Shown here: piece after piece, positions 1 through 64,000 of the stretch
How positions within the stretch are numbered: the stretch's first letter is position 1
How the letters are laid out: every line of letters starts with the position of its first letter
Source of the DNA: Novakomyces olei
Taxonomy: Eukaryota > Ascomycota > Novakomycetes > Novakomycetales > Novakomycetaceae
Direction: 5' to 3'
DNA: 64,000 nt
Assembly (NCBI GenBank): GCA_016906335.1
Contig: JADEYG010000004.1
Span: 1 to 64,000, forward strand
Position numbers and translations under genes: made by a program
The notes under the pieces: generated by a model
Databases searched by the model: none
What the model was told of the DNA's origin: nothing
What the model saw: the letters and a program-made list of their open reading frames with translations, nothing else

Positions 1-120
1 CTAACCCTAACTAACCCTAACTAACCCTAACTAACCCTAACTAACCCTAACTAACCCTAACTAACCCTAACTAACCCTAACTAACCCTAACTAACCCTGA
101 CTAACCCTAACTAACCCTAA
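1..120. repeat. Telomere repeat array
   Basis: About twelve tandem 10-bp units CTAACCCTAA (G-strand TTAGGGTTAG) open the window, so this is the physical chromosome end or very close to it. One unit at 91-100 reads CTAACCCTGA, identical to the Yarrowia lipolytica telomere unit as I recall it. The final unit degenerates at 116-124 into the CT-rich subtelomere. Confidence 0.97.
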
Positions 121-600
121 CCCTGCCTCCTTTCTCCAACTACTTCCATTTCCTTCCCTCAACTCTTCCAAATTCTTTCTTTCTTCATCTCCCATCTCTT
201 TTCACCATCCCCCCACACCACTTCAATCAATTATTATTCTCATTCTCTGCCTTTTTTTATCTTTTATATCCTTAACCCTGCTTGATCCCTTTATAATCTA
301 ACATACAACTCTATATCATACTATACAATATTATCACAATCTTTCTTTCAATTACTCTCCTTTTTCAACCTTTTTTTGCCAAAATCTACATAAATCTATT
401 CCCATTTTCTACTTCTATTTCCCATCTCAACTCCAACTCTCTCCATCCTTTTCTTTATCCAACAATCTCAACAAATTTCTCTACTCCACTCCCTGATAAA
501 CAACCCTAACCCTAATAAAACAACTTCCTCATACATTATAATACCACATACATTATCCCAATAATTACCCCTAACCCTAACTGAACAAATCTCATACATT
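121..600. other. CT-rich subtelomeric spacer, no gene
   Basis: Pyrimidine-rich, low-complexity DNA without a credible open frame. Two short interstitial telomere-like tracts (around 503-515 and 567-582, CCCTAACCCTAA type) sit inside it. Confidence 0.8.
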
Positions 601-1565
601 ATGCCCCCATACATTAATGCCCATACATTAATTTACCATACATTATTCCTCTATACATTATTCATCCATACATTATTCATCCATACATTATTCCTCCATA
701 CATTAATGCCCATACATTAATTTACCATACATTATTCCTCTATACATTATTCATCCATACATTATTCATCCATACATTATTCCTCCATACATTATTCCTC
801 CATACATTATTCTACCATACATTATTCTACCATATATTATAATACCATACATTATAATGCCATATATTATTATACCATACATTATAATGCCATATATTAT
901 TCTACCATACATTATTATACATACATTACTTTACCATACATTATTCCTCCATACATTATTCTACCATATATTATTATACATACATTACTTTACAATACAT
1001 TATTTTACTATATATTATTATACCACACATTATTATACATACATTATTCCTCCATACATTATTCCTCCATACATTATTATACATACATTACATTATTCTA
1101 CCATATATTATTATACCATACATTATTATACCATACTATTATACATACATTATTCCTCTATACATTATTCCTCCATATATTATTATACATACATTACTTT
1201 ACAATACATTATAATACCATACATTATTATACTATACATTATTATACTATACATTATTATACATACATTATTATACATACTTTACTTTACAATACATTAT
1301 TATACCATACATTATTATACATACATTATTCACTTTACAATACATTATTTTACCATATATTATTATACCACACATTATTATACATACATTACTTTACAAT
1401 AACTTTACAATACATTATTCTACCATATATTATTATACCATACATTATTATACCATACATTATTATACATACATTATTCCTATACATTAAATTACCATAC
1501 ATTATTATACTATACATTATTATACATACATTGCTTTACAATAAATTATTCTACTATACATTATT
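600..1565. repeat. Subtelomeric satellite, 15-bp unit
   Basis: Roughly 60 head-to-tail copies of a 14-15-bp unit, CATACATTATTCNNC on average, with variants ending in ATTATA(C/T). Sequence drift increases toward 1565. Open frames in it are artefacts of a stop-free repeat. The same unit recurs at 6820-6950, on the far side of the retroelement material. Confidence 0.95.
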
Positions 1566-1999
1566 ATAATGCCACATAAAATGCATCCTGCGCCGTCATG
1601 AGCTTTTTATAAATCTTTAAACCCATATATCTCCATAATTACTAATCCAATCTTGTAAACAAGTATATATTTACACTCCTACTGCACCCCTCTATCCAAC
1701 CATACACTTTTTGTAAAAACACTTGTTCATTCGACGTTTTGTCACCTCTACACATGGACTACACACTCTTAATTTTTCTTATTTTTCTGACGTTTTTCTT
1801 ATTATACTTTATTACTATGGGGCTCTCTCTATAATATTTTTATTATATTATCAGATAGCTATAATATGTGTAGACCATCTTGTATAATAATTATATTTTA
1901 TAAATTCAGCAACCCTACCCTCGCCGCAATATGGTTTGCCAATGTTTTGGAATTAAGGCGGAAACTATTTTTGCTCTTACGTCGTTCTTACCCCCGTTT
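1566..1999. other. AT-rich gap, no gene seen
   Basis: No conserved coding frame, RNA gene or clear repeat was recognised in this AT-rich stretch between the satellite and the inverted repeat at 2001. Confidence 0.6.
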
Positions 2000-2000
2000 A

Positions 2001-2153
2001 TGCCAATTTCCTTAGCATTCCCGCGCAATTTCCCATATTATAATTTGGAATTTAGTCGGAAAATTCTCCCTAAAAAACCCTGCCTCCACGTTTCTCCTAC
2101 CATTCTTATTAGAATTACGCCATAATTCGCGGGAATGCTAAGGAAATTGGCAT
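2001..2153. repeat. Long inverted repeat (foldback)
   Basis: An arm at 2001-2030 is matched in reverse complement by 2124-2153 with essentially one difference, around a loop of about 93 bp. A smaller related inverted piece (ATTATGGCG / CGCCATAAT) is repeated at 2113-2126, 2187-2200 and 2268-2280. It could be a small foldback element, or a palindromic scar at the edge of the retroelement. Confidence 0.75.
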
Positions 2154-2260
2154 GACCCCCCCCTCATACATTAATTATTTTTCGAAATGGAATTATGGCG
2201 TAAAGGAAAAGCGAAAACCCTGACTAGAATTATACATAATAAGAATCACATTACATAAAA

Positions 2261-3781
2261 ATGGAATTTCGCCATAATTCCGGTTTGAATATATCTAGGC
2301 AAGAAACGCTGGCCGAATATAGCTTCGACATCGTTTACAGGCCGGGCATCAACAATGGAGGGGCAGATCCCCTCAGCCGACGGCCAGATTACGCTTTAAC
2401 TAAAGATGGCAGCCACAGTAAGGCACAATTCCAGCCATTGCTATCGTCAAGCCAGCTGAAATGCTTCGCAACAGATGAGACCCAGCTTCTTGACGAGAGA
2501 AATTATGCTAAACCAGAGGAACGCAGGAGAATATTGGAGGCGTTCCATGACCACCCACTGGCAGGACATTTTGGCGAGGCCAGAACTCTGGAACTGATCA
2601 CCAGGAACTACAAATGGGACGGTATTACAAAAGATGTAAAGGAATATGTCAAAAATTGCCCTACATGCATTCGAAATAAGGTATCCCGAAGGATCAAAGC
2701 CGGCATGCTACAGCCACTGAAGATTCCGGACAGGCCTTGGTCGTCAATATCAATCGATTTTATTGTTAAGTTACCTATTTCCGATGGTTACGATTCAATC
2801 CTTGTTGTAGTGGACCGTTTCTCGAAAATGGCGCACTTTATACCGTGCAAGGAAAAGATTTCTGCTACAGAAGTGGCATATTTATTTATTAAGCACATTT
2901 TCCGACTACACGGCCTCCCCGAAGAAATAGTATCGGACCGAGATACTCGTCTTGTTAGTAAGTTCTGGACTGCACTAGCCGAAAATCTACAAATAAAGCT
3001 ATGCAAATCCACGAGTCATCACCCGCAAAGCGACGGGCAGACCGAAAGAACGAATCAGACCCTCGAACAATACTTGAGGTGTTACATTAATTATAATCAG
3101 AACAACTGGGCACGATTATTGCCGTTAGCTGAGTTTGCTATCAATAATGCACAAAGTGCCAGTACTAAAATGTCTCCATTTTTTATTGCCGTTGGTTATC
3201 ACCCACGATTTTCTTACGAGTTTCAAGCCACGAGCAATGTACCGGCCGCAAATGAGTTTACCGCGAAACTCCAGGAAAGATTTATGACTTTACGCGCCGA
3301 GTTACAGAAGGCTCAAGACCGAATGAAATTTTATTACGACGCTAAGCGACGCGACGCCGCTACTTACCAGCCAGGCGACCTAGTTTGGATTAGAAGACAG
3401 CACATTAAATCCAAAAGGCCGTCAGACAAACTTGACCATACAAAAATTGGCCCCTTTCCCGTATTGGAAAAAATTGGCACGAGCGCATACCGTGTTAAAC
3501 TGCCCGCGACCATTAGAATCCATCCCGTGTTTAACGAAACACTGCTGGAACCGCACAAAGGAGATCGTTTTTCACGAGACGCGTCCAGTGCAACCGTACC
3601 TGACGTTATCCAAGATGAGGAAGAATTCGAAGTAGACTACATATGCGATCACAAGGGATCGGGCTCGACAAGGCGCTATTTGGTTCATTGGAAGGGTTAT
3701 ACAGAAAATGACCGCACATGGGAACCGGTAGCGAACTTAGGAAACGCTAGCGAAGCTTTAGCAGAGTATCTTAAACGCTAA
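2261..3781 (+). mobile_element. Ty3/gypsy chromovirus fossil: RNase H end, integrase, chromodomain
   Basis: This is the 3' part of a chromovirus pol gene. It begins in the tail of the RNase H domain (ADPLSRRPD motif), then has the H-H-C-C integrase zinc-binding region, the D-D-E integrase core (IDFIVKLP; SDRDTRL; SDGQTERTNQ) and a C-terminal chromodomain (YLVHWKGYTENDRTWEP). gag, protease and reverse transcriptase are not present upstream, so the copy is incomplete and treated as a fossil. Homology starts near 2290; the preceding codons are unrelated flank. It lies just upstream of the JmjC ORF and LTR described below and was probably part of the same insertion. The well-kept domains suggest a fairly young copy. 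Function today: none inferred. Confidence 0.9.
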
Positions 3782-4128
3782 AAAGTTTCATGCTGAATTA
3801 TTTTATTTGATTTTTGTTTAATGACGGCGGTATTTCAACCATACTGTCCTAAATTGCGAGCAGATGTTATTCAACTACTATGCAAACTGTTTTATTATAC
3901 CGAATATTCGCAAAAAAAAAAAAAAAAAAAAAAAAGGGGGGAAAACTGCGTGTTTGCATCGTTAATATATGTAATGTATGAGTTAGCACGATATAGTGCT
4001 AAGTCACACACACTAGTGCCAAGTCACACACACTGGTGCTTTCTGGAACATTCCCACACAGAAAAACTATAAATACAGTCGCACCCCCCGGTGCTATATC
4101 ACTACTTTACACACATATTTTTGAAATT
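3782..4128 (+). promoter_or_regulatory. Spacer/promoter before the JmjC ORF
   Basis: It contains an A-run (about 3910-3932), a 20-bp tandem duplication (4001-4020 and 4021-4040, AAGTCACACACACT core) and a TATA-like TATAAATA near 4069. Two inverted dyads of the form GCAC-N6-GTGC lie at 3984-4001 (TAGCAC-N6-GTGCTA) and 4081-4094. The same dyad occurs twice in the LTR at 5326-5362, which suggests a shared regulator. No gene is seen in this spacer. Confidence 0.6.
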
Positions 4129-5232
4129 ATGGAGGGACAAGAAATCGACTTGACAGCCGACCTTGAGGAGGGGGGTGAGCGCCCGCAAAAGCGATCGCGG
4201 GGCGCTAAGAATGTTGGAGAGCACATCTGCGCTCTCTGTCACAAAGGTCTTGGCAGAAAACAAGAGCTGCACCGACACCTAAAAGAAGTTCACCACGTTG
4301 ACTTTAGACTGGCTGAACTTGTGTCGGAATGGGACCTCCGAACGTCGCGCATGCCGACCCACCGGACGGGTAGGAACATACTTTGGGCCGCGGCGGCTAA
4401 GGAGCATACATGGCTTGAGACCGTTACAGAGTCTTGGAAAGACTGTTTCGAGCGGGAGCCAACGTGGCCGGTCGTCATGGAGGACGTTACGCAACACGAC
4501 CTTCAACTTTTTAACATCCGCGACCGAGCAAGATACACGGATATTTCGGTGGCTCGGTTCGTGGCGGGGTTCGTTTACGGCGCGGAGAAAATCGAATGGT
4601 ACGCGGCTTACAATGTGCCGCCCTCGACGCAGGGCTTACTAACCTTGAGCCCGAGGGCCCTACCCGCTACAAATAATTACAAAAACCGCCCCGAAACGGA
4701 CTGGAGCACGGTGGTCTCTCCGGCTGGGACGATCACGGACATACACGTGGACAACGTGTTCTTGGGTCACGTGTTGGTTTGCGTGCTGGGAAGGAAATTG
4801 GTATTCGCCTGGCCACCGTCGGCTGCGAACCTTGACTACTTCGCGCAGTACCACCACAAGGTGGGGGATATGTTTTTGTACCAGGGCATTCATGAGCTCC
4901 AGGGGCTACATGTTTGTGACCTGAAGAAGGGATTCGCCTGCTACATGGGACCCGGTTGGCTCCATGCAGTGATCTCCTTGGAAAACAGTGCGCTCACTGG
5001 TTACAGCGTAATACCAGTTGGGCAGGAAAACACTGTGGAACGCCTAGTGAGGTGGGAATTGGAGACACTGGCGGCGGATTCGGACAACTCCGTGGCATTG
5101 GCAAATGTCTACGAGGAGCACACGATTGGGGCTCAGGAATGGAAAAGAGCCAGAGTGAAAGGGGCAGATAGATTAGGTAGAATCAGTAGAGAAGGCCTCA
5201 AAAAATTAGAGCCCACCCTGGGAGGGGGGTAA
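4129..5232 (+). CDS. C2H2 zinc finger + JmjC (KDM2-like) protein, retroelement-associated ORF
   Basis: The protein is 367 residues. It has a SUMO-interaction-like motif (IDLTADLEE, residues 6-14), a basic patch (RPQKRSR), one C2H2 finger (C34, C37, H50, H55) and a JmjC-type cupin. The iron-binding triad looks complete: H206-x-D208 and H279 in GPGWLHAVI, with spacing and neighbouring motifs like KDM2/PHF8 (TDxHxD; PPxxxNL; GWxHAV). The family known from this fold is Fe(II)/2-oxoglutarate lysine demethylases; activity here is inference. I chose ATG 4129 because it follows the TATA and leader; an in-frame ATG at 4036 overlaps the promoter. The stop codon abuts a polypurine tract and the LTR begins at the very next base, so this ORF occupies the last-gene position of an LTR element. 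The ORF looks whole. Confidence 0.75.
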   Translation: MEGQEIDLTADLEEGGERPQKRSRGAKNVGEHICALCHKGLGRKQELHRHLKEVHHVDFRLAELVSEWDLRTSRMPTHRTGRNILWAAAAKEHTWLETVTESWKDCFEREPTWPVVMEDVTQHDLQLFNIRDRARYTDISVARFVAGFVYGAEKIEWYAAYNVPPSTQGLLTLSPRALPATNNYKNRPETDWSTVVSPAGTITDIHVDNVFLGHVLVCVLGRKLVFAWPPSAANLDYFAQYHHKVGDMFLYQGIHELQGLHVCDLKKGFACYMGPGWLHAVISLENSALTGYSVIPVGQENTVERLVRWELETLAADSDNSVALANVYEEHTIGAQEWKRARVKGADRLGRISREGLKKLEPTLGGG

Positions 5233-5621
5233 TGTCACGAGTGTGACATGGCCTTAAGTAAGACAGCGAATGCTGCATTACTTAAGGATAAGGACTATAT
5301 AGTTTTATATAGTATTTCATAGCGATAGCACTAGGTAGTGCTATACAGCACCACCTTGTGCTATTACTTAGTTTCATAGAAGTCGTAGTGTATAAAAGGC
5401 TTCGCGGAAGACTTTTTACACTACGCAATATCATAAGCTACAACTTGAAGTCTCCAGGTGTCTTAGGAGAATAGGCTTAGCTTCTAGCTGTAGTTCCCTT
5501 AGTCTTCACTTACCGGAACCCCTATCGAAAGGCAGCGTGCTATCTGCCGCCCAAGGGGATTACTCGTCGTCGCGGCTGAATTCAAGCCGTGAGTCACCTA
5601 GTTGCGGGCCGACCCGTAACA
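5233..5621 (+). mobile_element. LTR 1 (Ty3/gypsy type), about 389 bp
   Basis: It starts TGTCAC directly after a polypurine tract, the usual 3' LTR junction. A TATAAAAG box lies at 5391-5398 inside a strong hairpin (5385-5424), and the likely end is ...GTAACA at 5621. It carries two AGCAC-N6-GTGCT dyads (5327-5342 and 5347-5362). The right boundary is estimated from the TG...CA rule and from comparison with LTR 2. Confidence 0.7.
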
Positions 5622-5995
5622 CACTCCGCTAGCGCGAGAACATTCATAGTTATTTCCATAGTCTAGTTTAGGTTGAGAGCTTCCCGCTCTAACTTGCGCG
5701 ACCTTCGCTCAAGTTAGTTTGGGAAGAGTAGTTTAGAGTGCGAAGGAGCATCCGCTCCTCCGCAGCTTAGTTTAGTTTATAGTTGCCCGTGAAGGCCTCT
5801 TGCCCTTCACGGGTTGATTATCTCAAAGTGGGAGTAATACATTATATTACTCCTGGTAAGCTTTACAGTAATCGCTTTCTGCTTTCCTGGTCTTTCTTAT
5901 TCCTTTACTTTATTTAAACTATACACGGCCGGCCTCCAGCGATTGTAGCTGTAAGGACCGCCTTACACTGGAACGATCCAAGTGAACGTGTCTAC
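5622..5995. other. Hairpin-rich stretch between LTR 1 and the second element
   Basis: No gene is seen. Several short perfect hairpins are present, for example CCCGTGAAGG...CCTTCACGGG near 5788-5815, GCGGAGG/AGGAGC near 5740-5765 and GGAGTAATA...TATTACTCC near 5830-5853. It may be untranslated or internal retroelement sequence. Confidence 0.5.
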
Positions 5996-6421
5996 GTGAC
6001 ACGTTATTTTTGGTGTTTATGTGGCTATTTTGATTTTATGAGCACGCGAGGTGCAAGATGCACCTGCAGTGCAATTCTACTATTAAACAAGACAAACCGA
6101 CTGCCGCGAAGGATCACGCCGCGCAGTGAGGAGGGAGATAGGTCGACGACAAGCTGTCGACGCCCGAATAATTCTGGGCCGTTCGCCTGCGAATTATGCC
6201 GGTGATAACGTACGAGATTTTTATTTTTTGATGTGCGCCTACCCGAGTGGGTAAATTGGGAGGCCAATACACTACGAGGTGCCCCTGGGGAGGAATTGGT
6301 CGCTCACCGCGCAGAGTTGAACCGGATGGACAACTACTGGCGTGAAAGGAAGACTTCCTATATCTACCTTGCGAAGATTGGGGAAATCGCAAGCCTTATT
6401 GGAGCTTAAGGAGGGGAGTGA
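5996..6421 (+). mobile_element. Decayed remnant of a related zinc finger-JmjC ORF plus polypurine tract
   Basis: Heavily broken. Only short stretches are recognisable: a C2H2 start-like FACELC near 6190, and a C-terminal tail near 6235-6409 that parallels the intact ORF (W-E-x-x-T-L, then about 20 residues, then W-R/K-x-R). It ends in a stop, a purine tract (6410-6421) and an LTR, the same layout as at 5232/5233. A palindrome (AGGTGCA-N3-TGCACCT, 6049-6065) upstream mirrors a motif in LTR 2. I read it as a second, older, related element. Identification rests on weak similarity and shared layout. Confidence 0.45.
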
Positions 6422-6790
6422 TGTCATGGTTGCACCTGACATGGTGCAAGTACAGTGCATCTTGCACAGAACTTGCACCGAGTAAAGTAGTTTAGCTTAC
6501 TTGTTGAGGCTTAGCCTCTTAGTTCCTTTTCGAGATAGTTTTTGAGTTATTTTAGTTAGTGAGATTAGTGAGTACGTAGCCCGTAAAGCATATAAAGGGG
6601 CTTCTCTCCTTTATAACTTTACGGTTAATCAACTTTGTTGGAAGAGTTAACTTCCATCTGGAGTCCCCTGCTGTAGCCAGCCGCGTACGACTGGCAGAAG
6701 CTTATAGTAACAAAAGCGTTTATTACTACGAGCAGTTAAGAGTCTACGTCCGAATCTACCTAAGCAAGCGTGCTAGGTAGCAACATAACA
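6422..6790 (+). mobile_element. LTR 2 (related Ty3/gypsy family), about 369 bp
   Basis: It starts TGTCAT after the polypurine tract and ends ...ATAACA. A TATA box at 6591 lies in a hairpin (6581-6624) placed as in LTR 1 but with different bases. The dyad TTGCACC-N6-GGTGCAA (6430-6449) and the palindrome GTGCATCTTGCAC (6455-6467) occur near the start. It is clearly related to LTR 1 in design but diverged in sequence, so it comes from another family or subfamily. Confidence 0.65.
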
Positions 6791-6819
6791 CGTTCTTTAC
6801 ACATAAAGTTCACTATGAT

Positions 6820-6950
6820 ACCATATATTAACACCATACATTAATTCCCATACATTATTCCCAAATACATTAATCCCCATATATAATTCCCCCATACATT
6901 AAACCCCATAAATTATCCCCATACATTATTCCCCCATACATTAATTTACC
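6820..6950. repeat. Subtelomeric satellite, second block
   Basis: About nine copies of the CATACATTA(TT) unit found at 600-1565. Its presence on both sides of 2000-6790 shows that the retroelement material sits inside the satellite domain. Confidence 0.9.
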
Positions 6951-7491
6951 ATGCAAGGCATCTCAAGCCAGCAGAGCGCAGGTTTTGCTCAGGGAAGTCG
7001 GAGATAATATTACCGTATATGGCTGGCTATTATATTTGGTCGTACAAATGAGCAATTCAATATTTCCCTCACCCACAAGCTCATATCGTGTAAGAGATAA
7101 TTTTAGAGTCGATAGCAAAGCCATTATTATTGTGTGTATGTGCAATTTATAAAAGATTTCATATAGCCATTTCTATAGTGGCCTAGATAAACTATCAAGA
7201 ACACGCATAGCCATGGAGCAGAATTTTGAGGCCATTAATGAAAGAATGTATATATTAAATTTGCGGCTTGCGGACTTCGGAACAAGATCAGATCGCAATG
7301 ACTGGATACTCTGCAAAATGTCGTGCTCAGCCGTCGATCTCATTCGGAATCTCATTTAGCCTAAATAGGCAAATTCTCATTAGCGCCGCTTAATAACCGA
7401 GTGTGCGGGGCGACGCCAACGAGCGTAATATAATACGGAGCGACATCTCGCTGGAAGAGTCGCCGCAGTGCACAAATCTGATCCCTAAATC
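6951..7491. other. No gene seen
   Basis: Only short, unsupported open frames occur between the satellite and the permease pseudogene. Confidence 0.6.
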
Positions 7492-8095
7492 ATGGCCACC
7501 AGGTCGGGTCCATCAACGGAAAAGGATGCACTGCGTAGCAAGTCGCACGAATTAACAGCCTCAGGAGATGCCTCGACGACTGAAGCACTCGCCCCGGAAT
7601 CGGGCGTCAAATGCGGTCTTAAGACGCGGCACTTATCTATGCTGAGTCTTGCCGGAATTATAGGACCTGGCCTGCTTATTGGCGCAGGTAGCGCGCTTGT
7701 TGAAGGCGGCCCTGCTACGCTCATCATAGGATTTGCCCGGCGGGCAGTTTTGTGCGAATTATGGGGACAAAGCGTTTGCTTGTGCTGCTGGCTGGAATTA
7801 TTTTATAATATGGGCCGCTGTTCTATCGACTGAATACAATGCAACCACTAGCATTATGACGTTCTGGTCGCATAAGGTGCCCATTTGGGGCTGGTTCTTA
7901 ATTTTTTGGGCTGTTTTGCTTGCATTCCAGCTTCTCGGCCTTGCATCTTTTGGAGAGGCCAAGTTTTGGCTAGCTCTGATAAAGATTTTGGGACTTTTGG
8001 CATTTTTCATATTTGCCATTGTCTATATTGCTGGTGGGATTCGCGGTCAAAGAGCAAGATATTGGCATGACCCTGGACCAATTCCAATCGCATAA
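7492..8095 (+). pseudogene. Amino-acid permease pseudogene (AAT/YAT family)
   Basis: The first frame (ATG 7492) gives a typical hydrophilic N-terminus and TM1 signature (HLSMLSLAGIIGPGLLIGAG). Similarity then jumps to another frame from about 7733, continuing with the TM4-6 region (AGWNYFIIWAAVLSTEYNA; FWLALIKILGLLAFFIFAIV; RYWHDPGP) and stopping at 8095. Between the two parts, sequence equivalent to roughly TM2-TM3 is missing, and everything after the YWHDPGP loop, more than half of a normal protein of about 550 residues, is absent. It is therefore a frameshifted, internally deleted and truncated copy of a plasma-membrane amino-acid/H+ symporter. It is the most telomere-proximal host gene remnant. 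Confidence 0.85.
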
Positions 8096-8340
8096 ACTTT
8101 TACTTAAACGTGGAGCGAAACTAGTTTGGACACCTGGCGCAATGAAGGACAAAAGAATACTTTAACATCGCGGCGCTAGGCCGCAGGAATACAAAAAGAT
8201 TAATCTAATTCGTCAAAAATTATCGACGTATGAAGAAACAGTGAAGCGTAGGCTCCCGGAGACAAGATTATGCTTGCCACCATTAGTGTAATTTTAGGGC
8301 TTGTGGAAACGCAGAAATTACACCTGGGCGTGCTTTGAAA

Positions 8341-9591
8341 TCACATAAGCACTTGCAAGCCTTGAGCGCTCTTGGTGGCTCCCAGATGTGTCACATCGTA
8401 TGATTGAACGGGGGTGCTATGGCCTCTTCCTGTGGAAAGGTCCATGACCAGAATCTCCGACTTGTCACCAGGGGATAAAGCATACAAGTACCTTCCAGCT
8501 GCTTGGAGGTCAATAAAGCCACTGTTTGCGTTCCATTGCGAAGTGTTATGCACGGCAATAATGGAAGCATCAGCCAGGCTCATTTCCACAATGTGGTTGA
8601 CCATTGGGTCCGTGACGAAAGCGCTCTGGCTTACTTCAGAAACAGCCGCCCAGCAAGTTGCCTGCTGATTTTGGATGGTCTGATTGCGAATCAAGGCCAC
8701 TGTCTCAGTCATCTCATTGGTACTTAGAACGGCAGCTCCAAAGCTGGCATCAGTTACAAAGATGTTAGAAGAGTGCGGAATCAACTCGAAACCAAAGTAT
8801 GCGAGCATGCCAGAGATCGAAGTGCGCGAATCGACGGCAGAAACTCGAGACGCGGTAAGGCCACAGCCGGATGATACGGAAAACATGGACACAAAGCCAG
8901 TCTTATTTGCCGTCGGATCGCCTTTGACCGTTGTCAAGAGGACCGACTCATCAGCGGAAAAAGCAGTCTGTCCCACCATGTTCAATGGTCCCTTTGGAGG
9001 ATTACTTTGTCCGAGATCGAAGGAGCGCAAAAAGTCCATCTTGCCAATGCCAACTTCTGGCGCAAAGGGAGCACAGGCTACACCTGAAAGCTTTCCTGTA
9101 GTCGCAACGCATACAATACCGTTCTTCGGTGATACTGTAACACTGGACGGAAAATCTCCGGGCACGGCTACAGGCGCTCCTGTCATGGTCAAGTTGGTGG
9201 GATCATAAGGCGAGATAGAAAACATTGACAACGTGTTTGACCCCGAGTTTACAACAAAGAGGCTCTAAAGAAGTTTAGTGAGGTCGATACAGATATCAGT
9301 TATTACCTGTCCGCTGACAACGACAGAGCCCTGACTGCTCAGAGAGTCAGGCCCAGCGGACTGGTTCGTAGCGCTACTGATGAAGCTGAGCCCAGAACCG
9401 CCCGTTGCAAACTGTTTGCCGCCCCAGAGAGTGCCGTTTGCCATTATAGGCACAGCTACCACCATGTTATCGGCAGTGTTGGTTTGGAAATATACAGCAT
9501 GACCGGCCATGGCTGGAGCGTAGCATGGCATAGCTGAGGCCAAGCTGGCCGCAAGTCCGGCTACCGTAAAGAGTGCGTGTAAAGCGTACAT
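8341..9591 (-). CDS. Secreted beta-propeller protein, 3-carboxymuconate-cyclase-like
   Basis: Two exons, 9591-9307 and 9264-8341, with a 42-nt intron (GTAATA...TTTAG) between codons; splicing restores SLFVVNSGSNTLSMF. The product is about 402 residues. It starts with a signal peptide (MYALHALFTVAGLAASLASA) and carries the repeated blades of a fungal secreted family often labelled 3-carboxymuconate cyclase or lactonase (GSVVVSGQ, GDFPSSVTVS, LRSFDLGQS, TTVKGDP, FVTDASFGAAVL, ALSPGD). ATG 9591 is used; the upstream in-frame codon at 9612 is TTG. The enzymatic label is traditional for the family and unproven. The gene looks intact despite its subtelomeric place. Confidence 0.85.
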
Positions 9592-9955
9592 TTGGATAGT
9601 AGGATTAAACAAGCTTGTTGAAATAGCTCTTGAGTTGTCTATCTGATGTCGAATTCCTAGCCCTTATATACATGTAGCTACGTCAAAGCCATTTGTTTTC
9701 TTGCAAGGCCTAGCCTCTAGTCGAGTCAGTCATCAATTTGCGCTATTTACGTCATAGGCAGGAAGGCTCGATACGAGTAGCGCAGTCGTGACATTCCCTG
9801 ATTTCCTCTATACTCGGTGTTTGAATTATCTCTGTCTAAGGTACCCGATTTGTCAGCATTGGTTCGAGGATAGAATCTACCGGGCATTTATTTATTGTTT
9901 ATGTAATCACTGCTTATCGTGAGCACCCACATGCCCGGAATTGGAATAAGCGCGT

Positions 9956-10110
9956 ATTGTATTAGTAAGTTCTTGTATTAGTAAATTCTTGTATTAGTAA
10001 ATTCTTGTATTAGTAAGTTCTTGTATTAGTAAATTCTTGTATTAGTAAATTCTTGTATTAGTAAGTTCTTGTATTAGTAAGTCCTGTTATCAGGAAGTTC
10101 TTGTATTAGT
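9956..10110. repeat. 16-bp tandem repeat, about 9 copies
   Basis: Head-to-tail copies of TATTAGTAARTTCTTG, ending about 200 bp before the SDR start codon. There are no spacers, so this is a minisatellite, not a CRISPR. It may influence the SDR promoter. Confidence 0.9.
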
Positions 10111-10309
10111 AAGAAGATCAAGGAGCATGGCTAGCAAGTTCGGCGAATAGATGACAAATGGGCTGGCTGTAAAGTGAGGCCGTTTGCAAGGGCCCAATTT
10201 GTCAGCCACAAACTGACTCAATATATAAAGCCTCATATACTCTCTATAGCGTATCAAGCAGAACCGAAGCATCAAGATCGTCGTCCTGAACAGAGTTTTT
10301 TAACCTACA

Positions 10310-11047
10310 ATGTCTGCCGATACTGTGTATTTTGTCTCAGGCGCTAACCGTGGTCTTGGTTTGGGATTTGTTAAAGATCTCGTGGCTAGAACCAATGCAA
10401 CTGTTTTCGCGGGCGTACGTGAGCCCAGCAAGGCTAGCTCAGAGCTTCGCGATCTTGCAGCCAAGTTCAAGAATCTTACAATTGTGAAACTGGAGTCTAC
10501 CAAGCCAGAAGACGCATTGACAGCGATTGAAACTGTCAAAAAGGTTTCAGGAAAGCTTGATGTTGTGATTGCCAATGCCGGCATTGCGCAGCCAATTCCG
10601 AGCCTGGAAGCAATGCCTGTTGAAGCCATCTCGGAACACTACGAAGTGAACGTTGTTGGGCCAATAGCACTTTACAAGGCGGCTCTTCCTCTGCTCAAGA
10701 AAAGCAGCAATGCCAAATTCATTGGTGTGTCTACTGTGGCTGCATCGATATCAGACATGTCACTTGCTACAAATGCTTATGGAGCAAGCAAGGCGGCACT
10801 GAACTACTTTCTCAAAGATGCTCATGTTGAGCATCACGAGAAAGATGGCATTACCGTTTACCCTGTGCATCCCGGCTTGGTGGAGACTGACATGTCTGCC
10901 CCTTTTCTTCCAATGGCCATTCAGGCTGGCTTAACTCCTATTAGCGTCACCCAGAGTGCAAATGATCTTTTCAAGCTTATTGACAGCGATGATAAATCTT
11001 TGAGTGGAAAGTTCTGGTCTTACACGGGCGATGAGATTGCTTATTAG
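10310..11047 (+). CDS. Short-chain dehydrogenase/reductase (SDR)
   Basis: A 245-residue classical SDR with a Rossmann nucleotide site near the N-terminus (GANRGLGLG), NAG at NANAGIA, a catalytic Ser region (GVSTVAAS) and the Y-x-x-x-K motif (YGASK), followed by HPGLVETDM. It resembles the fungal norsolorinic-acid-ketoreductase-like/CsgA-like branch, which act as NAD(P)H-dependent carbonyl reductases; the substrate is unknown. Single exon, with normal length for the family. A minisatellite lies just upstream and no co-transcribed partner is evident. Confidence 0.9.
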   Translation: MSADTVYFVSGANRGLGLGFVKDLVARTNATVFAGVREPSKASSELRDLAAKFKNLTIVKLESTKPEDALTAIETVKKVSGKLDVVIANAGIAQPIPSLEAMPVEAISEHYEVNVVGPIALYKAALPLLKKSSNAKFIGVSTVAASISDMSLATNAYGASKAALNYFLKDAHVEHHEKDGITVYPVHPGLVETDMSAPFLPMAIQAGLTPISVTQSANDLFKLIDSDDKSLSGKFWSYTGDEIAY

Positions 11048-11794
11048 GCTAAACCATTTTGCCTTTTGAGTTTGGCCTCTTTTATTGTACGATCCAAACC
11101 TAGGCACTGGTCTTTGCTGTTTCAAAGTTTTTGGTTTTTTGTTTAATGTCTAGAGTTTTAGTTTGAATAATAGTACCAATCTTGCTTTTTTAAATAAATT
11201 ACAAACAGCGTTCTAAGATAAATAGTACTTTAGATACTGCGGTATGGACATGTCCAAGATAGTACTGCAAAAGCAGTTCTTTGGAGTGATGAAAAGGTAG
11301 GCTTCAATTGTAGTAAACAAATGACGCAGATAACTTCGAGATATTGTGTACTGGCCAATAAGGGGAAAATTACAGTGGCTATAGAAATGCTAGACTGATA
11401 CTTTCATGCCTATAGGTCAGTTTGAGCCAATTGCCCAAAGAGGTAATCAAGTTTATAACGGAGTTCCTATTTCTGAATGCATCAAACATACTCTTCACCT
11501 CTACAGCTCGTACTTTTTTATCCGCATAGAGACTATTGGGCTTGTCTATCGTACCAAGTGGCCATTGCTGAATTATCTGGTTGAAAGAGGCGGGTGTTGG
11601 TAGCGAATGAATTTATCCGTGTCTCTGGTTTTGCTGGATTTAAAATTGCGTGGGCTGCTTTATTTTGGCGCGGATAGTGCCCGCGCGAGAGATAGATAGA
11701 AGCGCGTTGATCCTACCAAGAGCCGACTTTCAAGCCTATTGCACATGGGCCAGGATCGAAAGTCAAAGTATTGTCTTGAAGAATACCAGCAAAA
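11048..11794. other. No gene seen
   Basis: Frames here are short and unlike known families. Upstream exon(s) of the xanthine-dioxygenase-like pseudogene may once have lain at the right end. Confidence 0.5.
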
Positions 11795-12934
11795 TTGACA
11801 TTGAAGTATGGGGCTATGGTCTCTGGTATCGATCTCAATAATGTCGAGTGGGACACGTTTGAGTTGATAGGAAATGCACTTTATGAGCATGAGTTACTGG
11901 TGTTCACAGAACAGCCGCACATGCTATGCTTGAAAACCAATTTTGTTTGACGCACGCGTTTAATTCGGCGGCGGACGGGAGATTTGCTCATGGATACGAC
12001 CCGTATATGAGATACTTTGCGGGAGTTGATATTTATGGAAACTCTGGGCGTATTACAGTACCACAGCAGAGTGAGGTACACGTGCTTGGGTGCGACAAAC
12101 TTGGACCAAACCCATACAAGCTTCCCGCGGACATAGTGATTGAGAGCGTAGATCACGCGAAAACTCGCATGACCCAGTCTCTCAGCGGCAGAACGAGCCG
12201 AAGGCAAAACCGATTTTATCAATGGCATTTTGATGGGGCGCTGTATGACTCGCCTCCGCCAATAATAGGCTTTTTGCTAGCAATTCAGACACCGAAAGGG
12301 CCCGATGTCTGTATCTCGTGGCATAGCGACTACTATAACGAGGATTTCAGTATCGCTATTGCGCCGGGGTCCACCGCGAGTATGTGACCAGAAGAACAGT
12401 GTGTGTTAACTGCAAAACAGTGTTCTCGGGAGCCCAAGCATTTGAGCTGCTAAGTGATATGGAGAAGGAGATGGCGCTGCATTCAAGCGTAGAATATGCT
12501 CCACATGCATTTCAATGGATGTCTGCGGCACACTTTACGGATGATGCGATGTCAATTGTAAGTGAAAGCAGAGAAAAGCGACTTGAGGAGCTGCCGGCGG
12601 TTGATGCAAGGCTCATCAAAAAACATCCAATGGTATGGACAAATCCTTTAACAGGTAAAAATTCTCTGCAAATACACTGTCAAGGGGCGCGGCGTTTGCA
12701 CGCTAAAACAAGTGCAACGGATACTTTACGGGTGATCGAAGATGTTTTGGAGGTTCGAAAATTTGTATATGGGATGATGTCGCGAGCTTTGCGACCGGAC
12801 TGTATTTGCGACCGGAGTGTATTTATGCACACAAGCACACCGAGTCGGAGGTAACACTGTGGTACAATCGAGGTGTTTCACACTCATGCATCAGTGTAAT
12901 GTGGAAGCGAGCTATGATCCACAACGGACTTTAA
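11795..12934 (+). pseudogene. Xanthine dioxygenase-like (TauD/XanA family) pseudogene
   Basis: Homology begins near 11807 (YGAMVSGIDLNNVEWDTFELIGNALYEHELLVF), passes through the iron-site HxD (FYQWHFDGALYD) and SVEYAPHAFQWM, MVWTNPLTGKNSLQ, and ends with the distal-His motif NRGVSHS at about 12865-12885. A 41-nt intron at 12380-12420 (GTATGT...AACAG) is still recognisable and keeps frame. Two tandem duplications break the gene: ATGCT doubled at 11921-11930 and a 17-bp unit doubled at 12788-12821, each shifting the frame. The N-terminal start is not clear. The enzyme family converts xanthine to uric acid using Fe(II) and 2-oxoglutarate; the exact substrate here is inference. The well-kept protein sequence points to a recent loss. 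Confidence 0.8.
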
Positions 12935-13831
12935 TGGGTTAGAAAGAGGCACGTTGGAGATGTTTTGTGAAATAGGATAAAACTTGTGTTGCTTTAGATG
13001 GTTAGAGATGGTTAGCAATAGTAAATTAGGAAGCTTTATAGCTTTATTAAGAATATTACTGAATTGTGTATAATTGCAGTTTTACCTATAAATTACTGAA
13101 TTAGGAATATTTATAGTTTTACTAAGAATATTATTGGATAGATGCGAGGAAGAGGGAAAGGAAGGAAGAAGCGGAGCGGAACCTAGGCGTCTGAAAATAA
13201 GAAAAGAAACAGAATGGTTCTGTTCATTGATATTTCGGCGAAATGTCGCTACTTTTTTACGTGAACTTTTTGCAGTTTAATATATGGGCAATCTACTAGT
13301 GCTTTCTGAAATTTCGCCAAAATAGAGATAGGATTTGCTCGATTTTTAGACAATGCAATTATTATATATAAAAATACTTACTACCTGACATTTCGTCGAA
13401 ATGTCGCTAGTAATAATAAGGAGTACAAGTTGGTTAGGTCAAAAAGTAGATAATTCGGTTATGGCTTAATCCTTTGACTGGACTCATGTTAGGGGAACAA
13501 ATAGTGAATAATTTTTTGGGTCATTGACCGGCCAATGGTATTTTTAGTCGGTTTTGGAGAGACTTCTGAAGTTTCTGGATTAATTATTTAAGTAAGGATA
13601 ATACCGCAGGATTGGTCAAACAAGATAGCTGAATCGATTTTTAGTGTTGGCTTAGAGAACATTCTGTAAACAATAAAAAGAGCTTGAGCCCAGAGTTCCA
13701 TATACAAATCATGTACCACCTAACTTGCAAATCGTTGATAAATTGGCCAAATAAAAAAGTAAAGAGATAATAGAAAACAGTCACTGTTGTAATAAATCTT
13801 CCCGCTAAAACGAGCGTCTGTCTGATTAAAC
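12935..13831. other. AT-rich gap with two related palindromes
   Basis: No gene is seen. Two copies of a 19-bp palindrome (GACATTTCG-N-CGAAATGTC, 13387-13405 perfect; 13229-13247 one mismatch) lie 158 bp apart. Confidence 0.6.
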
Positions 13832-15913
13832 TCAAAATTTTTCGCTTTTCTCAGGCGCATCTTTAAGTTGTTCGGCGTATATCACAGGTATAACAACATT
13901 CTCTTCACCCTCCTTCCCGTAATTTGTGTATGTGATGTATTTGGTTGCGACTGCAATGTAACATGGCAAGGCAACAGCTGAAAGAACGAACCAAATTACA
14001 AAATGTTTCCTGTTTTGATTAGCTAATGAACCAGCATTTTCATTTGTTATCAAGCTCGTTCCCAAAAAACTCAGTATTATAATGAGAGTGAATTGAATAA
14101 ATAAGAATTAATAAATTACCATAATGTCACGTTAGCTGAAGCAATACCAAACGCAATAGTGATTCCCGCCGCCTGAAACGCCGCGATTATAGCACCGTAT
14201 TGTGCAAGCTTTTCGTGGTCATTTGTGAGACAGGATATAAACCAGTATCTCACCGACATGTTGAGAGCAAACATAGCGCCCCAAACAAGCCAAAGTACTT
14301 TAAAATTAATATTGCTTCAAATATTTCAAAAATTGTAAATGCAATCCCAAAAGTCAAGCAAAGGAAAAAAATGTGCCTAAAAATAGACGAAAATCAAAAA
14401 CCAAATGAGGGAGCGAAAAGAAAGGGCCAAAAATAATAAAGCATCTAGAAAGTACAAGATAATACTAAACTATATGCAACAATCAGAAATTAAAGCAAGC
14501 ATTATCCGCATATGCCAATGTAGAAACCTACCAAAAAACCCTCCCCAGCGTTCTTCGGTCCAGTCCCAATCAGGTCCGACAGGATGAGTACGCATAGCCA
14601 CTATTCCACCGATATACGAAGCAAAGACTATGACCGCCCAAAACACAATAAGAAGATACGCGCGCTTTTTACGATTCCATCGTTTCGCATCGCTAATCAG
14701 AAAGAATGCAGTATACACAAATGGCTGGATAATCCAAAAACCAAAATTATTTAACGTACGCGTCCGGGCGTTGAAAACGGTAGCTATTGGCACCTGGTTA
14801 GCTCAAATCAATATTCAGTTGGAATGTCGGCTACCATTGTAAGTAGACTGGGCTGCCAATGGAGCTTCCCCCACCAGTAATGGAAACAGCATAAGCAGAA
14901 TTTCAGGTTTGCGAAAGCATTTGACTGTACTCTTTAATTGCGTCCAAGGCGATACGCGGTTGAACACGGAAATATGCGTTCCATCATCTCTGGTGACTGA
15001 TTCTGGATCTGCAATTGAGAGAGAAACTAGGACTGCACAAAACATTGCAACCACAAAAGCAATAAATAAGCCTTGGGTCATTGAGCTTGTCCGGTTGTGC
15101 GAGTCAATTCCAACACAAATAGCGGCCATTACGCTCGTGCCCAAGGACTGAATCATTGCATTAAGTGCAATATACTTGCCCTTGTTACCTTCATCCGGAT
15201 ATAGAGTGACCATCCAGCTCTGGGCAGCCCATAACATAGCCGCCAGCACCCCATTGAGCGCAGACATCAAATACGTCGTCCATGCTAAACCTGTTTCTCT
15301 GTTGAATCAGCGCAAAATTCAAGCGGTGGCTTACTATATAAATATTAGTATAAATGAAATCAGTAGAACAGAAAATTATATTGTTTGATTTTTTGTTTTT
15401 TTTGGTTGCTTATTATTAACGTACCGCAAAAATCCAGAATCCAGACGTAAAAATCGGGTATCCAATAGCTCCGAGCTATTCAAAAAAAAAACGGTTATTT
15501 TTCCATTCCACATTTGCCTTTTTCCGTACCACGAGACATAAACGGGGCCCGAGGAGAGCTAACCAGAACCCGCCCATAAAACATGAAACTGTCCAAATAG
15601 AATCGTTGATGGCCGTGCTAGTGCTGCTAGTTTTGGCATAAGACGGCTGTGAGCCACCGGCGCCAAGGCCCTAGAATAATGAATAACAAATAACTGGTCA
15701 AAACTTACTATAAAGCACTCGTATAGGCCCACTGTAAGCATGTAGCTCTAAATTTGCATAAGTAAAATTGGAACTTTTACAAAATTGACATACCACGGAC
15801 AATATCACGACCTGGAAGAGAGGGCTGCGGTAGCGCAACATTTTGTTTGATTCTTTTTTCCTCGATTTGACCAATGTCTGGTCTTTGGCGCAAATTCGGT
15901 TCGAACAGAACAT
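13832..15913 (-). CDS. UNC93-like MFS transporter, multi-exon
   Basis: I read eight exons: 15913-15794, 15747-15709, 15670-15530, 15475-15425, about 15298-14835, 14801-14532, 14297-14120, 14069-13832. Introns are 46, 38, 54, about 126, 33, 234 and 50 nt with GT-AG ends. Six junctions are in phase. The exon 4/5 junction cannot be made in frame with a canonical site, so either a small exon was missed or the gene carries a frameshift. The joined parts match the fungal DUF895/UNC93 family of about 500 residues with 11-12 TM segments: MLRYRSPLFQVVILSV, GLGAGGSQPSYAKTS, LGAIGYPIF, AAMLWAAQSWMVTLYPDEGNKGKYIA, NARTRTLNNFGFW, LTNDHEKLAQYGAIIAAFQAAG. Substrate unknown. It is divergent from the amidase across 352 bp. 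Confidence 0.7.
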
Positions 15914-16265
15914 TTAAAGTCCTATGTTGTCCTTAATATGGCCCCGTTGACGCCCGTACGTGGGATGACAGGAAAAATCCGAATAGGTGAAATGGGAGGA
16001 ACTTACCCTTTTGAGCTGATAACGCATTAGCGTAATTAGCTATACGTTTTGATGGGAATATCCGGTTGGATTTCAAAAGATTTGTGAGGTCTAAGCGCTT
16101 TCAAGCATATGTAACTATACACCAAGTAATTTTGCAGTGCAAAATTAGTAATTGCACTGCGGATAAGATAGAATTATGAAGAGTCATTATACGAATTGAT
16201 CGATACGATAATTGAATTAACGTCAAAATCCATTGTGAGCTCGTAACCTACTCTGGTGGATCACA

Positions 16266-17759
16266 ATGCTACAACTGGAGGAAATCACAATAAGCAAGCT
16301 TCATGATGCTTACAAACGTGGTATTACATCAGCTGAGGCAGTAACACAATGGTACTTGGACCGCATTGAAGCATTGGACGCGGCTGGCCCAAGTTTACAC
16401 TCGGTCCTGGCTTTGTCTCAAACTGCTTTGGAAGAGTCTCGTTGGGCAGATGAATATTACAAACAGAACGAAAATTTTTGTGGACCAATGCACGGAGTGC
16501 CTATTCTTGTCAAAGATCAAATCGAAACCAAAGATATTGCGACAACATTTGGCAATGTGTGCTTTAAAAATTATACGCCTAAACAAGACGCCGAACTGGT
16601 CAAAAGGCTACGCAAAGCGGGGGCAATTATTTTGGGGAAAACAACGATGCCAGACTTTGCTGTATCCTGGTTTTCAAACAGTAGTGCTTCTCCGTATACT
16701 TGGACAAAAAATCCCTACGCCCTCGATCGCGATCCGGGTGGATCGAGCTCTGGCTCGGCTGCTGCTACTGCGGCGAATTTGTGCACGGTCGCAGTAGGTG
16801 AAGACACAGGTGGATCAATTAGACTACCTTGTTCTTTCTGCAACCTTGTTGGACTAAGGACTACTCCGGGTGTCGTTCCACGCGTGGGCTTATGCCCTCT
16901 TATCTGTTTTCAAGATGCTCCGGGTCCGATAGCGCGCAATGTTGAAGACTTGGCCGTCTTACTAGACGCAATTGCCGGATACGATAAACGTGATCCATTT
17001 TCTATGGCAGCTAAAATGGCAGTGCCAAAGGAAAGATTTGCCGCGGCTTTACGCACATGCCCAATTGATTTTAAGGACTTGCGCTTCGGAGTTTTACAGC
17101 AAGGTTTCGGAGAAGGCGCTAATGACATCGCTGCTCACTCGGTAAATAAGGTTATTCACAAAGCATTGAGTCAATTAGAAGAACTCGGCGTCACCCTTGT
17201 ACCCATTTCCATCCCGGAAATTAATGACTTTAAAATAAATACATCGCTTTACGCATTCCAGTCGCGTGCAGAGATAAACAAATTTCTGTCCACAAGGTTT
17301 GACGGCTTGACAGTTGAGGAAATTGTTGCTACAAAACGCTGTGACCCCCATCTGGATCTCTTGGATGATATAGCAAAAGGATATTCTGAGCCAGACGAGC
17401 ATATGGAATATAAGAAGCAGCTAGCTAATTGTGAAGCGTTTTCTCAGCGCATGGGTGGTGTTTTTTGCGAATATGAATTGTCTGCCCTAGTTTATCCAGA
17501 TGTGCAAATACCTGCACCGCGAAGGGAGCAAATCACAGAGTGGACAGGTCTTGGTTTCCCCACAAACACAGTTATTGCGTCTCAGTCCCGGTTTCCTGCT
17601 CTGACTATACCAGCAGGGTTTTCCGAGCCGAAGCATTTGCCAGTGGGCCTAGAAATTGTCGGCCTCCCTTACTCCGACAAGGATTTGTTAAAAATTGGTC
17701 TCGCCATTGAGCAGGCCATGCCTTATCGGCAAGTACCGAAGATACAAAATCCCACTTAG
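16266..17759 (+). CDS. Amidase (amidase-signature family)
   Basis: A 497-residue single-exon protein with the amidase-signature core: catalytic Lys83 in GVPILVKDQIETK, the cis-Ser loop GGSSSGSAAA (about 159-167) and nucleophile Ser184 in GEDTGGSIRLP, plus the C-terminal FPALTIPAGFS...LPVGLEIVG typical of fungal acetamidase/Gln-amidotransferase-like members. These enzymes hydrolyse carboxamides to acid and ammonia, a nitrogen-scavenging role. It faces away from the UNC93-like transporter and is followed at about 315 bp by a co-oriented 2OG oxygenase, so the three may form a small catabolic neighbourhood; the substrate is unknown. Confidence 0.92.
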   Translation: MLQLEEITISKLHDAYKRGITSAEAVTQWYLDRIEALDAAGPSLHSVLALSQTALEESRWADEYYKQNENFCGPMHGVPILVKDQIETKDIATTFGNVCFKNYTPKQDAELVKRLRKAGAIILGKTTMPDFAVSWFSNSSASPYTWTKNPYALDRDPGGSSSGSAAATAANLCTVAVGEDTGGSIRLPCSFCNLVGLRTTPGVVPRVGLCPLICFQDAPGPIARNVEDLAVLLDAIAGYDKRDPFSMAAKMAVPKERFAAALRTCPIDFKDLRFGVLQQGFGEGANDIAAHSVNKVIHKALSQLEELGVTLVPISIPEINDFKINTSLYAFQSRAEINKFLSTRFDGLTVEEIVATKRCDPHLDLLDDIAKGYSEPDEHMEYKKQLANCEAFSQRMGGVFCEYELSALVYPDVQIPAPRREQITEWTGLGFPTNTVIASQSRFPALTIPAGFSEPKHLPVGLEIVGLPYSDKDLLKIGLAIEQAMPYRQVPKIQNPT

Positions 17760-18074
17760 TCCCGGTGGGATAGTATCCCACGTAAGAGATAGCTGACAGT
17801 TTGTTCCAAAAAGAGAACCGTTTAACCGATAGTCTGAATATAATGGTCTGATAATTACAAGTAATGCATTAGTGAGCAAATGAAACATTGGTAAATAAAT
17901 AATTAGAGATGAAGAGATAATAAAAATCCAGTAATAGGGAGCAAATATAGCCTGAAACAAACGCTACGTTTCCACAATCATTATACTTCAGGTACCGACG
18001 GAAGATCGGACTGAGTTCCCCTTATCACGCAAGTGCGGCAGTCTAACACAAATCAACCTGAATCAGCCGTGGCA

Positions 18075-19091
18075 ATGTCTGCAGCAGTAAACGTCCAATT
18101 TAGAGACTTTGGAGGCAACGTGCCCCGTATAGTATCCGACAAAGTACACGAGACTTCGTTCTCCGAAATTCCCTTTGTGGATCTAGCAGCCGACCAAAAC
18201 CAGATTGTGGAAAGCCTGCGTCATGCTTGTACTAAAGTAGGGTTTTTCTATTTGAAAGGTCATGGAGTGGATCAGGAGATTATAGACGCCGTATTCGCGG
18301 AGGCGCGTAATTTTTTCAATTCTGCTGAACCCACACGTATGTCGGTTCGCGCACGTCCCGAAACAAAATGGCTCGGCTATGAAAAAGCCGTAACTTTTAG
18401 TTCAACAAAGCCGAATAACCATGAAGCCTATATGTGGGGGTATGACAGGAGAATGGAACGGCCAAAGGGAGCAACAGCAGATACTGGTGCCGATCAGACC
18501 GCTGCCACCCCCAACCAATGGCCTCAACTTTTAGGTTTCCAGGAAGTAGTGGAACGTTACTATATTGCCGTAATAAACTTGGCGAGAAGACTGGCCGGGT
18601 ACTTGGAACAGGTCTTAAATTTGGAAAAGGGATTCTTCTTACAATATTTGAAGGTACCAGGGTCAGTAGGCCGCTTAATCCATTACCCCGCCCAATCAGT
18701 ACACGACACAACGGGCCGGGGCATTGGTGAGCATACGGATTACGAATGTTTCACTTTACTTTATCAGGGCTATGATACAAAGGCCAGTCTTCAAGTTCTT
18801 AATAGCGAAGGACATTGGGTATCGGCCCCACCGGTTCCGGGAGCTTTTGTTGTAAATATAGGTGATTTGCTGATGAGATGGACTAACGATTATTTCAAAA
18901 GCACGATTCACCGTGTCATAAATACAACAGGGCGTGAGCGGTACTCTGTACCTGTTTTTGTTGGGCCGGCTTATGAGACCGTAGTAAAGCCGCTCGAGCA
19001 GTTTCAGGAGTATGCAAAACGGGAATATGAGCCGGTGATTGCTGGAGACTATGTACTCGAGCGCATTGATCAGTCACGCAGAGCTCAATAG
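18075..19091 (+). CDS. 2-Oxoglutarate/Fe(II) oxygenase, isopenicillin-N-synthase-like
   Basis: A 338-residue protein with an N-terminal DIOX_N region (IPFVDLAADQNQIVESLRHACTKVGFFYLKGHGV) and a 2OG-FeII_Oxy core: H220-x-D222 (GEHTDYECFTLLYQ), distal H279 (STIHRVIN) and the 2OG-binding RYS at about 289. ATG 18075 is used; the upstream in-frame codon at 18033 is GTG, and the intervening residues are not conserved-looking. Fungal members hydroxylate or demethylate small molecules (for example thymine 7-hydroxylase, gibberellin oxidases); the substrate here is not predictable. It lies downstream of and parallel to the amidase. Confidence 0.9.
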   Translation: MSAAVNVQFRDFGGNVPRIVSDKVHETSFSEIPFVDLAADQNQIVESLRHACTKVGFFYLKGHGVDQEIIDAVFAEARNFFNSAEPTRMSVRARPETKWLGYEKAVTFSSTKPNNHEAYMWGYDRRMERPKGATADTGADQTAATPNQWPQLLGFQEVVERYYIAVINLARRLAGYLEQVLNLEKGFFLQYLKVPGSVGRLIHYPAQSVHDTTGRGIGEHTDYECFTLLYQGYDTKASLQVLNSEGHWVSAPPVPGAFVVNIGDLLMRWTNDYFKSTIHRVINTTGRERYSVPVFVGPAYETVVKPLEQFQEYAKREYEPVIAGDYVLERIDQSRRAQ

Positions 19092-20058
19092 TGGATGAAA
19101 TATCAAAATTTACAGTGGGAGATTTATCAAGACGATTTTTCTGGGTTGGTCGATTGTAAATAATTTCGGCAAAAACGTGCTAGATATTGGTTTCATCTAA
19201 ACACTGTGGCTAAGATTTAATTGATTTTTTATAATTAACATTTCTTAAAGCAATGCGGCAATATTTTACTGTAACAGGTTTTAAAAGTTTGTTCTTTCCG
19301 CTAAACCACTGTTAAGCGCATGAATATCGGCAACAAAAGACTATGGGAAGCATGAGTTGTTTTGCTTTATTTGATTGATGTGAAGGTGTTGAAAGCCACC
19401 GGATTAAAAAATCAATGATTCGGCTTGATTAAATCTCTTTATGGCGTTTAAAGATTAATTATGAGCATCTTTTCGGATGTAGTATATAACGCTTTTTTCT
19501 TTGTCCAGCCCGATGAAGCATATGTCGATCTTGTCCGATGCCTATATTTTGTAACTTTGAGCTTATCGAGACCAGAACACCCAAGAATAATCTAATCACG
19601 ATTTCAGGCCATCAAGTTTTAATAAAATAAAATCACGGTTATTGATAACCAAACGAGTCATAATATTCTCCCACAACACGTAATTTAGCGATTGAAATAA
19701 TTATTAAGACGACTCCATATTAAATGCAAGACACAATTCAAATTCGGTATATTGCGGATTTGGTAGGTACAAGTTATACTCCAAATCTTTATTAAGCGAG
19801 CAAGCGAAATGAATGAAAAGGCCCGTCTCTAGATTTGTATGATCTTGTCGCAAAACTCACCTACAAAACTACGAATTTATGGAGTCGGACAGTTAATGAC
19901 GCAAGCATTATAACATGATGACGCTCAGACTTCGTCTACTCATCAATTGATTCCAAAGGCTATAAATATCTTTCGTAAATGTGTCGAACGAATATCATAC
20001 TTTTATCTACTTTTGCCCGTCTTTTTGATATAGAAAACAGAACTCAGAACCCTCCAAT
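19092..20058. other. No gene seen
   Basis: AT-rich intergenic DNA. The last 100 bp contain a TATAAATA (about 19961) that probably serves the small acidic gene. Confidence 0.6.
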
Positions 20059-20390
20059 ATGTCTGCCAACGAAGACTTTGATGACCAGGCGGCCCAAGTC
20101 GGCGCTGACGATTCTTATGCTACAAATCCCAGCGAAGATCTGTCTGTTCAAGCAGACGATAAGCCTGTCGAGACTTCAATCGATCCAGAGGCTGCTGATT
20201 CGGACGCACAACTCCGTATAAATTCATTTTTTAAACTACAGTAAATTATTAATCGGATTTAGAAAAAGACGAAAACGATGCTATCGATGCGTCTAACATT
20301 ATTGAGGGTGATGGTTTGCGTCATGCAAAACCTCAGACTGCCAACAAGTACAGTGAGGGACCCGATGAGGATGATATTCCTACACAATAA
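20059..20390 (+). CDS. Small acidic protein, unknown
   Basis: Two exons, 20059-20215 and 20263-20390, around a 47-nt intron (GTATAA...TTTAG), give 94 residues. The protein is hydrophilic, strongly acidic, without cysteine, signal peptide or membrane segment, and probably disordered. The piece IDASNIIEGDGLRHAKP recalls the CHZ-type histone-chaperone motif (IDxSNII) but lacks its RRTRG, so I do not assign it. A TATA box lies about 95 bp upstream. The intron that exactly keeps the frame, and the acid-rich composition on both sides of it, support a real gene. Confidence 0.6.
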
Positions 20391-21237
20391 ATGATCCTGT
20401 TTCAATTTGTTTCAGTAGCTCGCGGGAGTTTATTTTCTATTACCAATGATGAGCGATAGTTAATATTTTTTCTGACGTTCGAACAGGCCATTGGCTCATC
20501 AGAATGTCTACTTTTAAAGCAAAAATGCGTTGTATCTATACATCTATTTTTGCAAGGTTCAGTTCAAATTTAATGGGGCCTTGTAACTATATGAATTGTA
20601 GAATTGCCGTGATCAAATTTAAAATATGTAAACTTGGTTTCAAATTGTTCCAGCCACATTTAGGGCATCAAAGACGAAGCAAACCAATTGTAGAGTAATT
20701 TAAAATTCTATGCAACACACAACTAAAGCTTTCAATTAAAAAAGCTTCAAATCAAATTTTGCCGTAGTTGTCGGGGCACATGGAGTTTGTTATTTAAAAT
20801 CATTGTTAAAGTCGGCTGCTGAAGTTCAAGTGAAATAGGTCAACAGATCAGCACAAATAGTCTGTGCCTTTATAGTATGGTTGGGATCTAGCACATCTAA
20901 CACATTCAACAAGATGGGTACTGTTCAGTAGACGATACTTCTAATAAATTGTTCATCTCAGCCCAATTAGGGATATGCAAGCGCATAATAAATACTTTGC
21001 TTATAAATGACTTGGAAATATGTACACATAAGGGTCAACAGCAAGATCGTAATGCTTATCATTCTCTGATCTAATTGGCTTATATAATTTATTGCACCAC
21101 GACTATGATGATTAATACTAGAATTAGTACATTCTGAACTTCGGCTTGAATTCAGTGTCAAAATTGTACAATCAGAATCAAATTAAAATTCAAAGCTAAT
21201 CTGACATATCAAACACAAAACCAAACCTCCTTCTAGT
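20391..21237. other. No gene seen
   Basis: AT-rich intergenic DNA between convergent genes; no supported frame or RNA. Confidence 0.6.
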
Positions 21238-22919
21238 TTAATAACAATATCTAAAGGACTTGTTCTCAATATCGGTCCAGTCCAGAAATCCCTTTTCCCC
21301 ATTGCCGCTTTCCCCATCGCTGGCATACAGCCTTTCCCTTCTCTCATTTTCACGTTTCATCATTTGCCTCAAGACAAGAATTAAAACAACAACGGCACTC
21401 ATGGTAACAATAAGCCCAATTTTGGCTCCTGAATAACGAGGAGCCTCACTCGAACGAAACATTTGGGGCCCAATCAAATTACCGACGCAGAATGCCATCA
21501 AGGTTAAAGCATTACGCATAGTACGCTTTGTGTAGCCAGCAGTATTCGCGCTGTTCCACGCGTAAATCATTGGCATCATCGCTGGACATGAGTTTAAAAG
21601 GTAGACGCCGAAAAGCTGACCGACTCTGTGGGAACTGTCAAGGCCTGTAATGTTAGAAATGGAAAACAGGTACACAAAGTTACAATGGTTAAGTGAAAAG
21701 TAGAAGACATGAATTTTCGAAAAATTGACAAAAATAGAGAAAAATTACCTAATAGCAAACCAGCGCCAAGAATACTGGGCAGTGTAACGAGCACAATTAG
21801 GTAAGATCGATGCCCTATCGATCCAGACAAATACGTTGCGACAAAAGTGGCAATAATTGAGACGGCTCCTGAGGGCATTTGCATAATAGTTGTACGTTGG
21901 TTGTCATAACCAAAAGTTTTAATAATTATACTTGATAAATTTGACACAGCACCATTATCGATCATTGCTAGAATAACGATGAAAAAGAGCATCCAAGTTT
22001 CCTGGTCCTTGTACAGCAGCTCTTTAACTTGATACCATTTGAAAGTTTTGTTTTCGACACCCGTCTGATTTTCGCGGACATGATTGATAGCAGCAATTTT
22101 ATCTTGCTCTGAAAGAAATCGAGCCGTCATTGGATTATCGGGCATAATGAAGACAGTAGCGATTCCAACTAGTATTGTTATGCATCCCTGAACAATCAGC
22201 GAAGTCGTCAAAAAAAAATCTACTGTATTTATAAAAGCGTATCGTCTTACCATAAAAATAAACAATATTTGCCAATTAGCAACCCTCGTAGATTCAACAT
22301 GCTGAAATCCAAAAGACAAAGCTGAGCCAACAATCTGCGCTACACCAATCTGCAAGTACCATAATCCCATTCTCCGAGATTGCTCGCCTTTTGTCCACCA
22401 CATGCCCGTGATTAAGGAAAGACTTGGAGCAACGCAGGCTTCAAAAATTCCCAAAAGTGTTCTGCAGATCATTAAAGGTGCATATGTTTTGCAGGCAGCA
22501 TGGCATGTAACCACAATTCCCCACAAAACAATATTGATACCCAAATATTTCCCGAGGGGGAACCTCTGCATTAAGTAGGCCGTAATTGGCTCTGAAACGA
22601 GATAGCCCACGTAGAAAATTGTTCCGAGGTTGTTAAACTCGTTGCCATGTAAATTTTCTCGTATTCCCATCACTGCTGCATAATTAAGCAGAGTTTTATC
22701 GAGGTACTGCAAAAAGTATATGGCCATTAACAACGGCATAATATAAAGATCGATTTTCCAGCGGAGAGATCGTGTTTCCTCTACCTCAAGCACAACTCCT
22801 ACATTTTTTTCACGATTCAAGAAATTCAGTGCTTCATCCTGATCTGCACGGACTCGTTTACCATCCGTGTCTTGAATTCGCGCCGTTTCAACAGTCGGCA
22901 GTGACGCTTTGTCCGACAT
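21238..22919 (-). CDS. Allantoate-permease-family MFS transporter (Dal5-like)
   Basis: Three exons, 22919-22251, 22187-21749 and 21644-21238, encode 504 residues. Intron 1 (63 nt, GTAAGA...TTCAG) is stop-free and a multiple of three, so an unspliced read stays open; removing it restores WQILFIFMGCITILVGIATVFIMPDNP. Intron 2 is 104 nt with CTAACATTACAG at its end. The sequence has the anion:cation symporter features of the Dal5/Tna1/Vht1 group: YLDKTLLNYAAVMGI, FYVGYLVSEP, CRTLLGIFEA, GMWWTKGEQ, and about 12 TM segments. ATG 22919 is used (the codon at 22949 is TTG). It likely imports an organic anion such as allantoate, nicotinate or a related acid; the exact substrate is unknown. Confidence 0.9.
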
Positions 22920-23297
22920 GTTTAGGTTTTCTTTAAATATTAGAAACAATATCTGTGAATTGCCCTTCCACGTGTCGCACTTTTGCCTTCCCGACAGAAA
23001 ATTTTTCAGCTAATTTGTTTTGATCAAATTTATTTGCGGCTCTCTCAGAGACGAGAAGAGATGAAATACGCAGCTCACTAATTGTACTCTGGTGCTTCAT
23101 TTAAATATAAAGTTTCCTTATCGGAAGGTTCTTCAATTCGGGGAATGGAAGGCTAAAATTGCGATAGAAAACTACCGATTTTAACGGGAATATTGATATC
23201 AGTGTATTCCATTTTGGGTATGTGGAAACGCAGATAAGGGGATTTATGTGGATGGATAATATATTTAATTTATGCCATTTCTAAAGCAAATAATTGT

Positions 23298-23671
23298 ATG
23301 GCAGCAGCAGAAGCAGCCAGAGCTGTCATAGCAGTTAATCGACATTCTTATTGGCTTTGGCATAGGCAAGCCCAGAATGTAGTAAAATTTGCTTGCAAGT
23401 GCGTCTGCAACAACGATAATAACACGATTCTATAAAGATATGATAGGAATTTTTTCAGCTCGGAACTTACAAGCTCCGTAATAAACGAGCGGTAAATGAG
23501 ATAGCCGAGACGGCCTTGAAAGGTTCACCGGAAATAAAAGCTCGACACTATGAGACAAAAAAGTGCACCTTGAAGAAGGCGCCAGTATATTCAAGTATCA
23601 GACAAAGTTTAAACACGGCGGCCATTTTGTTCGGGGCTTCTGCTCTGGGGCTTCTTTCTAAAGTAAGATGA
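23298..23671 (+). CDS. Possible small two-exon gene, unknown
   Basis: ATG 23298 opens MAAAEAARAVIAVNRHSYWLWHRQAQN. A possible intron (GTAGTA at about 23379 to TTTTTTCAG at 23458) joins it in phase to an open frame of 70 codons (23459-23671) rich in Lys/Arg and ending in a short hydrophobic segment (TAAILFGASALGLLSK). The joined product would be about 97 residues. No family recognised. Support is only the open frame and the splice-like sites, so it may be chance or a gene relic. Confidence 0.25.
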
Positions 23672-24000
23672 CTTGTTGGAAATTCGTCTCTAGAATACAT
23701 TTCTTTATACTCATATTCTGGCATTTTTATTTAAACGCAGAGCAAGTTGAGAATCAAGATTAAACGGCCCCGCGCAAGACACGTCAAAGCCAAAGCATTC
23801 GCATTGATGAATAAGAGGAGACAAAATGGTTTCACGAGGCAGATCTATTAGGGTTACTTTTGATCATATTCTACATTGATTTTGAATATTATTGCAATAG
23901 TGGTTGAACACTAATTAAATTATACGAAAAGATCAGGACGCTTGGTTGAACAGCAAGAGGAAAGCGTAACGAGCCTCATAATCCAAGTGGAATTGCGGAT

Positions 24001-25035
24001 TTATGTCTCAATATAGCGCCATGTATTGCCGCTAAAGACACCGCCCTTTTGGCGAATTTCGCTCTGAATACGCTCAATCTCAAGCTGCTTACCTTTAGGG
24101 TCTTTCTCATCAGGATCCTGATTCCAATCCAGCAACTCGTTTGTATAATTTGCAACAAACTCGGGCGGCACAATGCCCAGGCGCTTGGCATAGTTAGTCA
24201 CCTTATTCCAATCGCGAGGCACATTAGAACAGTCGGACGAAAAGTACGCAAAAGAGCGCTCAAATTGTTTACGCGCAATGCTGGAACCCATGGCAGGTTT
24301 CATGTCAACAAAAGCATCGTAAGCCGCTTTTGGATCTTGCAGCATCTTGTCGGTTGCTATGTGAACAGCACGCAAGAAGGCACGGACCTTTGGCAAGTTA
24401 TTTGCGATAAAATTGTCGTTTCCGATGTAGAGGATTGAGCAAAAACAGCAACAACCGAGCTGAGCGAGCTTGTCAATACGCAGCATCTGGACATCAGATG
24501 CTGGACGACCCTGAGCAGTCAACCATTCCTCCAGTTCAACCATTTGCATGTTTTCAAGACCAATCCCAGCATCAATTTCGCCCTTCATAATGGCCTTTGA
24601 CACGTTCATTCCACAACGAACCGGCGTGTAATCCTCTGGCGTCATACCATAGTGGCGAGTCAATTCGTCCACCTGAACTTTGCCGAACTCGCCAACGTAA
24701 CCGATACGCTTACCACGCAAGCTATTAAAGTCTGACGTAATTCCAGAATTTTTAAGATAGATCAAGCCAGTGAACGGCTCATTCAAAAGGCTTCCAAAGC
24801 TGGTGACAGGAAATCCACGTGCTTTGGCAGCCAACGTATGGATCATTGCCTTCAAGCCAAGATCAGCTTTTCCTGAACCAATAATCTCAGTGACATCAGA
24901 GGGATCACTGGGTTCAAGGATTGCCACCTTAATGCCCTGCTGCTGGAACAAATTCAGCTTCTGGGCATAGTAGACGGGCAGATGATAAGGTGCCGTTTGC
25001 CAGTTAAGCAGGAACGTAATCTTATCTGTAGACAT
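24001..25035 (-). CDS. THI5: HMP-pyrimidine synthase, thiamine biosynthesis
   Basis: The 344-residue protein aligns along its whole length with yeast Thi5/Nmt1. It starts [18 protein letters not shown] and keeps Lys62 and His66 ([12 protein letters not shown]), the residues known to bind PLP and to be consumed as the histidine donor, and the iron-binding CCCFC motif ([11 protein letters not shown]). The enzyme makes HMP-phosphate from PLP and its own histidine in a single-turnover reaction in the cytosol. ATG 25035 fits the family start; the in-frame codon at 25059 is TTG. A TPP riboswitch lies in the leader, so expression should fall when thiamine pyrophosphate is plentiful. Single exon in the coding part. 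Confidence 0.97.
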
Positions 25036-25082
25036 ATTGAAAAGCCCCGTTGTGGGCAAAAAGACTATAAAAATCGCTTCCT

Positions 25083-25176
25083 CACGTGGGGAAGATCGTT
25101 TCTCCTTTCGCTGGTATTATCCAGTTCAAGTTCGAACGGTATAATCTCAGACAAGTTTAAAGCCTCGCCACCCGTG
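25083..25176 (-). promoter_or_regulatory. TPP riboswitch in the THI5 leader
   Basis: On the minus strand the conserved THI-box elements occur in order: CTGAGATTATACC, then GAACTTGAACTGG, then ATAATACCAGCG, with a G-rich 5' arm (CACGGGTGG) facing CCCCACGTG at the 3' side as P1. These match the CUGAGA and UGAACUGGAUAAUACCAGCG cores of eukaryotic TPP aptamers. GTATTC at 25181 and TTTTTATAG ending at 25065 could be splice sites around the aptamer, which would fit splicing control as in filamentous fungi (inference). Confidence 0.93.
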
Positions 25177-25775
25177 AATACTTCTTGAGCAAAATGCAAA
25201 TATCAAGTCGGTAAGAGACTTTGAATTTGCTCCGCGTTCCGCTCGCGCTTATTTATAGTCTGATTTAGGGTTTCTTAGGGTTAGCGTGTTTGCTCGGCCA
25301 GCTAAAAATAGAAATTAAGCGTTGTGGGATTGGAACGAATTATACTTGATCGATGTTAATTAAATTAGCTTGAAAATAGTGTATGAGCGGAGCCAAAGGT
25401 ACTTCAACGTTTTCCTCGGCGCATTTCGTATCCTTGAATCTGCCCTTTAGACTGAGATGTCGAGCGGCGCTGACTGCTGCAGGTGATCCATGAGAATGAG
25501 AATGAGAACGTAATGGGCTGATACAAAATGATGCGTGCAAAAAGTAATTTACGTAAATTCGTGGCGTGAAACGACAGTATGTATAAACAATTATTTATAG
25601 TTTGGCAAGGTTTAGTGTTTAGACGCATTTCCAATTTTTAAAATTTGTTTACTATTCTGTTGATCATTCAACCAGCTCGGTGTAAACGAGCTGGTATCCA
25701 TCTAATGCTCACTTGACCCATAAATACTTCATCGAGAAATATATATATGAAATGAAAATAAAAATAAATGCATCA
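25177..25775. other. THI5 upstream region, telomere-like motif, no gene
   Basis: No gene is seen. At 25265-25284 there is a double TTAGGG element (TTAGGGTTTCTTAGGGTTAG), placed as an upstream site in the THI5 promoter. Confidence 0.6.
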
Positions 25776-27552
25776 TCACGCTCTAACATTAGTCGAGTCA
25801 GGCAAATTAGCAATTGCCTCCCTCATAACTTCCATTTCCTCTTGCGCAGTATTGTCACCGAAATCGCTATCTATCTGTTCAAGCGATTTACCTGAAGTTT
25901 CCGGCAGCAAAAATATTGCCCAGAGCTAGAATAAATTAGACAATTCCAATAAAATCATTTCTCACTTACACCAGCCATCAGGCACCAAACAGCGAAAAAA
26001 ATGTAAGTTCTGTATTTTAGATTTTCTAACATGGGCGGTGTAACTACACCGACAATGAAATTTGCCAGCCAGTTTGTGCAAATAGACAGAGCGACACCCT
26101 TCGACCGGGTCGTATTTGTAAAGCTTTCGGCGGGCAGAACCCATCCGAGCGGAGAGTACGTTAATCCGAATATCAAGATAAATACAAAAGCCATTGCAGC
26201 ACAGGCCCAACCTGCGGCAGAATGATGTTCCCAATCATCCTCGAAAAGTCCCGCAATAATAGCGATTATTATATATGCGGCTCCGGCAGAAAAGCCTCCA
26301 AAAATAGCCAGTGGTCTTCGTCCCACTTGATCGATGATGGCAAAGCATACAATAACTGTAACAAGCTGTAGCATATTGAAAACACCGGAAAGAATTAAAG
26401 ACATTTCATCCGACTGCCCAATCGATGTAAACAGCGTGGGAGCGTAGTATATAAAGGCATTAATACCCATAAATTGTTGGAAAAACTGTCATTAGCAACG
26501 AATACGCTTTATCTTTTAGATTAATCATACCATAACACCGCACCCAACTATAGTTCTCCGCGCAAGTCGGGGTTTAAGCAGGTCCAGCCAAAGCCGAACT
26601 TCGAGCTTGGCGCCAGAAAGGCCTGGGTGCATCTTCTCTTGGACTGCGTTTTGAACGGCAATTTCACTAATAATTCCTTTGTACTCATATTGGACTCGAG
26701 GATCAGTAGCAGGTAGTCTTCGCAATTTTGTCAAAGCAGCCAAACTCTCCTCGTTACGCCCAACCAGGGCCAGCCAGCGGGGAGAATAGGGGAAGAAGTT
26801 TATACAAATTCCCAGTAGCGTGGAACCCAGCATTTGCAGCCCGAGTGGGAGTCGGAAAGAAACCTCACTATCAACAAGCCGGGTGCCATAGGTAATCCAG
26901 TAAGCGACCACAATGGCAACAACGATAGACATGTCCTCAAGAACGAGCAGCATGCCTCTCAAATTTGGAGGCGCAATTTCCGAAATGTATAAAGGCGCGC
27001 CCTAGAGTGTTAGACGAAGAAAATAAGAGACTGGCTTGTTAATTGCCAAAGTCGTACCATTGCCAAAGTACCAACTCCGACGCCTCCAATGGCTCGGCCA
27101 ACGACGAGCATGGCGTAACTGTTGGCAGCCGTTTGCAGAATAGCGCCAATATCGAAAACGACAACGGCTACAATAATTGCCCGTTTCCTCGAAATTTTAT
27201 CGGCCAAGTAAGGCATGAAAAAGCAGCCAATAAAGGCGCCAAGCAAAAGCATACCTGTCATAAACCCTTTGCCAAAGGCCGATTGGGCTGGAGGAAAAGC
27301 CGAATGGAATTGGGGCATAACATTAATAATAGAGATAACACCCTGGTCATATCCAAAGGAAAAGCCGCCAAGTGAAGCAAGAACAGCGGCTCCAAATACG
27401 TAGCCTCCATTCCCAGCAAGCCCACGGAGACCATCTGGACCATAGGCTTCTACTTCATTTTCCTGTATCGACAATTGATCATTATCATCTTTAGCGAATT
27501 CGAGATGTGTGGGCTAATTCGGCTTGAAGTCTCCGTCTTTTGCAGACTCCAT
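25776..27552 (-). CDS. Sugar-porter MFS transporter with early in-frame stop
   Basis: Exons 27552-27058, 27001-26531, 26485-25970 and 25925-25776 with introns of 56, 45 and 44 nt, all phase 0. Downstream of the stop the protein has the full 12-TM sugar-transporter signature set: GGFSFGYDQGVI, DKISRKRAI, VGRAIGGVGVGT, FPYSPRWLALVGRNEES, FFQQFMGINAFIYYAPTLF, DQVGRRPL, SPLGWVLPAESF and FLLPETSGKSLEQID. The only upstream ATG in frame (27552) is followed at codon 13 by TAG (27514-27516), after which the frame is open for 517 codons beginning at a TTG. So either a recent nonsense mutation has hit the N-terminal tail, a non-ATG start is used, or there is an unseen 5' exon. A hexose or quinate-like substrate is likely. 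Confidence 0.8.
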
Positions 27553-28730
27553 TTCATTCATAGGTTTATTCTATTACCCAGATGGCCTTGTTCTTGGTTG
27601 CCTTCGAATTTGTTCCCAAGGTTCGCTGTTGGTATTTCTCCTTTTGTATTTATATGTCCTTGATCCCACCATTACGGAGACCTTTGCGGGGAATAAAAAA
27701 ATATTCTAATTACCTAATTAGGGCTGCAGAGGAATATTCTCACCACGAATCAGGTGCCGCAAAAACGCACACTTGACAACTAGTCCGTGGGGATTATGAT
27801 AAGGAATAGAATAGAATAATAATTGCACCACACAATGCGCTCGTGTCTGGTACGGCACAAAGTTCCCAAGCCCATATCAGTCACGGCTTTAAGGTTAGCG
27901 TCTAGTCGCTACTACGCGTCATACACGTCTATTAAAGCTTTAGTGTTATCAATGTTTACTGTATACGCCGCCCTATCTCTAGCGCCGTATGTTATCGCTG
28001 TATTAATAGTTATTCCTATTCAAGTACGATCACCGTCGTCCTACCATCCCGCCAGGCTGGCTACTTTTCCAAACTCCTGTTCTGGTAAGTAATACCCATT
28101 GTATAATATCTGCTTTAACGCAAACACATCCCGCCATGCCGACTAGCGAGGTCTACGGGAGATTGCGATAAAGAATGATTGGATACCCACCATTGTGCCT
28201 GGGTTAAAGTAAGTTTACACAGTCTGCGTAATTGCTATGTAATCGTCACTGCCGTTGGGAATATTACACATATGGCAAAGTATAAAGAAATACTTCATTA
28301 GTACATATTCTTGCCCTATAATACATAATAATTCTAGTGTTACTTGTTAAACTATCCCGTGCAATAATCCCGTACCTTGCCTCCAGGGGCTTAGTGGCCG
28401 GAGACGTAATCGAGGATAAGGGATAGAATAAATGCGAAGAAATGGACGATTTGCAACCAAAATAAACGAGCACATTCGTACCAGCGACCGATGTACGGTG
28501 ACTTTTTGGCCAACAGTCTTGGCGCCTACTATAGATCTTGGCGGGAAATAGAGTAAACACAAATAGCATCATAAGTCTTTAGCAAAAGGGTTGACTATGC
28601 TTCTCAGTTCGTCTAGCAAAATTTAATTACTGAAAACGAAAATTGAAGGAAGAAAAGGAATGGAGGAGTAGAGATATAGAGGAAGAGGTAGAGAAAGACT
28701 TGTATTAAATCATTCAGTTATGCCGTCTGA
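27553..28730. other. No gene seen
   Basis: Intergenic DNA about 1.2 kb long. The frame at 27823-28092 has no recognisable domain and is not supported. Confidence 0.55.
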
Positions 28731-30213
28731 TTATAGTCTCGACTCTCGCACAGCAATTCGAGACCCATCCTCGTTGAAGTCAATCTTTTTTCCCGAGATC
28801 AAACTCTCTTGAAGTGCACAGCCGATTTTAACTGCATTAACTGCACCTTCCAGTTTCATAGGCGGTGGGTTATTGTTCAGGCAGCAGTCGGTAAACTCTT
28901 TGGCCTCCGCGAGAAAGGCTTCACGGAAACGTCCATAGTAATCGGCCGGCAGCTCACGACGAACACCAGTAGGCTCAAATACATTGACCAAGTTGATCTG
29001 TGGCTGAGTATTAACCGCAATCTTTCCCTTTGTGCCAAAGATTTCTGTCGTGTCCTCCTGACCGGCCGCCATCATTCGCGAGCAATATAGCTGAGCAATC
29101 TTTCCATCCTTAAATTTGTTAATGCCTCCAATTTGTTTAAATTTGTGAATAAAGGCATGAAACAACAAACTGTCAAGACCATAAACAGAGACAATAGCAA
29201 TAGTAGTAATAACAGCTATAATAGCGGCCGATAGAACAGGAAACAAGTATCGATGATGAAGTAACAATTTGTTCAAGGCTTACGTAAAACTCGATTATAG
29301 CAACCGCATTATCGCGATCATTGTGTTTACGCAAATCAGGCTGGACTGCTGTAATTCCTACAGCACTGACGCTTTTGACTTTACTGTCCTCTCCAAAAAA
29401 CCAAAGAGCCAAATCGATATCGTGGACAGAGCAGTCTACAAATATCCCCCCGCTAAACTCTGCATAAGCGACAAAAAACCCTGAAGGATCAAGCTTATCG
29501 CACGTCTGCGAGCGGAATACAGAGGGCCTGCCAATATCGCCGTTTGTCATTCGACGGTACGCGTCTCTATATGAGGCATCAAACCGACGAGAAAACCCAC
29601 AGATGACTTTTTGTGTGGGATGAGTCTTTAAAGATTTGTTGTACGCATCAACTACAGATTGCGACTATGAAATGTCAGTAACGATTTTGAGGAAATTGAA
29701 CAATGGTGAAAGCTTTGCCCAAGACAAAATTCGAAATAACAAATCAAGTAGCAAAAATCATACAATATCAACACGGGTGCTCAATGGCTTCTCGCACATA
29801 ACATGAAGTCCCTTCTCAATTGCTTTGATGGCTTGTTCAGCATGGGCAGTAGTCGCACTGGCAACAACTACGGCATCAAGTTCTTTCTCTGCACGAAGCA
29901 TTTCATCGTAATCGAGGTAAGTTCGAACTTCTTCGAACTCGGCTTTTGCTGCATCAAGCTCTGCCTGCACAGGCGAGCTGACTGCGATCAAATTCGCTTT
30001 TGGTGTAAAGTGCGCAAAATGGCGCGCGTGGCGCATACCTGGCAATGTTAGTACATGAATTGTAGAGTTGAACGCAATTCGTTCACCATGTTGAGCTCTT
30101 AAAATTGGATTGCAAATGTCAACAGTCTGAATGTGTGACTCCATCCGACTCTTATTTTTCATACCCATGCGCCCAAGACCGGCAACGGCGACATTGAGCT
30201 TCGCAGACGGCAT
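28731..30213 (-). CDS. Gfo/Idh/MocA-family NAD(P)-dependent oxidoreductase
   Basis: Four exons, 30213-30165, 30038-29764, 29664-29284 and 29108-28731, with introns of 126, 100, 175 nt, encode 360 residues. Splicing restores the Rossmann motif AGLGRMGMRHARHF. Further marks are the conserved EKP (HVMCEKPLS), the catalytic-domain GGIFVDCSVHDIDLALWFFGE and GKIAQLYCSR. Members oxidise or reduce sugars and polyols, for example myo-inositol 2-dehydrogenase, with a cytosolic location expected. Intron 1 was left in frame by chance in part of its length, so an unspliced translation looks longer than the family. It follows the sugar transporter in the same orientation, which is suggestive of a carbohydrate role but not proof. 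Confidence 0.9.
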
Positions 30214-31032
30214 GTCTGTTCTTTTGTATTATACTCAAATGTTCTTTTAATCCTCTTGGTTTTTGTTTAGACAAATAATTAATTGAAAATTATTTAATTG
30301 TCGCTTTTCGCGGTTCGTTTTCGTTTTCAATACTGTAGGCTCTACTGATTCTCAGCAAAGCTAATGCGCCGTGAGCAAACGTACTTGTGAATTTGGATTA
30401 TAACATTGCGAATTTGCTGTATTTATATTCTGGCTTTACGAGACGAAGACGATCTTATCCCAACAATTTCTACGGCAATTGTTGACGTATCCGGAAATGC
30501 TACCTGGTCTAACTATTCATTTACTTCGGAATATAAGAAGCTTTAAATATTTTTCTACGATGTGGAGAAGTAGAGCAACTGCAATTAATTATTGTTATTG
30601 GTAATTTTAAAGGGTTGACGGGGGCGTACTGCTCAGTTTACGCTGCATAATTTATAACGGCGGTTAAATTATGTTGCCTTGTAGGGTGGCATGAAGCGTA
30701 GAGATGAAACTAAAGGAGCGTTATATAAATTAATATGCTCCTATTTTTTGTATTGATCGAAAAGTAGTTTGATATAATCCACAGCGATATAGCTAATAGT
30801 ATATTTATTATTTTTTAGAGCGAAAATAATAAAACCGTAACTAACCCTGACAGATTTATCAATTTTTGACGCTAGGTGTTCAATTACAAGACAACCTAAA
30901 TTCTGTCATCGCTATTAATACACGGTAAGCTATGGCCCTGCGCCACTGAAGATCCCGGGTGCAGGCATGTCGCAAAAGGGCAAATGTAGCCATTCAAGCT
31001 TCTTGAAACAAGACATTTATTCGCAATACTGA
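30214..31032. other. No gene seen; isolated telomere-like unit
   Basis: AT-rich intergenic DNA. At 30841-30850 a single CTAACCCTGA matches the variant telomere unit at 91-100. Confidence 0.6.
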
Positions 31033-32150
31033 TCAAATTTTTGCGTTCGGGTTTGCAGGCACATTGTTTTTAATCCGCCACTGCACAAGGCTGATGAGAC
31101 TATAAATTGTCTCTAAATGGGGTACAAGTACACCCAGCTTTTTCGCTTCACGTATCGGATTTCCCAGTATGACTTCAATTTCCATCGGATTATTCTTGTC
31201 CACGTCAACCAGCATACTAGGCCGGAAAAGTAAGTCGAGCGACATGCTTGTAATCATGGCATCATCCACATCACTTGGCAATTTGTATCCTGCTGCCTCT
31301 GCCGTAGCCATAATTTCTCTAATACATGGCCTTAAAATTGTCTCGGTGGCACCAGCAGTCCGAACGCGACTCGCGTCTAATTGCGTTAAAGCGCAAACAA
31401 CATTAAATGAGGCATTCCAGCAAAGTTTGCGCCATCTCCACCATTGAATATTGTCACGAATATTACATTGTGCCCCTCCTCCTTTATTGTAAATTGCACT
31501 AAATTGCCGCAGTCGCTCTTTTAGTTGCTCTACCGGCAGATTGGGGTTTCCATAGTACCCCATTTCTATTATATCAGAATCCTCGTGGTACACAGAGCCA
31601 TCATGTTGGACGGCCCCGATAAGACTCACGGCTGACAAAACAGGCGACTGTGGGAATGCGTCAACGTAAGGTTGTTCGATTCCGATACCGTTTTGGATCA
31701 GTACTATTGTAGTGCCGCTCGACACTATTGGTCGTATGATTTCCGGTACATCGTTCACATCGATCAATGCCTTAACTGTAACCACAATAAAGTCAAAGGG
31801 ACCAAATTGGGCAGCGTCTTGACAGCTCCTTGCCACTGCGATATTAGTCTTGTGTTTTGAAATACGTCAATTCTTGAAAATTTTGCTCTGGATAAAACAG
31901 GTATTAATATGTCAAACAGCCCCTTATTGGTCTGTAACAATCATTAGAGCTTACAGAATGAAGGACGCCATCCTGAGTGCTTCCCGTGATCAACAGAGTC
32001 AATATTGAATCCTTTGTCCCGGACAGTCTCATAGTTTGAGCGCAATACTGCACAGACTTTGGCCATTCCAGATTTCTCAATGGCAAATGCTGCCATTGTG
32101 CCCACACCGCCTGCGCCCACGACGGCTACAGAAGAAGTAGCAGCCTTCAT
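31033..32150 (-). CDS. 2-dehydropantoate 2-reductase-like (ApbA/PanE family)
   Basis: Exon 1 (32150-31955) and exon 2 (31835-31033) join over a 119-nt intron (TGTAAG...CTAATATCGCAG), giving 332 residues. The N-terminus has the GAGGVG dinucleotide loop; GWRPSF|LARSCQ is restored by splicing; VVTVKALID carries the family's catalytic-Lys region; IQNGIGIE and the C-terminal WNASFNVVCALTQ complete the ApbA and ApbA_C domains. PanE reduces ketopantoate for pantothenate, but subtelomeric fungal paralogues often act on other 2-oxoacids, so the substrate is uncertain. Confidence 0.88.
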
Positions 32151-33013
32151 GTCCCCGAGAAAGCAATGGCCTGTCTATTATGTAGGCTGTAGCGAGCTCT
32201 ATCACGATCGTATTATAGTAACAGAGTTCGCCTTATAGTCCAAGGCATTTAATATATCTTTTACGCTAACCACAACTACAGGCGACCCCTGTCAAAAATA
32301 GGATAATAAGCGGACTAAAGCGACACCGGCGATAAGAAAAATGATTAGATACGAATTTTTTCTGTCCATTACTTGGTTGTCATTTATTGATTGCGCTATT
32401 AATTGATCGTTCGGAATATAAACCTTATTTATTGCGCTCGAGTCTCTCTAGTCTATCAATGTTCCGAGGCTTTAAATCTTGGTGTAAATTAAAAACCAGT
32501 ACAAATGAAGCAGCTCCCCGAAGCTGGTAAAAACGTTTTGCTTCTCTCCGAAAAACCATTAATATGAGCATATCCATTTTGAGATAGACAAATCTAAAAT
32601 TAGACAAGTCTGAGTATATATTACTTCCCCATTTGATAGTGAAAAATGCACTTTGTGTTATGAGTACCTTTAATTGCCAGCTTGTACAATACGCAGATTA
32701 TTATTTCTACTACATTATGCAAAAAATGCCAATACTTCAATTAAATAACTCTGCTATTGCTTAATGGGAAAGCTTCAGCAGAGTAAAAGCAATGCGCCCT
32801 GCAAGACTCTACACTTATAAAATAAAATATTATAAATTATTAATCAATCAATTAATTAATTAATTAATTAATTAAATTCATCATTTAAGTTTATTGAATT
32901 TCATTCTTATTATTATAATGATCAATTGATGAAATATACAATAAAAACCCACTACACGAACTCAGTTCAATTAGCTATTTCTCCATAAAAAAACAATAGT
33001 ATCTCCTCCCACC
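32151..33013. other. No gene seen; short ATTA repeat
   Basis: AT-rich intergenic DNA with an (ATTA)n tract around 32845-32875. Confidence 0.6.
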
Positions 33014-34387
33014 TCAGTTCATCACCGCTAGGCTACCACATGGATCCCACGGCGGGAGCACTGTAGCTTCTGCCGTCTTCCAAAGCTCAACAAGGTCACT
33101 AGACACATCTTGTGTCGAAACAACGATCTGATAAACGTACTCTTCAAACCATTTCTGACTGGCGACAAAGTAGCCCTTATCGCCAATTGAATCGCCCCAC
33201 GAATTTTCGACTCTCCAGCTCTTTGGTGCTCCCTTTTCATCCAAATCAACCCCAGTGAAAACCATAGCGTGTGTCATCAGGGACTGTCCATACTGGAGAC
33301 GGCTCGCCTTATCTTGGCTTAAAGCTACGCCAAAGCCAGCCTCATAATCGAACAGTTCTGGAGCAAAAATACCCCTTTCACGATCCATAAATTTGCCACT
33401 ATCAGCACCGAAAAAGCAAGGCTTATCTGACTTTAATATCGAAATTGCGGTCTGTGCAAGCACAGAGCTCTCCACATTGACATAGCGGACGGGTTTTCCG
33501 CCTGTGACATTCCCAAGCCGGTCGATAGTGAGGACAGTATTGTATTTGTTACGCGGATCATTCAGTAAGGAAAGATGTTGTGACGCATCAAATCCAGTAT
33601 GATTTTTGTAGAAGTCAATAGGCGTGGTTTTGACAGAATTGAATTTGCCATCCTTGTCATAGTATTTCCATTCAAACGGCTCCGTTGAACCGGGAGGAAG
33701 GCCGAGAGTGAAAACGAGAACTTTGTATATTTCCTCGACCATTTGTGTCTTGAGCTCACTGTGTCCCGAGCTTGCCTCTCGCAGAATCTGCGCGTCTTTA
33801 CGCAATAGTGTAAACACGAGCTGGTTCAATTTTTGACTGGCTTTGGAGGAAAAACTTTCTGGGTAAAGCGTACTGGGTACAACACCATACTTCTCCAACA
33901 AATTAACGACAAAATCGTACTGTCCACCGTCTGACAGTGGCTCCTTTACAAAATGCTGTACTATACGAGAATCAAGATCCTCGTGTCGTGTATCAATAAT
34001 GTTTTGTAAAAAGAAATTCGACTTTTCCAGCTTATCGTAGAAGAACAGGTACGAGGGCGAAAGCTGCAATTCGGAAATATTCAACCGTTTCATCATGTCT
34101 ATGCGGATAACATTGGTGATTGCAAAAAGCCAGCATCGCCCACTTTGATACTGATGCGTTGCAGGCGCACCTTCACGTGAGATTTTACAGGAAAAAACGC
34201 GGCTGGTTAAATCTGTTATCACGTCCCTCCGTTCGATTGCCTGGGAAATATCGACGCCCGATAAAACACTACTACGGAAGGCAGACTGGTCGTTGGCTAA
34301 TAGCTTTTTCTTCCACTGATCCAGTGTATCACGCGACAAAGGCTGAGTCATTTTTTTGGATTTTTGTGAGGGCAGCCAGCTCAGCAT
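33014..34387 (-). CDS. LAP3: Bleomycin hydrolase-type cysteine aminopeptidase
   Basis: The 457-residue single-exon protein matches the C1B peptidase family end to end. The catalytic Cys lies in QSGRCWLFA (about residue 85), His in MTHAMVFTGV and Asn in VENSWG. The YLFFYDKLEKSNFFL and DGGQYDFVVNLLEKYG regions are typical, and the C-terminus (LPPWDPCGSLA) is the self-processing tail that sits in the active site in yeast Gal6/Lap3. The family forms hexamers, acts as an aminopeptidase and detoxifies homocysteine thiolactone. ATG 34387 is chosen (34399 is GTG); a second ATG at 34351 could give a shorter cytosolic form, as dual starts are known for yeast LAP3. Confidence 0.96.
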   Translation of the reverse strand: MLSWLPSQKSKKMTQPLSRDTLDQWKKKLLANDQSAFRSSVLSGVDISQAIERRDVITDLTSRVFSCKISREGAPATHQYQSGRCWLFAITNVIRIDMMKRLNISELQLSPSYLFFYDKLEKSNFFLQNIIDTRHEDLDSRIVQHFVKEPLSDGGQYDFVVNLLEKYGVVPSTLYPESFSSKASQKLNQLVFTLLRKDAQILREASSGHSELKTQMVEEIYKVLVFTLGLPPGSTEPFEWKYYDKDGKFNSVKTTPIDFYKNHTGFDASQHLSLLNDPRNKYNTVLTIDRLGNVTGGKPVRYVNVESSVLAQTAISILKSDKPCFFGADSGKFMDRERGIFAPELFDYEAGFGVALSQDKASRLQYGQSLMTHAMVFTGVDLDEKGAPKSWRVENSWGDSIGDKGYFVASQKWFEEYVYQIVVSTQDVSSDLVELWKTAEATVLPPWDPCGSLAVMN

Positions 34388-34832
34388 AATGCGAGACACC
34401 CTCGATCTATGTCCTTTGTCCTTTATGTATCTGCCTGCTGCATTAATTAACGCAGGAGACCCGTCACTAGCAAGGTGCTCCGCATCTCCACATCAGGGTT
34501 TTCCAAGTTAATTCTTATCCGCACCTATACAAAATAGGTGCTCTCGCAATTTAACCTATTACGTTTATTCTATTTTTTAATTAATAAGAGTAGAACACTT
34601 GGACAGGTACAGTCAGGCCCGCTATCGCGCTTTTCCCGCCTTAAGGCATTGAACGCGTCGGCCTTTTGGAATTGAATTTTTATTATTACTAATTAAAACT
34701 GGAACATTGGCACATGTATAGTTTTTTTAACTGCTACTCAAAATCTCGGCCACGACAACTGAACAGCATCCGGTGCAGATTGATACTTTTTGCTTTCTAA
34801 CAAGGCAAAATCTATGGTCTGGCCGGAACAGT
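34388..34832. other. Intergenic, no gene seen
   Basis: Between LAP3 and the downstream end of the aldo-keto reductase; AT-rich, no supported frame. Confidence 0.6.
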
Positions 34833-35825
34833 CTATACCTGATAAGGTACGCTTACTGTTCCATGCCAGTAATTTGGACTATCGGCCTTCACCGACATCC
34901 AAGCATCGTCAAGCGCCTTTACGACTGCATCGGGCAGGGGTCCCTTTTCAAAGTCACGAAGATTTTCTTCCAACTGCTTGTCTGAGCTGGCACCTATGAT
35001 AATCCCGTCCTGGCCCAGTCGCAATTGAGAATGGTGTACAGTCCATCGTAGTGCCGTTTCGATTAGCGTCAAATTATGCTCAGTAGCAACTTTTTCAATT
35101 TGCTTTAGCGCCTCAAAATAGGCATTACGGAAATAACGTGCCCGGTAACTTTTTGCCTGGTAACTGTCACCAGCGAAGCGTCCTTCTGTAGCCTCAGTAT
35201 CGGGCTTCCATTTCCCGGAGAAAAATCCGCCGGCTAGAGGGTTGTAAATAACTAAATCAAGGCCAAATTTGTGCAGCGCAGGAATTAGTTCGGGCTCAAT
35301 TGCCCGTGTAATAGCATTATACATGGCCTGGTAGATTCGGGGACGAACCCAGCCTCGTTCACGGCAGAGCACTGAAATTTCTGCTACTTGGAAGGCCAAA
35401 TAATTACTAAGTCCGAGAGTTTTAAACTTTCCCTCCTTGTAAAGCTCGTTGACTTCAGCCAAGGTCTCCTCAAAAGGAACGGAAAAATCCGGAGCGTGCA
35501 GGTAGAAAATATCCACGGAATCAGTTCCCAATTCCTTCAGGCTGGTTTCGAACACGCTACGAAGAGCTTCGGGCTTATGGTCGCCTGGCTTGACAGGATA
35601 GACCTTTGTGGCGATGGAAAAGCCGTTTTCCTTCCATCCTGCTTGCTTCAGATAGCCTTCAGTATTTCCTTGACAGTACGCTCGTGCCGTGTCCAGTTCA
35701 TCGTACCCGTGGCTCTTGAACACATCCAAAATGTGGCGTGTATCCTCGAGTGAAGTAATACGAGCTCCCGTTGTGCCTGCGGGGCCAATGGTCATTGTAC
35801 CAAAGATAATGCGTGGTTTAACCAT
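34833..35825 (-). CDS. Aldo-keto reductase, AKR7-like
   Basis: A 330-residue TIM-barrel reductase. The catalytic tetrad can be seen: Asp and Tyr in ELDTARAY, Lys in IATKVYP and His in DIFYLHAPD. The NADPH-binding end is IIIGASSDKQLEENL. The start (MVKPRIIFGTMTIG) and YNPLAGGFFSGK resemble the aflatoxin-aldehyde reductase branch (AKR7). It likely reduces reactive aldehydes in the cytosol; the substrate is unproven. Single exon. Confidence 0.92.
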   Translation of the reverse strand: MVKPRIIFGTMTIGPAGTTGARITSLEDTRHILDVFKSHGYDELDTARAYCQGNTEGYLKQAGWKENGFSIATKVYPVKPGDHKPEALRSVFETSLKELGTDSVDIFYLHAPDFSVPFEETLAEVNELYKEGKFKTLGLSNYLAFQVAEISVLCRERGWVRPRIYQAMYNAITRAIEPELIPALHKFGLDLVIYNPLAGGFFSGKWKPDTEATEGRFAGDSYQAKSYRARYFRNAYFEALKQIEKVATEHNLTLIETALRWTVHHSQLRLGQDGIIIGASSDKQLEENLRDFEKGPLPDAVVKALDDAWMSVKADSPNYWHGTVSVPYQV

Positions 35826-38720
35826 GACGGGCAGATCAGAGATTAGCTTTCACCTGCTAAACTGAGCTTTTGCTAAGGATTTCGTTTTAACTTTTAGTCG
35901 TTTTTGTCCACTTTAGTTTTTAAAAGCAGGTTACGACAAGATTTGATTTAACCACTTTTCTTGCCGCCGCGGATTTGTAATACCGAAGTCGACTCTTATC
36001 TTAATTCCGATTTCCTTTTGACGTAATTATAAGCGATCAATTGAGAAATAAACAAGTAATCAAAAAATGTTTCAAAATAAATATTACGTAGTTTCAGTCA
36101 AGACCACGTGAGCCGACGATAACCAAAACGCCAATATTTCCTTGTTTGATTTAGTTTATTTGCTTTTCGTTTTGTATTTATATTTTATTAGAAAGTCAAA
36201 TTATGATTGTTGGTCAAAATTGTCGGTGAACAAACAGTGTTTATTTCCTCCAAAAATCTGATCATAACCTTGAAAATACGTAAAATCATCGTGTCAGCGA
36301 GATATTGAAGCATGGGCCGCTTCATGGGACTTTTGTTTTTTGCCAATTCTAAATTTGAGTCCTCACTCTGCGTGCAGATTGGATTATTTGTTAAGGTTGA
36401 GGCACCCTTGGGTAGGATGGTACGCGTCCACCGCTACCGCGCAACAATCGTTGCGTTGATGTATTCTCAGAACTATACAACTCGAGGAAATTCAAGCATG
36501 AATTGGAGGCATTGACTGGTTCATTTAGGAGATATGACCAAATAAAATTAAATTCTCTCAAATAAGTCTTGCAGTGCATTGAAAAAGAGGAAGAAATCAT
36601 ACCACTCAGAAACCCAGACCAACCATATATGCTTCTATTGTTCTGGCTGTGTATGACGGTATCTTAGCGCGGTCGTCGAGACACAGCAAGACACAGCATG
36701 GCTTAGTGGGCTAGATAGGATACTATCTTAGAGTTGATTGAAAGTCTTTGTAAGGGCATTCGACAGATCGAGCAGAATGGTTTATTTTAGTACTACTAAC
36801 TTCAGATTCATGATCAGTATATTAAGCGCAAAATCCCACGTTTAAGGGTCGCTGATCAAAAATCTAAAACCAACAAAGGAGAGTAAAAAAAAAGGTATGA
36901 ACAACAGCGTAATTTTGCAAGAATGAAGTTTCCGAGCATCACTGGCTTTTCTACACAATTTTCCAGGATTGACATTATTTTCCTATTTTATACATATAGT
37001 ATTCGCGCGTGGGCTGTAGCCCACGCAAATGGCAGTGCACAAGGCAGCGGACAAGAGTTGACACAGATGGCAATTGGATCTATAAGCACGAACCTTCGCT
37101 TGTCGCGGCCAATGCTGCGAGATATTCGCCTCAATACTCTCTATACGCTTATTTTAATCATTCATCTCGATAGTGGGACGAGCGGCAGCCCTTGAGGCGT
37201 GTCGGATAACGGTATGCCAGCTGTGGCCTGGAAAGGAAAACGTGCATTTGGGCTAGCTGTGGAGTGCGGGAGTGTAGGAAGTTTTAATGCTATTTACAGC
37301 AAAAATCTTGTTCCATTCTCGGCGCATAGGGAACTTTTCCTGCAGCAATGGAATACAAAGGCAGGCCAATCACAGCTTTTGCGGAGCATGAATAAAACTG
37401 ACCTATTGCTGTGCCAGCCGGCACTGATAGATGTAGCTGGCTTTTGCTGGTCCAAAATAGAATTGATTAATAACAGTCAGTTCTTTCCCTGCACAGAGGG
37501 CACAATCTCTAAGCTTTTCAAAGCGAGCTATGGAACAGCGCAAAGAAGCAGCACTCGACAAGGAATACCAGCAGTTACGAACCACGGTGCTTTAAGGATA
37601 CAAAAGCCAGCGGGTCAAAAGAACATTTACAATTCCGGATGGGTTTGTAGAGTTGTACGCTTATCCATACGCGGATAATTCGAAATACAATTATTCACAT
37701 TGCTATGTGTGCCGAGAGACGACGAGCGTACAGCCAGCCATGTACTGCTCCCATAAATCAGGGTTTTCTTGAATGCTTCCAAAAAAGTAGTATGTGTGTA
37801 GTAGTATAGATTTCTTCAATTTCCTTGATCGTATACTCGAGCCACACACACATTTAAGGTTCGCACACATAAACTGTATTTTGCGCATATCACATTCTAT
37901 ACCGTATGAATTCTACTGTACGCTTTAGCGCATAGGAGCATCCCACATGTGGCGTAGGAGCCCCAATGATCTCCTGCGGCGCCCCAAAACAGCAGCCGGA
38001 ATGAAGCTGCCAGTCAACTAGCTACAAGCCTTGATCTTTATATTAAATGCAATTGCCATGAATGCAATGTTTACCTAATGTAGAACCTTGCAATCTTTTA
38101 GCTAGTCCTGCTTTGGTATTCAGAGGGTTCGTGTGCCCGATTATTTGATTCGCGGTGGAATAAGGTACCCGTGAACACGACGTATCAACAGACATTCAGC
38201 CCTGTACGTCGTTTACTTGTGTCTCTTACGTCACATTCCTGTTGGAGCAGGAGAATACTTGGGGCTAATTGGACGGGTACGTGACGGCGACGCGTTTGCA
38301 CGGTGGGCCATGAGTCGGGCAAGCGACTTGACTATGTATAGTGTACAGCTTTACAATCAATAGCATTACAACTCTGTAGCAACGCATTTTTATGTATGCA
38401 TAGTTGCATGTACTTTGCCACGCTGTGTCCAGCCCATGACTAAAAATTCATATCGGGCCGCAAATCGAAAACGCCAAGGCCGAGGTCCGAAGGGGCGATG
38501 AAGCAGGGCAAAACAAAAGCAAAACAAGGCGAAACTCGTATTGCCTAAAAGAAACACTGTAAATCATTTAGGATCGAAGGGTACCTTTTACCGTAGGGGA
38601 GAGCGATACGGAAAACGGAATTGCTCGACGAGCAAATAAACTCACTCTGCTACAGCCGCGCGCAAATGCTTAATTATTTGCATCGCTTGAATTGGCAGTA
38701 CTACGCGAACTCACTTTTCG
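35826..38720. other. Gene-poor stretch, possible gene relics
   Basis: No gene is supported over about 2.9 kb. A frame near 37533-37770 (MEQRKEAALDKEYQQ; FTIPDGFVELYAYPYADN; HCYVC) with one internal stop looks protein-like and may be a relic. Other frames here have no recognisable features. Confidence 0.5.
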
Positions 38721-38727
38721 CTGTATT

Positions 38728-38815
38728 ACTTTTGTTCTTGCTCTTTTCTCTTTTGCTCTTTTCTCTTTTGCTCTTTTGCTCTTTTCTCTTTTGCTCTTTT
38801 CTCCTTTGCTCCTAC
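38728..38815. repeat. CTTTTCT/CTTTTGCT pyrimidine tract
   Basis: A run of TTTTGCTCTTTTCTC-like units, almost pure pyrimidine on the + strand. It is followed by further CT-rich DNA to about 38930 and again at 39190-39330. Confidence 0.85.
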
Positions 38816-39844
38816 TCTATATTGTTCTTGCTCTCTTTTGCTCTTACTCTTACTTTCCTCCAATTACTGCCTCTCCTTCCCTCTTTTCCTCCAAATTCCT
38901 TACTATTTCCATTCCCCTACTATCGGCTCGCCCGTTACACACGGTCCGGCAAGTAATCGATGCGTGTATTCTTTTTATATCGACTTTCTTTAATTGCACG
39001 CTAGTATAGCAAAGGAACGATTTTGGCAGCGATAATCGGGTCGGCGTATGGATATTTAATACGTATGCAATACGCAGCACCATTCTCGCTTTATTTACGC
39101 CTACTCTAAAATTAAATAATAATAATCTACTGTATTTTTTATATCGCTATTCTCGGAGAGATCGGTCACGCGCAATAAACAGCGCCTCACACAGTCTGTT
39201 TTGTAGTCTTTTTCGCTCGTTCGCCTCCTGCCTCGTTTCCTCCCTCGCTCCCTCAGCCTTTCCCCTACATTTGACGAGTCTTCTTTTATTGCTGCTTTTA
39301 TTTCTGCCGCTGTTCAGTCGTTCCCCGTCCTTATCCCATCGTCTGCCCTTTTACCCCGTTCCTATCCCCACAGTATCGCAATTGCTGTGCTGCGTCCCTG
39401 CGACGGTCTGCTCGAACCTGCAAAAAGTAATAAGCATCAAGAGTAAAAGAGCCAAAGAGCCAAAGAATTGAAAATCTAAAGAATTGAAAATTTAAGAATC
39501 GGAAAACTAAGAATTGAAAAACTAGAATCAAGAATAATAGAACCAATAAACAAAAGAACTAAATAACCAGAGCCAAAGAATAACAAGGAAAAGCGAATCG
39601 TGCTCTGTACGGCTATACGCTTTGAATAAAAAGTGCGCCACTCTGGCTCTATTGAAAATCGGCATTGAGACTAATCATAGACGTCGACCGGCATTGGCAG
39701 AAGAGTGTCGTGTGACAAGTTTGCTCTGTGCCCATTTTAAGTATCGCTGATTTACGGCCAATTGCTTTCTTTCGTCGGCTCATGTACGGCATTGACCACA
39801 TTTCTGTGTGCCTTCAGTCATAGCGGCGATTCGATAAGTCTTTG

Positions 39845-39935
39845 TCGCTTTTTTTGCAATTTTTGCAATTTTTGCAATTTTGGCACTTTTTGCAAGTTTT
39901 GCTAGTTTTGCTAGTTTTGCGCTTTTTACGCGATT
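39845..39935. repeat. TTTTTGCAA-like tandem repeat
   Basis: About nine degenerate units of TTTTTGCAAT/TTTTGCTAG before the AUR1-like gene. A related run of GAATTGAAAA units lies at 39465-39535. No gene between 38930 and 40223. Confidence 0.7.
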
Positions 39936-40223
39936 GGACGCGTGCTTTGGCGGTCCATTTGTCTGTCGGAGCAGAGTCTGTGCACGGCACCGTCTCACAC
40001 CGACTCGGCCGGCTTTACGTTCTGGTGCAGTAACTCTGTCGCTTTGCCACCAATTCAGGCTCAGTTTGAGCGTCTCTCGATCGATTGATTGGAAGAAACA
40101 CTACACTCGCTTTTGCGGTGGCTGTTTGGCTGTTTGGCTGTTTGTTGAGCTGAAAAAGGTGAAGAAGAGTGAATACAAGCAGGCAGCAGTCACTTGACAA
40201 TTTGAAGCCAATCCTTTACCAGA

Positions 40224-41801
40224 ATGGCCCTGTCTGACCGGCAGAGTGGCAGTTTTGACGGCTACTGTTTGCGCACAGACTCGCTGTCCAGCAGCGGTGC
40301 CGGCAGCAGTACAGATTCGCTGGACAAGCAAGACATATCATACATGGAAAAGGAGAGTGCGCCTCCGCCAAAGATACTGCCGAGTAGCAACAATGAAGCA
40401 GGTGTAGACTGCGTAAGTTGCAACAATAATTGCGTAAATTGCAGCCGCAATTGCAGTAATTACAACAGCATTAATTGTAATTGCAGCAACAATAATTGCA
40501 ATAACTGCAATTACAACAGCATTAATTGCAATAATTGCAGCAACAATAATTGCAGCAACAATAATTGCAATTACAACAGCATTAATTGCAGTAATTACAA
40601 CAGCATTAATTGCAATAATTGCAGCAACAATAATTGCAATAATTGCAATTGCAATGGCCATTGCAATTACAATAATTACGGCAATTGCCGTAATTACGTA
40701 ATGCAGGACAGTATCCCGCTGAGCGTGCGTTTACGAGCGCTCGCGAGGCACGTGACACTGACAGTATTAAACGAGAAATCGCCGCTACAATTGGTGGGCA
40801 TTGTTCTGTGGAATTTAGTGCCTATTCTACTATGGATCTGCACGTTCAAGAACGCACGTCTTATCCCCGCGCGGATAAGGCCTCCGATCCATGTAGACCT
40901 GTTACCCAAGTGGGAGGCAGCCGTATTTGCCACGTGGCCGGGCCTTTTTGCCAGCTCTATCACTGTCTCTGCCAGCGTCTACGGCTGCCTCTCCCGACCA
41001 CTGGCGGGCAGTGTAAGCTCTGCCACTCGGCAGAGGCTGGCCTTGTTAGCGGCTCTTTTGCCAATGGCACTAAACGGCCTCTATACTCTACGGCTGCCGC
41101 TGACGGCAGTTAAAGACGTGGCTGCTTGGATCCCCTATGGAGTTTTGCACTTTGCCAGCCCTTTCCTAACGGCCGCCTACTGCTGGCTCTCAGCTCCTCC
41201 AGGAGCCCTCGGCATCTATGGCCGTGCTTTTGGCACTCAAAACGTGGTCGGAGTTTTGGCCCATTTGTGCCTGCCAACGGCAGCTCCGTGGTACTCGACG
41301 GACGAGTACGGGTACGGAGAGCCGCCTCGGCCGGGAAACTATTCTCTCCCGGGCTCAGCCGCCGGACTGAAACGCGTAGATCACGTGCTCGGCACTCATA
41401 TTTACACTCACGCGTTTCACGCGTCACCCCTTGTTTTTGGCGCCTTTCCGTCCCTGCACTCTGCTTTTGCCGTACTTAACGCGTTTTTTATTGGCCGTTA
41501 CGCGTCTCCCCCTTTACGTGCAGCAGTAGCCTGCTTTGTCGCGTGGCAGTGGTGGGCGACCATGTACCTCCTCCACCACTGGCGCATCGACCTGCTCAGC
41601 GGCGCTGCCCTCTCTGCCACTGTTTTTGCCGCCTATTTGCCTTTTCTACGGAGGTACGAGCACCGGGCACAGCTGCACGGCCGCCGGACTGGGTGGGAGC
41701 GGTTATGGCGGGTCGAGCCTGCTCTCAACCGCCGCCTCTTGCTCGATTACCGGCCCGTCGATACGGAGGAGGAGGCGTGCGATGCTTGGTCGAGTGATTA
41801 A
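40224..41801 (+). CDS. Inositol phosphorylceramide synthase-like (AUR1 family, PAP2 fold)
   Basis: 525 residues. Residues about 160-525 form a multi-TM PAP2-type enzyme with AUR1 marks: GLKRVDHVLGTHIYTHAFHASPLVFGAFPSLHSAFAV (lipid-phosphatase motif PSLHS) and WWATMYLLHHWRIDLLSG (catalytic H and D). AUR1 enzymes transfer phosphoinositol to ceramide in the Golgi. Unusual is the N-terminus: residues 63-157 are almost only Asn, Cys, Tyr and Ser (about 21 Cys, patterns such as NNC and NYNSINC), coded by a tandem DNA repeat. C-terminal DNA is clearly GC-richer than the flanks. It may be a paralogue rather than the main AUR1; no intron seen. Confidence 0.82.
   Translation: MALSDRQSGSFDGYCLRTDSLSSSGAGSSTDSLDKQDISYMEKESAPPPKILPSSNNEAGVDCVSCNNNCVNCSRNCSNYNSINCNCSNNNCNNCNYNSINCNNCSNNNCSNNNCNYNSINCSNYNSINCNNCSNNNCNNCNCNGHCNYNNYGNCRNYVMQDSIPLSVRLRALARHVTLTVLNEKSPLQLVGIVLWNLVPILLWICTFKNARLIPARIRPPIHVDLLPKWEAAVFATWPGLFASSITVSASVYGCLSRPLAGSVSSATRQRLALLAALLPMALNGLYTLRLPLTAVKDVAAWIPYGVLHFASPFLTAAYCWLSAPPGALGIYGRAFGTQNVVGVLAHLCLPTAAPWYSTDEYGYGEPPRPGNYSLPGSAAGLKRVDHVLGTHIYTHAFHASPLVFGAFPSLHSAFAVLNAFFIGRYASPPLRAAVACFVAWQWWATMYLLHHWRIDLLSGAALSATVFAAYLPFLRRYEHRAQLHGRRTGWERLWRVEPALNRRLLLDYRPVDTEEEACDAWSSD
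40400..40690. repeat. Coding repeat AATTGCAGCAACAAT-type
   Basis: Interwoven units of AATTGCARYAACAAT and ATTACAACAGCATTAATTGC inside the AUR1-like gene. All unit lengths are multiples of three and there are no stops, so expansion keeps the frame. Confidence 0.85.
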
Positions 41802-41879
41802 TCAGTTAATCAGTTGATTTATCAACTGATTAATTGATTAATCAATTGATTGTCACTTGATTTTTAATTGATTTATTGA

Positions 41880-42195
<316 letters not shown>

Positions 42196-42345
42196 TGATT
42201 AAATGATTCTCACTTGATTATCACTTGATTTTCAACTGATTGATTGATTAATTGATTAATTGATTAATTGATTAATTGATAATCAATTGATTGTCACTTG
42301 ATTTTCAACTGATTCCGATTTTAATCGATTATACCGATTATCACT

Positions 42346-43644
42346 CGACTTTAATTGCTTGAGCATTACCATCTAATCAAGCGCTCTGTTGTGTTCAGCG
42401 CTCTGTCCCTTTCAGCGCTCTGTCCCTTTCAGCGCTTTTCACACAAGTGTTACGTGTATACTGTTGCTGTTGTATCTTTGTATATGGCGCAGTCTAGCCT
42501 GCCAGTCACAAATACTGTGACTGCACTAAATTGCTGCAGAATCGATTGTTGCATTATTGCTGTCAAAAATGGCCAGGTCTTTGCAGTAGCTGGCTGCTTG
42601 CTGAGAACCCGTTTGTCCTTGCAACCTCTTTACTCTTACCCATTGTTTTTAACGGATCCTTTTCAAGGTCACATTCACTCAAAAAGTCTTGGTTTTAATT
42701 CAAAGAGTGGCACAGTGTGGCATTGGCTGTCTACACGCAATCCAGTCCTCGAATTTTGTTATATTGTTTTGCGAGAATTTTGTGTTTTCCGCGTTTGTTT
42801 TGTCGATCATAATCGCGTATAATTTTGTCTGCCATTTTTAAAGCTTTACTCGTGGGAGTATGTGAAAAACCGGGTTTATTCGCATTTAGCTACGTATTTG
42901 ACTGGCAATTGGCCACTGCCAGCATCCGTGTATGAATATTACTGATACTAATGAATAGCTTTCAATCCGGCCGCTTTGCCCGTGTCAATTGCAGTTTTGT
43001 TTTACTTTAACGCCCAAAATTTGGTGCTTTTTCTCCCACATTTGCCGGGGTCCGCATAAAAATCTACTCTTGAATACTTATAATTAATATTAATACTAAT
43101 ACTAATATGAACCGCTTTTTATTGCCACAAAGGCTCTTTAGACTGCTTTTTGGTTATGTACGCAATGTATATTATCCCCCGTTTGATGTTCCGCCCAACA
43201 GCAATGACGTCAGATAAACAAGAGTATAAAAGCCTACAGCTACAAACAATCTGCACTCGACTGGTAAAGTCAACGGTTATTACTATTCTGCTTTCTAAAA
43301 CCCAGTAGCATTTATATCGTCTTGCAACAAAAATTTAAAACAAAGCTTGTAGCGCAAATGAAAAGAGCGCGAAAACCCGTGCAAATGTAAGATAAATAAG
43401 AGACCACTTGTAAATGATGAAACTTGTCAAAAATTTAGACTAGACATGATGAGTAGAGTGTCGGCCAAATGAATGTAAATAAAATAATTGTAGATAAAAT
43501 AATAGTGAATAAAGCAATAGTAAATAAAACAACAGTTGATAGAAAATAGATGAAAATAAAAAATAAATAAAAATAAAAAACAAATAAAAGCAATAATAAA
43601 AGCAACGAGCTGGTCATAGTAACGAGCCGATAAGCACGGCCTGC
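42346..43644. other. No gene seen; isolated CRE-like site and TATA box
   Basis: TGACGTCA at 43205-43212 and TATAAAAG at 43225-43232 form a promoter-like pair on the + strand. Downstream to 43640 no frame longer than about ten codons follows (MKRARKPVQM near 43358). It may drive a noncoding or very short transcript. Confidence 0.45.
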
Positions 43645-45084
43645 TTATGAAGCGAGAGCCGCCTCGAGTGGGCGGGCTACACGTGACGACTGCAGGCCGG
43701 CGCGTACAATATTCTGGCCATTGCCATCGACGGGCAAGTCCTTGCCCGTGGAAGAGCCAGCGCCTCCGCGTTTCCAAATTTCGACCTCCATACCGCCACG
43801 GACAACAGCGACACGGTAGTTGGAGAGCAAATTATGGGCTCCATTTGAATGGTCGTAAACGCCTCCATTAAAAGCGGCAGTAGCGTCTCGGGACACGTAA
43901 GCCTTTATGAGAGACTGCCCGCCAGGATGGTCGAACCCCGTCATATCGTGGACGACGCCAGCGATAAGAACGAGCGGCCTTGTCTTTGCCTGTGCCTTGA
44001 AATCCTCAAACTCCATAACGGGCAGCGACGCTAGCGGAATGCCCCAGTCGAGACGCGATCGCCAACGGTCCAGCTTCTTTTGCTTTTGCTGAACCAGACC
44101 CTTTTCGATTTCGTTGGAGGGGAACGTCTTGAGCCCGTACGCCAGGCCCATTGCTTTAAACAGTATAATAACATACTTTGTCGGATCATATTGGTACCAT
44201 AGCAGAGCATTTCGGAAATCGTTGGGAAAAGAATGGTGAAAGTTGTGGTAACCTTCGCCAAGAGTGGCAAAAGCGGTGAGCATATGGTCTCTCGGGGACT
44301 GACTATCGTCAAACGGCTGCTCGCCGAGCCAATGGGCCAAAGAATTGACGCAAAAAGTAGCGTGGTGGACAAACATGAGCCGCAGTATGCCTGCGTAAAT
44401 GTACCCTCCACGCCAGTCGCCCCAGCCGAGTCCGGCTACGAGTGTCGGGAACCCGAGGCCCATAAAGAAGGCGAGTTTCAAATAGTTTCGGTGCTGGAAA
44501 ACGACGACGGGGTCCTGGTTCAGGTCAGAGATATCACAGCGGCCGCGTTTCTTGGGGTTCTGTTTAAGTAACATCCAACCAACGTGAGAGTACCAAAAGC
44601 CCTTGCGCACACTGTACGGATCGCGTTCCGTGTCCGTATAACGATGGTGAGAACGGTGGTCACGTGACCACCAGCGGATAGAGCCCTCAAAGGCGCCTGA
44701 GCCACAGAGCATAAAGAGGATGCGCAGCGGCAGGCGGGCAGAGTAGGAGCGGTGGGCCCATAGTCTGTGGTACCCGGCAGTCACACCGAGACCCGTGAGA
44801 AAGTAGTAGATGACGGAGAGAAGGGCCGTCTTGCGCTGCAGTGGGGTAAAGCAGGCTCCGACTATGCCGATAATCGGGACGACTACGAGCGGAACAAAGG
44901 ATACCCAGTTGATCTTTTGCGTCCAGTTCTGCCACGTAAATGGCTGATCCACAAGGTGAACCGCCAACTCGGAGCGGCCGATACTCTTCACGTCCTCTTC
45001 CGCCTGTTTGGCCGCTGAGGAAGAAGCGGAGTGTGGCACAGTACGCTCTCTCAGCGATCCGGGATCACTGCCAGCTGCAGACAT
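43645..45084 (-). CDS. OLE1: Stearoyl-CoA (delta-9) desaturase
   Basis: 479 residues with the three histidine boxes HRLWAH (106-111), HRSHH (143-147) and HNFHH in [18 protein letters not shown], four expected TM helices, and a C-terminal cytochrome-b5 domain with heme-binding HPGG ([14 protein letters not shown]) fused as in yeast Ole1. The enzyme introduces the first double bond into C16/C18 acyl-CoA in the ER using a di-iron centre and electrons from the fused b5. Family length is normal (about 480-510). ATG 45084. The tail after the b5 domain (about 45 residues) is Gly/Ser-rich and poorly conserved. Confidence 0.97.
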
Positions 45085-45295
45085 TCTCGCAAGGGCAGTT
45101 GGGAGAGTGTGAGAAATACCGCGTTAATCCAGGTCTCGGACTGATTGGCAAAGGAGACGTTTGTATGCCGTCACTCGCGTACACAGGTGACGTATGCTAC
45201 TTTGCCGCAACAACGAGCAGTGAAAATGCACACTTTAATAAAGTGGTTTGCAACAAAGAGTTGGAAGCTGCCGGCTGATATTTGTCGACAGGTAA

Positions 45296-45500
45296 ATGTG
45301 TGTATATAAATATTGTATATATATATACGTGTGTGTGTATATATATATATAAAATATTTATATATAAAATATTTATATATAAAATATGTATATATGTATA
45401 TATGTATATATGTATATATGTATATATGTATATGTGCGTGTGTGTATATATATGTATTATATATAAAATATATAAAATACACAAAATATAAAATATATTG
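45296..45500. repeat. TATATG/ATATAA microsatellite
   Basis: Alternating purine-pyrimidine (GTATATAT)n and TATATAAAATAT units about 210 bp upstream of OLE1. Open frames in it are artefacts. Confidence 0.9.
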
Positions 45501-46689
45501 ATGGAAATGCGTATATATACGAATCTGGATAATGCTGTATGGCACGATAATTAGACGGATTTCAAGTAATCAGCGAATAGTGATTCTCAAACTAAATTCT
45601 CACGCTCTTATGGCGCCGGCTATAATGTGCACAAACAAGTGAGTGGCTTTTGACAGCTGATTTGCGGGTTCGTTGACGTACGAAAATTCAAGACGGACCG
45701 TTTAAGGGACAGCTGAACGGTCCAAAGGATGTAAGCAGTCTAATCTAGTTACATTTAATTTCTGTCGTAAGTCGACAGAGAATGATAATAATCCAATCAG
45801 CCTTTTCCCTATTACGATAAGGGGTTTGTGTCGAGCTCGATTAGTCGCACGCACGACGAATTATATTGCGGCTATAGCTCATTCATTGTCTTTTAATATA
45901 TGCCACGATACGCTGAAGAGAACATTATGAGTTTATGGTACAATTGACAGTCTATGATGTAATAAGTAACGTAAATTAACTTGAATAAAGAAAGTAAATT
46001 CATAAATAAAGTAATTTAATTAATAAAGTAATTTAATAATGAAGTAATTCAATAATGTCTCCATTATGACATGATGAACCACATAATTCTTGTGTCATTG
46101 CGATTCTCGTACAAATTTCTTGTCTGAACCATTTAGTCCGGATAACGATATTGCCGCTAACATTCAAGCTCAAACACCTAATTAATTGGCTCTGCTCATG
46201 TTTGGACAGGCACAATGCATAGCATCTAGATCTCACTTGCGTTGCTTGCAAGTAAAATTGTTACGATTGGATGTTTTCATATTCACTTTAATACTCGAGT
46301 TTTTCGAGGCTATACTTTACACTTAAACTTAAACGCAAAGGTCGCACTGCTATTATTTCATGTGCTTTCCCCTGTTTGATCAGATTTCAATTATGTACAA
46401 TTGCTCTAGTTTACAGCAGCGACCAGTATAGTATGTAATCAGCATTGTCTGAATCGCAATATACCTGTTACTATAATTACACACGGCCACATCCTCAAAG
46501 ACCTCAAAACAGTAAACTAGATATAAAAAGCCATTAAACATAAAGATAAACATGATGGCTATAGAACAATAAAGGCAACAATACAATCAGGTCTGCTCGC
46601 AGAATTGATTCTAAAAGTATAAAGAGTCAAACAGCCAAAGCAAAGCAAATAAACATTCAAGAAAGACAACACTAGAAATACACAACCGC
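45501..46689. other. No gene seen
   Basis: Intergenic DNA, AT-rich with short AATAAAGTAATTTAAT repeats near 46000-46050; no supported frame. Confidence 0.6.
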
Positions 46690-49600
46690 CTACAACTCTT
46701 TATTTTCCTCGGAGCGCAGACGGGCAAAAGTAAACATCCGCAGTAAACCCCGGTTCCAAGGGTGGTCTGTATCATGCACCAGGGTCTTGGCTGCACTTAG
46801 GTCTTCGCCTTCCAACAACATTGATCCATGCAATTTCAGTCGATAAATTTCATTCTCCCGCTCTTGAGCCGACGGCCTTAGAGTCCCGTCATCCCACATT
46901 GAGGCAATAACATCGAGGACAGACGTCAATGTATGCCTGGGCTCAAACTGATCGAGCCATCTCAGCTGTGCCACCAACCAGGGCCTTGTTTCCCGCTTGC
47001 GTCGTCCCAGCTCTACCATTACAAGCAATTGCGCCCTTCTCAGTGGTGCAATCCGTGCCACATCTTGGAGGGAGGGCTCTTGCAGGGAAGAAAGGCTCTT
47101 CATCACAGCGGCATAAAAGATACAGCACTGCTCTCCCAGCTCAATGCACCTGGCTTCAACTCGGTTTTGCAGGTCCGGATCGACCCCGTTCATCCGGTCT
47201 ATTGCGTGCCATATTACCTGGTAAATCATTAAACGAAACGCTAATAAACGCGCCAGTACCGCGTTTACCGACCACCAACGCGTTACGCGTTTAGTGACCC
47301 AAGTTTCCGGAACATTCTGACCGCCATTGACGTCACTGCCACCCAATTCGGCAGTGGCTTCGAGGGCGGACCCGAAAATACTTTCAATCTCGGCAAATTT
47401 ATTATTCATCTCCAACAGGCTTCGTATAAACCCGGAGCCAACTGCCGAGCTGGCGCCCTGCGCAAGCTGTGAGCAGTACCCGCAAATCTCAATGACAACG
47501 GGTCCGGATTGGACTAAAAACTCGGCTTCACACAGCGCCACTCGGCAATCAAGTTCTTTAGCACTGTTTTGCAAATCAAAGCCCGGCTTCTGCTCTTGAC
47601 TGGCGGCTGCCAGCATTGCCTTTCGTGTGTCACGTGCACCCACACTGTACTCGTGTGGGATAAGGGGCACGTTTGACGTCATATAGCACCACAGTTGCTC
47701 CATTAAACGGTACCACAGGACAATAGTGCCCCGATAACGGCCCACGGAGATATCGTGAGGAGTCCAAAGTGCCGTAATGAGATTGGAGACGCCCTGCAAG
47801 TGGCGGGACCACTGTAACTGGGCTCCCTGCATATGATCAACAAAGGCGAGTAGTAGAGCCGTGCAAATAGGCTCCTCTGCACGGCGCAAAAGATCATCGT
47901 TTGCTGCTAATTCTACTTGTGTTTGTCTGACGGCCATATCGTACCACTCAACAGCCCACTGACGATGCTGCTGACGGCTAAACTGAGGCAGTGTCTCACA
48001 GCGGACCTGAGAGGGTAGAACTTGCAGCCGAAAGGCGGCATCTGCCGCAATTGCATACGTCAAAGCCGATGAACGTGCTTCCGCAGCAATTACGTAAAGC
48101 CCGTCGGAAAAGAACTGGTCAATATCGACTTCCAGCCCGTAACAGCCGCTCTGTATATTCCGACGGTGCCATTCAACATGGCTAACGACCGCAAAAGTAG
48201 TATCACTTGCGGCTAGCTCGGGTTCAGGATCTGCAGGAGAAGCGTAGAATCTACCGCTGTCAAATTGCTCACGCTGCAAGTTATTGCCGACTATTTGATT
48301 GGACTGATCTGCGTCACTGCCAGCCCTCGGGTCCAACTTCATAATCTCCTCTTTTGCCCGGCCAATTGCCCTGTCTAAGCCAATCACGGACGACTCAATA
48401 TCTCTACTCGCCTCGCTGACTGAGCCTTGCTTCAGTAGTGCAGACGCTTGCCGCTGTTGTAACGGCTCTTGGAAAAGATCGGTGCCTGGTATTATCGGCT
48501 TCTCGTCACGCAGATTGCCTCTCACTACTGCCTTTGGCAAACCTTTCTTGTCCTGCTGTGGGCCAATCGAAGGCAGGTAGGGCGTCTGCCATGGTTGTTC
48601 CTGATAATAGGCTGTTTTAAGGTCGGTTCCACTTTCATTAAAACCAACAGAGACGGCAGACTGTACCGAATGTGCCGAATGTGCTTGTTGCAAAGAGAGA
48701 GAGTTCACCGTCGTTGACCGTGGCACAATCGGCTCTGTCTTTGCTTCGGTCAGGGACGAAGATGATGTGAGTAAACCGGGATCCGTGCCATTAAACGATG
48801 AAATAAAACCCGGCCCATAAACTCCGCTAACCCCTTTTCCATACTCATCTTCGCCCTGAGAAAAGGGAAGCGGAAAGCCCTGAACGCCTGCTAAAGGCAG
48901 CGCAATAAACGGGCTTTTAGGGTCCTTTGAATTAAAACTTTCCGTAGAATGTGGAGATAATGTTTGATTGTTTGTCGTGGAAGATGTTTGCCCTGACCCG
49001 CCTCCGCCTGACTCTGCATCTGGCGAAATCGAGGACTCTCCATAACCAGAGGACGTTTTTGGAGCCGGCCAGTTACACGGGCGGCCAAGCCGCTGACACC
49101 TTACACACACGGGTTTGGCCTCGTCGCATTTGACGCGACGGACTCGGCACGTTAAGCATCCTGAAATTAGAACTGAGCATTACTGACAGAAAGCGGCTAG
49201 CAAAGGGGATGAAGTTAAATAAAATGCTACTTAAAATCGGCCATGGGAATTGCTTGATGAAATCCAATCATCAAAAACGATCAAATAGATCTTGATAGAT
49301 CTTGATAGATCTTAACAAGTTGATGGTTTGGTTTTTGTGAGCAGAGGAAAAGAACTCAATCCAGTCATCGTCAACTCTAATGTCCCACAAGGAAGGCATT
49401 ATCACCAAACTTTAGGAATCTGAATACCTTGTTCAAACAATTCAAAAATAAACAAAAAAAAATAAGAAAGAAAATAATTAGAAAAAGCCGAAATCAGCTC
49501 CATCTAGCACTTTAAGCCCACAGCTCAAGTATATTATCCCGTTTATACACAGAGAAATAATAACCCCGACCTTGAGCCGATTCAGCTCGTTTCCAAATAC

Positions 49601-49709
49601 AAATAAAACCTCTTATAATTGACCTACCCGTCCGTGAGCGGTTGTGCTTCTTACGGAGATGGCTGCGGCGCTCACGCCGAGAAGCATTCTCTACAGCCGC
49701 AGCCACCAT
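46690..49709 (-). CDS. Zn(II)2Cys6 transcription factor
   Basis: Exon 1 (49709-49628: MVAAAVENASRRERRSHLRKKHNRSRTG) and exon 2 (49160-46690) joined over a 467-nt intron (GTAGGT...TTTCAG) give 850 residues. The splice creates RSRTG|CLTCRVRRVKCDEAKPVCVRCQRLGRPCNW, a complete binuclear zinc cluster (C-x2-C-x6-C-x6-C-x2-C-x6-C). A Ser/Gly/Gln-rich linker (to about residue 330) leads to an alpha-helical fungal-specific regulatory region. The target genes are unknown. The intron sits exactly before the first zinc Cys and is the longest seen in the window. Reading exon 2 from its first ATG would miss half the zinc cluster. Confidence 0.9.
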
Positions 49710-51812
49710 CGAGCTAAAGATCTCCGCAGTGCGCGACAGGCACACTGACTAAATCGTCTCTAGCGCCAGAATGATCCCCGTAAAACCAAATGAATCTGTC
49801 AAAAAAAAAAATAGTGATGCGAAAGAAACCCCGCCCCTCAATTGAGTGGGACACGGTCTAATGTGTCTGGAGACGGGCTATTCAGTACTGTAGGGTGTAA
49901 GATTGCAGAGACTGTTCGCGAATTAATAACCCGATTTCTTTCAATGCCAAAACGGCCGTCGATGGAGCAGTACGACACAGGTGTATTTCGGAAATATCAG
50001 CACTAGCTAAGCAAGCGATCAGCGAAAAGTCGTTGTTATATCGCGCGTACTTTGATCTGCGGCACAAGTGCCTGCGTGGGCGGCGCTTAGCCTTACTTGT
50101 AATCCCATAGGGTTACTTTACAAAGAACATGCTGGGGTTACCAATTCGGGACGGAAGCATATTGCAGGGCTGCATTTTACCAAGTCATACAACAGCAGAC
50201 TGACCTGTGATGATTGCCGCTCTGAATGTGTGCTATTACTCAGTGCACTACGGGTTCTAGGGTTGGCTGAGCCTAAGCGGTTAACTGATGATGAATACGG
50301 CTCAAGCTGTCGTATAGCTACAAGAAGGGTTCATTTCGCTGCGTATTCCTCACTGCTCAGTGGGCGGCAAGTAGGCGCAGTAGATTAAATAAATTTGGGG
50401 TTACGAAATAAGTTTGGAATTACAAAATAAGTTTGGAGTTACAAAATAAGTTTGGAGTTACGAAATAAGTTTGGAATTACGAAATAAATTTGGAATTACG
50501 CAATGCCGGGTGTGATATAATATGAGCCCCACGGCTGTTGCAGAAAAACTTCCCTTTTCGTACACACATAGGGTTTCATAAATGTCGTAAGTATGAAGGG
50601 AACAAGCTTTCGGCTCTTCAAAAGATGGGCTGTGTAACGTCACATTACGATATACACATGGTGATTGCTTGCCGTTCTACCGCATCCTATGGGCGTTCTG
50701 CGAAAAGATACCAATTGCCAGATTGCCAGTGCAGACATTATGGGCTTTCTGATAGTTGAATGATATAATAGAGACTGGTAAGGGTAAAAATTTAATGGCA
50801 ATCAGCCATAGAAGCATTGGTTTACATGGATCATGTGTACACAGAATTAGTGGAGCAGGTCAATCACCGCGGATTTTATATAGCGGTTACGTATATACTT
50901 TTTGTAAATGCCCACCTGCAGGGACAGGCTGAGATGTGATTGGCCCCGAATGTGAAACATACAATTTGACAAAAACAGAATGGGGTAAACTCGGCACTAA
51001 TTCGGCACATGGCATCCCATTCTTTATAATATCCATCATTTTTGGCATCTGTGAATGAGGAGCTTTCAGGTGGCTACTGAACACGACGCTTGTTTGTTCA
51101 TACTCGAAAAATGATGAAATAAACAAGCGTTTTTAAATATTTATTCCTCAACTATTGATTGCAGGCAGAATGTAAAGCCCGTCATATCGCATCAAAACTT
51201 AAAAGTCCACAATAATCAAGTAATGTATCGTCAAGCCCGATATGCTTCGACTTATCAGCAAATTGATTTCAAGTGATTTTAATGTATAGAATTCGGTAAA
51301 ATCTGGCAATTATTCCTCATCAGTACTGGTGCTGCCAAGATTTTCCATTTCAACACGTGAATTGTACGCTACCAGTGATTAGGGTTAGGGTTAGTTCGTC
51401 GCTCCAAATGTCCAACAAGCCCTGAGGGTTAAGTGGCCTAGCTTATTGTCCTGGTGCTACCTTGTCTTCTGTTGTAAATATGCAAAGCCATTTAGAGCTC
51501 ATATCCATATGGCGCTCATTCCAGAAAGATGGGTAAAGTATTATAATTCATTTATAAATTATACAGATATATTATCCTGATGAATCGTTGCCATTAACGT
51601 TTCGTCCATTAAACGTGTTTAATGTACAAACAGCAAATGTACCACGAAAACTCTGGATAAAAGATTCAGGTAAGATGCACTTTATATATTATGCTGGTTC
51701 CACACAACATACCACACAACAGCAAAAGAAAAAAACAAAAGAAAAAAAAATGCATCCCTATACACCTTGCAGATCCTACATTGTTACCCAGCCAGTTCAC
51801 CCTACCCGCTCA
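49710..51812. other. Gene-poor intergenic, repeats and telomere-like tract
   Basis: It contains a 19-bp tandem repeat at 50391-50500 and an interstitial TTAGGGTTAGGGTTAG at 51379-51394. A spliced-looking short frame lies at 51509-51669 (ATG, 34-nt GTAAAG...TACAG intron, then PDESLPLTFRPLNVFNV and a GTAAGA site) but is too short to call a gene. Confidence 0.5.
50391..50500. repeat. 19-bp tandem repeat, about 5.5 copies
   Basis: Units of AGTTTGGARTTACRAAATA with few substitutions, no spacer. Confidence 0.9.
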
Positions 51813-54517
51813 TTATGCTGGCTGTGCTTGCGAAGCTTCCTGTGCCTCCACGCCAGATCCTCGACAAAGCGGACAGGAATTTCGGCCCGTAGTTAGCCAC
51901 TGTAATTAGCATTAGACGAGATGATTATATAATAAACCATATTCACATAATACGCTCATACCTGATCAACACAATCCTTGTGAAAGAAATGGCCACATGA
52001 TTTCAATCGACGGCCCTCTGCCCCCAATTCCAAGTCTTCCAAGCATACAAGGCACCGATTCCCCAAGGCAGAATGCGTTTCATGTACAACTTCAACACCC
52101 CCAGCTGCTGCAACTTCTTCCTGAGAAGCAACAGGCGGCTTAACCGATCCTAACAAGGCAGAGAGTGTCAGCATATCCTCATACGTAGGCGAGTCTGTAA
52201 ATAAAGACGGTGTCGTCAAGATCGGATGGTTCTCTGGGTAATTTCCGCCCAAAACATATATAATCCATGAACGTGACTGCCTTTCTCCGGCTTCTTCGGC
52301 CGAGGGCAAAAGCTCATTGTTTTCTTCAGCATTGCTGGTAGCGTTACGCACGCGTCCAAGACCTGAATCGCTGCCCTGACTAGCGTGGGAGCTGCGGGCG
52401 GACAGTGCTGAATCGTCCAAAGACTGATTACGAGTAGTATCATTTGTATTATTACTGTAATTGTTAAAACCAGTCGAACTTTCCCAGTCGCTTTCTTCCG
52501 CAGTAATTGCCCTCAACAATCGGCTTCGTACATCTTGCTCGTACTCTCCTTCTCCTTGTATTGTTCCTTGTTCTTGTCTTTCTCCTCCGTCTTGTCTTCC
52601 AACCTGCTCCGTCTCCCGACGGCGGCTTGACAATGAAGAAACATCATTACTACGTCGCCATCTCTGACGCTGTCGAAGGCCGTCTAATCCTTCTCGCAGC
52701 AACGGGAAAGCGTCTACCAGTGAAGAACTGCGATCACCACCAACAGAACCAGCACGACTACTATGGCGCCTTTCTTCTGAAGATGCCTGTAGTCCTGCTT
52801 CGGCAGCAAGAGAACTATCATGTTCTCTGGCACTATTTCGTCTTGAAAAAGTCGACTGGCTAGTCGACTGGCCAGCCGATTGGCCAGCCGATTGGCCAGC
52901 CGACTGGCCAGCTGCTTGACGAGCTGATGATTGCTCAACTGGCTCCGGCCCAGTTCCAGACTCAATGGCTCTTATCCCCACGATTATAACTGGAATCATT
53001 GACGCTCCAGCTCCATTTGGCTCGTTTTCCTCACCACTGCTTGGAACTGCATGAGAATCAAACCTAAACATACGGAAATAATTCATAGAATCCCGCCCAC
53101 CAAATACTAATCTGCCTTCATCCCGGCCATTAGCGTCTCGGTACTCTAATCCCGCCGGGTCACTGTTCCGCTCTCTTTCTGCCACCTCTGTCGTATTTCT
53201 ATCTGCCGGCCGACCAAGTGCCGAACCTAATTGCCCGTTACGTAAAAATGTCAAAAACTCTTCAAACGATCCGTTTCCAAAAGACGAAAGCGCTCCTTCT
53301 CCACTTCTGTTGCTTTCAGCTGTGCCCACGTCACGTGCCTGTTGAATAGCAGAGGCAGCGTCAGCATTTCCACCAATAAGAGAAGCCACAGTTGCTCCAG
53401 CGGCGACAGATAAGAGCCGGGAAAGCATTGTGCTTTGATCTTCGCCTTCACGAGGCTCAAAAGAGTCTAGAGCATCGCGTTGTAGCGTATTGTTGGAGCT
53501 ATTATTACTCAAGACCCGGTTTCGGGAAGAAGATGAAGAGGAAGCAGAATTTGAAGGCGATCTTGACGTTCGAGACCGTCGAAGCCGTGAGGCCGACTGC
53601 ATGCCGCTGATACGCGGCGGACGGCCGGCAATTATGGGCCCATTGACGTCCTCGCTTCGACTATTTCCGGCGTCATAGGCTCTCGGCGAATAATCGCCCG
53701 ACAATTGCCGAGGCAGACGCGTTGCTGATGTTGTGCGCAACATCGATTGCGCCAACTGTCGCCCGGGCAACGGAGGAGGAGTCACGTGCAGCTGTTCAGA
53801 GTTTACGCGCCTGTCAGATAGTAGCGGACGACGCTGACGTAACTCGGACAGGGACCCCGTAGATGATCGGGTGAGTCGGCCGATGGCAGCAGCAGCCACA
53901 CTGTTGGTACGATTACCAGACAGCGATGTGCCTGTTAATTCCGACCGCTGAGCCGGTTGGTGAGCCGATCGCTGAGCCGATTGCTGAGCCGGTTGGTGAG
54001 CCGATTGGTGAGCCGGTTGCTGATTGGCAAAGGACGGATGCCTACTATCACGTTGACGAGACTGGGCTCTGTCGTTTGCACCAAAAGCCCCATTAAGATT
54101 GGCACTGCTCCCACGTTCTGACGGCCGTAAGGAGGCAATAAATCTGTTCCATCGATTACTACGTGGCTGTGAAAAAGTGGAGCCATTTAGAGCAGAGTCA
54201 TTAGTCACAGGAGGACTTGCTGCAGTACTTGTTGCAGTGCTGCTTGTCACGGGACTAGACTCTCCACGCAAACAGGGCCTTCGGCTCTGGCCAGTCTCGC
54301 TCGGTGCCGGAGACCGGCCGCGCCTTTTACGTCCCGAAATACGTCGCAGAGAATTAAGTGTACTTGAGCTGGACGGAGATTCTTCATGGGCGCTCGACGA
54401 GGGACTGTGGGTATTGGCGCAAGTACGCGAGGCCGTACGCTTTGATCTTTCTCCGCTTTCGTGGCTCGCACAAGTATCGGCAGGAGCAGTAGACGTTCTC
54501 GACATTACACTGCCCAT
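51813..54517 (-). CDS. RING-H2 E3 ubiquitin ligase-like protein
   Basis: Exon 1 (54517-51962) and exon 2 (51899-51813) over a 62-nt intron (GTATGA...ATTACAG) give 880 residues. The intron splits the RING: CLVCLEDLELGAEGRRLKSCGHFFHKDCVDQ | WLTTGRNSCPLCR restores C-C-C-H-H-C-C-C. Upstream, fungal family blocks are clear (SMNYFRMFRFDS; MIPVIIVGIRAIESG; SWIIYVLGGNYPENHPIL; FTDSPTYEDMLTLSALLG). The rest is Ser/Arg/Gln-rich and probably disordered, with two Q-P-A/H-Q-S-A-type repeat blocks from 12-bp DNA repeats. ATG 54517 starts MGSVMS, a possible N-myristoylation site (the codon at 54559 is TTG). It likely attaches ubiquitin; the substrate is unknown. Confidence 0.88.
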
Positions 54518-54712
54518 AGCTGCCTCGGATGCCGTGCGGCAGGATAAAATTCCGCCCAAACACCCAAGTCAGCTAATCAGCAGTTCAGATTCGTGTACGT
54601 TTGCCGCCGCCCTTTACCTATCGTTTCGTCTTTTTGCTTCCAGTTCTTTTGAGTTTCCTTGATCTTTTGGTTGCTGCCTCTGTCCCAACCTTCCACAGAT
54701 CCTGCGTCAAGA

Positions 54713-55055
54713 TTAGACTACTAGAAAAGATTTGTTTAGACTAGTAGAAAAGGTCTGTTTAGACTACTAGAAAAGGCTTGTTTAGAAAGGGCTTGCTTCA
54801 GTCTCGAGCAAGACGGACACGATCAAAGATCAAGACAGTATAGCCAAAAAGTATAGCCAAAAAGTATAGCCAAAAAGCATAGCAAAAAGCATAGCAAAAA
54901 GTATAGCAAAAAGTATAACAAAAAGTATAACAAAAAGTATAACAAAAAGTATAACAAAAAGAATAGCAAAAAGTATAGTCAAAAAGTACAGTCAAAAAGT
55001 ACAGTCAAAAAGCACAGTCAAAAAGTACAGTCAAAAAGTACAGTCAAAAAGTATG
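54713..55055. repeat. Two minisatellites in the RING/UTP25 divergent promoter
   Basis: Three to four 23-bp units (AGACTACTAGAAAAGGYTTGTTT) at 54713-54790, then about 20 units of AGTATAGCCAAAA/AGTACAGTCAAAA (11-12 bp) at 54835-55055. Confidence 0.9.
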
Positions 55056-55827
55056 CGTACCGAATATAAACCAAAGCGGCAAAGAGTCGGGCGAGTCACA
55101 AACCCCTTTGACCAGCGAGTATGCCGGAAACAGCAGTAGCAACGGTACACGCACGACCGGAATCACGTAGAACCGAGTTTAAAATCCGCTTTCCGGGCAC
55201 GTAAGACTGCGTACCGCGACGCCAAACAGACCTTTCCGATATTTACTGTGCGGATTTTTGCACAAGTAAGCACGTGCTGTACGGCAGTTCGTGCCGAAAA
55301 CTTGCCAAGCAAGTTTCTGCGGCCACAAACGAGCCGTTGCTCGTTAGTATGCCGTTGAATCGTGTAGCGTGTGCTTTGATATATGCGTGATAAAGAATGG
55401 TATACGCATATATTAGTAATATATGCAACAATCATTGCGTAGAAACTATGGATTTATTTACCATGATACTATTGTCTATGATACTCTTGTACTATGATTT
55501 TCTTGTACTATGATTTTCTTGTACTTTGATTGGTATTCAGATTGATTACTATTGTCATTGCCATGGCCATTGCCATTATTATTTCTAATAATAAACCATT
55601 AATATTGTTATCGGAATATATGGATATATATATATACTGACGTTCAAACATTAGTGTATTGTTGAAATAAATTTTATGGATACATTAATAATATTTATAT
55701 TATTTATTTCTAAATATTAATTCGCAGATCAAACTAGCTGGAAATATTGCGATAATAAATTATTTTAATGGCAGACGGTTGCGCTCATGTTTGATCGCAG
55801 AGTACGCATCGTCTCGTCGAATCCACG
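55056..55827. other. UTP25 upstream region, no gene seen
   Basis: Intergenic. It includes TTGTACTATGATTTTC-like short repeats near 55480-55530 and no supported frame. Confidence 0.6.
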
Positions 55828-57756
55828 ATGGAAACGCCAGGCAAAGCTTATGAGGCGCTAGTCACGCTTTTAAAAGCCGATAATCGGACTCGTGGCGGGT
55901 CTTTTTCTCGAAAGAAACGGAAATTGCAGGAGGCTGATTCACTAGCAAAGGCTGATAACGATACGAGAAAAGATTCAAAAGGCAACGAAGCGGCCGCTGA
56001 AGAGTTTGATGAATCCGAGTTTGAGTCAGGCCATGATTCAACAGAGGTCGATCCTTTTACTGTACATTTTGCTCGGCCTGATAAAGAAGCCCTTTCAATA
56101 CTAACCAGGATATACTCACAGCCAGATCTCAAGTTGGAGTCTAAATTGTGCTCTAGCTCCATTGCTCAAGGCTCAATACAATTGTACCACTATACGGCAA
56201 AGGATTGTAACGTATCCCTGCAACAGCCGCCTCTTGTCTCCTGCCCCGAGATATGGAGATCATTGAAAGCCAAAGTACGGGAGTCTGTATCGAAAAGGCA
56301 GCGACGTGCACTTTTCTCTGGCGAGCTTGGTGAAAAGTGTAGAGCTATTTTCTCTTACTGCGATTTTCTCGACGTCTCCAGATTGCCTCAGGACAAGGTA
56401 TACCCTGCCATACTGGCCTTGCATACTGTAAACCACGTGCTAAAAGGCCGTGATATTGTTCTTAAAAACAATGCCCGACTAGCGGCTTCACCGGCCTCAG
56501 ACTTGGAATGCCGAGATCAGGGGTTTACACGGCCCCGAGTCTTGGTATTGTGCCCAACACGTGATTACTGTTTGCGCATTGTCAACCATATCATAGCCTT
56601 TTCAGGGACACAACAGCAGGAGAATTTAAAGCGGTTTCGCAATGAATTTTCCATTGAACAAGAGGTCATTTCTGCCTCCAAACCGGATGATCATCGCGCC
56701 TTGTTCAGTGGGAACACAGACGACTCGTTTCGTTTAGGCCTAAAATTCACTAGAAAATCCCTGAAATTCTATTCAAAATTCAATAACTCTGACGTCATTT
56801 TGTGTAGTCCGCTGGGTTTGCGTACGGCGCTTGAGGCAAATGAAAAGAAGCCCGGCAACTTTGATGTACTTTGCTCTATCGAAGTCCTTATTATCGATCA
56901 GGCGGATGCCCTGCTAATGCAGAATTTTGATCATGTCGACTACATTATGCAGCATTTGAATCATTTGCCACGAGAAGCTTCCGAAACAGATTTCAGTCGG
57001 GTCCGTGAATATTTGCTTGATGAAAATGCAAAATATCTTCGACAGACAATCGTTTCGTCTGCCTTTAATTTCCCAGAGATCTATTCAATGTTCAACCACG
57101 ACCTGCGCAACGTTGCAGGCCAGATTCGAGTGAGGACAGAACATCACAGAGGTGTTTTGGATCTAGCAGGCAGTGTTGTTCGCGTGACTTTTGATCGAAT
57201 TCCTCCATTGAATAACCAAAAGAGTAGTATTTTACGCGACGAACCAGATGCGCGTTTCGAGTACTTTACGCGTACTGTTTTACCCGATATGATGCGGGTT
57301 CATGATACGGGTAATCTGATATACGTACCATCATATTTCGATTTTGTCAGGGTGCGAAACTATCTCGACTCTCAGCAGTTTAAGTACGGAGCCCTGCACG
57401 AATACGCAACAGCCTCAGAAATTTCAAGAGCCCGTTCGCTTTTCAGCAAAGGATCATTGCCCATTTTGCTGTACACTGAAAGACTGCAACACTTTCGAAG
57501 GTTTGCTATCAAGGATATTAAGCGTATATATTTCTACGGAGTTCCTCAGCATGCACAGTTTTTTGCTGAACTCTTAGAACTTTTGGTCAAGGAGACTCTG
57601 GCCGCAAAATCGACTACTGCTCTGGGTCCCAGTTCTACATCTTTTGTTAAAGTGACTTTTTCTGATCTGGATTCTATGGCTCTTGAGCGGATTGCTGGGT
57701 CTGAGAGGGCACGAATGATGGTGGCCAGCCACCACCAGCGGTTCGAATTTTCTTGA
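55828..57756 (+). CDS. UTP25: U3 snoRNP/SSU-processome protein Utp25
   Basis: 642 residues, single exon. The acidic, basic-patch N-terminus (FSRKKRKLQ; EEFDESEFESGHDSTEVDPFTVHF) and the degenerate DEAD-helicase-like core (RPRVLVLCPTRDYCLRIVNHII; SDVILCSPLGLRTAL; VLIIDQADALLMQNFDHVDYIMQHLN; IYVPSYFDFVRVRNYL; LYTERLQHFRRFAIKDIKRIYFYGVP) match Utp25/DEF from yeast to animals. It lacks a working Walker A, as expected. It acts in the nucleolus in 18S rRNA processing and 40S assembly. It marks the window's core-genome side. Confidence 0.97.
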   Translation: METPGKAYEALVTLLKADNRTRGGSFSRKKRKLQEADSLAKADNDTRKDSKGNEAAAEEFDESEFESGHDSTEVDPFTVHFARPDKEALSILTRIYSQPDLKLESKLCSSSIAQGSIQLYHYTAKDCNVSLQQPPLVSCPEIWRSLKAKVRESVSKRQRRALFSGELGEKCRAIFSYCDFLDVSRLPQDKVYPAILALHTVNHVLKGRDIVLKNNARLAASPASDLECRDQGFTRPRVLVLCPTRDYCLRIVNHIIAFSGTQQQENLKRFRNEFSIEQEVISASKPDDHRALFSGNTDDSFRLGLKFTRKSLKFYSKFNNSDVILCSPLGLRTALEANEKKPGNFDVLCSIEVLIIDQADALLMQNFDHVDYIMQHLNHLPREASETDFSRVREYLLDENAKYLRQTIVSSAFNFPEIYSMFNHDLRNVAGQIRVRTEHHRGVLDLAGSVVRVTFDRIPPLNNQKSSILRDEPDARFEYFTRTVLPDMMRVHDTGNLIYVPSYFDFVRVRNYLDSQQFKYGALHEYATASEISRARSLFSKGSLPILLYTERLQHFRRFAIKDIKRIYFYGVPQHAQFFAELLELLVKETLAAKSTTALGPSSTSFVKVTFSDLDSMALERIAGSERARMMVASHHQRFEFS

Positions 57757-58280
57757 GGAGCCGGAGATTTGAAGTATTGGCAATGTGGATTGTAAGCTCG
57801 AGGATGCAGAGATCATTGAAAGAGTATAGAATAATAAATGCACTCAGTTTGTAGATGGACGGGCTCATCTTTCCATGTTTCAGCTATAAGATGTAATTAA
57901 ATCCATTATTAATTAAATCAATTTTACGAGATTAATATTGTCAAATTGAACTTATTAGTAAATTGAATTATTTAGTTCATTATTCAAAAGCCTGTATTTC
58001 CAAGTCTGTATACTTAATATACAGCGTTGTGTCAATGACACGGGTATTCGATACACAAAAGAGTTAAACAATAACCCTTAAGCCAGAGTATTCTTTTTTA
58101 CAGTTTTGTAGGGTCAGAGGAACGATGTAGTCCGATTCATAATTCGGCGATACATATCCACCCAAATATCCACAAGAAGCTTAAACTTGAATCGATATTT
58201 TCAACACTTTCATAGTCAGCAGATCCAAATTGCGCTCAGCAACTTTTCACTGCAAAAATCTCTTTGAAAATTTTATCGAT
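57757..58280. other. Convergent intergenic region, no gene seen
   Basis: AT-rich region between the 3' ends of UTP25 and the next gene. Confidence 0.6.
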
Positions 58281-60017
58281 TCACCGATCGATACGGCTAT
58301 AGTCCCATTCACGGTCAAGTTTCCAAGAAGGAGGGAGCGAGCACGGTCTGTTGTATTTACCAGTCCGTGCATTTTCAAACTCGCTATTTACAACAGCAGT
58401 AATAAACTTGGGCCAGCGCTGCCGAATAACGCTATAAACTGCCGTGAGCCTACTACGCTTTTTAAAGGAAAAAGCTCTAAACATCCAGACGGCTACTGGA
58501 AGCGAAATCTGCGTTTTATCGCTCGAGCAGAAAACGAAAAAAAGCTCTTCCAACTTTTCAACAGTCCAGTCTTTACAGTCTCCCTGTCGACTAACAGCAA
58601 AGGCCTTGAAAATGTACCCAAAACAAATCGATTGGCATTTACTGTCCAGCGATAATATTGTTTCCAGCATACAAAACGACAAGTCTACCCTCATTTGCCC
58701 AAGGGACACAGATTTCGTCAAAAGAGCACAGACTGTACCGTTCATAATTTTGCTGTACGTTAATTTGTCCAAGAATTGCTTTTCTACTGGCAGCAAAGAT
58801 TGCTTGTTTGAAACTGTGGGCGGCATGGAGCTCGAGAAAGCCGCATCAAAAACTCTATTGACCATTAAATGCTGGCCTTGCCGCATAGAAGTTCTTAATA
58901 CAGCAGCAACAACAACAGGATCAATTATCTCCTGGTCCCTGTACCCTGCAACTATCATCTTTAACATTTCCGTAAAATTGCCGTGGGCCCCGGCTAAGCT
59001 GGTCCTGAGTCTCCACGTCGTACGTTCCGCTCGTTCATTAACACCAACAGTGCGATCAAGTAGTGCCGAAATCTCATCAGCCAAATCGAGTTCGTTCGCA
59101 GAAATGGCAGTGTCTAATAGGGTATTCAGACAAACGCGATCGAGCGGGAAAAATGACTCCATTTCCCGAGCAAGCGTAAGAGCTTCCATAATGGCCACAT
59201 GTAGGTTTTCCCGGCCCAGAGGAGCTAGGCAAACGGCGTTTGTCCAGTGGAAACGAGAAAGTGGAAACCCGATTGCCCGTAAATCGTTGAATATTGCCAT
59301 AAAGCAGTTTCTCGCGTGACCTGATTTGCCCAATTGCAAATAATAATCCAGCAATTCTTTTATTTCCAATTCACTCAGGCACCTGACCGCGGGTGAAGGC
59401 AGACTGCAGTAAAGTCCAAAGATTAATTTCGCCTGTTGCGGGCCCTTGGGTTTACGTAGAAGGCCTCTTAGGCCACGAAGGTTCTTGCGTAGCCGGACGT
59501 CCAGTGTCGAAATAATTTTGTTTCCTTGTGCAACATGATCGGCTAGCGCTCTAGTCTTCACATCTACAGATCTAAGCAAGGTTGCTGCAAAGGGCTGATG
59601 TCTGTATACCGATTGCGGGACAGGACCGTTCGTTCCTGATTTTTGTACAGACAAATGACTTTTAAGAGCAGCGGTCCTTTGCTGCGTCAGTAATGTTTTG
59701 CTCCCAGCTCCGGTTGACCGGACAGTTTGTGCAGGCACATTGGATACTGGCACGGGTACCCGTGGGCGTTCAACAGGGCTATTGACTTGCTCGTGGCCAA
59801 ACGGCTTTTGATCTTTGGTCAAATCTTGCACGGGCAGATGCTGATGGTCCGCGCGGCGAACTGCATACTGGTGAACGCAGCGATTGGCGTGGTGAACAGT
59901 GCCTGCACAATTCAATGTCGCTGCGAGCCAGCGCCTCAATGCTTCCACACTGTTGCTGCTGCTGCCGGCTGTGATTGAAGCAATAGCAGTAGCTGCACTT
60001 GAGCGATACCGGCGCAT
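58281..60017 (-). CDS. Putative mitochondrial helical-repeat (PPR-like) protein
   Basis: 578 residues, single exon. The N-terminus (MRRYRSSAATAIASITAG...ALRRWLAATLN) is Arg/Ser/Ala-rich without acids, a likely mitochondrial targeting signal. After a low-conservation linker, residues about 190-480 are all-helical with PPR-like periodicity (LLDYYLQLGKSGHARNCFMAIFNDLRAIGF; NTLLDTAISANELDLADEISALLD; AAVLRTSMRQGQHLMVNRVFDAAF). Such proteins bind organelle RNAs in yeasts. I cannot match it to a named family member, so the PPR label is an inference from pattern. Confidence 0.65.
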   Translation of the reverse strand: MRRYRSSAATAIASITAGSSSNSVEALRRWLAATLNCAGTVHHANRCVHQYAVRRADHQHLPVQDLTKDQKPFGHEQVNSPVERPRVPVPVSNVPAQTVRSTGAGSKTLLTQQRTAALKSHLSVQKSGTNGPVPQSVYRHQPFAATLLRSVDVKTRALADHVAQGNKIISTLDVRLRKNLRGLRGLLRKPKGPQQAKLIFGLYCSLPSPAVRCLSELEIKELLDYYLQLGKSGHARNCFMAIFNDLRAIGFPLSRFHWTNAVCLAPLGRENLHVAIMEALTLAREMESFFPLDRVCLNTLLDTAISANELDLADEISALLDRTVGVNERAERTTWRLRTSLAGAHGNFTEMLKMIVAGYRDQEIIDPVVVAAVLRTSMRQGQHLMVNRVFDAAFSSSMPPTVSNKQSLLPVEKQFLDKLTYSKIMNGTVCALLTKSVSLGQMRVDLSFCMLETILSLDSKCQSICFGYIFKAFAVSRQGDCKDWTVEKLEELFFVFCSSDKTQISLPVAVWMFRAFSFKKRSRLTAVYSVIRQRWPKFITAVVNSEFENARTGKYNRPCSLPPSWKLDREWDYSRIDR

Positions 60018-60177
60018 CGGTGTAGAAGCCCAGACAATTTGTGATTAGATTGATTTGATGCAATTAAAAGCATTTGTGACGTTTCCCCGATTGTTTAAGG
60101 CCATTGTACGCTTGTTCCGGTAGCGAGCTCGCAAACAGTCGTCCTAAATTTTATGCACAATGCCTATCAATTAATGA

Positions 60178-60417
<240 letters not shown>

Positions 60418-60529
60418 CATTTCAAATGTCTATATGGCTGGCGATGATACTAACCCTAACCCTGAATGGATCTACCTATGCGAGAATACGTTATACATTT
60501 ATTTAGTGAACAATTTCAATGAAATATGA

Positions 60530-61095
60530 GCTGAATAAAATATACAATATGATGAGTTCATCTTTTTGCATATTATTAAACAGTGCACGATGAAAGGTCT
60601 CGCGGGGATTATTTCGCCAACAGGGGCAAAACTATACGGGCGCCAGTGTTCTATCAACACTAAACATTCGCATGCATCTTCCACCTTGTAGCGTTTAGGG
60701 AACTGCACAGCTAGAAACGCTAGTAATAATTTCGTAGGATATGGCAGATTAATTTATCCAATTATCACGCGTTAATCAAGGATAAACTATATTGAAGATA
60801 TTCTTGAGTGGACTCGAGATCAATGGATTTCATCTTCCATTTTTAGATTAAGCCAGGGAAACACGTCGTTCCCGTACAAGCTTGGGCATGCACATCTGGT
60901 AAACTCCCATATTAATTAAGACCTTGTTTATTTGGCCGCGCACTGGTAGGTCCAACTTCGCGTAAGAACGCGTCAATACTAAGTCGCGAATATCGCGCGT
61001 AGTAACGCAGGCAGTCAAAACTAGGGTTTAGCCCTAACTTCGAAACTATAAAAGAAGCTTGTCCTCGCGCTCGCTTTTTTCCTCACTTACCTAGC
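60530..61095. other. Intergenic, no gene seen
   Basis: AT-rich DNA leading to a promoter-like block at 61022-61054 (CTAGGGTTTAGCCCTAAC palindrome and TATAAAAG). Confidence 0.5.
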
Positions 61096-61099
61096 ATGG

Positions 61100-61399
61100 A
61101 TGAATGGGGATCAGGAAGCTCGTTCATTCGGTTACCTGGACATCTTGCATTGCACGCGGCAAGACTGGGTGACCGCGGACTGGCTACGGTCAGGACCGGA
61201 TGCAACATTTTTGCTTTCGTGTATTAGTGCTATATGTACCCAAGCCTTTCCGGTTCTCGGGTCGTTGGTGCCATGCAAGACACTCTTCAGTGTCTTTTTG
61301 TCCTCTTTTACCCTCGTCATTTTTGTCGTGTGTGTGTTTCCTCAAGCCACGGCCATTGCGATGACGATAAAAGGGCGACGTGTTTGCATATATAGATAA
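61100..61399 (+). CDS. Possible small membrane protein, unknown
   Basis: A 99-residue frame from ATG 61100 (another ATG just upstream at 61096 is out of frame). The C-terminal half is hydrophobic, with two candidate TM segments (ATFLLSCISAICTQAFPVLG; TLFSVFLSSFTLVIFVVCVF). A TATAAAAG box lies about 50 bp upstream with a pyrimidine-rich leader between, as in expressed fungal genes. No family is recognised and codon evidence is weak. Confidence 0.3.
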   Translation: MNGDQEARSFGYLDILHCTRQDWVTADWLRSGPDATFLLSCISAICTQAFPVLGSLVPCKTLFSVFLSSFTLVIFVVCVFPQATAIAMTIKGRRVCIYR

Positions 61400-61592
61400 T
61401 ATCAGGATTGCCTAAAAATAATATATCCAGTAATGTAGAAATATTGCTTTATTATAGATGCTCTTTTTAGTAGCTGGTTTTTTTGTCGCTTACGACATTT
61501 GACTGGCTTATGTATATACGAATACATTAATTGCCAATAATATATAGGTATTTATAATGGCTTTATAAAAGCTGCAAAATGTGACGACTAAA

Positions 61593-62892
61593 ATGGACGG
61601 TGACGACGTACCAGAGTTGGTTGATATTGTTACGGAGCGCGTAACAGAGGATCTGAGCGCACTAAAACCCCCAAATCAGGATATCAAAGTCCCAATCACC
61701 ATTGTCAGTGGTACGATTTGTGTTAACTTATAGTTTCATTTGATATTTAACAATATGAAGATTAATTCTGACTGGAAAAGGCTTCCTTGGTAGCGGGAAA
61801 ACCACGTTGTTAAACCACATTTTGACAAGTCAGCATGGCAAACGCATTGCTGTTATCCTCAACGAGTTTGGCGAATCTGTAGATATTGAAAAATCTTTAA
61901 CTGTGAGCAATGGAGGCGGTGAAGATGATCTTGTTCAAGAATGGCTAGAATTGCAAAATGGATGCTTGTGCTGCTCTGTCAAGGATAATGGAGTACGTGC
62001 AATCGAAGATTTGATGGAGAAAAAGGGAAGGTTTGATTATATTTTGTTAGAGACCAGTGGACTCGCGGACCCAGGTAAGGAAAAATAAAAGTATTAATTA
62101 AACTGAAGTTATTTTATCAATCAATCAATCAATTCATTTATTCATTTATTTGTTGATTCGGTGAAGACACAAGGCTTTTAATAACGTATAGGTCCTATAG
62201 CGAAAATGTTCTGGTTGGACGAGGCACTAGCCTCCGGAATTTATTTGGATGGAATTGTAACGGTTGTGGATACGCCTTTTGCAGCCTCAACGGCTGCTTA
62301 CGCGGAGACAAAAGAGCCACCCGAGCTCGATACTTGGCGGACACAGATATCTCATGCTGATGTAATTCTTTTAAACAAGCAAGACCTGATTCCGCCCGGC
62401 CAATTCAAGGCGGCCATGGACTTGGTGCAGAGAATAAATAGCGCGGCCACGCTGTACGCTGTAAAGTACTCTCAAGTCTCTGTGGATAAAATCTTGGATA
62501 TTCACGCTTTTGACGGAGAAGAAAACGACAAGTTTCTGGTAGAATCTCACCATAGCCATGCGGATGATATTTCTACAATTGTTATATCGCTGCCAGGACC
62601 ATTGAATGCTGAGCAAATGGAAGCATTAGACGTTTGGATCAGGAAGCTAGTTTGGGCTCAGACAGATCCTTCGCTTTGGGATACAGTGCAAACACCTCAG
62701 GTTCATAGGTGTAAGGGCTTTGTTAGGCGACAAAATGGACGTGCGCTCTTATTGCAGGGCGTACGTGATATCTACGAGCTGGTTCCAGTCGCTGAAGGGC
62801 AAGATTTACCTGGCCCGGGAAAGCTTGTTTTAATAGGGCGGAATATTGGAAATATTGGAGACACTGTGCCGCCAGTACTATGGCAGATTTGA
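61593..62892 (+). CDS. ZNG1: G3E-family zinc chaperone GTPase (COG0523, ZNG1-like)
   Basis: Exons 61593-61710, 61781-62074 and 62192-62892 with introns of 70 and 117 nt encode 370 residues. Features in order: N-terminal VPELVDI (6-12), similar to the CPELVPI motif of ZNG1 that docks on methionine aminopeptidase 1; Walker [12 protein letters not shown] (40-50, created by splicing); NEFGE; the metal motif GCLCC (C101, C103, C104); [10 protein letters not shown] (also spliced); NKQDL for guanine specificity; a His-rich HHSHADD; and the CobW_C domain. Known members pass Zn(II) to METAP1 using GTP. The yeast counterpart is YNR029C. Length and motifs indicate a functional gene. Confidence 0.94.
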
Positions 62893-63169
62893 CGGCTTTC
62901 GTACAGTAGAATTGTTAAGCGTATGCTGGATAATGTAATAAAAAGCAACAAGCAACAAGTGGATAAATAAAGACAATAAAAATTGAAAATAGTAAATGAA
63001 AAACAAATGAATACCAATTTTACGAGTAAAAGGTTAAAACGATCTAGTAATAATATTATAGTAATATGTAAACAATTAATGTTTGTAAGGGAAATATAAA
63101 GGGTTTCAATCCACATTATACATAAGCGTACATCAATGACAAAGGCATAACGTATCCTCCGTCTGGGCA

Positions 63170-64000
63170 ATGTCTGAAGCCGAGCAGAAAGCAAAGAGCA
63201 AAGAAAAGTCAGCTTTAGACTCTCAAAATGTTACTGCTAAAGAAACTGCGAAAAAGATTACGGCAGATGCACAAGACACGAAAGGGACAAAGGAAAACGA
63301 TTCAACGAAATCGAACGATGATTCAGGTCTGAAAGCTGGCAATGATTCGTCCAATTCCGATTTGAAAGAGAATGAGCGAGAGAAACCCGAAAGCTCAACT
63401 ACTCCCGAATCGAAGGAAGAGTCAGGATCAAAGGGCCACGGATTGAAAGAGAAAGAGTTGGAGGAAGCTGGAGTGGAGGAAAAGCGCAAAGACACTGAGG
63501 AAAGATCGGGAAAGTCAGACAGCAAAGAATCCCACACGGAAAATAAAAATACAATCGAGCACAGTACTGCTATAAAACGTAAATTAGAAGACTCTCCAAC
63601 TTCTCAAGCGCTGGTATGAATTCGTGTATTAGCTTTAAGCGTTTCTAATCTGATTTGAAGGGGAAAAAGTCCAGCGGCTTTGCTGCTTTCAGCTCTGCGA
63701 GCAAATCGCCATTTGCATTTAGCCCTTCACCCGCCACTGTAGGGTCAGAAGGAAATAAAAAGTCAAGTGGGTTCGGGTCGTTTGGGGCGCTAGGCGGTTC
63801 AACTATATCGCCATTTGGTTCGATCCTCTCTAAAACAGAACCTGGAAACGAAAATAAATCGGAAGAAAATAAAAAAGAGCCAGAAGCAGCGAATGCCGCT
63901 GCTTTTGGTGCACTGCTAGAGAAAAACGACGCGATTAATGGGAAAGAGTTGGATTCACCGGATACTGATACGAATTCTCCTGCTGCTAAACCGCTTGATT
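63170..64000 (+). CDS. Yrb2-like Ran-binding nucleoporin-type protein, partial at window end
   Basis: Exon 1 (63170-63613, 148 codons) is very Lys/Glu/Ser-rich and ends KRKLEDSPTSQAL. A 47-nt intron (GTATGA...TTGAAG) leads in phase to exon 2 (63661 onward) with KKSSGFAAFSSASKSPFAFSPSP and SSGFGSFGALGG...SPFGS, the FG-containing pieces seen in Yrb2/Nup2-like proteins before their Ran-binding domain. The expected Ran-binding domain lies beyond 64000, so the call rests on FxFG-like repeats and the KRK nuclear signal. Yrb2 helps Crm1-dependent nuclear export. Nup2/Nup50-like is the alternative. Confidence 0.7.

Follow-up and report, generated by a model that had tools for sequence, protein, structure and literature searches.

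A KDM2-like JmjC gene as third gene of a Ty3/gypsy chromovirus lineage in Novakomyces olei

The JmjC gene at positions 4129-5232 of the analysed window (64,000 nt, one end of contig C4 of the 14.34-Mb, 15-contig genome of Novakomyces olei) belongs to one retrotransposon lineage, in which it is under selection, and is not a host gene that happens to adjoin an LTR. This conclusion is drawn from the gene order, the conservation of residues, dN/dS values, the family pairs shared by the JmjC and integrase trees, and the association with one group of integrases. JmjC relatives occupy about 40 loci of the same genome and form eight families (F1-F8), the window copy being part of F1. With moderate confidence, we regard the gene as an accessory third gene of self-primed Ty3/gypsy chromoviruses, whose KDM2/KDM7-like JmjC domain and C2H2 finger would serve to demethylate histones over element copies.

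Element copy and JmjC gene in the window

The ORF lies in a frame other than that of pol, starts with the ATG at 4129, ends with the TAA at 5230-5232 and encodes 367 amino acids. The respective features of the window are:

2300..3781, + strand: 3' part of pol of a 5'-truncated F1 element, with integrase zinc finger, core, Tf2-1-type SH3 and chromodomain
about 3626-3778, + strand: C-terminal chromodomain, cage positions F/Y, W and Y retained (domain search and alignment)
3782..4128, + strand: spacer between pol and JmjC gene with A24-G6 tract, GTGCTA boxes and TATAAATA at 4068-4075; candidate JmjC promoter (putative role)
4129..5232, + strand: JmjC ORF, third gene of the element (sequence, domain searches, family alignment)
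4228..4293, + strand: C2H2 zinc finger (C34, C37, H50, H55), invariant in 7/7 aligned families
4711..5022, + strand: KDM2-like JmjC core with T203, H206 (4744-4746), D208 (4750-4752), K223 and H279 (4963-4965)
5220..5229, + strand: polypurine tract encoding the final JmjC residues
5233..5621, + strand: 3' LTR of F1, 389 bp, TGTCAC...GTAACA; pairs of it bound complete copies elsewhere
5610..5969, + strand: LTR-matching fragment of another element family, with a 12-base overlap with the F1 LTR end; similar to many loci
5996..6409, + strand: remnant of an F8 JmjC gene with upstream part, finger start (6082-6204) and C-terminus (6221-6409); catalytic core absent
6410..6418, + strand: F8 polypurine tract
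6422..6790, + strand: presumed F8 LTR, TGTCATGG...CATAACA; ends read from the sequence, no F8 LTR pair seen

The integrase-chromodomain frame is open from 2261 to 3781 (H2C2, rve, Tf2-1 SH3, Chromo); gag, protease, RT and RNase H are absent from the window copy. Since homology to complete elements begins at residue 14 (about 2300), the copy is without its 5' part. A sequence-only reading of the window had called this region an integrase fossil, which holds for the truncated copy but not for the integrase frame itself. Its account of the gene's end is exact in both respects, i.e., the stop codon is followed with zero gap by the TGTCAC of the F1 LTR, and the last Gly codons are the polypurine tract (GGGAGGGGGG). 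Further downstream, the C-terminal match of the F8 remnant (6221-6406) has an E-value of 1.9e-22, and the match of the F8 region to locus L044 extends to 6791.

Two sequence details are noted beside these features. The A24-G6 purine tract (3912-3941) is located between pol and JmjC gene in F1 and is not seen in the F2-F4 spacers; it could be a relic polypurine tract that predates the acquisition of the gene, or could serve as an additional primer for the plus strand. Several LTRs of the JmjC families start with a short inverted repeat, TGTCA...TGACA (5233-5248 and 6422-6441 in the window, F2 at L025, F7 at L015).

At the protein level, the C2H2 finger (C34/C37/H50/H55) and the KDM2-like JmjC domain with intact H-D-H triad (H206/D208/H279), both claimed by the sequence-only reading, are confirmed. 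Among solved structures, KDM2A chains match the JmjC part best (E 5e-5, residues 190-288), where the likeness to KDM2 is limited to about 100 residues with 26-27% identity. T203 and K223 align with the TDFHVD and GGK positions of KDM2A, and we take both to be 2-oxoglutarate contacts. The only JmjC chains matched by the window protein are those of KDM2, KDM7 and PHF8/PHF2, which are also the sole JmjC chains among the best 60 of 177 matches of another search. Detection of the domain was via KDM2A/KDM7/PHF8 chains and a host KDM2-like protein, not via Pfam. That is, the Pfam JmjC model PF02373 matches 0/7 family members at E up to 0.1, and the core has therefore moved far; Cupin_8 is matched weakly in 2/7 members. 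A domain search among the seven members gave no match for CXXC, F-box or LRR, and PHD_P300 is weakly matched in one (E 0.029). Because the companion domains of KDM2 are absent, the protein has a KDM2-like core and is not a KDM2. A single-sequence structure model of the JmjC protein gave no usable fold (mean pLDDT 33).

We also compared the element protein with five host JmjC proteins based on hhalign. With classes named from our reading of the host sequences, the KDM2-like protein ranks first (96%, E 2.5e-9), followed by the KDM8-like (45%), the JMJD6-like (21%) and two KDM4/5-type proteins (<1% each). These five genes were used of six PF02373 matches, the sixth being a 28-residue piece. The host KDM2-like gene is a separate gene at C9:624004. 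No homologue outside the genome was found in a protein collection (searched with the window protein and with the seven-family alignment) or among viral contigs; since the searched collections are believed to be poor in fungi, this absence means little.

Copies, lineage and selection across the genome

Searching the own genome, the window protein gave 44 matches and two other queries 51 and 43. The 40 JmjC loci are the matches of the window protein and one further query with neighbours merged and the host KDM2-like gene left out; wider merging results in 39. F8 pieces (window 6221-6406, C2:46.8-47.5 kb) are outside this count, and counts from the LTR and integrase searches of the genome are lower bounds.

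The sequence-only reading had proposed a search for other copies with the same order. Run in the own genome, this search found LTR pairs around the ORF at 10 of 15 long loci (about 9.9 kb each) examined for such pairs, i.e., three each for F1, F2 and F3 and one for F4, while for F5-F8 no LTR pair was seen among these 15. Paired LTRs are 100% identical in 7/10 copies and 99.69-99.75% identical in 3/10 (for L027, only 289 bp of LTR are covered). Judged by eye, a 5-bp target duplication is present at six of the ten copies and absent at three, one copy not being judged. The complete F1 element consists of a 389-bp LTR, gag (Retrotrans_gag, zinc knuckle), pol, spacer, JmjC ORF and LTR, with pol (protease, RT, RNase H, integrase, Tf2-1 SH3, Chromo) in a frame other than that of gag. 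Both complete elements scanned (L022 of F1, L030 of F3) contain gag, PR, RT, RH, INT and CHD. Elements with the JmjC gene are 6.3-6.5 kb long, and several copies show frame breaks in pol or the JmjC gene. Since many loci show the same order, and complete copies with target-site duplications are among them, the arrangement is not due to chance.

The JmjC stop codon touches the LTR start TGT(C/T)A in 5/8 families (F1, F3, F5, F6, F7; purine tract and TG serve to place the LTR start of F5-F7), and the last residues are encoded by the tract. The stop is located 11 nt (F4) and 12 nt (F8) before the LTR, and the F2 frame ends 16 nt inside it. That the gene end overlaps the plus-strand primer in one family after another suggests a long-standing fixation of the gene at its place in the element. 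Separately, the F1-like locus L024 (C9:1643250), for which the genome-wide LTR search had listed no F1 LTR, was considered as a domesticated gene and rejected: a decayed LTR (85% over 194 columns) directly follows, so the locus is an old element remnant.

Next to the 5' LTR, after 2 nt, all four families with LTR pairs carry a 9-nt site that matches the LTR interior (ACGCAATAT, GCTGATTAT and twice ACGTGTAAT), with letters differing among F1, F2 and F3/F4. For F1 and F3, in which a TATA box was seen, the match within the LTR lies 32 and 34 nt downstream of that box. A 9-nt match of this kind is the signature of Tf1-type self-priming, and with these candidate primer sites the JmjC-bearing elements bear the signature of Tf1-like self-priming. 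Between pol and the JmjC frame lie 190-346 nt in the four families for which this was measured, and the gene therefore needs its own start, which splicing or a predicted internal promoter (in F1, TATAAATA at 53 nt upstream of the ATG) may provide. In the F1 copy L022, GTGCTA occurs four times in the LTR, three times in the spacer and not once in the 4097 nt of gag-pol; in all 300 shuffles, the most frequent shared 6-mer stays below this total of 7. This shared-box statistic is clear in F1 only, i.e., the ATCCG series of F2 is borderline, and F3 and F4 just reach the 95% level.

To relate the gene to its integrase, 85 of 168 integrase candidates were scored (77 merged loci) and a JmjC gene was counted if found within 1.2 kb downstream. 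Among these 77 loci, a JmjC gene follows at 23/30 with an integrase at least 51% identical to that of the window, at 1/6 with 48-50% and at 0/41 with 34-47% identity. For 7 of the 30 close integrases, no JmjC gene was detected within 1.2 kb downstream; these seven include the F6 integrase of L034, which is labelled as JmjC-bearing in the tree since its gene lies beyond an apparent nested element. Seen from the JmjC loci, 24/40 have an integrase within 1.2 kb upstream. The other 16 include many fragments as well as nested insertions, but also one full-length F5 gene (L043). At three loci of gene-less relatives, the examined downstream sequence holds no JmjC ORF after the chromodomain.

Two single loci are recorded here as observations. 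At C9:14209-15369, an integrase 58% identical to that of the window is followed by an AT-rich simple repeat, and no JmjC gene was found after it. At C7:7733-17833, an F6 integrase and its JmjC gene are seemingly separated by an inserted element of a different family, with LTR matches at 9683 and 16011-16368.

In the integrase tree, nine JmjC-bearing rows are on one side of a weakly supported branch (61/79); together with one row of unknown state, the values are 96/96. The JmjC tree of the eight families has the pairs F2+F7 (90/86), F3+F4 (96/94) and F5+F6 (98/95), and the integrase tree has the same pairs. Based on this agreement, we infer a single acquisition followed by descent with the element as the simplest reading. 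A JmjC tree including host proteins had also been suggested beforehand as a check: it groups the element proteins together and apart from the five host genes (90/93; 122 columns, long branches). F5+F6 is not a supported pair in this short core tree. The structural reading, i.e., a JmjC gene as last ORF of an LTR element, has withstood the refutation that the sequence-only reading had set for itself, since other element copies carry the ORF and the element proteins group apart from those of the host.

Concerning conservation, the six other families in the full-length alignment of seven are 25-30% identical to the window protein, and C34, C37, H50, H55, H206, D208, H279, T203 and K223 are invariant across all seven. 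We compared nine sequence pairs for dN/dS, where binomial P-values refer to a deficit of nonsynonymous changes relative to the chance expectation. Of the four within-family pairs that are informative, three are under purifying selection: F1 vs. L024 (0.041/0.167 = 0.25, P 5e-7), F3 vs. L045 (0.016/0.091 = 0.18, P 1.6e-5) and the F5 pair (0.012/0.068 = 0.18, P 5e-5). The fourth, F2 vs. L028, is unconstrained (4.7 synonymous, 15.3 nonsynonymous), perhaps due to a frame change at its end. The pairs F1-L022 and F3-L034 differ at just two sites each, and synonymous sites are at or near saturation in the three between-family pairs.

Proposed role and alternative explanations

The host genome has one gene each with Pre-SET/SET (C4:1135 kb), chromo-shadow (C7:573 kb) and Piwi (C9:332 kb) domains, and judging from these genes the host probably has H3K9-type heterochromatin and RNAi. 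The outer 100 kb of the seven long contigs hold 14/36 JmjC loci in 11% of the bases; six of the seven also bear inner JmjC groups or single loci. The aromatic cage positions, which we identified presuming correspondence to HP1, are kept in the chromodomains of all seven JmjC-bearing families examined.

According to our preferred reading as a histone demethylase, the lineage would have captured, most simply once, a KDM2/KDM7-like JmjC dioxygenase with one C2H2 finger between pol and 3' LTR and then split into at least eight families retaining the gene. The JmjC protein would enter the nucleus, where its finger and/or partners would keep it at element DNA, with the JmjC domain stripping methyl groups from histone lysines (first candidates H3K9 or H3K36) over the LTR and the internal promoter. 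Element copies could then be transcribed in, or after insertion into, heterochromatin, to which the integrase chromodomain would direct them. The invariant catalytic residues, the purifying selection in 3/4 pairs and the H3K9-type genes of the host favour such a predicted eraser that would counteract host silencing. As a tentative extension, which we deem possible though not likely, the two domains may form a reader-eraser kit: the chromodomain would target methylated heterochromatin, while a finger-guided demethylase, matched to motifs in its own LTR and promoter, would reopen copies in trans. The motifs would be TAGCAC/GTGCTA in F1 and perhaps TAGCGC/GCGCTA in F4. If this is true, finger and motif would co-evolve family by family.

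Protein hydroxylation is also carried out by the JmjC fold, and hydroxylases are frequent among JmjC proteins that do not belong to the KDM families. The protein may thus be a hydroxylase or another 2-oxoglutarate enzyme that acts not on histones but on its own Gag or integrase or on a factor of the host (in translation or nuclear import), in line with a KDM2 likeness that is confined to the core. We consider this unlikely, given that the host KDM2-like protein is by far the best profile match, with JMJD6- and KDM8-like proteins weak, and that the invariant finger is of a DNA-binding type. Catalysis could also be dispensable altogether: an Epe1-type JmjC adaptor would limit heterochromatin by HP1 binding or factor recruitment, or a finger-guided activator would act on LTR and internal promoter. 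The HP1-like chromo-shadow gene of the host and the GTGCTA boxes shared by F1 LTR and spacer fit such a role. Still, an adaptor alone would not need catalytic residues, all of which are invariant despite 25-30% identity, and the shared boxes are at most borderline or just at the 95% level outside F1, such that we hold a non-catalytic role to be quite improbable.

Clustered genomic locations and the retained chromodomain cages would also agree with a self-limiting or targeting function, in which the eraser would be directed at insertion sites or at other elements, or would alter the marks read by the chromodomain, in order to spread insertions or to spare the host. Judged by eye, however, gene-less related chromoviruses occupy the same regions, so the gene is not needed for regional targeting, and we rate this function as very unlikely. 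What is next to negligible, and was rejected as a candidate, is an ordinary host JmjC gene or fragment that is located beside LTRs by chance: no observation in its favour was found, and against it stand the roughly 40 loci, the gene's position within LTR pairs, the recurring junctions and the congruent trees.

Relation to known systems and surroundings of the element

The elements share with Tf1/sushi-type chromoviruses gag, the PR-RT-RH-INT order, a Tf2-1-type SH3, the chromodomain, 5-bp duplications and the primer site matching the LTR interior. They differ by the extra third gene between pol and purine tract and by gag and pol in separate frames, whereas Tf1 is a single ORF. KDM2/JHDM1 and KDM7/PHF8 are closest in JmjC sequence and have the catalytic residues in common; the likeness, however, covers about 100 residues, and the element protein has a C2H2 finger, no CXXC match and, in a single member, a weak PHD-type match.

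Accessory genes with an effect on epigenetic marks reveal how elements are silenced by their hosts. In the present small genome, whose genes include Clr4-, HP1- and Argonaute-like ones, selection has retained a predicted eraser of histone marks in divergent families of elements with near-identical LTRs. This makes it testable whether retrotransposons fight heterochromatin by histone demethylation, and whether they do so for their own family only. Next to TET/JBP transposons, VANC and the orchid AlkB elements, the lineage would represent the corresponding case for retrotransposons and histones. We know of no JmjC domain in VANC.

Gypsy elements of the orchid Phalaenopsis, 25 kb in length, are reported to carry an AlkB-type 2-oxoglutarate dioxygenase ORF (an RNA m6A demethylase) as a recent acquisition (PMC9289625). 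Both cases thus combine an LTR retrotransposon with the ORF of a 2-oxoglutarate/Fe(II) eraser; here, in contrast, it is a KDM2-like JmjC domain with finger in 6.3-6.5-kb elements of eight divergent families. The same source holds that added genes rarely stay in LTR retrotransposons (PMC9289625). Fungal transposons bearing TET/JBP, e.g., Kyakuja, are likewise mobile carriers of a dioxygenase that may undo silencing marks but are mostly DNA transposons that rely on DNA-base oxidation (PMC12730594). VANC of the Arabidopsis VANDAL elements is an element-encoded anti-silencing factor (PMC10398659, PMC5735166), and its motifs in the element's own noncoding parts are a possible parallel; VANDALs are DNA transposons, and the anti-silencing role of the JmjC gene is a proposed one. 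Captured KDM4-like JmjC genes resembling histone demethylases occur in another parasite, the endogenized giant viruses of Amoebidium (PMC11244446); that case differs in concerning a large DNA virus, the KDM4 type and no retroelement. Retroelements with captured DNA methyltransferases are described in PMC5890265.

That is, captured epigenetic enzymes in retroelements are already known, while the literature searches yielded no JmjC gene that is fixed as third gene in a lineage of LTR retrotransposons. The sequence-only reading knew of no described Ty3/gypsy family with a JmjC gene in this position, and our searches agree: they found no published JmjC gene in an LTR retrotransposon among the openly readable papers listed, with subscription papers and Repbase Reports outside their coverage.

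The surroundings of the element block in the window are summarized as minor observations. Positions 1-120 are a telomere-like array with the 10-nt unit CTAACCCTAA (TTAGTTAGGG on the opposite strand). Subtelomeric repeats around CATACATTA with a period of about 15 nt (590-1570 and 6820-6950) flank the element block on both sides. Just inside the subtelomere, a broken gene resembling a fungal amino-acid permease is found at 7492-8095, and a 16-nt tandem repeat of TTGTATTAGTAARTTC is located at 9925-10144.
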